NCBI RefSeq assembly: GCF_001870905.1
Contig: NZ_LNDC01000059.1
Location: 1-43,230, forward strand
From: Geitlerinema sp. PCC 9228
Lineage (GTDB): Bacteria; Cyanobacteriota; Cyanobacteriia; Cyanobacteriales; PCC-9228
Direction of reading: 5' to 3'
Length of the DNA: 43,230 nucleotides
Shown here: in pieces, positions 1 to 43,230 of the stretch
Position numbering within the stretch: position 1 is the first letter of the stretch
Layout: each line of letters starts with the position of its first letter
Notes under the pieces: generated by a model
Told to the model about the DNA's origin: nothing
Databases searched by the model: none
The model's input: only the letters and a program-made list of their open reading frames with translations
Translations under genes and position numbers: made by a program

Positions 1-84
1 CCGGGGATGGACTAGCATAGCTAATCCATCTAGGCACACCCAATGAAGCGAGAATCTCACGAATTCTATTCGTGAGAGTGTCAA
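1..84 (+). mobile_element. Right end of an IS200/IS605-type (tnpB) element, partial
   Basis: Two hairpins lie side by side. The first has 11-nt arms at 6-16 and 20-30 with one mismatch and an ATA loop. The second is a perfect 9-bp stem (TCTCACGAA at 55-63, TTCGTGAGA at 69-77). The flanks GAAGCGAGAATC before the second hairpin and GTGTCAA after it resemble the right ends of cyanobacterial tnpB-carrying IS200/IS605 elements, from memory of the family. In such elements this end also forms the 3' part of the TnpB guide RNA. The rest of the element lies outside the window. The last bases overlap the stop codon of the protease gene on the other strand. The hairpins could instead only be a terminator for that gene. 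Confidence 0.5.
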
Positions 85-1655
85 ATTCCGCCAATCCCCA
101 AACGACCGGCCACCGAAGGAGATAGCGGCAGCAGGGTAGCCAAAGCCAAAAACAACACCAAAAGCGTCAAAGCGGCGCTGGCATCGTTGGGTTCGGAAAG
201 GTCGTTTTGACAGGGACGTTCCAAATTGCGCTGCAGCAGCAAAATCAAAATGGCCCAGTACAAAGCCAAAACATTGAAAAAGGAAGCGACCCCGAGAAAC
301 AGCAAAGTAGCAACGGTGGTTCGGTTGGCAATTTTGCGTCCGTAAATAGCTTGGACAATTCTACCACCATCTAGCTGACCGGCAGGTAGCAAGTTCAACG
401 CCGTAATCACCAATCCCAACCAACCAATGGGAACCAAAGGATGAATGTCTACCACCGCCTGCTGCAACGTCGAACCCAAAGTCACCTTGGCAATGGTTCC
501 CACCAAAATCGACCCCTGGAAAAACTCGGAAGGAATTTGAAACCAACTCCCCTCCCGAGACAGAAAAAAGCCGAGAATTAGCATGGCTAGAGAAGTAACG
601 CCACCAGCCACCGGACCAGCAAACGCCACATCAAACAAAACTTGACGGCTGGGAAGCAAAGAAGTGAAGCGATTTAAAGCGCCAAAGGACCCCAATTGCC
701 ACGTGGGAATGAAAAAGGGAAAACTCATGCGGACGCCGCGACGTTTGGCGATAATTTGGTGGAAGAGTTCGTGAACGCCTAAAATCAACCACAAACCAAC
801 CGCTAGGGGCCAAACTTCGTTCAGGCGATTGGGATTTTGGAAAACATCAAACCCCATGAGAAAGCCAAAGGCTTCCACACTGGTCCCCAAAGTAGCTAGC
901 CATAAAACCGCTGCCAAAACTTTTTGACCGGTACTGAGGGGTTGGGGGTCGTTTTTGCTGGGAAGAACGATAGCCACGGGTTTGTCTTCTCGGTCGTTCA
1001 CCAGGAACAAACGATAGCGATCGCCCATCTGTTCCTGCAAGCTAGCGGACAGCTGTTGGTAGGCCGTTTCCGCATCGCTACGCAAATTTCCCCGGAAGAT
1101 AGCGCCTTCTTGGTAGGGAATGGTTTCGGTGGCAAAAAAGGTATCGATGCCAAAAAGTCCCTGGATCTCCCGCAAATCCTCGCTGGGAATGCCAGTGGGT
1201 TGTGGTTGGGAGGTAGGTTCGGCTGGCGGCGCGCGAAAACTCCCTTCATCGGGACCGGATTCGGACGTAGCGGGGGAATCCTCCGAACGCCGCCAATCGC
1301 TGGTTGGCGTTTGCTGGGGAGGTTGCGACTGCTGGCTGTTGCGCATTTGCCGAATTTGCCTTCCCAGGATGATATAAATGCCAGTACACAGGAGAAATAT
1401 TAATAAAATGGTGGCAATATTGAGCGCAATCCCAAATGCCAGCAATCCGAAAAACAGCAGCCAAGGGGCCATCAGAGTTACCGATTGCAACCAAGCCAGA
1501 ATTCCCACACGGCCGTAAGGTTGCGATCGCCGAAATCCCCAAACCAAAATACCAATGGCTGCCAGCAAAATGGCTAGTGTCGTCCAATTTTGCGTTGCAA
1601 TATCCATAAGAAATGTCCTATTCGTTTGCAATTGCAGGGCAATACTTTGCAACAA
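81..1655 (-). CDS. Site-2 protease family (M50) membrane metalloprotease
   Basis: This is a predicted intramembrane zinc protease of the cyanobacterial/chloroplast EGY-like branch of the S2P family, 524 residues. The zinc motif HELFH is at residues 295-299, and the second family motif NLLPAGQLDGG at about 421-431 supplies the third ligand. Two hydrophobic segments lie near residues 24-40 and 60-97, followed by a Q/P/S-rich linker (about 105-155) and a soluble region before the catalytic membrane core. A second start at 1607 (residue 17) is equally plausible. Such proteases cleave membrane-anchored substrates; the substrate here is unknown. The TGA stop falls within the mobile-element end at 1-84. 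Confidence 0.88.
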   Translation of the reverse strand: MLQSIALQLQTNRTFLMDIATQNWTTLAILLAAIGILVWGFRRSQPYGRVGILAWLQSVTLMAPWLLFFGLLAFGIALNIATILLIFLLCTGIYIILGRQIRQMRNSQQSQPPQQTPTSDWRRSEDSPATSESGPDEGSFRAPPAEPTSQPQPTGIPSEDLREIQGLFGIDTFFATETIPYQEGAIFRGNLRSDAETAYQQLSASLQEQMGDRYRLFLVNDREDKPVAIVLPSKNDPQPLSTGQKVLAAVLWLATLGTSVEAFGFLMGFDVFQNPNRLNEVWPLAVGLWLILGVHELFHQIIAKRRGVRMSFPFFIPTWQLGSFGALNRFTSLLPSRQVLFDVAFAGPVAGGVTSLAMLILGFFLSREGSWFQIPSEFFQGSILVGTIAKVTLGSTLQQAVVDIHPLVPIGWLGLVITALNLLPAGQLDGGRIVQAIYGRKIANRTTVATLLFLGVASFFNVLALYWAILILLLQRNLERPCQNDLSEPNDASAALTLLVLFLALATLLPLSPSVAGRLGIGGI

Positions 1656-1728
1656 GCGGGAAGCACCGCTATCGTCGGAGAAACTTTGACCGGTAAGCGA
1701 TCGTTCAATAAAAAAATCTTACCATCCA

Positions 1729-2637
1729 TTAAGTTTTGTTTTCGGCTTGCAACGCCTGCCGTAGGTGTCCTCGATGCTGTTGCAGCAGGGTTTGCGCCGT
1801 TTGTAGAGAGATGCCTTTCCAATGGCGCAGCAACGCCAGTTTCACCGAGTTGTTGCTACTGGCTAGCAACTCACCAGCTTGCGAACGGTCCAAATCCGTT
1901 AAATCCATTAAAATTCGCAAGGCGCGATCGCGGAGTTTCTCGTTGGTGGCGGCCACATCCACCATGCGATTGCCGTAAACTTTTCCCAAACGCACCATCA
2001 CCCCAGTGGATAAAATATTCAAAGCCATTTTGGTAACGGTTCCTGCTTTCAAACGAGTAGACCCAGCCACAATTTCCGGACCCACCAGCAGGCGAATGTC
2101 AATATCGGCGGGACTGCTGGCTTGTTCTGCCGGCACGCAAGTCATAAAAATGGTACTAGCGCCGGCTTGTTGCGCCGCTTGCAAGGCCCCCAACACGTAG
2201 GGAGTCGTTCCGCCAGCGGTAATCCCAGCGACCACATCCCGACCGCCGACCTTCCGTTCGTAAATAGCCGCCGCGCCGTCTTCGTAGCGGTCTTCCAAAT
2301 CTTCCGAACTGCGTACCAACGCTGCTTCGCCGCCAGCAAGAATTCCCTGGACCATCTCGGGTGGCGTACAAAAGGTCGGCGGACATTCTACCGCATCCAA
2401 AACGCCTAATCGACCGCTGGTTCCGGCCCCCACATAAAACAAACGTCCCCCTTGACAAAGGGCCTCACTAGTGATATTGATGGCATCAGCCAAGGATTCC
2501 CGCGCCTCGGCGATCGCGGCTACGGTATGGCTATCTTCGCGGACGAACAAATCCACCAACGCCAAAGGAGACAGTCGATCCAAATTCCCACTATTGGCAT
2601 TGGCTTGTTCGGTCAGCAGATATCCCCGGTCTTTCAC
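1729..2637 (-). CDS. murQ: N-acetylmuramic acid 6-phosphate etherase
   Basis: MurQ cleaves the lactyl ether of N-acetylmuramate 6-phosphate to give N-acetylglucosamine 6-phosphate, a cytoplasmic step of peptidoglycan recycling. The 302-residue protein has the SIS-domain motif YVGAGTSGRLGVLDAVE (about 68-84), with the acidic residue in DAVE, and SEDLEDRYEDG (about 111-121), both typical of the family. Length matches the family (about 300). The start is GTG at 2635-2637 and overlaps the TGA of the upstream DUF3110 gene by four bases (GTGA), so translation is probably coupled. The two genes form a minus-strand operon. Confidence 0.93.
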   Translation of the reverse strand: MKDRGYLLTEQANANSGNLDRLSPLALVDLFVREDSHTVAAIAEARESLADAINITSEALCQGGRLFYVGAGTSGRLGVLDAVECPPTFCTPPEMVQGILAGGEAALVRSSEDLEDRYEDGAAAIYERKVGGRDVVAGITAGGTTPYVLGALQAAQQAGASTIFMTCVPAEQASSPADIDIRLLVGPEIVAGSTRLKAGTVTKMALNILSTGVMVRLGKVYGNRMVDVAATNEKLRDRALRILMDLTDLDRSQAGELLASSNNSVKLALLRHWKGISLQTAQTLLQQHRGHLRQALQAENKT

Positions 2638-3059
2638 AGCAAACCCTCCAGACGGCGGCGCGCCTGTTCTAGTTCCTCGGGAGACATATCCGTTTTTTCA
2701 CGTTCCGGTGTTTCGTTTTGAGGTGACTCCGGCGACTCAGCCGACTCTGGTGATTGAGAACCCTCTTCATCCCAATCTGTCTGTTCTACATTGGCTTCCG
2801 GAGGCAAAGCCAGGGAACCTTTGGGAACCAACTCCCAGTCGCAACCACTGCTGCGACAAAATTCCTTCACTTCCTCATCGTCGATTTCTTCTACAGTAGG
2901 ATTGGGAAAGTCCTGAGCTTCCAGCATCCCTCCGTAGCGGGTCGCATCCTCCTCGGATTCAAACATCAACACCTTGTTGCGCTGGGAGTTCATATCCTTG
3001 AGGGTATGGATCCCTTCATTCTCAGTACGTGCGTTAAAGAGCAGAACATATACTCGCAT
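2634..3059 (-). CDS. DUF3110 domain protein
   Basis: This small conserved cyanobacterial/plastid-lineage protein has no assigned function. The N-terminal part (MRVYVLLFNARTENEGIHTL, then a region that reads as an alpha/beta fold) matches the DUF3110 family, which covers about residues 1-85. The remainder (about 85-141) is acidic and rich in S, P and E. I chose the ATG at 3057-3059, not an upstream in-frame ATG at 3116, because the family begins at MRVYVLL. Its stop overlaps the murQ start, so the two are co-translated. The pairing does not by itself indicate a role in wall recycling. Confidence 0.8.
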   Translation of the reverse strand: MRVYVLLFNARTENEGIHTLKDMNSQRNKVLMFESEEDATRYGGMLEAQDFPNPTVEEIDDEEVKEFCRSSGCDWELVPKGSLALPPEANVEQTDWDEEGSQSPESAESPESPQNETPEREKTDMSPEELEQARRRLEGLL

Positions 3060-3252
3060 GGTTGATGAAACTTTTGAAACCACCACTACTTCTATACAAT
3101 TTAAGCACTTGCACAAGAACCAACGGCTGATGTGGTTCCCGCGTGCTTTTTAAGTACTGCTATGGGTACTACCTCCAGTATAAACCGCAAACCGAACGAT
3201 GCGGATATCCTTTCTGTAGGCTTCTTTTGGTCTACCGCGATCGCAACCATCA

Positions 3253-6200
3253 ATGACGAATTCTCCATCTCCCGAACGAAAATCTACCTGGCTAATTTGG
3301 GTGCGCCGTACTGGCTTAGTCGCTGGTGTGGCAGTGTTTTCCGCGGCTATTGGCGGTACTTGGTGGGTGAAAACCCAACTCGCGCCATTGGTATCGAACA
3401 ATTTGTCCAATATCGTCCAACGACCGGTCAATTTAGGTTCCCTACAACAGTTTTCCCTAACCCAGTTAACCTTCGGGGAAACCACCGTACCCGCTACCGA
3501 CACCGACAGCGATCGCGCTTCTGTGGAATCAGTCGTTGTAAACTTTAACCTCTGGCAGGTCATAACCAACCGCACCCTGCCTTTGGACATTACCTTAGTC
3601 AACCCCCAAGCTTACATTGAACAACAGCAACCCGGAAAGTGGCTGCAACTAAATTTACAACTAGAAAAACCAGGGCCCATCCAACCGCAACTCCAAGCGA
3701 TCGCTGCCAAAAACGCGCGCCTCACCCTCGACCCCTACGGTAGCGAAGCCGTGGATTTCCATAAAATTCAACTGGTCACCCAGTTTGCCAACAACAACCA
3801 AAAAATTCAATTTCAAGTCAGTGGCGCTCCCATTTCCGGGGGAAATTTCGCCGCAACGGGAGAATTTCGCCAATCTCCCAACACCGCGCCGCAGCTAGAA
3901 GGCAACCTACAAAGCCAAAATTTACAGCTACCTCCCATTACCAACTTGCTGCCTTCCTCCCTACTACAAGACCGCTTGCAAGTGGTCTCGGGAACCTTGC
4001 AAACCAATATAGACATTGCCTGGAATTTCGAGAATGCCTTACCCGACCTCCAGGGAACTGCCAAGCTGCAAGCAACCACCCTCGACATCCAAAACGTTCC
4101 CCAACTGGTGACCCTCAAGCAAGCCGACCTCAGCCTGCAGCAACAGCAGGTTCGCATAGAACGCGCTACCCTCAACTACAGCAATATCCCCGTAGAAGCC
4201 AGCGGTACGGTGGATTTGGCGCAAGAACGCTACGATTTGCAAGCCAACATGGCATCGCTTCCCCTTTCTCGGGTTCTATCCGCAGCACAAGTTTCCCTTC
4301 CCATCGCGATCGCGACCCAAGTCGCAGCGGCTGTTCGTGTCACCGGTCCACTCACCAATCCCATCGTTCGCGGTCAAGTACGCACCACGCAAACCACCCA
4401 AATCTACGCCAGCAACAATCCCCAACCCAACGCTACCCCCCTCATCGACCTCGATCGCGCAAGCAGCAACTTTCAAATCGACCAAACCCAGCTGCAATTA
4501 CTGAACCTCAGTGCTTCTCCCAGGATCGGCGGCGAAATTTTCGGCGGCGGTCGCATCGATTTCAGCGATCGCATAGCCTTAAACCTAGATCTGGCTCTGC
4601 AAAACCTACCCTTAGAACCATTTCTGATACGCGGTTTGCAGGAAGGATCCCTTCCCTTTCGTTTGGGAAGACTCAACGCCACCACCCAAATCCGCGGCTG
4701 GGCCACCAATCCCCAAGTACAAACCCAATGGCGCTTGCGCCGTTCCAGCATTGAAGGCAGCGGTGAACTCACCTACGCCAACCAACGCCTCGATATCCGC
4801 AATACTAAGTTCCAACTAGCTGGTGGCAGCATAGATTTAAATTCTAAAATTACCCTCAATGACCCCACCGCTAACGCCATTCAAGCCAGCGTTAGCATCG
4901 CCAATATCCAACTCGAAAAACTCGGTATCCCCCAAGCGGCAGGATTTTCCGGTCAGTTTCAGCTAGCCAGTCCCCTGACCCCACAAGGTGCCAGTGACTT
5001 GCAAGCCAGCGGCAGCGCCAAAGTACAATTGTCCCCACAGGAAACCGTTGCCGTGGAAAACTTTACCCTGGAATCGGGCAACTTTGCCGCCACTGTCGCC
5101 AGTCGCAAACTCACTTTAAAAACCATAAATCCCAACTTGCAGGGGACTCTCACAAGTTCTCTTGATGTGGCTGGTTCCCTCAGCAATCTTTCCGCAAATG
5201 GCATTCAAGCCAACGGCCAGCTTCAATTTTCCCGCGTTCCCATCGCCACCAGTTTTCTGGATAGTTTCAACATTCCGAACTTTCGTCCCCAAGCTTTAGA
5301 ACCGATTTTCGCCAGTCCGACAAATGTATCCCTCCGCTGGGATGGCCAAACGTTGCAGCTCCCCTCTATAGCATCGGAAGCCGGTATCCGTGCCAATGGC
5401 AGCCTGGATGTCGCTTTAGCAGACCTACCGCAAATTACCGGATACGACTTGAATGTAGATGTCCAAGAATACCCACTGGCGAAGCTTCCCCTGGCTTTTC
5501 CCGATATCCAAATTGCCGATCGAATTCGTCAGGATTTACAAGGCAATGCCACGTTTAGCGGTCGTTTGGTTTCCGATCGCTTGCAGGGGATCCCCGAAAT
5601 TACTGGCGATTTGACCCTCAACCAATTCGGTGCCTATCGCTTGGCATTTGAACGCCGGTTGACAGGTCCGATTTCCGTCACCCCGGAAGGAATTCAAGTA
5701 GCATTATCAGGAGAATCAGACGCAATTCAAGTGGCGTTAAATCAGAAATATTTGCCCACTCGTATCAACATCCAACAGGAAAAACTCGATATAACCGGCC
5801 AATGCATGCCTCCGCCAGCGGAAAAGCCTTCTCCATCCCAACAAGTTGATGCATCCGATGCGCCTATATCTGAGAATTGCCCTTGGTTTCAATTGCAAGT
5901 ACAAGAATTTCCCTTGGCAGGATGGAGCGATCGCGTTTTGGGAGGAACTTTATTTGCCGACCTCAACATCGACTGGCAGCAATTGCAAGTAGCCGGTTCC
6001 CTGACAGTCAACCAACCCGCGATCGCCAGTCCCCTCGGTCGCATCGAAGCACAAACCTTTGCCTCCCAATTTCGCTACAGCGGCAACACCATTTCCGTCA
6101 CTGACACCAAATTGGTCCAAGGCAACAGCCAGTATGCTTTTTCCGGCGGAGTCATTTTAGGGAAAAACCCCCGTTTTCGCGGCGATTTGGAAGTGGTAGA

Positions 6201-8367
6201 AGGCTACCTGCAAGATGTCTTGGTGGCCTTGCAGTGGTTTGATATTAACGACATCGCCAGAGGATTAACCCCTCCCCAATACGGAACCGCCAAAGATGTG
6301 GTTCCCACGCCAGTTGGCATGCCAGACGCGCCTTTGCTAACGCAACTGCGACGTTTTTCCGAAATTCAGCATTCCCTCAAACAACGCCAGCAAGCGCGCC
6401 GAGAAGCTTCCCTCTTACCTCCCCTATCTACCTTGCAGGGACAGTTTAACGGCAATATCGAAGTAGAAGGATCTCTCCAGCGGGGTTTGGTAGCAGATTT
6501 CAACGTACAAGGTCAAGATTGGTCTTGGGGAGGATACCAACTCGATACGTTTCTCTTGCAAGGTAACTTTGAAAATGGGAAACTCACTTTACTGCCTTTA
6601 CGGCTGGAACGAAAAGATATTTTGCTGGCGTTTAAGGGGAATGTTGGTGGTGAAGAACAATCAGCTCAATTGAATATTCAAGAATTTCCCGTAGGAATTT
6701 TAGAAAATTTCCTGGATTTACCCGTGGTCGATGTGAGCGGCCAATTAAATGCTAAAGTTAGTGTAGCGGGAAGTTTTGACAATCCCCAAGCCAAAGGGGA
6801 AATTACCTTAGCGCAAGGTCAGGTAAACTTAACAGATATTCAAGATGGATTCGCCAGCTTTAACTATTCCGACGGTCGGTTGCAGTTTGGCAGCGAAGTC
6901 TTGGTTTCTCCACCAGAACCCATTAGAATTCGGGGAGATATTCCCATTCAACTACCGTTTGCCGAGGTTTCTCCCTCCCCCGATTTGGAAATGACCGTGG
7001 TAGCGCAAGACGAAGCCATGCAAGCGTTAAATTTGCTGACCAACCAAGTGAAATTGCAAGCAGGAACCGGACAAGTACGTTTGAATGTTTCGGGAACCCT
7101 ACAAGACCCGGCTGCCACGGGAACCATACAAATGAACGAGTCCGTATTTACCACACCATTGCTGCCAGAACCCCTGACTGACGTTTCGGTTGCAGCGGAT
7201 TTTGCTGGCGATCGCGTTTCGGTAGAGCAAATTACCGGTAAATACAGTCAGGGAAATGTTCGCGCTAGTGGGGTTTTGCCTCTGTTTCGTCCCCTTTCCA
7301 GCAACGACGAAGACCGCCAAAATCCTCTACAAGTAACTTTAGAACAAATTCGCACCAACCTGCGCGGCATTTATATTGGCGGCGTTGATGGCAATTTAAC
7401 CATTCGCGGTCACGCATTCAATCCCGAAATTGGCGGTCGCATTACCCTCAGCAACGGTAAAGTGATTCTCGACCCCAACGCCGCTGCCATGCAAACCCCA
7501 ACAACAGAACTATCAGCCGATTCCCAGGAAACCTTTGTCACCGAATTCGACAATCTTATCCTTACATTAGGCAAAAACTTGCGAATTACCAGTCCGGCAG
7601 TGCTCAATTTTGTGGCAACTGGCGATTTGCGCGTTGGGGGAACCTTGGATACGTTGCGTCCTGCCGGTACGGTGGAACTAAAATCAGGACAGGTCAATTT
7701 GTTTACCACCGTTTTTAACCTGCGACGCGGTTACAAACATACGGCGAGATTCGTTCCCAGCCAAGGTCTCGATCCCAATTTGGATTTGCGGTTGCTGGCT
7801 TCGGTTCCCGAGTTCAACCGTCGCGCCTCCATTACCACCTCCGAAGCGGAAATTAGCGACCCTTCCCTGGCACCCAATTTGGGAGAATTGCGTACAATTC
7901 GGGTACAAGCGATTATCGAAGGTCGTTCTAGCGAATTATTTAACAATTTGAAACTGACCAGTTCGCCGCCGCGTAGCGAATCGGAAATTTTGGCTTTGAT
8001 TGGTGGTGGTTTTGTGGATACCTTCGGTCGCGGGGAAAGCTGGCTGGCGATCGCCAATTTAGCCGGTTCGGCGTTGCTAACCAATGTGGATACGTTTATC
8101 GCCAATACCCTTGGCTTGAGCGATTTTCGCCTATTTCCGGTAACCATTCCCGATGAAGAATCTGGCAGTTCCAGTTTGGCGTTGGGAATTGAAGCAGGGG
8201 TGAATTTACCCGCCGATTTATCTTTTTCTATTCGCAAGTTGGTTCCCAGCGAAGATCCTTTGAAGTACAATCTTCGCTATCGGGTCAATGAAAATATTCT
8301 GTTGCGCGGTTCTACAGATTTGTCTGGGGAAAGCCAAGCAACGGTTGAGTTTGAGTTAAGGTTCTAA
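3253..8367 (+). CDS. tamB: TamB-like translocation and assembly module protein (DUF490)
   Basis: This very large envelope protein has 1704 residues. A single N-terminal membrane segment at about residues 13-40 anchors it in the inner membrane. Most of the rest is repetitive beta-strand sequence of the AsmA/TamB bridge type, with alternating hydrophobic residues suited to a long groove. The C-terminal ~350 residues form the conserved TamB domain, including SESEILALIGGGFVDTFGRG and an end rich in beta-strands (last residues TVEFELRF) that resembles an outer-membrane contact region. Related proteins span the periplasm and are linked to lipid transport and outer-membrane protein assembly. No partner Omp85 gene is adjacent. 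The ATG has no strong ribosome binding site. Confidence 0.88.
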   Translation: MTNSPSPERKSTWLIWVRRTGLVAGVAVFSAAIGGTWWVKTQLAPLVSNNLSNIVQRPVNLGSLQQFSLTQLTFGETTVPATDTDSDRASVESVVVNFNLWQVITNRTLPLDITLVNPQAYIEQQQPGKWLQLNLQLEKPGPIQPQLQAIAAKNARLTLDPYGSEAVDFHKIQLVTQFANNNQKIQFQVSGAPISGGNFAATGEFRQSPNTAPQLEGNLQSQNLQLPPITNLLPSSLLQDRLQVVSGTLQTNIDIAWNFENALPDLQGTAKLQATTLDIQNVPQLVTLKQADLSLQQQQVRIERATLNYSNIPVEASGTVDLAQERYDLQANMASLPLSRVLSAAQVSLPIAIATQVAAAVRVTGPLTNPIVRGQVRTTQTTQIYASNNPQPNATPLIDLDRASSNFQIDQTQLQLLNLSASPRIGGEIFGGGRIDFSDRIALNLDLALQNLPLEPFLIRGLQEGSLPFRLGRLNATTQIRGWATNPQVQTQWRLRRSSIEGSGELTYANQRLDIRNTKFQLAGGSIDLNSKITLNDPTANAIQASVSIANIQLEKLGIPQAAGFSGQFQLASPLTPQGASDLQASGSAKVQLSPQETVAVENFTLESGNFAATVASRKLTLKTINPNLQGTLTSSLDVAGSLSNLSANGIQANGQLQFSRVPIATSFLDSFNIPNFRPQALEPIFASPTNVSLRWDGQTLQLPSIASEAGIRANGSLDVALADLPQITGYDLNVDVQEYPLAKLPLAFPDIQIADRIRQDLQGNATFSGRLVSDRLQGIPEITGDLTLNQFGAYRLAFERRLTGPISVTPEGIQVALSGESDAIQVALNQKYLPTRINIQQEKLDITGQCMPPPAEKPSPSQQVDASDAPISENCPWFQLQVQEFPLAGWSDRVLGGTLFADLNIDWQQLQVAGSLTVNQPAIASPLGRIEAQTFASQFRYSGNTISVTDTKLVQGNSQYAFSGGVILGKNPRFRGDLEVVEGYLQDVLVALQWFDINDIARGLTPPQYGTAKDVVPTPVGMPDAPLLTQLRRFSEIQHSLKQRQQARREASLLPPLSTLQGQFNGNIEVEGSLQRGLVADFNVQGQDWSWGGYQLDTFLLQGNFENGKLTLLPLRLERKDILLAFKGNVGGEEQSAQLNIQEFPVGILENFLDLPVVDVSGQLNAKVSVAGSFDNPQAKGEITLAQGQVNLTDIQDGFASFNYSDGRLQFGSEVLVSPPEPIRIRGDIPIQLPFAEVSPSPDLEMTVVAQDEAMQALNLLTNQVKLQAGTGQVRLNVSGTLQDPAATGTIQMNESVFTTPLLPEPLTDVSVAADFAGDRVSVEQITGKYSQGNVRASGVLPLFRPLSSNDEDRQNPLQVTLEQIRTNLRGIYIGGVDGNLTIRGHAFNPEIGGRITLSNGKVILDPNAAAMQTPTTELSADSQETFVTEFDNLILTLGKNLRITSPAVLNFVATGDLRVGGTLDTLRPAGTVELKSGQVNLFTTVFNLRRGYKHTARFVPSQGLDPNLDLRLLASVPEFNRRASITTSEAEISDPSLAPNLGELRTIRVQAIIEGRSSELFNNLKLTSSPPRSESEILALIGGGFVDTFGRGESWLAIANLAGSALLTNVDTFIANTLGLSDFRLFPVTIPDEESGSSSLALGIEAGVNLPADLSFSIRKLVPSEDPLKYNLRYRVNENILLRGSTDLSGESQATVEFELRF

Positions 8368-8396
8368 ATAGCGATAGCAACAGGGATGGTTTACGC

Positions 8397-9392
8397 ATGG
8401 GAAATTTCTGGTTCTCCCGATCGAAAATGAGCCATCGAAATTGGCAGACCTCGGGAACAGTTTGTTTGTTTTCCGTGGTGTTGTTGGTAGCCATGGCTGG
8501 CGAACTATCAGATTCGGTGGGGATGGCTAGCCGGGAAACCACCGCCATCGAACAAGTGTCTTCCCTTCCCCAGCCGGAAAAATCTACATTCTCGCCGCGG
8601 CAACGGGAAATTTTGCAAGAACTCGCCAAAGCCGATGTGGTTTATCTGGGAGAAATTCATACCAAAGCTGCCGACCACCAAGCACAGTTGGCGATTGTAC
8701 AAGCATTGCAGCAACGCAACCGGAAAGTAGCGATCGCGATGGAAATGTTTCAGCTTCCCTACCAAGATGTCTTAGACCAGTACATTCGTGGGGAAATCGA
8801 CGAAGACCAACTCTTAGAAAAAACGGAATATCAACAACGTTGGGGATACGACTGGGACGACTACGCACCCATTCTGCGCTATGCTAGAAAGCATCAATTA
8901 CCCGCGATCGCGCTGAACGTTCCCACAGAAACCATCCGCCGGGTAGCCACTGGTGGCTGGTCGGGGTTGACTTCCGAAGACCAACGATGGCTGCCTCCCC
9001 GTTCCGAAATTCATACGGATCATCCCCAATACCGGCAACGGCTGCGCGAAATTTTTGACGGCATCCACGCCGAATACAACTCCAGCGGTAATTTTGAGTT
9101 CTTCTACTTGGCCCAACTCCTGTGGGATGAGACCATGGCAGCCAATATTGCCAAATACGCTACCCAACATCCAGAATATCAAGTGGTGGTGTTGGCAGGT
9201 TCGGGACACATCGCCAATCGCTACGGCATCCCCAATCGCGTAGCCAGACGCATGCAGAACCCAGATTTTACCCACAAATCGGTTTTGCTTTCCCCACCGC
9301 CAAGGGATACCGACGCATCGAACGCCAATAGCGACATTGCCGATTATATCTGGCAACCGACATCGCCGCCTAATTCCAGAAAGCAATCTTAG
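8397..9392 (+). CDS. ChaN-like (DUF399) exported protein
   Basis: The 331-residue protein has an N-terminal hydrophobic export signal (about residues 19-42 from the first ATG; a second start at 8427 is possible). The main domain begins at VVYLGEIHTKAADHQ, and GEIH is characteristic of the ChaN/DUF399 family. Further family features are the AMEMFQ segment, YDWDDYAPIL and VVVLAGSGHIANRYGIP near the C-terminus. Family members include the haem-binding lipoprotein ChaN of Campylobacter; no lipobox cysteine is seen here. Haem binding is inference from the family. The gene follows the tamB-like gene by 29 bases and precedes hisC by 28, so the three may be co-transcribed. Confidence 0.8.
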   Translation: MGNFWFSRSKMSHRNWQTSGTVCLFSVVLLVAMAGELSDSVGMASRETTAIEQVSSLPQPEKSTFSPRQREILQELAKADVVYLGEIHTKAADHQAQLAIVQALQQRNRKVAIAMEMFQLPYQDVLDQYIRGEIDEDQLLEKTEYQQRWGYDWDDYAPILRYARKHQLPAIALNVPTETIRRVATGGWSGLTSEDQRWLPPRSEIHTDHPQYRQRLREIFDGIHAEYNSSGNFEFFYLAQLLWDETMAANIAKYATQHPEYQVVVLAGSGHIANRYGIPNRVARRMQNPDFTHKSVLLSPPPRDTDASNANSDIADYIWQPTSPPNSRKQS

Positions 9393-9420
9393 CTCATTTG
9401 ATAGCCATTTGATAGACACT

Positions 9421-10554
9421 ATGTTTTCATTTCTACGTTCCGATTTAGCCGATTTGGTTTCTTATACTCCCCAACCAGAAGATTTTTTGGGGAAACAAAA
9501 TACCAAACAAGAACAAATTGACCGTCTCGATACCAACGAAAATCCCTACGACTTACCTCAAGATTTAAAAGCCAAGCTGGCGCAAACTTATCAAGACATT
9601 ATTGCGGTTAATCGCTACCCCGATGGCAGCCACGGTAAGCTCAAACAAGCGATCGCAGAATATACCAACGAATCGGCAGGGGTTCGCCACTTTCACCCAG
9701 CCAATATTTCCGTCGGCAATGGTTCCGACGAACTGATTCGTTCTTTACTCATTGCCACCTGCATCGGCAACAACGGTTCCATCCTGGTAGCCAACCCCAC
9801 CTTTTCCATGTACGAAATTTTGGCGAAAACCCTCGGCATTTCCGTCAAAACCGTCGAACGCAACCCCAGCACTTTTGAAATCGATCTGGATGCAGCTTCT
9901 AAGATGGTTGCTGACGCCGATCCACCAGTCAAAGTGGTTTTTGTGGTCCATCCCAACTCCCCCACCGCCAACAAACTCACCGAACGAGAGATTGCTTGGT
10001 TGCAAGAGCTTCCCGAACGGGTTTTGGTGGTTATTGACGAAGCTTACTTTGAATTTTGCCAGCATACCCTAGCACCAGAAATTACACGCCATCCCAATTG
10101 GGTGGTTTTGCGTACGTTTTCCAAAGCCTTTCGCTTGGCAGGACATCGGGTAGGATACGCCATTTCTCATCCCATGCTAACGGCAACTTTGGAAAAAATT
10201 CGCCTACCTTACAACCTACCTAGTTTTTCCCAAGCAGCTGCCAGAGCCGTTTTAAGTCACCGCGAGGAACTATTGCAGGTGGTTTCCGAAATTCAAAAGC
10301 AACGCCAAAAGTTAATCGCCGCTTTCCAAAAACTCCCCGGCGTACAAGTTTGGCCGAGCAATGCCAACTTTATTTATCTGCGTTTTCAAGGGAATGCCGC
10401 CGCCAACGAACGCAAGATGCAAGAAATTGCCGACGGCATGAAAGCTAGAGGAACACTTATTCGCCACACCGGCGGCGGCTTGCGGATTACGGTTGGCAGC
10501 GAAGAAGAAAACAAACATACCGTACAGCGGTTTCAAGAAATCCTGAAATCTTAG
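9421..10554 (+). CDS. hisC: Histidinol-phosphate aminotransferase
   Basis: HisC is a PLP-dependent class I/II aminotransferase that converts imidazole-acetol phosphate and glutamate to histidinol phosphate in histidine biosynthesis. The 377-residue protein shows the substrate-loop motif DTNENPY, the aspartate in IDEAYFEF (about D206) that contacts the PLP ring, HPNSPTAN (about N179) and the PLP lysine in TFSKAFRLAG (about K235). I placed the start at 9421, where MFSFLRSDLADL gives the usual N-terminus. An upstream in-frame ATG at 9337 would overlap the preceding gene. Related aminotransferases sometimes act on aromatic keto acids, so the substrate is inferred. Confidence 0.92.
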   Translation: MFSFLRSDLADLVSYTPQPEDFLGKQNTKQEQIDRLDTNENPYDLPQDLKAKLAQTYQDIIAVNRYPDGSHGKLKQAIAEYTNESAGVRHFHPANISVGNGSDELIRSLLIATCIGNNGSILVANPTFSMYEILAKTLGISVKTVERNPSTFEIDLDAASKMVADADPPVKVVFVVHPNSPTANKLTEREIAWLQELPERVLVVIDEAYFEFCQHTLAPEITRHPNWVVLRTFSKAFRLAGHRVGYAISHPMLTATLEKIRLPYNLPSFSQAAARAVLSHREELLQVVSEIQKQRQKLIAAFQKLPGVQVWPSNANFIYLRFQGNAAANERKMQEIADGMKARGTLIRHTGGGLRITVGSEEENKHTVQRFQEILKS

Positions 10555-10828
10555 GAAAAGATTGCAAGAGAAGCAGCAGCCAACATCTTCCCTAGCCATA
10601 CATCCGCAGTCCATTGTCATTACGATTGATATCGATGATACCATTTCAGAAACCATGATTTTCCGGTATCTTCCAATTTCCTCGATTGGGGTGCTTCCCA
10701 AAACGCTCCTACAAAAATATATCGTTTATCTATTGCATGCATAGATTTTGACTGGGAAATTGCTCCCATGGGCAAAGTGAAATTTTTGGCAACTAGGGAT
10801 TGACTTTGGAGAGTTTTTGACATAAAAT

Positions 10829-10885
10829 TTAGATAATGGGAATAGTGCCTTTTATTTGAAAACGGCGTCTATTCCCATTATCTAA
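10829..10885. repeat. Perfect 17-bp inverted repeat
   Basis: The arms TTAGATAATGGGAATAG (10829-10845) and CTATTCCCATTATCTAA (10869-10885) are exact reverse complements, separated by 23 bases. The stem is AT-rich with a GGG/CCC core. No T-run follows on either side, so it is not a standard intrinsic terminator. It could be an operator, an mRNA-stabilising 3' hairpin, or the joined ends of a lost small element. Confidence 0.85.
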
Positions 10886-10921
10886 GAGTGTCTACTAATA
10901 AAATACCATATTTACGGAGGT

Positions 10922-10945
10922 AGTGAAAAAAAATTTCACTTTTTT
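10922..10945 (+). terminator. Possible weak terminator downstream of hisC
   Basis: The arms AGTGAAA (10922-10928) and TTTCACT (10934-10940) form a 7-bp A/T-rich stem, followed directly by TTTTTC and a T-rich stretch. It lies about 370 bases after hisC, so it may end readthrough only. The stem is weak. Confidence 0.35.
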
Positions 10946-11344
10946 CTTTCGTTTTTTTCAGACCGAGTCGTAGCTTTACCGGCAAATCAAGAAAATGGCC
11001 ACTTCCTGGCGCTCGCTCATGTCCTGAAATCCCGTACCTGCCTTCTCAACCGCGACGATGTTTCTACAGGCAAAAGCCAATGCCAGATCCCCCTAGAAAG
11101 TGCTTTCTAACACACACACCTTCCCTATTATATAGATATATCAAAATAGTAAAACCGATTTGCGAAAAAGTCAATAGCTGATCCCAATTTCTTAATAATC
11201 TGCCAGAAATAATTGGCGTAGGGGAGCTTTGCGCAGCGTAAATAGTCTTTTCGACCAAATAAAGCAAAAAAATTGCCAAAAAATCTGTAGGGACGAAGAA
11301 AGCTTCGTCCCCATTGAATTTCCTGGTATAGGGAAGAAAACGAA

Positions 11345-12475
11345 CTAACGATTGACATCGTGAATCCGAGAATGGACAAACCGATCCATCCACTGTTCCA
11401 GATACCGGCGGTTTTCCTTCGCTTGATGCATATCTTCTGTATTCAAAGGATGGGGGGCTAACCCTTGAATGGCAGCCGTCGTCACGCAATACATCGATTT
11501 TTGGAAACTTTCCGCAATTTTGACCCGCAAGTCAGTTTCCTGACGGTTTTCCTGGCGGTATATATTATGCAAATAATCGGGGATAAAATGCCGCAAATCT
11601 TGTGCCAGTAGCGTGGGTGGAATACCAGCCCCTCCAACCGGAATCGGATCGGCATACAAAGCTCCGTACGCAAAATCCTCCTGTGCAGCAGGAACTTGAT
11701 AGGCTTGGGCATTGTAAGAAACCGTACCGGGGAACGGCGCACCGCGGAAAAAGATCGACTCCACGTAAGGAACCGCCGTATCGTTCAAGAAAGTGAGGTT
11801 AGCAGATTCGGGAATGAGTTCGTAAGTTTCGCCGCGAAGGGAAACTTTGTACGTAATTGGTCGGTTGGCATCTTGAACCAAACCAGCCAGAATATGGCTC
11901 ACCACATCGGGGATGGACTGAATTTCACCGCGGTCGTAGCGATCGCTTAAAGACAAGAAAATATCGCTCATCACCCGCCAAAACTGTCCCAACGCCGTGT
12001 AGTAAGCCATTTGGCGCATGTGCTCCGGCAGAAACTCAGGAAACAAGCTGTGAAACGCCAACACCAAAGGATTGCGGCGAAACTTCGCTTGAATCAAGCG
12101 TTCCGTGGTTTCTCGATACGCCGGGGAATCAATATACGCATCCAATCCCGCACCGCCATGCCAGAACATGCCTTTCATGCAATATTCCGCATATTCGTAG
12201 TTAATGCGATCGTGCCACAGATACCGCAATAACTTACCCAAGGTAATTTCCCCATTGAAATATTTAAAAAAAGGGAAAAATACCAAAAACTGATGTTCGG
12301 CAATGTAATTTAAATTGCGGGAGTAGGCATCCAAGACCACACCGTAACTTTTGAGAACGCCCACCACCTCAATCAAATTTCTGGGAGAATCCTTTAACAA
12401 AGGCTCTCCCGCCTCCAAACGGTGGACGTACTCAGCGAGGGGATGTCGGGAAGGTTCTAGTTTGTTGGATAGCAT
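11345..12475 (-). CDS. cupA: CO2 hydration protein CupA (ChpY)
   Basis: CupA associates with the NDH-1MS form of the thylakoid NAD(P)H dehydrogenase-like complex and converts CO2 to bicarbonate using photosynthetic electron flow; this form is low-CO2 inducible with high affinity. The 376-residue soluble protein matches the ChpX/ChpY family over its whole length, for example KSYGVVLDAYSRNLNYIAEH, YAEYCMKGMFWHGG and GQFWRVMSDIFLSLSDRYD. Assignment to ChpY/CupA rather than ChpX/CupB rests on its neighbours: ndhD3 and ndhF3 lie directly upstream on the same strand (109-base gap to ndhD3). Its histidines and cysteines could include metal ligands, as proposed for the family. cupS is not found downstream. 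Confidence 0.93.
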   Translation of the reverse strand: MLSNKLEPSRHPLAEYVHRLEAGEPLLKDSPRNLIEVVGVLKSYGVVLDAYSRNLNYIAEHQFLVFFPFFKYFNGEITLGKLLRYLWHDRINYEYAEYCMKGMFWHGGAGLDAYIDSPAYRETTERLIQAKFRRNPLVLAFHSLFPEFLPEHMRQMAYYTALGQFWRVMSDIFLSLSDRYDRGEIQSIPDVVSHILAGLVQDANRPITYKVSLRGETYELIPESANLTFLNDTAVPYVESIFFRGAPFPGTVSYNAQAYQVPAAQEDFAYGALYADPIPVGGAGIPPTLLAQDLRHFIPDYLHNIYRQENRQETDLRVKIAESFQKSMYCVTTAAIQGLAPHPLNTEDMHQAKENRRYLEQWMDRFVHSRIHDVNR

Positions 12476-12584
12476 ATCGAACTCGTTGGTTGGTTGTGGT
12501 TTTGTTCTTCAGATCCTTTGCCAAATTCAGAGCCAATCAGTGCTTGCCGGGAGACGCCGTCGGAAAGCTGCGACCTCTATACAT

Positions 12585-14213
12585 TTATTGTGCCGAATTC
12601 AATGTTCCCACCGAGAAAGAGAGAAAATTGACCGCTGTTTCCGTTTCTCGAACCACCGATTGCTGGGGCACCAAATCCGTCGCTTGGGTGACGCTCCAAC
12701 GCACCATAAAATTCGGCTGCAATCCTAACAGAAAGATAAATAAAGTTAGCACCACAGCCGGCGCGCGATCGCGCCATTTCACCTGGGGCATCTGTTCCAC
12801 AGACAAGCGACCGAAAAACACCCGATTGACCATCAACAGGAAGTAAACCGCCGTCAAACCAGTCCCCACCATACATAGGAGGGTTTGCCCCGGAAACGCC
12901 AAAAAGCTGCTGCGGAAAACCAAAAACTCAGCAATAAAGCCAACCAAACCCGGAATGCCAGCACTGGCCATCACCGCCAGAATTGTCAGAGTTCCCACCA
13001 CCGGCAAACCACGTTCCGGATTTAGCAACCCCCGCAGCACATTGATATCCCGCGTACCGGTTTTCTTGCCAACCACACCCACCAGTAGAAACAGTAGCGC
13101 CGAAATCAAACCGTGGCTGACCATTTGCGCCACAGCCGCCACCAAACTTAAAGGGGTAGCCGCCGCTGCTGCCAGCAACACATATCCCATATGGGCAATG
13201 GAAGAAAAAGCCACCATTTTCTTCATATCCGCTTGGGAAATAGCAGTCAAAGCGCCGTACAAGACACTGACCGCCGCCCAAGTTGCCAAAGCCGGTGCCA
13301 GAAAATCCCAAGCTGCCGGGAACAACCCCACACCGAAACGCAACAAACCGTAGGTTCCCAGTTTCAACAACACCCCAGCCAGCAACACGGAAATCGGCGT
13401 AGAAGCCTCCACGTGGGCATCCGGCAGCCAAGTGTGGAACGGCACGATCGGAATTTTGATGCCAAAGCCAACCAAAATCCCCAATAGCAAAGCCACCTGG
13501 GCACCCAATGGTACCAACAGCGAACCGTCGGCATCGAGAGCCGTCATTTGCTCGCGCAACAGGGCATAGTCAAAACTGGTTCGGTGGGTCAGCCAAACCG
13601 ACCCCAGGAAGGCAGCCAAAATGACAATACCGGAAACCGCCGTGTAAATCAGAAACTTCATGGCAGCATAACCGCGGCGGTTGCCTCCCCAGATGGCAAT
13701 TAGGAAATACAGGGGAATCAGTTCCAGTTCGTAGAACAGGAAAAACAGCAACAAATCTTGCGCCAAAAACGCCCCCATGACGCCCCCCATGAGGAGCAAA
13801 ATCAGGGTGTAGTAGAAACGCGGACGATTGACCGTCGATTCGGCAACTGTGCTGGAACTGTTACCAGAACCATTATCGGTTTCGATTGTGGGAATGCTTT
13901 CTTTCGAGGATTTGGGCACATCGCTGCTGTAAATCGCGATCGCAGTTAGTAAGGCATTTAAAAACACCAGCGGCAGAGAAAGACCGTCCAAACCTAGATG
14001 GTAGTTCAGACCAATCCATTCCACCCACTGCAGCAACTCAGAAAATTGCATTCCCTCCTGGGTCAGGGAAAACTGGCTGCCTAGATAAACCGTCCAAGCC
14101 AGCACCCCCAAAGCAACCGTTAAAGCCAAACTGCGAATGCGATCGCCAGATACAGGCAACAACCAAATCAGAGCAATCCCCGCTAAAGGAACCCAAATCA
14201 GAGCGCTAAGCAT
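12585..14213 (-). CDS. ndhD3: NDH-1MS proton-pumping subunit NdhD3
   Basis: NdhD3 is an antiporter-like membrane subunit of the NDH-1MS CO2-uptake complex in the thylakoid membrane. The 542-residue protein has about 14 hydrophobic segments. It shows the conserved NuoM/NdhD features: a glutamate in LLLFFLFYELELIPLYFLI, and GIKIPIVPFHTWLPDAHVEA followed by SVLLAGVLLKLGTYGLLR. I start it at the ATG 14211-14213 (MLSALIWVPLAG), which lies after an AAAGGAG-like site. An in-frame ATG at 14321 would read through the 380-bp repeat element. It sits between ndhF3 and cupA in the usual order. The gap to ndhF3 is unusually long (445 bases) because of the inserted repeat. Confidence 0.94.
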   Translation of the reverse strand: MLSALIWVPLAGIALIWLLPVSGDRIRSLALTVALGVLAWTVYLGSQFSLTQEGMQFSELLQWVEWIGLNYHLGLDGLSLPLVFLNALLTAIAIYSSDVPKSSKESIPTIETDNGSGNSSSTVAESTVNRPRFYYTLILLLMGGVMGAFLAQDLLLFFLFYELELIPLYFLIAIWGGNRRGYAAMKFLIYTAVSGIVILAAFLGSVWLTHRTSFDYALLREQMTALDADGSLLVPLGAQVALLLGILVGFGIKIPIVPFHTWLPDAHVEASTPISVLLAGVLLKLGTYGLLRFGVGLFPAAWDFLAPALATWAAVSVLYGALTAISQADMKKMVAFSSIAHMGYVLLAAAAATPLSLVAAVAQMVSHGLISALLFLLVGVVGKKTGTRDINVLRGLLNPERGLPVVGTLTILAVMASAGIPGLVGFIAEFLVFRSSFLAFPGQTLLCMVGTGLTAVYFLLMVNRVFFGRLSVEQMPQVKWRDRAPAVVLTLFIFLLGLQPNFMVRWSVTQATDLVPQQSVVRETETAVNFLSFSVGTLNSAQ

Positions 14214-14658
14214 GGTTCGCGTCGAACTCCTTTCACATAAATCCTCGATACGTTGGCAAGCCCTGTCGCTTGAGCGCAGGGAGGAAAAACGAACGGCGAC
14301 TTTAGTCGCCTTCCCCAGCAAGGGGGAGAACGAAAAGAGGTACAGTTTACGTTCTTTCCGGTTCTAGCCGGAATCTCCTATCCTGTACGGCGTCATGGTC
14401 ACCTCGCCTATGTTATCGGTCGGTACGATCGGAGGCGGCACCGTTTTCCCCCTGGTCCAATTAACTGCTCGGTTCTAGAGCATGGGACTGGCGTCGCATC
14501 CCAAGTAGGAACTTGAACACTTGCCGATAACATAGTCTCCAAAGGGCTGAGGCTGGTCAGCTACCTAAAGATAACAGGTATGAAGCCCCGTCTGGCTACT
14601 GCAGGGTGTTGACTATCTTCTCTACATCGTCGCCATAACCATCTCCAGCAGGCCCCTG
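14214..14658 (-). other. ndhF3-ndhD3 intergenic region holding repeat copy A
   Basis: This 445-base gap inside the operon is mostly the repeat element described separately (14239-14612). The 25 bases between the repeat and ndhD3 hold the probable ribosome binding site. The remaining 46 bases next to ndhF3 show nothing further. Confidence 0.7.
14239..14612 (-). repeat. Structured ~380-bp repeat, copy A (IS200/IS605-like, no transposase gene)
   Basis: This segment, read on the minus strand, matches 17185-17565 on the plus strand at roughly 90% identity with a few small indels. Read 5' to 3' it begins with a CCCTG...CGGGG-type hairpin. A 12-bp stem follows (CTATGTTATCGG pairing with CCGATAACATAG about 110 nt later), then the hairpin TTCCGG-CTAGAA-CCGGAA, then GGCGACT-AAAGTCGCC. 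It ends with a CCCTG...CAGGG hairpin and TTGCCAACG. The last two hairpins and the TTTTTCC between them resemble the right end of the tnpB element at 40471-40530. No protein is supported. It is oriented with ndhF3-ndhD3 transcription, so it would be part of that mRNA. Confidence 0.8.
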
Positions 14659-16518
14659 TCAAAACATGCCAGCCATCAACAGGAACAAAACGCTAATCCC
14701 AGCCACAATCGTCAGCAAATAAAACTGGGACTGGCCGGAAACGTTGTAGCGTAGGGCTTGACCGCTAAAGATAGCCGCAAATCCTACCAAATTGATGGCA
14801 CCGTCCAGGATGTAGCGATCGAACCAATTGGCAATCGTGGAAAAAATCTGCACCAACCACACCACGGTAATGCGATAGAGGCGATCGATGTAAAAATCGT
14901 ACGCCAGGAAATCCTGAGCAAACCGCCAGTTGCGCTGTGCCGAACGCGCCCAATTCCGTGGCAGGGGAATGGCCAAAGCAGCCAAACAGCCCACAAATCC
15001 CCCGGAAGTAATCACAGGCATGGCAACTAAGGTAATTATGCTGTCATCCGTTACCCAAGGACCAGTCCAACTCAGCAGCAACTGCCACCGTTGGAGAATC
15101 CAAGGCATCAAACCAGTAACCACAATTAAAGCAACCATGGGGAAAGCCATTGGCCAGGTGGTTTCCGGGCAGCGTCGGGTTTTGGGTTGCGCTTCGCCCA
15201 AAAATACCGAACGGAACACGCGGGTTAGATTGAAAGCACTGAGGGTATTGATGGCTACCAATAGCAGTACCAACCACCAGGGAACCTCCCAAAATCCGTT
15301 TACCCAACGGCGCATGACCCAGAAGGTGGCAATGGGAACCAGGGCAACCAAACCAGCACTGCCGGTGACAAACGCCGAAGCAGTGGCAGGCATGCGCGAC
15401 CACAGACCGCCCAATTCAGTGATGTTTTGGCAGCTGGTGTTGAGAATGACCGACCCGGCACTCATGAACAGTAGGGCTTTGCTGACTGCGTGGGTGAGTA
15501 GTAGCAACAGGGCAATGTCCACTTGTTGCAATCCCACCGCCACAAAGACCAATCCCAGATAGGCACTGGTGGAGTGGGAGAGGGCGCGTTTGATGTCGAT
15601 TTGCGCGATCGCCATCAACGAAGCCCCTATGCTGGTGAGAATGCCCAAAGCTACCAAGGCACTGGAGGCGACGGTAGACAGACCCAATACTGGTTGCAAT
15701 TTGATGAGAACGTAGGCACCGGCGGAGACGACGATGGAGTTCCGCATAATCGATGCCGGGTTGGGACCTTCCATGGCTTCATCCAGCCACAGATTCAGGG
15801 GGAATTGGGCACATTTCCCGGTGGGACCAGCAATCAGGGCCAAACCAATTAAAGCCGCCGTTAGCGGTGGTAGCGGGGCAGTAGCCGCCCAAGCTTCTAG
15901 CTCGGAGAAGGTAAAGGTAGCACCCAGACTGGAGAGAGCCACAATGCCCATTAACAGGATAATGTCCCCCACGCGCTTGGTGAGAAAGGCATCCCTGGCG
16001 GCGGTCACCACCAAGGGTTGGGCGTACCAAAAGCCCACCAGTAGGTAAGTGGAGAGGGTGAGGGCTTCTAGCAAGGCGTAGCTGACAAATAAGGAGTCGC
16101 TAATCGCGATCGCTGATAGGGCCGCCTCGAAAAAGCCCATCAATCCATAAAAACGGGCCAGGGACCAGTCTTTCTCCATGTATCCTAAGGCAAATAGCTG
16201 CGATAGCAAGCTGATACCAGCTACCAATTCCAAGGCCCCCATGTTCACTGGGGAAATTTCAATGGCAATGGATAGATCCAAATCGGCTATCTGCAACCAG
16301 GGAAAGACCATTTGTACGGGGGTGGGATGCTGCCAGGTCCAGAAAAAGACAATCGAACCGTGGACGAACGCCAGGAACGTCATCAACAGGTTCAAATAGG
16401 CTGCTGGTCGCGGACCTGTTCGTCGGATTGCCCCTAAGGACCAAGGCAGGGTCAGTAGAGTCCCGATGACCCCATACAGGGGAATGAACCAACTACTCTG
16501 CGATAGAAAATCCGTCAT
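14659..16518 (-). CDS. ndhF3: NDH-1MS proton-pumping subunit NdhF3
   Basis: NdhF3 is the NuoL/NdhF-type antiporter-like subunit of the low-CO2-inducible NDH-1MS complex. The 619-residue protein has about 16 hydrophobic segments. Conserved NdhF features include YALLEALTLSTYLLVGFWY, FLTKRVGDIILLMGI and GKCAQFPLNLWLDEAMEGPNPASIMRNS. The last of these marks the CO2-uptake type, in place of the respiratory type's [28 protein letters not shown] (comparison from memory). It is the first gene of the minus-strand ndhF3-ndhD3-cupA set. It lies between two inverted copies of a 380-bp repeat. No ndhR/ccmR regulator gene is next to it. Confidence 0.94.
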   Translation of the reverse strand: MTDFLSQSSWFIPLYGVIGTLLTLPWSLGAIRRTGPRPAAYLNLLMTFLAFVHGSIVFFWTWQHPTPVQMVFPWLQIADLDLSIAIEISPVNMGALELVAGISLLSQLFALGYMEKDWSLARFYGLMGFFEAALSAIAISDSLFVSYALLEALTLSTYLLVGFWYAQPLVVTAARDAFLTKRVGDIILLMGIVALSSLGATFTFSELEAWAATAPLPPLTAALIGLALIAGPTGKCAQFPLNLWLDEAMEGPNPASIMRNSIVVSAGAYVLIKLQPVLGLSTVASSALVALGILTSIGASLMAIAQIDIKRALSHSTSAYLGLVFVAVGLQQVDIALLLLLTHAVSKALLFMSAGSVILNTSCQNITELGGLWSRMPATASAFVTGSAGLVALVPIATFWVMRRWVNGFWEVPWWLVLLLVAINTLSAFNLTRVFRSVFLGEAQPKTRRCPETTWPMAFPMVALIVVTGLMPWILQRWQLLLSWTGPWVTDDSIITLVAMPVITSGGFVGCLAALAIPLPRNWARSAQRNWRFAQDFLAYDFYIDRLYRITVVWLVQIFSTIANWFDRYILDGAINLVGFAAIFSGQALRYNVSGQSQFYLLTIVAGISVLFLLMAGMF

Positions 16519-17184
16519 AAAAATAGCTCGTTATTTTAATGACAACAACGTTGGTGGTGGGGGTTGTGGTTTTTACTATAAGGCAATAGTTGGCCATTCT
16601 AAAATATAGGAAAATATGGTACGCAGATGCAGGCAGAGAATCTTTTAGTTTGTTTGTGGGCCAGATTAGGGATATTTATGCTTGAACGATCGTTTTCCCA
16701 TGCCGCAGCCGGCTGCTTTTTAACCGGATGGTTCTCCAACCAGCGATCGCGTTTGCCCAAGTCAAGGTAGAGGGAAATGCTTTGAAAATCTTTACGAAAA
16801 TTATGGAAAATTTGACATTGCTATCCACCAGAAAAGAACCACCTCTTTGAGAAATGCTGCTGGGGAGGGGATGGTGGGAGCGTATTTTTACTTATGCAAC
16901 TCGGCGATCGCGATGGTTGAGACAAGGAAACGAGCGCTCGCAGTGTCTGGCACCCGGATCGCGGCGATCGCCTTGCCATACGTTTTTTTCTGACAGCGGT
17001 GCCCCCCCCAAACAACCAGAAAAAATGGCCAGGAACAACCAGCCAAATTCCGCTCAATAAGGAGATTGGGAAACCACAATTAAGTTTCATTAAACCATCT
17101 CATTAAAAAAAATCATCTTGATTTATATTGTCAAAGAGCCGGTCTTTTCCTATCCTTTTTTTGGGATCAAAAATGACCCTCCCC
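16519..17184. other. Non-coding region upstream of ndhF3
   Basis: No gene is supported. Reading toward ndhF3, a TATAGT box lies at 16575-16580 and could be a -10 element, with no good -35 spacing; this is weak. Several HIP1-like GCGATCGC sites occur. I could not identify an NdhR (LysR-type) operator with confidence. Short open frames here have no recognisable product. Confidence 0.5.
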
Positions 17185-17565
17185 GTCAGCACCCCGCAGT
17201 AGCCAGACGGGGCTTCGTGCCTGTTATCTTTAGGTAGCTGACCAGCCCTTCGCCCTTTAGGGGCTACGTTATCGGCAAGTGTTCAAGTTCCTACCACCTT
17301 GGGATGCGACGCCAGTCCCATGCCCTAGAACCGAGCAGTTAAACAGTTGGACCAGGGGGAAAACAGTACCGCCTCCGATCGTACCGACCGATAACATGGG
17401 CGAGGCGACCATGACGCCGTACAGGGTAGGAGATTTCGGCTAGAACCGGAAAGAACCTAAACTGTACCTGTTTTCCTCCCCCTTGGTGGGGAAGGCGAGT
17501 GAAGTCGCCGTTCGTTTTTCCTCCCGGCGCTCAAGTGACAGGGCTTCCAAACGTATCGAGGATTT
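17185..17565 (+). repeat. Structured ~380-bp repeat, copy B (inverted relative to copy A)
   Basis: This is the partner of the repeat at 14239-14612, in the opposite orientation. It begins with a CCCCG...CGGGG hairpin (about 17192-17212). The long-range pair CTACGTTATCGG with CCGATAACATGG (about 17263-17405) is kept partly by a G-U pair where copy A has A-U, with one mismatch. The GGCGAGTGAAGTCGCC hairpin and the terminal CAAGTGACAGGGCTTCCAAACG are present. The homology ends at about GAGGATTT. The element lies in the divergent ndhF3/ccmK2 spacer and points toward the ccm genes. No transposase gene is inside it. Confidence 0.8.
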
Positions 17566-18387
17566 TCCGTGACAATTTTTCGTGCAGCGGAAAAACCACA
17601 GGCGGGTATAACTCCCAAAGTCAGTTGCATAGAGGAGTTCTACAATCAAGTAACCCAACTTTCCCCCTGGTGGCAAAAATTTCTCCCTAGTCTAGCAAAT
17701 CCACCGAAGAAAAAAGCAACCTTCCCCTGGCATTGAGGCCATAGTATGCCCCTATGTACCGAAACCAGCAAAAAGAACCAACTCCGAGGTGGTGAAAACG
17801 GGAGATTTAGCCAGCCTCAGGACGATCTGAGATGGAAAAATAAATGCCTGGTTTCCCTATGGGAACTCGTCGCCTTACATCGCGGACTTGGATGGTTTTG
17901 TACGGAAACGTTGCCAGGGGATACGCAGCGCCCCTCCAGGAGGATTTGCTGTTTTGGCAACCACATCAGAATCTCTACCGAAGAAAGAAAAAATTATGCG
18001 GCGGTTCTCGGGTAGAATCAACAGGTAGACTTCTCAATTCTAGCGCCAGCAAGCCGTACAAAGCGATCGCCCCTAGCTATGGTTTTGGTTTGGGGAAACG
18101 GCAAGCTGGATGCACATCCAATCTGAAGAAAGGAGAGAAGTCTGCCCTTACCTCCTCTAGAAGCCGCCGTCAAGGAATCCAAACGGCTTCAATCGCTGGC
18201 CCTGTTGCCAGTGGGAATCCCGCTGTAGCGATCGCAGCGATCGCTTTTAGAGAAGGTAGAGCGTTTTTTGCAGTTTCAACTAGGGAAGCAGCAGAAAACG
18301 TAACCTCTGACAATTTTCGATCGGCGGTTCGCAAGCGTACCGCTAAGTAGTTTGAATCACCTCTATAGGAAGTAGGAGTTTCTCTCG
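17566..18387. other. Non-coding region upstream of ccmK2
   Basis: The 820 bases between repeat copy B and ccmK2 probably hold the promoter and leader of the carboxysome genes. One frame is open from 17844 to 18350 (168 codons), but its composition and lack of any family resemblance argue against a gene. Repeated GCGATCGC-type sites occur around 18065 and 18230-18245. A good ribosome binding site (GGAAGTAGGAG) precedes ccmK2. Confidence 0.5.
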
Positions 18388-18699
18388 ATGCCAATCGCGG
18401 TAGGAATGATAGAAACCTTGGGCTTCCCAGCCGTTGTGGAAGCCGCAGATGCTATGGTCAAAGCAGCCCGAGTAACGCTCGTCGGGTACGAAAAAATTGG
18501 AACCGGTCGTGTCACCGTTAGCGTTCGCGGCGATGTTTCGGAAGTTCAAGCGTCGGTGGCAGCAGGCGTTGAGGGTGTCAAACGAGTCAATGGTGGTGAA
18601 GTATTGTCCACTCACATCATTGCCCGCCCTCACGAAAACCTCGAATACGTCTTGCCCATTCGTTATACAGAAGAAGTAGAACAGTTCCGAACATACTGA
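18388..18699 (+). CDS. ccmK2: Carboxysome shell protein CcmK2
   Basis: CcmK2 is a BMC-H shell protein whose hexamers tile the facets of the beta-carboxysome. The 103-residue length fits CcmK2. The single BMC domain fills nearly the whole protein, with the family start [23 protein letters not shown], the pore-region KIGTGRVTV and the ending [14 protein letters not shown]. It is nearly identical to the next gene over the first 92 residues. The K2/K1 names follow lengths and order in other beta-cyanobacteria (103, then 111-113 residues). A strong ribosome binding site lies upstream. It begins the plus-strand carboxysome-RuBisCO series. Confidence 0.95.
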
Positions 18700-18723
18700 C
18701 CGGTTGTTTAGAGAGTTATAAAA

Positions 18724-18832
18724 GCTGAAAATGGGCCATAGTTGGTGGGAAATTGCGGTGTTTGTCAGATTCCCCAAATCAAGGGGAAAACGCCAGCACC
18801 AAATTTCCCATCGACACATCCCCGTTTTCAGC
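18724..18832 (+). promoter_or_regulatory. Nested hairpin between ccmK2 and ccmK1
   Basis: Four stems are stacked concentrically in one 109-nt segment. They are GCTGAAAA (18724) with TTTTCAGC (18825), TGGGAAATT (18746) with AATTTCCCA (18802), GGTGTTT (18757) with AAACGCC (18788, one G-U), and TTCCCC (18770) with GGGGAA (18783). It lies wholly between the two stop/start codons. A structure this size could attenuate transcription or protect the ccmK2 mRNA and so set the K2:K1 ratio. No T-run follows, so simple termination is unlikely. Confidence 0.65.
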
Positions 18833-18876
18833 GCTTCCAGCAGCCAACCACGTAGTAGGAACCAGGAGAAAAACCC

Positions 18877-19218
18877 ATGGCAATTGCAGTCGGAATGATT
18901 GAAACCCTAGGCTTTCCCGCTGTGGTCGAAGCCGCAGATGCAATGGTGAAAGCCGCCCGCGTCACCTTAGTAGGATACGAAAAAATCGGTACCGGTCGCG
19001 TTACCGTCATCGTTCGGGGTGACGTTTCGGAAGTTCAAGCTTCGGTATCAGCAGGTGTTGAAGGGGTCAAAAGAGTGAAAGGTGGTCAAGTCCTTTCCAC
19101 ACATATTATTGCCCGTCCCCATGAAAATCTGGAATACGTGTTACCAATTCGCTATACAGAAGAAGTAGAACAGTTTCGCGAAAGCATCGATACCCCTCGT
19201 CCCCTAGCCAGACAGTAA
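18877..19218 (+). CDS. ccmK1: Carboxysome shell protein CcmK1
   Basis: This is a second BMC-H hexameric shell protein of 113 residues, differing from CcmK2 at only a few positions until the C-terminal tail ([12 protein letters not shown]). The tail length distinguishes CcmK1 from CcmK2 in other beta-cyanobacteria. The pore motif KIGTGRVTV is unchanged. The ribosome binding site AGGAG precedes the ATG. In most beta-cyanobacteria ccmL follows directly; here a 393-base non-coding gap follows instead. Confidence 0.95.
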
Positions 19219-19611
19219 CCTTCCGTAGGACATAGAATAAGATTAGAAATGATGTGGTCTGTTTGGGCGCGGTGCTTGTAGGTCAAAAATTGGCTGCTGG
19301 CATTGTGCTTCCCCAGTTAAGCAAAACCAACTTCCCAAAGCAAGCGATTGGGAGGCAAAGCACGCTCGCGAACGAGCACCCGTCAGCATATTTCCCCAAT
19401 CTTGTTCGCCTAGTTTGGTTCCCTGTTCTTGTCTTCCATCGCAAAAAAACTGGCAAGAGAAGACATCCATCAAGCACTTGCTAGTTGCAATGGTCCCAGG
19501 GACCAGCGCCTTCGACACCATCAAAGGCGCGCCATCTAGGCCAGGCTTCTGCCTGGGTGTAGCCATTGGCAAGTGCTCGGTATAACTTGTTGAATTCAGG
19601 AGGAATTCCCC
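19219..19611 (+). other. Gap between ccmK1 and ccmM, no ccmL
   Basis: ccmL (about 100 codons, expected here) is not present in any frame, and I find no recognisable remnant. The stretch has a small hairpin GCTCG-CGAA-CGAGC near 19369, the pair GATTGGG/CCCAATC flanking it, and the larger structure at 19473-19577. The ccmM ribosome binding site (CAGGAGGAAT) is at its end. Confidence 0.7.
19473..19577 (+). ncRNA. Cloverleaf-like structured RNA upstream of ccmM
   Basis: The outer stem AGCACTTGC (19473-19481) pairs with GCAAGTGCT (19569-19577) and is extended by CAAT/ATTG after a 6-nt bulge. Inside are three independent hairpins: GGTCCC-A-GGGACC (19492-19504), GCGCCTT...AAGGCGC (19506-19530) and CCAGGC-TTCT-GCCTGG (19541-19556). 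This multi-branch fold ends about 35 bases before the ccmM ATG. It does not read as a tRNA: there is no T-loop consensus or 7-bp acceptor pattern. It could be a cis-regulatory leader or the folded end of a small mobile element. The class is unknown. Confidence 0.5.
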
Positions 19612-20345
19612 ATGGTAGTCCGCAGTGTAGCGGCTCCTCCGACACCTTGGTCGAAGAATTTAGCCGAACCGCAAATTGACGAGACGGCGTACGTCCATTC
19701 CTTTTCCAACATCATCGGCGACGTACGAGTGGGGGGGAACGTCCTCGTTGCACCTGGAACCTCCATTCGCGCGGATGAAGGAACGCCGTTTGCCATTGGT
19801 GACAGCACCAATATTCAAGACGGCGTGGTCATCCATGGTTTGGAAAAAGGTCGGGTTGTAGGCGACGACGGTCAGGAATATTCCGTCTGGATCGGTCCCA
19901 ATTCCTGCATTACCCATATGAGCCTGATTCACGGACCTGCCTACATCGGCAGCGAGTGTTTCATCGGCTTTCGCTCCACCGTATTTAACGCCCGGGTTGG
20001 ATCGGGGTCCATCGTCATGATGCATGCCCTCATCCAAGACGTGGAAATTCCGGCAGGGAAATACATTCCCTCTGGAAGCATTATTACCAACCAACAGCAG
20101 GCCGATCGCTTGCCCGAGGTGCAAGAAGCCGATCGCGATTTTGCTTCCCACGTCGTTCAAATTAACGAAGCCCTGCGCAGCGGTTACTTCTGTGCGGCGG
20201 ACGAAGCTTGCCTGGTTTCCGTACGCAACGAAGCCAACCAATCCAACGGTAAAAACTACGCTTCTAACAATGGCGGTAGCCCCAACCGCGGCTCATCGAG
20301 TTCCTATAAGTCCATGAGAACCAGTTTAGACCCCGAAGTTCAAAA

Positions 20346-20481
20346 ACAAGTACGCAATCTGCTCTCCCAAGGATACCGCATCGGTACCGAACATGCGGAC
20401 AAGCGTCGTTTCCGGACCAGCTCCTGGCGCAGCTGCCCGCAAATTACTGCCCAGCGCGAAGATGAAGTGTTTGCCGAACTG
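20346..20481 (+). repeat. SSUL-coding DNA repeat 1 in ccmM
   Basis: These 136 bases are repeated at 20711-20846 with one base difference. They encode most of an SSUL domain ([19 protein letters not shown] onward). Identity this high, including third positions, indicates a recent duplication or gene conversion. Confidence 0.9.
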
Positions 20482-20710
20482 AAGCTTGCTTGGCCGACCA
20501 TGCCGGCGAGTACGTCCGTTTGATCGGTATTGACCCCACCGCCAAACGCCGGGTGCTGGAAACCATTATCCAACGTCCCGACGGCCAGGCACCGCAAACT
20601 TCGAGCCGCCATTCCTCTGGCAGTAGCTACAACGGTGGCGCTCGCAGCACCCAGGGTTCGAGTTCCCCAGGTACGGCAACCAGCAGCCGCTTGAGTCCCG
20701 AAGTGCAGCA

Positions 20711-20846
20711 ACAAGTACGCAATCTGCTCTCCCAAGGATACCGCATCGGTACCGAACATGCAGACAAGCGTCGTTTCCGGACCAGCTCCTGGCGCAGCTG
20801 CCCGCAAATTACTGCCCAGCGCGAAGATGAAGTGTTTGCCGAACTG
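20711..20846 (+). repeat. SSUL-coding DNA repeat 2 in ccmM
   Basis: This is the near-identical copy of 20346-20481. The third SSUL repeat (about 21105-21330) is clearly more diverged at DNA level. A frameshift lies at the 3' edge of each of the two identical copies. Confidence 0.9.
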
Positions 20847-21533
20847 CTTGTTTGGCCGACCATGCCGGCGAGTACGTCCGTTTGCTAGGCATTGACCCCA
20901 CCGCCAAACGCCGGGTATTGGAAACGATTATTCAGCGTCCCGACGACGAAGCCCCCCAATCGGGACAGCGCCAAGCGGCTGCGGGACAACAACGTCAAAC
21001 TACCACAACCAACGGTTATTCGGGCAACAGCTACGGGAGCAGTGCTTCCAGCTACAGCGGGAATAGCGCGGCAACCGGCAAGTTGGATGGCGAAACCCGC
21101 GAACAAGTACGCAATTTGCTGTTGCAAGGTTATCGCATTGGTGCCGAACATGCAGACAAGCGCCGTTTCCGTACCAGTTCCTGGCGCAGTTGCGGTCCCA
21201 TTGAAGGCAAGCGGGAGTCGGAGGTAATTGCCAACTTAGAAGCCTGTTTGTCTGAATATGCCGGCGAGTACGTGCGCTTGCTAGGCATCGACCCCACAGC
21301 CAAACGCCGGGTATCGGAAACGATTATTCAACGCCCTGAGTAGTTTTGGTTGAGTGGTTTGGGAACCCCGCTTCCCTGTCTTCGAGGAAAGGCAAAGCGG
21401 GAAGCTAGGGATACGCAGCTGCAGGGTTGACTCTCAAGGCTGCTGTCCGTGTTTGCCTTTTCTCTTTTTCCCCGTTTTCCTTTCCTGGCTTTGCCAGGTT
21501 GCAAGCAGCCAGTCATTTCATACCACCCTTTCC

Positions 21534-22523
21534 ATGTATTTGCCACCTTTACAAACATTATCGGAGGGGTTACAAACGCGTGCGGCACCAGCTCATGTTA
21601 GCGGTGACGTGTCGATTCATCCCAATGCCGCGATCGCGCCGGGCGTTATTTTACAGGCAGCGCCCAACAGTCGTATTGTGGTTGCTGCTGGGGCTTGTAT
21701 CGGCATGGGTGCCATTATTGAAGCGCACGAGGGGACCATTGAAATCCAACAGGGTGCGGTTTTGGGAGCTGGCGTTTTGGCGATCGGACGCGGCACCATT
21801 GGGGAATACGCTTGTGTGGGTGCCGCTACCACGATTTGGAATACCAGCGTTGCGGCTATGGAGGCGATCGCTGCGGGGTCAATTCTCGGCGATCGCTCCC
21901 GTTCGGTGGATTTATCGGACGATGCAGTGCCCGAAAAGGCTTCCTCGACCGCCAGTTCCCCAACTTCCAATTCCGATGAGTCTTGCGATCGCACCCCCTC
22001 TCCATCGCCACCATCTTCAGCTGCCGATGTCACCCAGGCAAGCGGCTACCACCATACCGATAATGGTACTACCCCATCAGGTGCCGCACCACCTGCCGAC
22101 CGAAACGGCTATCCCGATAGTTCCCCAGCACAAGCAGGTGCAACCACACCACCTACCGAGTTCCATGGTAATTCCAATGGTGGTGTCCGTGCTGCCCACG
22201 GGCAACCGGATTTTGCTTCGCCATCCCCAGATGCCTCGTTTTCAGCGTCCGAGAGCAAGAACGGTCAAACGGCTGAAAACCAAGCTGGTAGCTCGCTCGA
22301 TGGTGTGGCCACTTCCCAATCGCAAAATGGTGGTACGAGTGGTGCGGCCACTGGTGCTTCTATGTCGCCGCACATGCCGAGTCCCAACTACGGTCAGGCT
22401 TATATCCATCAGTTACTCGTTACCTTGTTTCCCCACCGCCATCCCAGCAACTACACGCCAGCAAGCAACAACGATTCCCATACGGAAAGCGAAGACGATG
22501 CTGGCACCGCGGAAAATTTTTAA
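21534..22523 (+). CDS. ccmN: Carboxysome adaptor protein CcmN
   Basis: CcmN bridges CcmM in the carboxysome core to the CcmK shell. The 329-residue protein starts with MYLPPLQTLSEG (ATG at 21534); upstream in-frame codons do not resemble the family. Residues about 20-125 are hexapeptide repeats of a left-handed beta-helix. A long S/P/T/N/G-rich linker runs from about 130 to 280. A C-terminal amphipathic encapsulation peptide follows (YGQAYIHQLLVTLFPHRHP). Unusually, the peptide is not terminal: about 28 polar, acidic residues follow it, ending DDAGTAENF. Family length is usually shorter, and the linker accounts for most of the excess. It follows ccmM by 190 bases. Confidence 0.88.
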   Translation: MYLPPLQTLSEGLQTRAAPAHVSGDVSIHPNAAIAPGVILQAAPNSRIVVAAGACIGMGAIIEAHEGTIEIQQGAVLGAGVLAIGRGTIGEYACVGAATTIWNTSVAAMEAIAAGSILGDRSRSVDLSDDAVPEKASSTASSPTSNSDESCDRTPSPSPPSSAADVTQASGYHHTDNGTTPSGAAPPADRNGYPDSSPAQAGATTPPTEFHGNSNGGVRAAHGQPDFASPSPDASFSASESKNGQTAENQAGSSLDGVATSQSQNGGTSGAATGASMSPHMPSPNYGQAYIHQLLVTLFPHRHPSNYTPASNNDSHTESEDDAGTAENF

Positions 22524-23451
22524 GCAGCGATCGCGCTGGGAGCAAGCGACGCCCCCAGAAAGCTGCTTCTGCAGACAATCCGGCCAATGCCCCTTACGAG
22601 GAACTTCTTTTTTCCAGCCCTCTGCTAGCAAGTTAAACAATACAAAAATTGTAAAAATTGCGAGAACGAACTTTTCCCATCTAGTAGGAAAAGAAATAGG
22701 GGAAGCCAACCAGCCGACCAGCAGCAAAAAGTTGTGCTTGCCAGCCATCAAAACAGTTCAAAGGAGCATTTCTTTGCCGATTTATTTGCAATTGAAGTAA
22801 AAATTTGGGGAAAATAGCGCTACGGAATTGTTTGGCGATCGCCCTAAGTAAGACTACTTAAATTTTTCCAAGATCGGGACAGTTTTTTCCAGCAACTCCA
22901 GCCATCTATCCAATAGAAAATCGTGGGCGATCGCTTGCTTGGTAGCACTTTCCAGAGATTGCCGCTATGTTTTTACCGGTAGCCCAGCGCCATTTTCTAA
23001 AGTGCCTTTTCCAGATTTCAGAAGCCATTTTCTCATTTTTTGTAAACTTTTATCAATAATTTTTGGTGGAATTGCTGCTAAGTTTTTAAATTTTTTTTAC
23101 CTTCCATTAAAGAAACTAATTACTTCGATCGCCAATCGAAATAAAAATTTGCGAACGGGAAAAAAATTTCATGCTTAAAAATACAAAAGTTCGTGTTACG
23201 ATAAGGAGTGGATAAGGCAATTGCGTCTGGGATTGCCATTTTAAATCTCCGAGGAGCCAGTCAAGTTAGCAAGCCTAGGGGCTGTTGCTATTGGTGCGAA
23301 CGCCGTGGCTGTATCGTTCCCTACTGCTGGTGGGGAGCATTTGCCAACGGCCGTTGCCATGGCATCGGTACCGACAACCGTGCCGACTTTCTAGCTCCTG
23401 GAACATAAACGTAAAAAAATTCTCTCTGTAGCCTGCGAGGAAAGAGAACTT
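22524..23451 (+). other. ccmN-rbcL spacer with the rbcL promoter and leader
   Basis: No gene is supported and ccmO is not found here. The 5' part is AT-rich from about 22620 onward. A possible rbcL -10 box TACGAT lies at 23197-23202, with a poor -35. The following ~250 bases would be the leader. They contain three perfect palindromes side by side (23345-23374) and one 48-codon open stretch without a start codon that ends at the TAG near 23392. A GAGGAAAGAG ribosome binding site precedes rbcL. Confidence 0.5.
23345..23374. repeat. Three abutting perfect palindromes in the rbcL leader
   Basis: CAACGGCCGTTG (23345-23356), TGCCATGGCA (23355-23364) and TCGGTACCGA (23365-23374) are each perfect palindromes and touch or overlap. 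A wider pair TGCCA (23342) with TGGCA (23360) is also possible. They lie about 80-105 bases before the rbcL ATG. Confidence 0.8.
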
Positions 23452-24870
23452 ATGGTACAAGCCCAATCAAAAAGCGGATACGAAGCTGGGGTAAAGGATT
23501 ACCGCCTCACGTACTACACGCCCGACTATACCCCCAAAGAAACCGATATCTTAGCTGCCTTCCGGATGACTCCCCAACCGGGTGTACCCGCTGAAGAAGC
23601 TGGTGCTGCAGTAGCAGCGGAATCCTCCACCGGTACCTGGACCACCGTGTGGACGGACTTGTTGACCGACCTCGATCGCTACCAAGGTCGCTGCTACCAC
23701 ATCGAACCAGTTTCCGGGGAAGACAACCAATACTTCTGCTTCGTTGCCTATCCCCTGGACCTGTTTGAAGAAGGGTCCGTCACCAATATGCTGACCTCCA
23801 TCGTCGGGAACGTATTCGGTTTTAAAGCCCTACGTGCCCTGCGTTTGGAAGATCTTCGCATCCCCGTTGCCTACCTGAAAACCTTCCAGGGACCTCCCCA
23901 CGGCATCACCGTCGAGCGGGACAAACTGAACAAATACGGTCGTCCCCTGCTCGGCTGTACCATTAAGCCCAAACTGGGTCTGTCCGCCAAAAACTACGGT
24001 CGCGCCGTATACGAAGGCTTGCGCGGTGGCTTAGACTTCACCAAAGACGACGAAAACATTAACTCCCAGCCCTTCATGCGTTGGCGCGATCGCTACTCCT
24101 TCGTCGCCGAAGCCATCCACAAAGCCCAAGCCGAAACCGGCGAAATCAAAGGGCACTACCTCAACGTCACCGCCCCCACCTGTGAGGAAATGCTGAAGCG
24201 GGCCGAATATGCCAAAGAATTGGGCATGCCCATCATCATGCACGACTACCTCACCGGTGGCTTCACCGCCAACACCACCCTCGCCAAATGGTGCCGCGAC
24301 AACGGCTTGCTGCTGCACATTCACCGCGCCATGCACGCCGTGATCGACCGTCAGAAAAACCACGGCATGCACTTCCGGGTCCTCGCCAAGTGCTTGCGCA
24401 TGTCCGGCGGCGACCACCTACACGCCGGTACCGTGGTTGGTAAGCTAGAAGGCGAACGCGGTATCACCATGGGCTTTGTGGACCTGATGCGCGAAGACCA
24501 CATCGAAGAAGACCGTTCCCGCGGCATCTTCTTCACCCAAGACTGGGCTTCCATGGCTGGCGTCATACCCGTTGCTTCCGGCGGTATTCACGTATGGCAC
24601 ATGCCCGCCCTGCTGGATATCTTCGGCGACGATGCCTGCTTGCAATTTGGCGGCGGTACCTTGGGACACCCCTGGGGCAATGCACCCGGTGCTACAGCCA
24701 ACCGTGTGGCTTTGGAAGCTTGCGTACAAGCGCGTAACGAAGGTCGCAACCTCATGCGCGAAGGCAACGAAATCATCAAAGAAGCCGCCCGCTGGAGTCC
24801 CGAACTGCAAGCGGCTTGCGAACTGTGGAAAGAAATCAAATTCGAATACGAAGCTGTGGATACGCTTTAA
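23452..24870 (+). CDS. rbcL: RuBisCO large subunit, Form IB
   Basis: RbcL is the catalytic subunit of ribulose-1,5-bisphosphate carboxylase/oxygenase, and fixes CO2 in the carboxysome. The 472-residue protein has the loop [14 protein letters not shown] with the carbamylated lysine and its metal-binding Asp and Glu, KPKLGLS with the catalytic lysine, [12 protein letters not shown], loop 6 (GTVVGKLEG) and [12 protein letters not shown]. Sequence and the plant-like N-terminus ([19 protein letters not shown]) place it in Form IB, as expected beside beta-carboxysome genes. It is followed by rbcX and rbcS in the same orientation. Confidence 0.98.
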
Positions 24871-24979
24871 TCGGAAGAAATCAAAGCGACCGGCTTGGGG
24901 ATGTCAGATTTTGGGTTTTCGATACAATAGGTATTTAAAACCTGAAATCGACTATTCCCAAGGCTGGGAAAGGGGGATC

Positions 24980-25414
24980 GTGGATCCGAAACAAGTGGCC
25001 AAAAACACGGCACGGGTTTTGCAAAATTACCTCACCTACCAAGCACTGCGCACGGTCATCGAACAGCTGTCAGAAACCAACCCACCCATGGCCTTGTGGT
25101 TGCAGCAATACTCTGGCGGCGTGTTCCAAGATGGGGAGGCTTACCTACAAAACCTGCTGCAAGAGCGCAAAGATTTGGTGTTGCGAATTTTGGCCGTGCG
25201 CGAAGATCTGGCCAATTCGGTGGTAGACTTTTTGCCAGAGATGGTGCGTACTGGTATCCAGCAATCCAATATGGAAACGCGCCGCCAGTTGTTAGAACGC
25301 ATGACCTCATCCCAGCCTGCATCCGAAGCGCGAACTTCCGAACGTAGCCATCCCGAATTGACAGACGAGGAATCTTCTCCTGAGGAAGGAGGTTCCAGCG
25401 AAGAACCATCGTAA
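24980..25414 (+). CDS. rbcX: RuBisCO assembly chaperone RbcX
   Basis: RbcX dimers bind the C-terminal [12 protein letters not shown]-type peptide of RbcL and promote assembly of the RbcL8 core. The 144-residue protein matches the family from [26 protein letters not shown] through [26 protein letters not shown]. The start is GTG at 24980, preceded by AAAGGGGG; an ATG start would require reading from inside rbcL in another frame. The last ~30 residues are a polar acidic tail ([16 protein letters not shown]), longer than the core family needs. It lies 109 bases after rbcL and 29 before rbcS. Confidence 0.92.
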
Positions 25415-25443
25415 ATTTCAGCGTAGATTTTCGGAGTCCATCG

Positions 25444-25779
25444 ATGAAAACTTTACCAAAAGAGCGACGTTACGAGACTTTATCTTACTTACCCAATCTC
25501 ACCGACCAACAAATTGCCCGTCAGGTTCAGTATATGCTGGATCAAGGGTTTATTCCCGCCATTGAGTTTAACGAAGATTCGGCTGCCGAAACCCATTATT
25601 GGACCCTGTGGAAGTTGCCCCTGTTCCAAGCATCTTCCCCGCAAGACGTACTTGATGAAGTACGGGAGTGCCGTCAAGAATATCCCAATTGCTTCATCCG
25701 GGTAGTAGGATTTGACAACATTCGTCAGTGTCAAATGATTAGTTTCATCGTTTACAAACCCAACCAAAGCCGCTTCTAG
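25444..25779 (+). CDS. rbcS: RuBisCO small subunit
   Basis: RbcS caps the RbcL8 core to form the L8S8 holoenzyme. The 111-residue protein has the family start [20 protein letters not shown], the central [10 protein letters not shown] and [18 protein letters not shown], and the ending MISFIVYKP. Length is typical of cyanobacterial RbcS. It is the last gene of the rbcL-rbcX-rbcS operon and is followed by a strong hairpin terminator. Confidence 0.97.
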
Positions 25780-25813
25780 GGTTGTTGTTGTAAAACTCCC
25801 ACAGCAAAGGTCG

Positions 25814-25840
25814 GGGCGAACATTAGTTCGCCCTTATTTC
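25814..25840 (+). terminator. Terminator of the rbc operon
   Basis: A perfect 8-bp GC-rich stem (GGGCGAAC at 25814-25821, GTTCGCCC at 25826-25833) with an ATTA loop is followed by TTATTT, 34 bases after the rbcS stop. Confidence 0.8.
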
Positions 25841-25909
25841 ATTGGCCAAATTTTTCGGGTTGGAGAGAAACTTCAGTTAGCAGTCAATCAAAAAAACAGC
25901 AGGTTTTTT

Positions 25910-26455
25910 ATGGGACTCGGTCAAGAAATTTCAGAAGTATTGGGGTCACGTTTGTCCTATCAAGGACGCAAATTTCGCTTTGTTGTGGAAAAATTGCGGT
26001 TGCCCAAAGGCACCCAAGCAGAATTTGAGTATATCAAACATCCTGGAGGAGCTTTGTGCGTTCCCGTCACCAACGACGGCAAACTGATTCTCGTACGTCA
26101 GTATCGCTTCAGCGTTTGCGATCGCTTGTTAGAGTTTCCAGCAGGCACGGTGGAACCCCACGAAGACCCGGAAGCAACAATTCGCAGAGAAATTGAAGAA
26201 GAAACTGGATACCGCGCCCATCAATGGCAAAAACTCGGGGAATTTTCCCTAGCACCTGGTTATTCCAGCGAAATGATTTATGCTTTTCTAGCTAAAGATT
26301 TGGAACCGTTGGATACGCCACCCGAACAAGATGTAGATGAGGACATTGAAGTGGTGACCCTTTCTGCTGAGGAACTCAAAGCAGCAATTTTGGCAGGGGA
26401 ACCTGTGGATTCCAAATCCATCTCTAGTTTTTTCTTGGCACAGGATTTTCTATAA
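25910..26455 (+). CDS. Nudix hydrolase, ADP-ribose pyrophosphatase type
   Basis: This is a predicted Nudix hydrolase of the NudF/ADP-ribose diphosphatase group, cytoplasmic, 181 residues. The Nudix box GTVEPHEDPEATIRREIEEE plus TGY begins at about residue 78 and has all metal-binding glutamates. The segments before it (GGALCVPVTNDGKLILVRQYR) and after it (LAPGYSSEMIYAFLAKDL) are characteristic of ADP-sugar-cleaving members. The exact substrate (ADP-ribose or another nucleoside diphosphate sugar) is not determined. It stands alone after the rbc terminator. Confidence 0.87.
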   Translation: MGLGQEISEVLGSRLSYQGRKFRFVVEKLRLPKGTQAEFEYIKHPGGALCVPVTNDGKLILVRQYRFSVCDRLLEFPAGTVEPHEDPEATIRREIEEETGYRAHQWQKLGEFSLAPGYSSEMIYAFLAKDLEPLDTPPEQDVDEDIEVVTLSAEELKAAILAGEPVDSKSISSFFLAQDFL

Positions 26456-27263
26456 TCCCATTTCTGAAAAATAAGTCGGCGCTTCCCGAAGCGCCCCCCC
26501 CGTCATAATTTTCCATGATTTTTCGTCGGCGCTTTCCAGGACATTGGTTTGCCGGAATTTTACCTGAAACAGGAAAATAGCGATCGCCTGGGGAGTCAAA
26601 ATTGATTTTTAAGTGAGGATCCCAAGGAACCAAGTTGGGGAGGCCACAGCTTCATGGACCCCCAATTGAGCCGCTGACCTCAATAAAAATTTTCCAAATT
26701 CCCCATCAATATATTATAATTTATACTTTACGCTCGGTTTTGAGTATCGTTTCCATCTATTCCCTTGATGGAAAAAACGCAAGTTCCCGGTAGCGATCGC
26801 TGGCTTTTCCAATCAAACCACTTATCCACCGAGAAAAGATTTCCCACTCAGCCTAACAAACCACCTTCTGCACGTACGCCTCCCTTTCCCAACCATCTAT
26901 ATCCCGAGGAAAACACCGAGACTGGCCGTGAATGCAGCCAGCAGCCTACGTACGATTGCTGTTACCTAAGTTTTTCCAGGTAGCTGCCAACAACCGCGAA
27001 ACCAAATTCTGCGAGATAAACGCCCATTTTGTTAGGGAAAATTTGATATAGAAAAAGACCACCCTCTTTTTTAGAGCTTCCCTGAGGAGAATTTTATGCC
27101 AACTTTGGGTAAAGATTTGTCCCACATCACAAAAGCGACCTCTAACATGACGCACAATAGGAAGTAGGAAAAATCGGGGAAGTGGGTGGGAAATCAACCG
27201 GTTGGCAACTATCATTCACAATGTAGGGGGATACCATACAAACGAACATGGAGGTTCGACCCG
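26456..27263. other. Spacer between the Nudix gene and the response regulator gene
   Basis: A perfect 8-bp hairpin (GGCGCTTC at 26478-26485, GAAGCGCC at 26488-26495) lies 23 bases after the Nudix gene and may end its transcript, though C-residues, not T-residues, follow. The element GTCGGCGCTT recurs at 26526. The rest is mostly AT-rich with no recognised gene, except a possible 23-codon frame at 27096-27167. Confidence 0.5.
27096..27167 (+). CDS. Possible 23-residue small protein
   Basis: The ATG at 27096 is preceded by a good ribosome binding site (GAGGAGA, 5 bases upstream) and opens 23 codons, MPTLGKDLSHITKA onward, to a TAG at 27165. It has no membrane segment. It is not recognised. It could be a leader peptide for the response regulator operon starting at 27264, or the N-terminal remnant of a lost gene. 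Confidence 0.25.
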   Translation: MPTLGKDLSHITKATSNMTHNRK

Positions 27264-28019
27264 ATGAAGAAGATTCTCGTCGTTGATGACGACCAAACCT
27301 TGCGCTTGGTGTTAAAACGTTATTTAGAAAATCAGGGGTATTTGGTTTCTGTGGTGCATTCTGGCATTGATGCGCTGGAAGTCTTCGACCGCGAACCACC
27401 CGATCTGATCGTCTCGGATATTATTATGCCCCAAATGGATGGCTTTGAATTTTGTCGTCGCTTACGGGCCAAACGTTCCGGTCAATTGGTTCCGTTTATT
27501 TTTCTTTCCAGCAGAGACGAACTGGACTATCGGGTAGAAGGTCATTCCATTGGTGCAGATGACTATCTCATCAAACCTTTTGAACCGAGAGAACTGGTCG
27601 CCAAAATTGAAGCTCAGTTGGAGAGAACCCGCCGTATCTACTCAGAAATGGTACGTTTGATGCAGCAAGGTGTCAATTCTGGAGGAGCTTCAGAATCCTT
27701 CTCCTCCCAGCAATCGCCTCTACTATCCAACTCAGAACCAACAGAAAGTGGCAAATCGGGAGAGGAACGGGAACCGCTACCGCTCACACCAGCGGAAGCC
27801 AGGGTGTTTTGGGAAGTGGTGGAGGGCTATACCAACAAACAAATTGCCGAACGCTTGTTTATTAGCCCCCGCACGGTACAAACCCACCTCAGCCACATTT
27901 TAAATAAATTAAAATTAGACAATCGCTCCCAATTGGTACGCTTTGCTTTTGAACAAGGATACGAACCCCCTACGGATAACGATCGCCAAGATAACTACCA
28001 ACTGAGTGAAAATTCATGA
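27264..28019 (+). CDS. Response regulator, NarL/LuxR type
   Basis: This is a two-component transcription regulator of 251 residues. The receiver domain (about 1-120) starts MKKILVVDDDQ, has the phospho-acceptor aspartate in PDLIVSDIIMPQMDG, the switch residue in FIFLSSRD and the lysine in DDYLIKPF. After a S/E-rich linker, a LuxR-type helix-turn-helix lies at about 172-235 (LTPAEARVFWEVVEGYTNKQIAERL onward). I start it at ATG 27264; upstream in-frame residues do not belong to the receiver. The sensor kinase is not nearby. The TGA overlaps the rfaE2 ATG by four bases (ATGA). Confidence 0.9.
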   Translation: MKKILVVDDDQTLRLVLKRYLENQGYLVSVVHSGIDALEVFDREPPDLIVSDIIMPQMDGFEFCRRLRAKRSGQLVPFIFLSSRDELDYRVEGHSIGADDYLIKPFEPRELVAKIEAQLERTRRIYSEMVRLMQQGVNSGGASESFSSQQSPLLSNSEPTESGKSGEEREPLPLTPAEARVFWEVVEGYTNKQIAERLFISPRTVQTHLSHILNKLKLDNRSQLVRFAFEQGYEPPTDNDRQDNYQLSENS

Positions 28020-28519
28020 GCCATTTGGTGTACGATGTAGCCACCCTCCAAGCAGCGATCGCCGATCGCCCCCAGCAATGGCGACCGTGCGTATTTACCA
28101 ACGGTTGTTTTGACCTGCTTCACGTCGGTCACGTCCGTTACCTGCAAGCTGCAAAGGCATGGGGACGGACATTAATTGTCGGCGTCAACAGCGATCGCTC
28201 GGTACGATCCATCAAACCACCAAAACCCCAACAACCTACCCGACCCCTTATTCCCCAAGGGCAGCGAGCGGAAATGGTAGCCGCTCTCAAACCAGTAGAT
28301 GCGGTAGCAATCTTTGAAGAAACCACCGCCAGCCATCTCATCGAGCAATTGCAGCCGGATATTTATGTCAAAGGGGGCGATTACAACCTAGAAACTTTGC
28401 CAGAAGCGGCATCTGTGCGCTCTTATGGCGGTAGAATTGCGCTAGTTCCCATTGAAATTTCCACATCAACTACTACGATCGTTAATCGTATCCTCAATTT
28501 TGTAGAACTTTATGAGTGA
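28016..28519 (+). CDS. rfaE2: D-glycero-beta-D-manno-heptose 1-phosphate adenylyltransferase
   Basis: This is the stand-alone form of the HldE C-terminal domain, 167 residues. It would transfer AMP from ATP to heptose 1-phosphate, a step in making ADP-heptose for lipopolysaccharide. The nucleotidyltransferase signature FTNGCFDLLHVGHVRYLQ (HxGH) lies at about 27-44, and the C-terminal ISTSTTTIVNRI corresponds to the usual STT-I nucleotide-binding motif. It overlaps the response regulator upstream by 4 bases and gun4 downstream by 8, so all three are co-translated. Related enzymes act on glycerol 3-phosphate or ethanolamine phosphate; the heptose assignment is by best family fit. Confidence 0.88.
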   Translation: MSHLVYDVATLQAAIADRPQQWRPCVFTNGCFDLLHVGHVRYLQAAKAWGRTLIVGVNSDRSVRSIKPPKPQQPTRPLIPQGQRAEMVAALKPVDAVAIFEETTASHLIEQLQPDIYVKGGDYNLETLPEAASVRSYGGRIALVPIEISTSTTTIVNRILNFVELYE

Positions 28520-29234
28520 CTCCACCATTGCCGCATCCGAAGTCCAAGCGATCGCTCAAAAACTCCTAGATGCCCCGCCAACCAAGCAAATCCAACTGCT
28601 GCAACAGCTAGCAGAAGGCGGCGAAACTGGCATCCAAGCGCTCATCGATTTTCTTCAAGCTCGCCAAAACCAGCCGCCTACCATTGCCATGGGGAAAGCT
28701 TACCAGCTTTTGATTCAACAGGACTATCCCCAAGCCCAAGATTTTGTCCGCAATACCCTCCCCGAAGGCGTCGTCCCCTTGCAATCCGACCGAAACATGG
28801 ATTATCGGCAATTGCAGGAACAACTGGCGCAAGCAGATTTTCTCAAAGCCGACCGACAAACAGCGCAAAAACTCTGCGAACTCGGCGGCGAAATGGCGGC
28901 AAAAAGAAAATGGCTGTATTTCACCGAAGCCGCGCGCCTGCCAGTTACCGATCTGCGTACCATCAATACCCTGTGGCAGGTCTATTCGGAGGGCAAATTT
29001 GGCTATTCCGTCCAACGAGAGCTGTGGCTTTCGGCTGGCAAAGATTGGGAAAAATTCTGGCAAAAAATTAACTGGAAAACTGGAAATAAATGGACCCGCT
29101 ATCCCAATGAATTTACTTGGGATTTAAGCGCTCCCAAGGGCCATTTGCCTTTGTCCAACCAACTGCGAGGGGTCCGCGTTTTGAAAGAAATTCTTACCCA
29201 TCCCGCTTGGCAGAACGACACCAGCGACCAATAA
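28512..29234 (+). CDS. gun4: GUN4, magnesium-chelatase activator
   Basis: GUN4 binds protoporphyrin IX and Mg-protoporphyrin and stimulates Mg-chelatase at the branch point to chlorophyll. The 240-residue protein has an N-terminal helical bundle (about 1-85) and the GUN4 core (about 95-225). Core features are MDYRQLQEQLAQADFLKADRQT, ELWLSAGKDWEKFWQKINWK and NKWTRYPNEFTWDLSAPKGH. Length is as in other cyanobacteria. It is the last gene of the regulator-rfaE2-gun4 set and overlaps rfaE2 by 8 bases. Confidence 0.93.
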   Translation: MSDSTIAASEVQAIAQKLLDAPPTKQIQLLQQLAEGGETGIQALIDFLQARQNQPPTIAMGKAYQLLIQQDYPQAQDFVRNTLPEGVVPLQSDRNMDYRQLQEQLAQADFLKADRQTAQKLCELGGEMAAKRKWLYFTEAARLPVTDLRTINTLWQVYSEGKFGYSVQRELWLSAGKDWEKFWQKINWKTGNKWTRYPNEFTWDLSAPKGHLPLSNQLRGVRVLKEILTHPAWQNDTSDQ

Positions 29235-29487
29235 TATCGACCAGCAGTCGTACGCAGGGGAGTCGATCTTCCCCTTTTGGTGGGGAGGGAGATGCCCAAA
29301 TGTTGCCTGGCATGGGCTTTGTTTGTATTTTGTACGAACAAAAAACTATTTTTGCGCAGGTTAGATGTTTGGGTAAAGGCGTCTGCAAAAACCTCCCCTT
29401 TTTTATGGCGAGTTCCCTCCCCCTATGTCTGCTCCCAGTATACCAGCAACTCTCTGACTTGTCAATAGCCAAACCGCCCACGATCGG

Positions 29488-29946
29488 TTATTTTCGTAAA
29501 ACCAAAACCGGACATCGAGCAAATCGAATCACTCTTTCCGCTACCGACCCCAACAAAAAACGCCGCAGTCCTGTGCGACCGTGAGAAGGAATCACAATTA
29601 ACTCAATTTCCTGAGCTTTGGCATAATCAACAATTGCCGCACTGGGGTCGCCGATAGCAACGTGCAAGTGAAGTCCCTGATAGCAGCGATCGCCAAAGGT
29701 TTCCCAAAACACCTTTTCCACATGCTGCTTGCGCGTGCGATCGTTGGTAGTTTGATACATAACCCCCGGTTCTCCCACATTCAGCTGGGGTAAAACGTGA
29801 ATCACGTACAAATGGGTCGCCTCGCCAACAAACGCCAATGTTTTTTCCAAAGCCTCGGTGGATTCTTCCGAAAAATCAAACGGAACCAGAACTCGATTTT
29901 GCGAAAATAACACCTGCTCTCCTTTAGAACCGCTAAAACCGCTCAT
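29488..29946 (-). CDS. Universal stress protein, UspA family
   Basis: This is a single-domain Usp protein, about 152 residues. It has the N-terminal strand RVLVPFDFSEESTEAL and the ATP-type motif VIPSHGRTGLRRFLLGSVAERVI followed by CPVLVLRK, so nucleotide binding is likely. I prefer the ATG at 29946, preceded by GGGGGGTGAAAG; a TTG at 29970 would add 8 residues. It runs toward gun4 (convergent). The process it serves is unknown. Confidence 0.87.
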   Translation of the reverse strand: MSGFSGSKGEQVLFSQNRVLVPFDFSEESTEALEKTLAFVGEATHLYVIHVLPQLNVGEPGVMYQTTNDRTRKQHVEKVFWETFGDRCYQGLHLHVAIGDPSAAIVDYAKAQEIELIVIPSHGRTGLRRFLLGSVAERVIRFARCPVLVLRK

Positions 29947-30062
29947 GGGTGTTCTTTCACCCCCCGCCAAACCTCTTTTTTCGCGAATCTCCTAAAAACT
30001 GTTATTGTAGAACATTGTAAACAGGCATCGATATGTATTTTTGTAAATAACGTACGACGAAA

Positions 30063-31592
30063 TTGGAGGATGTCCCCATCGTTTTGAGAAAAAATTTCAT
30101 TTATATTTTCTTGTTTCTCGGACTTCCTATCGTCTTTTTAGCTAGCAACCCGAGCATCACCGAATACTTCATTCGAGGAATCGATGCGATCTTCTCGCAA
30201 CTGGTTTCCCTATTTTTCCACGCCATCTTTTTTAGCATTGGTGATGTTCCCCTGGTGGTTTTGTGGTTAATTGGCGGTGCCATCTTTTTCACCTTACGGA
30301 CCAACTTTGTCAGCATACGCGCCTTTCGCCATGCCATCGACATCGTACGGGGAAAATACGACAGCCCCGAAGAAGAAGGGGAAGTATCCCACTTCCAGGC
30401 ACTCGCTACAGCCCTTTCTGCCACCGTCGGATTGGGCAACATTGCTGGGGTGGCGATCGCGATTACTCTCGGTGGTCCGGGAGCAGTTTTCTGGATGACC
30501 GCGGCGGGTTTGCTGGGTATGAGCAGCAAATTCGTTGAATGCACCCTAGCGCAAAAATACCGCACCATCAAACCCGACGGCACGGTAGCTGGTGGTCCCA
30601 TGTACTACCTCGATCGCGGTTTGGCGGAACTGGGCAAAGCTCAATTAGGCAAAGTCCTCGCTGCCGCCTTTTCCCTATTTGCGATCGCTGCGGCCTTGGG
30701 CAGTGCCAGCATGTTTCAAGCCAACCAATCCTACAGCGCCATTGCCAGCGTTATGCCCCAGCTACCGGGATGGCTGTACGGTGCCGTGGTTGCCCTATTG
30801 GTCGCCCTGGTAATTTTAGGGGGGATCCAACGCATCGGTCGGGTAGCCGGTACCCTGGTGCCTGCCATGTGTGGAATTTATGTATTGGCTGCTTTGTGGG
30901 TATTGCTGCTTAACTTCCAAGAAATTCCTCAAGCCGCCACCACCATCGTCACCGATGCCTTTTCCCTGGATGCTGCCGGCGGTGGCTTTGTGGGTGCTTT
31001 GGTGCAGGGATTGCGCCGTTCTGCTTTCTCCAACGAAGCTGGCGTGGGGTCGGCCGCGATCGCCCATTCTGCCGCCAAAACCAAAGAACCCATCCGCGAA
31101 GGTTTGGTTGCCCTGCTGGAACCGTTTATCGACACGGTAATTATTTGCAACCTAACTGCCTTGGTAATTTTGACCACGGGGGTTCATGAAAGTACCGATT
31201 CTTCTGCTATTGGCGGCGCGCAATTGACAGCAGCTGCATTTGGCGCTGCTATTGATTGGTTCCCCAATGTTTTGGCGGTTGCCGTGTTGGTGTTTGCTTT
31301 CTCCACCATGATTTCCTGGGGATACTACGGAGAACGTAGTTGGAGTTATTTATTCGGCGATCGCAGTTTGGTGGTTTACCGGGTGTTATTTGTTTTTGGT
31401 GTTTTTGTAGGTGCGGTGGTCAACGCCAGTTCGGTCTTGAAACTGAGCGACGGCATGCTGTATGCCATGTCGTTTCCCAACTTAATCGGTGCCTATTTTC
31501 TCAGCAACAGCGTTGTGCGAGACTTGGATAGTTACATGCTACGCTTGCAAGCTAAGAAACTGGCCATTCGCAAAGCCGATCTTTTAACCTGA
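30063..31592 (+). CDS. Sodium:alanine/glycine symporter family (AGCS)
   Basis: This is a sodium-coupled amino-acid transporter of the AGCS (AlsT/DagA) family, about 509 residues with 10-12 membrane segments. Family signatures are ALATALSATVGLGNIAGVAIAI and the loop RRSAFSNEAGVGSAAIAHSAAKT. Also present is the GGPMYYLDRGL segment. Start uncertain: TTG at 30063 gives the longest frame, but GGAGG at 30065-30069 fits the TTG at 30084 (MRKNFIYIFLFLGL) better. An ATG at 30070 is out of frame. The substrate (alanine, glycine or a related amino acid) is inferred. It is divergent from the stress protein gene and followed closely by the HMA gene. Confidence 0.87.
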   Translation: MEDVPIVLRKNFIYIFLFLGLPIVFLASNPSITEYFIRGIDAIFSQLVSLFFHAIFFSIGDVPLVVLWLIGGAIFFTLRTNFVSIRAFRHAIDIVRGKYDSPEEEGEVSHFQALATALSATVGLGNIAGVAIAITLGGPGAVFWMTAAGLLGMSSKFVECTLAQKYRTIKPDGTVAGGPMYYLDRGLAELGKAQLGKVLAAAFSLFAIAAALGSASMFQANQSYSAIASVMPQLPGWLYGAVVALLVALVILGGIQRIGRVAGTLVPAMCGIYVLAALWVLLLNFQEIPQAATTIVTDAFSLDAAGGGFVGALVQGLRRSAFSNEAGVGSAAIAHSAAKTKEPIREGLVALLEPFIDTVIICNLTALVILTTGVHESTDSSAIGGAQLTAAAFGAAIDWFPNVLAVAVLVFAFSTMISWGYYGERSWSYLFGDRSLVVYRVLFVFGVFVGAVVNASSVLKLSDGMLYAMSFPNLIGAYFLSNSVVRDLDSYMLRLQAKKLAIRKADLLT

Positions 31593-31625
31593 AAGTAGAA
31601 TTTTGAACGCGAGGAGGAGCTAGAT

Positions 31626-31826
31626 ATGAGTATTACCTATAAAGTTTCCGATATGGCTTGTTCTGCCTGTGCCGAAAACATTACCAAAGCCATTCAAAGC
31701 ATCGATGCTGGGGCTAGAGTTAATGCCGACCCGGAAAGCAAATTGGTGCAAGTAGAAACCCAACAGCCAGACGCTCAAGTGCAAGAAGCAATCGCCAAAG
31801 CCGGCTATACACCAACACCAGCTTAG
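31626..31826 (+). CDS. Copper chaperone-like HMA domain protein
   Basis: This 66-residue heavy-metal-associated domain has the metal-binding loop MACSACAE (MxCxxC) at residues 10-15. Length and fold fit a stand-alone Atx1/CopZ-type copper chaperone that in cyanobacteria delivers Cu(I) to P-type ATPases for plastocyanin. No ATPase gene is nearby. It is preceded by a strong GAGGAGG ribosome binding site and lies 33 bases after the symporter gene. Confidence 0.87.
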   Translation: MSITYKVSDMACSACAENITKAIQSIDAGARVNADPESKLVQVETQQPDAQVQEAIAKAGYTPTPA

Positions 31827-31986
31827 GGGATTTGGGTGGATCGGCAACTGCTGGGTCCGAGTCCGCAGGGGAAGATCCCCGTTTTTGACCGGCGATCGAA
31901 ATCACAGAACTTCCTGTTCGGCGATCGCACGTACATGCTGAAAAATTGGGGATAGTAGAACTGTAGCCTTATTCCTTCCTACAGCC

Positions 31987-32208
31987 ATGCTTCCCCAAGT
32001 TCAACCCCTCCCCGGTGCTATTTCCGAAATTCTCGCCTCCGCCAGCCGCAACGGTTGCCTAACCAAAGCCGATCGCTACGGACTTATGGCTGCCATTCTC
32101 GAAGAATCTTTGAGCGAAGAAGAAATGCGTGCCATCAACCGGCTGTTACGCGCGGTCAATCGCGGTTGGATCCGGGTTACCAACGATTCCCACTCGCAAG
32201 TTGCCTGA
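31987..32208 (+). CDS. Small conserved hypothetical protein
   Basis: This 73-residue, mainly helical protein has no membrane segment or signal peptide. The middle section (LTKADRYGLMAAILEESLSE) followed by EEMRAINRLLRAVNRGWIRV is charged and amphipathic, and looks like a short cyanobacterial protein of unknown function. Its codon use resembles its neighbours. Function not recognised. It is convergent with the MscS gene downstream. Confidence 0.65.
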   Translation: MLPQVQPLPGAISEILASASRNGCLTKADRYGLMAAILEESLSEEEMRAINRLLRAVNRGWIRVTNDSHSQVA

Positions 32209-32253
32209 ATTGCTGCGGTTAAAACAGGAAATGGGAAGCGATGGGAAGAGATG

Positions 32254-33141
32254 TTAACCAATTTCTACGGTATTGTTAGAAGCAACAAAACGATCGGCAC
32301 CCGGCCGTTCGCTTTGGGAGATCGTGCGAATGGGGGATTCAATGGTTAATTGGGCGCGATCGCAGGCTTGTTTGAGGGCAAGAATGGCTTCTGTTTGAGT
32401 ACGCCGTACCTGGGCAATTTCGGGGAAGGTCCAGTAGCGGATGGTCAAATCTACAAAACCACTGCTAAAACTGGTGACATCAATTTCTGGTTCGGGGTCA
32501 GTTAAAATGCCTTCGACTTCAGCGATCGCGTTTAACAGGATTTCTTTGGTGCTTTCAAAAGGTAAGCTGGTATCCACCCCAATAGCTAAATCAATGCGGC
32601 GGTTAGGCAAAGCTGTTAGAACGCGCACGGGATTGGTGAGCAAGATAGAATTGGGCATGACCACAATTTCACCGGCGTAGGTTTGAATTTGCGTCGAACG
32701 CAATGCCACTTCCACCACTGCCCCTTCGTAGTCAGCCACCGCAATCCGATCGCCAATGCGAAACGGTTCTTGCAATAAGAGGAAAATGCCTGCCAGAAAG
32801 TTTTTAAAAATATCTTGAAAAGCAAAACCAAAAGCTACCGACCCCAGCCCCAGCAAACCCACCAAATCTCCCAAACGCAAATCGGGGAACAGAAAAACGC
32901 TTGCCAGCAGCAACCCCATTCCCCAAACCGAAATATGGGTGACTTGTAAGGCAAACACTTGTAAGGAATTGTTGCGAACGGTATGTTTGGCGGTTTTTTG
33001 CACAACCTTACCGGCAAATTGGGCAACATGGCGAGTTAAAATAACCACAATCGTCGCCATGAGAATACTTGGCAAATATTGAATGAGGGTTCCCAGCAAT
33101 TTTAAAAAGCTAGCTTGAATTTCCACGAGCAACGCTTCCAT
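32254..33141 (-). CDS. Small-conductance mechanosensitive channel, MscS family
   Basis: This 295-residue channel has three membrane segments in the first ~125 residues. The pore-lining third helix is in LVGLLGLGSVAFGFAFQDIFKNFLAGIFLL. The beta domain follows (FRIGDRIAVADYEGAVVEVALRSTQIQTYAGEIVVMPN), then the alpha/beta vestibule. It opens under membrane tension to release solutes at hypo-osmotic shock. Length is that of a core MscS without extra domains. Confidence 0.9.
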   Translation of the reverse strand: MEALLVEIQASFLKLLGTLIQYLPSILMATIVVILTRHVAQFAGKVVQKTAKHTVRNNSLQVFALQVTHISVWGMGLLLASVFLFPDLRLGDLVGLLGLGSVAFGFAFQDIFKNFLAGIFLLLQEPFRIGDRIAVADYEGAVVEVALRSTQIQTYAGEIVVMPNSILLTNPVRVLTALPNRRIDLAIGVDTSLPFESTKEILLNAIAEVEGILTDPEPEIDVTSFSSGFVDLTIRYWTFPEIAQVRRTQTEAILALKQACDRAQLTIESPIRTISQSERPGADRFVASNNTVEIG

Positions 33142-33669
33142 AAACCTATCTTGAAAAAATACAATCGGAGAGTCTAACGCCCCAAATGTTTAAAAAAACA
33201 ACAAATATAGCGTTTTCAGTGAAATGGTGAATAATCGTGAATGCTGCCAGAGTGAGGGCGAATGCCGTTGTCTCCTACTTATCGTTCAATTGTAAAAATC
33301 TTGTAAAAAAAGTGCTGCTAGCTGGACAACTTTCCCTACGGAATGGCTATGATTTGATTGTTTTTATTGTAGGCGATCGGATGGGGAGGCGATCGCTACC
33401 CAAAGACAATCCAGAAAGCCAGCCTGCGGGGATGGGGTTTTCCTCGTACAACCTTCCTTCCCACAGGCAACAGTGGGGCTATCGTCAAAACAAAACACGG
33501 GGTGCTAAAATCAGCAGGCGAGGTGTTGCCAAGATCTTGAGGAAACGGCTTGCCCCCGTTTGCCCTTTTGTGTCCCTTCGCGATCGCCACCCTCGTTGCC
33601 TGGTATGATTTTTATACTCATTATTTTCTTTTCCTTTTTTAATATTTTGTTTTTGCTAGGAAACCAACC
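33142..33669. other. 528-bp spacer between divergent MscS and HpsJ-like genes
   Basis: No gene or clear RNA is seen. The region should hold promoters for both genes. Two GCGATCGC-type sites lie near 33391 and 33580. A short plus-strand open frame at 33237-33608 has no recognisable product. Confidence 0.5.
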
Positions 33670-34485
33670 ATGAGCGTAATAGACAGCCGCCAATTTGCTC
33701 CCATCGCTTCCCGTGCCCTCAAGCTGACTGGGATTTTGTTAATTTTATCGGCCATTGTCGATTTTTTGGTCCTGCCCATTCCCTATCAATTTCTCGACCG
33801 GGGATGGCGCATTAATGTTGTCACCCAGACAGTCGAAAGGGGTATTATTCCCATGATTGGCATTGCCTTGTTGCTACTAGGTTTTTGGGTGGCGGATGTT
33901 TATATGGGCAAGCCCAAACCCGTCAAAAAATATCAGGATTTGCGGACTTGGGCGCTTATCCTGTCAAGTTTATTAGGGTTAGTATATTTACTGTACGTAC
34001 CCATGTTTCTCAACGACGTACGCATCCAGAACAAGCGTACGATTCAACAAATCGAACAGCAATCCCAGCAAGCGGAAGAACAATTGGGGAGCGAGGAATT
34101 CTCCCAACGCTTGGAACAGCAACAAAGTCAGGTCAGACAGCAGATTCAAAACCTCTTGCAAAGCGAAGAAAACTTCCAGCAAGCCCTGGAAAATGTTCCC
34201 CAAGAGCAAGCACAAAGATTGCAAGAGTTTAAAGAAAATCCCAATGCTCTAGACCAATTTTTGCAACAGCAAGCCGATAATTTCCGCAATCGCAATTTAA
34301 CGCAAATCCGCGAACGGGAGCAGGAACTAAAACAAGAAAATAATACGGAGGCGTTAAAAAATTCTATTCGGATTGGATTTAGCTCTCTCTTGCTTGCGAT
34401 CGCGTATATTATGGTCGGTTGGTTGGGGTTAAAGAGCGTCAAAAGTGCCCCCGGTGCATCTGCACGTACAGCTGATTCTAAATAA
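33670..34485 (+). CDS. HpsJ-like membrane protein
   Basis: The 271-residue protein has three N-terminal membrane segments (about 20-38, 60-78, 96-115), a long Q/E-rich coiled-coil region (about 120-225) and a final membrane segment (about 236-255). This layout and the start (ALKLTGILLILSAIVDFLVLPIPY) fit the cyanobacterial HpsJ family, linked to hormogonium polysaccharide secretion. The function in this organism is inference. The stop overlaps an ATG (TAATG) that is in frame with the downstream glycosyltransferase, suggesting a shared transcript for polysaccharide work. Confidence 0.7.
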   Translation: MSVIDSRQFAPIASRALKLTGILLILSAIVDFLVLPIPYQFLDRGWRINVVTQTVERGIIPMIGIALLLLGFWVADVYMGKPKPVKKYQDLRTWALILSSLLGLVYLLYVPMFLNDVRIQNKRTIQQIEQQSQQAEEQLGSEEFSQRLEQQQSQVRQQIQNLLQSEENFQQALENVPQEQAQRLQEFKENPNALDQFLQQQADNFRNRNLTQIREREQELKQENNTEALKNSIRIGFSSLLLAIAYIMVGWLGLKSVKSAPGASARTADSK

Positions 34486-34556
34486 TGAATGCTCGATCCT
34501 GTAACAGCGGCAGGATCGAAATTTCGTTGAATTCAATCCGGGGAAGAGCTTCGCCT

Positions 34557-35426
34557 ATGGATGCCATGTTTTCCATTTACATTCTTACTTACAACGAAGA
34601 AATTGATATCGCCGATTGCATCGAATCGGCCATGCTCAGCGACGATGTAATTGTGGTAGATTCCTTTAGCAGCGATCGCACCGTCGAGATAGCCCAGCAA
34701 TATCCCGTACGCCTGGTACAGCATGCCTTTGAAAGCCACGGCAAACAGCGGACCTGGATGCTGCAAGCAGTACCAGCCAAGCATGAGTGGGTTTACATTC
34801 TCGAAGCCGACGAACGCATGACGCCAGAACTGTTTCGGGAATGCCAGCAAGCCATTCAAACCAACGAATGCGTGGGATACTACGTCGCCGAACGGGTAAT
34901 GTTCATGAACCGCTGGATTCGCCATGCCACCCAGTATCCCCGCTACCAACTGCGGTTGCTGCGTCCGGATCAAGTTTTCTTTACCGACTACGGACACACG
35001 GAACGGGAAGTTTGTCAAGGACCCACGAGCTTCTTGCAAAATACCTATCCGCACTATACCTGTAGCAAAGGCATGAGTCGCTGGATTGAAAAACACAACC
35101 GTTACTCCACCGACGAAGCCAAAGAAACCATCAGACAACTCGAAAGTGGTAAAGTCAGCTGGCGGCAAATTTTCTTGGGAAAAACCGAAGTAGAACGGCG
35201 GCGTGCCTTGAAAGACCTTTCCCTGCGTACGCCTTTGCGACCGTTGGTGCGCTTTTTCTACATGTATTTTCTACTCGGAGGCATTCTCGATGGCTATCCC
35301 GGATTTACTTGGTGCGTTTTGCAGGCATTTTATGAGTTTTTAATCGTAGTGAAAGTTTGGGAACTCAGACACGCCTCCCCCAAAAGCGATCGAGTAGCAC
35401 AACCAGAAACCCCTACCCAAGTATAG
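34557..35426 (+). CDS. Glycosyltransferase family 2
   Basis: This is a GT-A fold transferase of about 289 residues, similar to LpcC/KdtX-type lipopolysaccharide core glycosyltransferases. It starts MDAMFSIYILTYNEEIDIADCI; DDVIVVDSFSSDRT and the metal-binding motif ILEADERMTPEL are the nucleotide-sugar site. A hydrophobic C-terminal segment (FFYMYFLLGGILDGYPGF) suggests membrane association. The ATG at 34557 follows a GGGGAAGAG site. An in-frame ATG at 34485 overlaps the upstream stop and would add 24 unrelated residues; coupling from it is possible. Donor and acceptor are unknown. Confidence 0.88.
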   Translation: MDAMFSIYILTYNEEIDIADCIESAMLSDDVIVVDSFSSDRTVEIAQQYPVRLVQHAFESHGKQRTWMLQAVPAKHEWVYILEADERMTPELFRECQQAIQTNECVGYYVAERVMFMNRWIRHATQYPRYQLRLLRPDQVFFTDYGHTEREVCQGPTSFLQNTYPHYTCSKGMSRWIEKHNRYSTDEAKETIRQLESGKVSWRQIFLGKTEVERRRALKDLSLRTPLRPLVRFFYMYFLLGGILDGYPGFTWCVLQAFYEFLIVVKVWELRHASPKSDRVAQPETPTQV

Positions 35427-35588
35427 AAACTCCCAGTGCGATCTAAAATACATAATATCGGCAGTGGTGCGAGCGGCAGGCAAAATAGAATCATTTCCCA
35501 GAAAAAATTGTAATATTTATTTACAATAAATTCAGAAACCACCTCAAAATGAGGATCCAGTTTATACAGAAAGGAGAGTAGGTTTGCC

Positions 35589-36341
35589 GTGCTACAACGC
35601 TTCATGGAAGATCTCAAAAACGACCTCATAGCCGGTCTTCTCACAATTGTTCCCCTAGCCACCACCATCTGGATTAGCGTTACGATGGCAAGGTGGGCCA
35701 TCGATGCCCTAACCAGCATTCCCAAGCAGCTCAATCCCTTTGAGGGATTGGATCCGTTGCTGGTGAGCTTGTTGAACTTGTTGGTGGGGATTCTCGTACC
35801 GCTAACGCTCATCCTGTTGATTGGTTTGATGGCACGCAATATCGTGGGGCGTTGGTTGTTGGATGTTAGCGAAAGAATCTTTCAAGGAATTCCCCTCGCC
35901 GGTTCGGTCTACAAAACCCTCAAACAACTTCTCGAAACCCTGCTGCGGGATTCTCGGGAAAAATTCCATCGAGTGATTTTGGTGGAATACCCCCGTCGCG
36001 GTGTTTGGGCGATCGCCTTTGTGACCGGTAGCATCAAAGGAGAACTCAAATCCCACCTAGAAAGCGGCATGTTGAGTGTCTTCATCCCCACCACCCCCAA
36101 CCCCACCTCGGGATGGTATGCCATTATTCCCGAAGACGAAGTTATCAACCTTTCCATGTCCATTGAAGACGCCTTCAAAGTCTTGCTTTCCGGCGGTATT
36201 GTCAGCCCCAGCAACCTACCTGCCCTCTCGTCAAAAGAGCTGCAAAGTCGTACACTAGAGTCGCTGGAAAATAACAACGAGGCGGCTACTGGAGAAAACC
36301 ATTCCATCTCCGAAACCGCCAACAACGCCAACCAGTCTTAG
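35589..36341 (+). CDS. DUF502 membrane protein
   Basis: The 250-residue protein has two membrane segments (about 12-38 and 58-85) and a conserved soluble domain. The DUF502 family core includes IFQGIPLAGSVYKTLKQLLETL, FHRVILVEYPRRGVWAIAFVTG and VFIPTTPNPTSGWYAIIPED. The family is widespread in cyanobacteria and plants (COV-like) with no settled biochemical role. The start is GTG (35589), preceded by AGGAGAG. It lies 30 bases before nusB, likely in one transcript. Confidence 0.85.
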   Translation: MLQRFMEDLKNDLIAGLLTIVPLATTIWISVTMARWAIDALTSIPKQLNPFEGLDPLLVSLLNLLVGILVPLTLILLIGLMARNIVGRWLLDVSERIFQGIPLAGSVYKTLKQLLETLLRDSREKFHRVILVEYPRRGVWAIAFVTGSIKGELKSHLESGMLSVFIPTTPNPTSGWYAIIPEDEVINLSMSIEDAFKVLLSGGIVSPSNLPALSSKELQSRTLESLENNNEAATGENHSISETANNANQS

Positions 36342-36371
36342 CAAACCCCATTCCCACCCACAAATTCCCCT

Positions 36372-37004
36372 ATGAAAGCTCGGCAAATTGCACGGGAACT
36401 TGCACTGCTCAGTCTCAGCCAAATCGGCGGCAAAGAAAGCGCCGAACTAGACGACCTAGTGCTGGCATCGATCCGCACCCTCAGTTCGGAATGCGAAGAA
36501 CTCCTAGAAACAGCTTCTTTGGAAATCAAACGCGGCGAAAACTCTATTTTCGATAGCGAAACCCGCGCCGCCGATTTGGAAAGCAGCAAAAACGCGGTTC
36601 GCGAAGCCATGGAACTAGCGCGCGCCGCCATCAATCGTGTTGGTATGGCTGTGGAGCTGCCAGAATTTTTGCAGCTAGCCAACCAAAAAGAAGTGCGCGC
36701 CTATGCCTGGGAAATTCTCAGCAACGTCAAAACCAACCGCGAAGAAATCGACGAAGTCTTACAGCAATCCTTGGTTTCCTGGCAGTTGAGACGCCTGCCG
36801 CGCATCGACCGGGATTTATTGCGCATTGCCGCTGCCGAAATGATGTATATGGGCACTCCCCAGCAAGTCGCCATCAACGAATGCGTGGAAATTGCCAAAC
36901 GCTATAGCGAAGAAGAGGGACATCGCTTTATTAACGGTATTTTACGCCGTCTCAGCGATCGCCTGCGCGATCGCAGCGTTCCCACCTCCAACACCTCCAA
37001 ATAA
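36372..37004 (+). CDS. nusB: Transcription antitermination factor NusB
   Basis: NusB binds boxA RNA with ribosomal protein S10 (NusE) and prevents premature termination on rRNA operons. The 210-residue protein is longer than the E. coli form (139) because of an inserted helical stretch (about residues 25-105), common in cyanobacteria. The N-terminal KARQIARELALLSLSQIG and the C-terminal LLRIAAAEMMYMGTPQQVAINECVEIAKRYSEEEGHRFINGILRRL are typical. It is followed by ftsY after 219 bases. Confidence 0.92.
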   Translation: MKARQIARELALLSLSQIGGKESAELDDLVLASIRTLSSECEELLETASLEIKRGENSIFDSETRAADLESSKNAVREAMELARAAINRVGMAVELPEFLQLANQKEVRAYAWEILSNVKTNREEIDEVLQQSLVSWQLRRLPRIDRDLLRIAAAEMMYMGTPQQVAINECVEIAKRYSEEEGHRFINGILRRLSDRLRDRSVPTSNTSK

Positions 37005-37223
37005 GGAACTGCTGTTGAGTCCAACCCCGTTTCCACGGTAAAATAAGCAGCAAAAAGTACGCGCGAAGCTGAAGTCGCCACCCAGATTCCCACCGCAAAG
37101 CACATCGAGAGAATATCTATAGAATAGGCGCAAGACAGAAGATCCCTCGGAAAGCGAAAGCAGCTTCGCCTCCTATCCCCAAACCTGTCAACTTTGAAAT
37201 TGTGAATCGGATACGGAAAAGAA

Positions 37224-38789
37224 ATGGTCTTTAACTGGTTCCGTCGCCAATTTACCGATACTTCCAAATCCGCAGAAAAATCGGAGGAGTCTCCAGCATC
37301 TGCCGAAACGTCACCAGCCGAAGCCCCCGAGACAGAAACCACATCGGCAACCTCACAGGCAGAGGATGAATATTTGCAGTGGGCAAAAGCCGCCTACCGC
37401 AACATTCAAGCACGTCAAGGGGTAGAACCATCTACTACCACCGAAACGGAACCAGAAACCACCACAGAACCCACAGAGGAAGAAGAGACCGCCCCAGAAA
37501 CCGAAACCACCACCACTTCCCCAGCCGCTACAGAATCCCCAACGCCTACCAGTTCGGAAGCGGCAACCACCGTCGAATCCGAATCGGAAACGCCACCAGA
37601 GCCCCCCAGCGAACCCAAAACTCCTATCTGGGCAGAAACCGAATCCCAACGGCAAGCGCGCATGGAACGGTTAAAAGCCGAAGCCGTGGAAGCACCAGAA
37701 CCAGAAATTCCCGAAACCGAAGAAACCGAAACCCCATCGGCAAACGAACCCCTGACTTTGCAAGATATCTACGGGGATATCAATCTGGATGAAGGTTTTC
37801 TCTGGTCGGCGCGATTGCTTGCCCAACAGGGTCGCAACCCCGATGATGTTTCTATTGAAGAAATTACCTGGTTGCAAAAACTGCGGCGTGGGTTGGAAAA
37901 GACCCGTCGCAATTTAATCAACCAGTTGAAATCGATTGTCGGTCAGGGGCCTCTCAACGAAGAGGCCATTATGGAAATCGAGGCATTGCTGTTGGGGGCA
38001 GATGTGGGAGTTGAAGCCACCGATCGCATTATCGATGCTTTGCAGGAAAAATTGCGGGAAGAGGCATTGCCCCCAGAAGCCGCCATTAACTACCTCAAGA
38101 CCATTTTGCGGGAAATTCTGGATCGACCCACCCTCGATCGCCCCACACCGCTGCTGTATCCGGAAAAAGACCAGTTGAATATTTGGTTGATAACGGGGGT
38201 TAATGGTTCCGGCAAAACCACCACCATTGGCAAACTGGCGCATATTGCCCAGAAATCTGGCTACAAATGCCTCATTGCTGCTGCCGATACGTTTCGGGCG
38301 GCTGCCATCGAACAGGTCAAAATTTGGGGGCAACGCAGCCAGGTGGATGTGATTGCCAATCCCACCAGCAATACCGACCCAGCTTCGGTGGTGTTTGATG
38401 CCATTAACGCGGCGCGATCGCGGGAAACAGAACTGTTGCTGGTAGACACTGCCGGTCGCCTGCAAAACAAGAAAAACCTCATGGAGGAATTAAATAAAGT
38501 CCGCCGGGTCATTGACAAAAAAGCCGACGATGCCAAAGTAGAATCCCTGTTGGTACTCGATGCCACCCTCGGACAAAATGGATTGCAACAAGCCCAAGTC
38601 TTTGCCGAAGCTGCCCATCTCAGCGGCATTGTCTTGACAAAATTGGACGGAACTGCTAAAGGCGGCATTGCTTTTTCCGTGGTGGAACAGCTGGGATTGC
38701 CCATTCGGTTTATTGGGGCGGGAGAAGGCATCGAAGACCTGCGACCATTCTCTAGCTACGAATTTGTAGAAGCCATGTTGAGCGGATAG
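37224..38789 (+). CDS. ftsY: Signal recognition particle receptor FtsY
   Basis: FtsY docks SRP-ribosome complexes at the membrane for co-translational insertion. The 521-residue protein has an N-terminal acidic domain (about 12-190) almost wholly of E, T, P, S and A. The helical N domain follows, then the GTPase G domain with GVNGSGKTTT (about 325-334), DTFRAAAIEQ, DTAGRLQNK, TKLDGTAKGG and GAGEGIEDL. The acidic domain is long for cyanobacteria and its Thr/Glu-rich codon repeats suggest recent expansion. A short basic/aromatic N-terminus (MVFNWFRRQF) is a likely membrane-binding helix. Confidence 0.95.
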   Translation: MVFNWFRRQFTDTSKSAEKSEESPASAETSPAEAPETETTSATSQAEDEYLQWAKAAYRNIQARQGVEPSTTTETEPETTTEPTEEEETAPETETTTTSPAATESPTPTSSEAATTVESESETPPEPPSEPKTPIWAETESQRQARMERLKAEAVEAPEPEIPETEETETPSANEPLTLQDIYGDINLDEGFLWSARLLAQQGRNPDDVSIEEITWLQKLRRGLEKTRRNLINQLKSIVGQGPLNEEAIMEIEALLLGADVGVEATDRIIDALQEKLREEALPPEAAINYLKTILREILDRPTLDRPTPLLYPEKDQLNIWLITGVNGSGKTTTIGKLAHIAQKSGYKCLIAAADTFRAAAIEQVKIWGQRSQVDVIANPTSNTDPASVVFDAINAARSRETELLLVDTAGRLQNKKNLMEELNKVRRVIDKKADDAKVESLLVLDATLGQNGLQQAQVFAEAAHLSGIVLTKLDGTAKGGIAFSVVEQLGLPIRFIGAGEGIEDLRPFSSYEFVEAMLSG

Positions 38790-38907
38790 AAAAGAGCCGA
38801 ACAATTTATTGATTTTTGGTAAGGAATCGGTCTACTTGGGAACGGAATGAGGACAATAAAAATAGAAACAATCCGTATTCCCGATAACTGCTACCAGTCA
38901 ATCCCCC

Positions 38908-40362
38908 ATGTCCAAGCAACTGATTTATCGTTTCGCTACTTCTAGCTTGCTGGCAGTTGGTATGACGACGCTACCAATGGCGGCAGCTACCTTGCTATCC
39001 CCCGCAGAACAGCGAGGATTTGATTTGCTGGAGTCTCCTGCCCTAGCTGCAGATGAAGAAGAACGCACCAATATCCAGGTCTACGAACAAGCCAGCGATG
39101 CTGTGGTTGCCATTGAAGCGGGCAATAGCGCCGGCAGTGGTAGTATTATCAGTGCCGATGGTTTGGTCCTAACCAACGCTCACGTAATAGAAGGCGCTTC
39201 GGACAATATTACCGTGACTCTGGAAGACGGGCGGCGTGTGGCAGCAGAAGCGATCGCCTTTGCCAGTTCGGAAGATTTAGCGATCTTGCAAATTCGCGGG
39301 GCTGAGAACTTACCCACCATTCCCCTAGCCGATACTGGATCGGTTCAAGTTGGCCAGCGAGCCTTTGCCATTGGCAATCCCTTCGGTCAATTTCAAGGAA
39401 CTTTTACCACTGGGATTGTGAGTCGTTTGGACAGCCAACGGGGACTCATCCAACACGACGCCGCCATCAATCCCGGCAATTCCGGCGGACCTTTGCTCAA
39501 CAGCGACGCCGAACTCATTGGTGTTAATACAGCCATTTTTACCAGCGGTCAATCGCAAGGCAATATTGGCATTGGTTTTGCCATCTCGGTTTCCCGCGTG
39601 CAATCTTTTTTGGCTTCTGTACGCCAAGGCAATGCCCCGCGGGCTAACCAACGCTCCCGACCCTCGCAAAACCGACAAGAACCGCAAGCGATCGCCCTGA
39701 ACGGACGTAGCATTTCCGGACAGTTACGCCCTGGCGATAACGTTTTGCCAGTGGATAATAGCTTTTTTGATGTTTATACCTTCTCTGGGCAACAGGGTCA
39801 GCAAGTCACCATCGACATGAACAGTCAAGAAATCGATCCCTATCTGATTCTATTCGATCCCAATGGGGTGCCTATTGCCCAAGATGATGACAGTGGCAGA
39901 CAAGCTAACGCTCGTATTGCCGTCACCCTACCCAGAAACGGCACATACACCTTGCTAGCCAACTCCTATCGCAGCAACGAATCGGGACAATATACCCTAC
40001 AAGCGATCGCTGATGGCAACAACGCACCTCCCAGCAACAGCACCGCTAGAGTGATTTTACAGCGCCGCGGCGAGCTAGAAGTGGGCGATTCCCGTTTGTC
40101 TGATAGGAGTTTGTACGACACCTTCTCCTTTTCCGGGCGTCGGGGGCAACGGGTACAAATCCTTTTAGAAAGTCCCGATTTCGACACGTATTTGATTTTG
40201 GTAGACGAAAACGGTGAAAAACTGGCAGAAAACGACGACTTTCGCCGGGGAAATACCAACTCCGCCCTAAGGGTCAACCTCCCCTACACTGGTTCCTACC
40301 GAGTTTTGGTCAACGCCTACGATCGCACCGGTCGCGGTCGCTACCAACTCATCATCCGCTAG
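38908..40362 (+). CDS. Secreted trypsin-like serine protease with two PPC domains
   Basis: The 484-residue protein begins with a signal peptide (about 1-48, ending ALA). The trypsin/HtrA-type catalytic domain (about 53-240) has the triad His92 (LTNAHV), Asp123 (SEDLAIL) and Ser192 (NPGNSGGPL). In place of the PDZ domains of HtrA, the C-terminus carries two PPC domains of about 95 residues (about 268-370 and 385-484). Each has the conserved D-x-YTF/FSF start and PYLILFDPNG or TYLILVDENG core. PPC domains often follow secreted peptidases and may be cleaved or bind substrate. Action in the periplasm or outside the cell is likely. Confidence 0.88.
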   Translation: MSKQLIYRFATSSLLAVGMTTLPMAAATLLSPAEQRGFDLLESPALAADEEERTNIQVYEQASDAVVAIEAGNSAGSGSIISADGLVLTNAHVIEGASDNITVTLEDGRRVAAEAIAFASSEDLAILQIRGAENLPTIPLADTGSVQVGQRAFAIGNPFGQFQGTFTTGIVSRLDSQRGLIQHDAAINPGNSGGPLLNSDAELIGVNTAIFTSGQSQGNIGIGFAISVSRVQSFLASVRQGNAPRANQRSRPSQNRQEPQAIALNGRSISGQLRPGDNVLPVDNSFFDVYTFSGQQGQQVTIDMNSQEIDPYLILFDPNGVPIAQDDDSGRQANARIAVTLPRNGTYTLLANSYRSNESGQYTLQAIADGNNAPPSNSTARVILQRRGELEVGDSRLSDRSLYDTFSFSGRRGQRVQILLESPDFDTYLILVDENGEKLAENDDFRRGNTNSALRVNLPYTGSYRVLVNAYDRTGRGRYQLIIR

Positions 40363-40389
40363 CTTCGCAGCCTGGAAGCTTGGGAGCGG

Positions 40390-40440
40390 CCGAGCGTGGG
40401 AAATGGAAAACCTTCATTATTCCTATGCTCCCATGCTCGG
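40390..40440 (+). terminator. Hairpin downstream of the protease gene
   Basis: CCGAGCGTGGGA (40390-40401) pairs with TCCCATGCTCGG (40429-40440), 12 positions with one G-T. It lies 28 bases after the protease stop. No T-run follows, so it may protect the mRNA end or terminate with help. Confidence 0.5.
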
Positions 40441-40470
40441 TATGCCCCAACACGGAAAAAATTCGGGAGT

Positions 40471-40624
40471 TTGGTAGCCCCGTCTTTTTCAAGCGGGGCG
40501 GAAAAACCACTCGGCGGCTTTAGCCGCAATGATATGATAGAATTCTCTCACCGACTCTAAAACACTAACAAACGTTCACAGACGTTAAGGTTTCTTCCTG
40601 CTTCCTAGTAAAGGAGTCGGCTCC
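40471..40624 (-). mobile_element. Right end of the tnpB-type element with tnpB 3' remnant
   Basis: Read on the minus strand, this begins with the last codons of tnpB (GADSFTRKQEETLTSVNVC, stop at 40565-40567). CCGACTC pairing with GAGTCGG follows, then the palindrome GCGGCTAAAGCCGC (40514-40527). It ends with the hairpin CGGGGC/GCCCCG (40477-40499) and TACCAAAC. This order matches IS200/IS605 right ends in which the TnpB guide RNA overlaps the 3' end of tnpB. The exact terminus is not determined. The group II intron is inserted immediately upstream. Confidence 0.65.
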
Positions 40625-40665
40625 GTTAAACTAAGCCGGGCAGTCGCCCACCCGACTCGTCTTCA

Positions 40666-40699
40666 AAACCGGACTTGACACTTTTGCGTCATCCGGCTC
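40666..40699 (-). ncRNA. Group II intron domain V
   Basis: The 34-nt hairpin reads GAGCCGGATGACGCAAAAGT then GTCAAGTCCGGTTT on the minus strand. It has the GNAA-type terminal loop, the 2-nt bulge region and the base-paired ends GAGCCGG/CCGGTTT of the catalytic domain. Confidence 0.8.
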
Positions 40700-41579
40700 C
40701 TCAACAACTTGGCTCTTGTCATGAGTACCAGGACTACCATCGTTGGCAGTTTTTGCATCGTGGCAATGTTTGTGAAGAAGTTGTAGGTTATCGTATTTGT
40801 CCTTTCCGCCTAGAGCTTTCGGGACGATGTGGTCGATTTCCATTACATCTTCTTCACGGAATGTCAGTCCACAATGGGCGCATTTCCCTTTTTGTTTCTT
40901 CAAAAGTTTTGATACTCTTGTAGGAACTCCAGGTTGTTTGCCCATCCTTGAACTCCAGTATTTCAAATTGCCTTCGTATGGGCTGGCTTCACCTTTGACC
41001 TTAACGTGGCGTACAATTGGTGTTTCTGAGTGGGTTCTCAACTGCATCGGATTGTTTTCCGAACGTGTTGCAAATGCCCACTTGCGATTGCCAATTGTTT
41101 GCCAGTATTTCCGGGCTACCCATTCATTGGTTTTGTTTAGGTGTCTCCATCTTCCCCATCTGGCTAACTTCCAGTAAAGGAGTGCGTCCAGGTAGGAGAA
41201 AGTTTCTTTTGACACCACAGAGGAATAGTAATTGCACCAACCCCTTATGACTGGATTGAGATGTTGTATCAAGCCTTCTTGAGGGGCTGCTTTGTGCGAA
41301 TCTATTATCCCTTTCAGTTTCTCGTAGTGGGTTTGGACGGCTTTTTTGCTGGGTTTGGTGATGGTTTTGAAGCCCAAAGGCTTGCCCTTGGAGTTTTTCC
41401 CGGTTTTGTATTTTCCGACTTCACACTGTCGTATAGTAAAACCGAGGAAGTCAAATCCTGGGTCCTTGCCCTCTAATGTGTGGGTGATACGAGTTTTAGC
41501 CTCTTTAAGGTCTAGTCCCATTCCTTTCAGCCAATCCGAGATGTGGTCACGGCATTCGTTGATTACATCTTGACTCTCA

Positions 41580-41601
41580 TGTATGATTACTGTATGATTA
41601 C
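41580..41601. repeat. 11-bp exact tandem duplication in the RT gene
   Basis: TGTATGATTAC occurs twice in direct tandem (41580-41590, 41591-41601). It creates the frameshift and an immediate stop after the YADD motif. Confidence 0.95.
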
Positions 41602-43091
41602 GAAGTCGTCAGCATATCTAATTAAGGATACTGCGTTTCTTCGTATTGTACGACTACCCTTTCCAGGCAACCTTTCCACTAAGTCTTTGATGCTTTCTTC
41701 CATGCCATGGAGGGCGATATTTGCCAACAGGGGACTGATGACGCCTCCCTGTGGTGTACCCTCATCCGTGGAATATAGCTGTCCGGCATCAATGACGCCA
41801 GCATTTAACCATGCCCGTACCTGTCGTCTGATGGCAGGAAATGTTTCGAGTTTGTCTAGTAGTTTGGCGTGGTCAATCTTATCAAAGCATTTTGAGATGT
41901 CAGCATCCAATACCCATTTGGCTTTTTGTTTAATGGATTGGTGGATGGCATCAATTGCATCATGGCAAGACCTTCCTGGTCTGAACCCGTATGAATTGGG
42001 TTCAAACTTTGCCTCCCACTGGGGCTCGATTGCCATCTTGACTAAGGCTTGTAGTGCGCGGTCGTACATCGTGGGAATTCCTAATGGTCTTTTCTCATCT
42101 CTCCCAGGTTTGGGTAGCCATATCCGACGTGTGGGTTTGGCTTTTGAGTTGAGTTTCAAACGACCTGCAAGGCTCAAACGTGCTTTTGGGGACAATGATT
42201 TAACACCATCCACTCCTGCCGTCTTTTTGCCTTGGTTATCTTGTGTTACCCGACGAACCACTAACACTCTGGCTGACCAGCTTTTTAGCAATAGTTTCTG
42301 GAGTCCGCGAACTGTAGCGACATCACCACGACGCTTGGCTTGATAAATTCGTTTTTGCAGGCGGAAGACGTGACGCTCGACCTTCTTCCAGTCGATGTCT
42401 CGCCATTCCAGTCTCACCGTATTGTTTCCAATCGTTTTGGACGTATCCATGCTACTTTCGACCTTATCTTCCAAGTCATCGAGAGTCTGTCAGCCTATCC
42501 AACCCATTACAGGTTGGCATTCGCTTCTGACTCTATCCTGCCCACCGCAGGCTTGCGGATGGTTTCCTACTCAAGGTATCGACCTTATTCCTTGAGAGCC
42601 ATACGGGGGTTACTTCGTTCCAGATACCGATTGGTTGTACCTTTAGGATGCCACTGTACGCCGGGTTTGTTTCGGGTGTGTGAAAGGTCTTATAAGTACA
42701 AGCCTTTCCTAATATCCTTAACCTTTTGGTTCCTGCGTTTCAGTCCAATTTTCGCAGGGTTGTGGTCACGACGCTTTTGACATGACTTCGTTTTCTATCC
42801 GTAAGCACTTGCTCGAAGGGATACCTGTTTGGACCCAGGCTTAACCTCCTTTCATCCCCGCTTCACCAATTTGATAACCAGTCTCCTCGATGGGGGATGT
42901 GCTTTCACACAACACACCTTGCGGGACGGACTTGCACCGTCATCGATATCCAGTTGTCAAGGTTACCCCGAAGGGTTCTAACCTTGCTCCTGCTTATACC
43001 TCGGAATTCATATGAATTCCCGCGATTTCACAGGAAACGAATCGCACACTTACTCCACAGGCTGACACGGTAGGTCTTACCGCCAAATTTG

Positions 43092-43230
43092 TTAAACTGC
43101 CAAATTCGCTAAGTTCTTACTAGCATTTAAGTCTCTGTCGATGGACGTTCCACAATGTTCGCAGTGGAACGTCCGTTCTGATAGGGACAGCGATTCTTTC
43201 TTGTATCCGCAATTAGAACAGGTCTTAGAC
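43092..43230 (-). pseudogene. tnpB: TnpB (IS200/IS605 OrfB) C-terminal part, interrupted
   Basis: The window end holds the TnpB zinc finger: CSNCGYKKESL, then FHCEHCGTSIDRDLNASKNLANLAV. CxxC...CxxC and DRDxNA are diagnostic; the final D belongs to the RuvC-like nuclease site. TnpB is an RNA-guided nuclease that helps retain IS200/IS605 elements. The frame stops at 43092-43094 because of an imperfect 17-bp duplication (AATTTGGCAGTTTAACA before AATTTGGCGGTAAG). The frame after it continues as RPTVSACGV (43089-43051) until the group II intron at 43049. The last codons are beyond the intron (40565-40624). The N-terminal part is outside the window. Confidence 0.85.

Follow-up and report, generated by a model that had tools for sequence, protein, structure and literature searches.

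Both frameshifts in the ccmM gene of the cyanobacterial draft genome studied here are almost certainly errors of a short-read assembly whose joins had overlaps no longer than 84 nt. Each lesion starts at the base directly following an exact 84-nt run that is shared by the first and the second SSUL repeat, and 84 nt is also the length at which exact repeats stop in the sampled part of this draft. The same signature of a small indel at the end of such a run is present elsewhere in the assembly, including a CRISPR array. In the living cell, ccmM is most likely a single intact gene with three SSUL modules.

The ccmM gene and its lesions as deposited

The window, which is the whole stretch of 43,230 nt that was analysed, represents contig 59 of a 223-contig, 4.8-Mb draft. 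Here, the gene order is ccmK, ccmK, ccmM, ccmN-like, rbcL, an rbcX-like ORF and rbcS (Table 1). An earlier note on this DNA had described two frameshifts at the same codon position of SSUL repeats 1 and 2. These are present in the deposited sequence, and each of them shifts the frame as claimed. In the ORF listing of the window, ccmM consists of three pieces at 19612-20523 (303 aa), 20490-20888 and 20852-21343. The first frame comprises the gamma-carbonic-anhydrase (gamma-CA)-like domain and two thirds of SSUL1, the second the remainder of SSUL1 and the larger part of SSUL2, and the third what is left of SSUL2 and the whole of SSUL3 up to the stop at 21343. In comparison to repeat 3, which reads NLEACL, one nucleotide is gone from repeat 1 and four nucleotides are gone from repeat 2, in both cases directly 3' of GAACTG.

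Table 1. Features of the carboxysome region, in positions of the window.
Feature	Position	Strand	Basis
Two ccmK genes (18388-18699 and 18877-19218)	18388..19218	+	BMC domain
ccmM, gamma-carbonic-anhydrase-like domain and three SSUL repeats, in three frames as deposited	19612..21343	+	ORFs; Pfam Hexapep, RuBisCO_small
Exact 84-nt run within SSUL1, repeated at 20763-20846 and as long as the exact-repeat ceiling of the assembly	20398..20481	+	Repeat search
SSUL1 junction, 1 nt short compared with repeat 3; putative faulty join	20481..20482	+	Repeat alignment
Exact 84-nt run within SSUL2	20763..20846	+	Repeat search
SSUL2 junction, 4 nt short compared with repeat 3; putative faulty join	20846..20847	+	Repeat alignment
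SSUL3, uninterrupted	21083..21340	+	PF00101 match, E 2.1e-20
ccmN-like gene	21535..22523	+	Place after ccmM; no Pfam match above threshold
rbcL (23452-24870), rbcX-like ORF and rbcS (25444-25779)	23452..25779	+	ORFs, Pfam

The M58-type CcmM of beta-carboxysomes, for example that of Synechococcus elongatus PCC 7942, and the products of 109 related loci share with this gene a gamma-CA-like domain followed by linker-joined SSUL modules. Furthermore, the known beta-carboxysome ccmM loci and this one have in common an operon that also contains ccmK, ccmN and the rubisco genes. The N-terminal hexapeptide domain is present (PF00132 match), and the C-terminal part holds three tandem SSUL modules, of which the lesions split two, where members of the family have 3-5 such modules (PF00101). 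The identity to the ccmM genes of the relatives amounts to 54-77%, mostly 64-73%. In contrast to known CcmM, which is read in one continuous frame, the deposited frame is broken twice, probably as an assembly artefact. Since the break is attributed to assembly, it is not counted as a departure from the CcmM family. A second, intact copy of ccmM was not found in the same genome, and the gene is single copy.

The gamma-CA domain and the SSULs lie in one open frame in 107 of the 109 related ccmM loci. The comparison of the site in relatives, which the earlier note had proposed as a check, revealed none in which the frame is broken at the same place. Breaks elsewhere in the SSUL repeats occur in two drafts, one in the fourth SSUL (L036 of G029, 1480-3448) and one with scrambled repeats (L085 of the MAG QS_4_48_99, 520-2327), and SSUL arrays seem to be prone to misassembly. 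In a third draft, G009, the gamma-CA match is divided between two frames. Among the relatives found, none was a second assembly from this species, genus or family.

A ceiling of 84 nt for exact repeats

The positions of the lesions follow from simple arithmetic. The last bases that distinguish the two repeats lie at 20397 and 20762, and 84 nt further on are 20481 and 20846, exactly where the lesions occur. Because both are equally far from the last distinguishing base, they are best read as two outcomes of one technical limit. The argument that two independent hits at one spot would point to biology fails for the same reason.

Exact repeats were counted in 121 stretches of the draft with a total of 1.67 Mb, corresponding to about 35% of the genome. 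They cluster at 81-84 nt and then stop, with 53 repeats of exactly 84 nt, one of 85 nt and one of 87 nt, and within these 1.67 Mb none exceeds 87 nt. The finished relatives G015 and G032, on the other hand, have ten exact repeats above 87 nt apiece in 200 kb each, with maxima of 447 and 1,320 nt. A repeat ceiling at the overlap length is found in the sampled part of this draft and is absent from the finished relatives.

A similar picture is obtained at the contig ends, where 76-84 nt recur at the end of another contig at an offset of 0-7 nt, mostly 0-4 nt (0 nt, 128 cases; 1 nt, 96; 2 nt, 39; 3 nt, 15; 4 nt, 5). The first 84 bases of the window are one such shared end. This sharing, together with the chewed ends, suggests that joins were limited by an overlap of 84 nt, behind which a k-mer of 85 would stand. 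Gaps of N are present at short repeats, as between the duplicated 61-nt flanks at 1391-1407 of contig 5, and show that short near-repeats were left unresolved by the assembly.

From these observations a course of events can be proposed for ccmM. In the real gene, the identity of SSUL1 and SSUL2 would run a little beyond 84 nt. A contig that reached the repeat could then grow by no more than 84 nt beyond the last distinguishing base, and this point is the site of each lesion. There, the assembler or a gap-filling step would have attached the contig to the following piece, from whose end one base was missing in the case of SSUL1 and four bases in the case of SSUL2. Such losses of 1 and 4 nt agree with the chewing seen where other contigs end. 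The ceiling, the position of the lesions relative to it, the chewed ends and the further sites with this signature are observed; the exact software step and an unbroken gene in the organism are inferred.

Selection and homogenisation of the SSUL repeats

The codon differences between SSUL1 and SSUL2 have a ratio of synonymous to other changes of 3:1 before the lesion (segment A) and of 8:3 after it (segment B). Since they are mostly synonymous on both sides, selection has acted on the protein in its intact reading.

Exact repeats between SSUL modules, 92-288 nt in length, are found in other, unbroken ccmM genes (288, 192, 161, 134 and 92 nt in L020, L041, L053, L024 and L021, respectively). 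Recent gene conversion among the modules is suggested by these repeats. As such repeats occur in other intact genes, an identity of more than 84 nt between two SSULs would be natural here as well. Gene conversion, which the earlier note had listed as an option, thus probably explains the near-identity of SSUL1 and SSUL2, and is not needed for the lesions.

The same signature elsewhere in the assembly

A small indel at the right end was observed for six of the seven re-alignable interior runs that reach 84 nt or more, ccmM being among the six, in comparison to 24 of 154 runs of 40-83 nt (Fisher p = 1.6e-4, a test that counts pairs and includes seven long runs). The exception among the long runs is the pair of contig 14 and contig 120, where the sequence goes on by plain substitution.

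Contig 98 (L197, 16527-18544) carries a CRISPR array whose 37-nt repeat GCTTCAATGGAGCCGCGAGTGAGAGTCGCGGTGAGAC is present in 26 perfect copies. Two irregular gaps in this array hold two deviant repeat copies. One of them has a 1-nt insertion at its start, and the other is 2 nt short precisely where an 84-nt exact run ends. Within this run one spacer occurs twice, and the shortened repeat comes after the first copy of it. Therefore, the order and the count of the spacers are unreliable. The repeat lacking 2 nt is the clearest control, and it is not readable as programmed frameshifting.

Exact runs of 84-85 nt followed by indels of 2-5 nt were also seen on contig 105 (L203, 123/6406), contig 93 (L192, 18413/18604) and again contig 98 (L197, 12669/12870). 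These are probable assembly errors like those of ccmM.

Small indels at repeat boundaries are known from short-read de Bruijn and gap-filled assemblies. The present case resembles them in the position of the lesion at the maximum overlap length, in the bases lost at the joins and in the occurrence of a few further sites. Compared with those known indels nothing is distinctive here, and a well-known gene happens to be struck. Assembly errors in near-identical repeats had been one of the options of the earlier note, and this option is strongly supported by the 84-nt ceiling, the position of the lesions, the chewed ends and the recurrence.

Alternative explanations

Real mutations would mean that one or both SSULs carry true frameshifts, one of which was perhaps spread by gene conversion and followed by the loss of a codon. 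The near-identity of repeats 1 and 2 and the homogenisation of SSULs seen in other ccmM genes would fit this, and so would the 3 nt that repeat 2 loses in addition to repeat 1, as expected for a shared 1-nt lesion plus codon loss. However, both lesions would then have to hit the 84-nt limit of the assembly by chance, and elsewhere in the gene the changes are mostly synonymous. The outcome would be a shortened CcmM in which no full SSUL follows the gamma-CA domain, although ccmM is single copy and rbcLS, ccmK and ccmN are all in place. Real mutations are therefore considered very unlikely. Pseudogenisation was rejected as well, since the mostly synonymous substitutions between the repeats speak against it and the match with the 84-nt limit is left unexplained.

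Programmed -1 frameshifting, also raised by the earlier note, would make both lesions real and would yield functional CcmM forms with a variable number of SSULs. Both sites do lie at the same codon position, and a title cited in PMC5853843 reports programmed frameshifting for the alpha-carboxysome, which counts in its favor. Nevertheless, a slippery heptamer of the form X XXY YYZ is absent from both sites (20440-20530 and 20800-20895), a shift at the second site would still cost one residue, and the arrangement is conserved in none of the relatives. Furthermore, the indel signature recurs in the CRISPR array and at further sites outside repeated protein domains. Searches of titles and abstracts in the literature revealed no report of frameshifting in CcmM. 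Taken together, programmed frameshifting is not supported and appears extremely improbable.

A ccmL gene apart from the main locus

The spacer between ccmK and ccmM (19219-19611 of the window) contains no CcmL match. The ccmL gene was observed on its own on contig 168 (L177, 11034-11333, minus strand), approximately 11 kb from the contig start, and its neighbours are unrelated, e.g. sugar-kinase-like and methyltransferase-like ORFs. In each of the 80 named relatives, the sequence fetched around ccmM includes a ccmL match. According to a survey of 227 genomes, ccmL is located exclusively in the main carboxysome locus (PMC5853843). Within the sampled sequence, no repeat of at least 40 nt is present close to ccmL on contig 168 or within the spacer of the window. 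Because of this, an assembly artefact is a less likely explanation for the place of ccmL.

Implications

Frameshifts of a draft genome that fall into near-identical internal repeats can be traced to the assembler, if the maximum exact-repeat length of the genome is compared with the distance of the lesion from the last distinguishing base. Similar breaks may be hidden in drafts of this kind, both in CRISPR arrays and in further genes that contain repeats. The frameshifts of ccmM have no significance as biology; their use is that of a method. Worth more than these frameshifts is the side observation of a ccmL gene apart from the main carboxysome locus.
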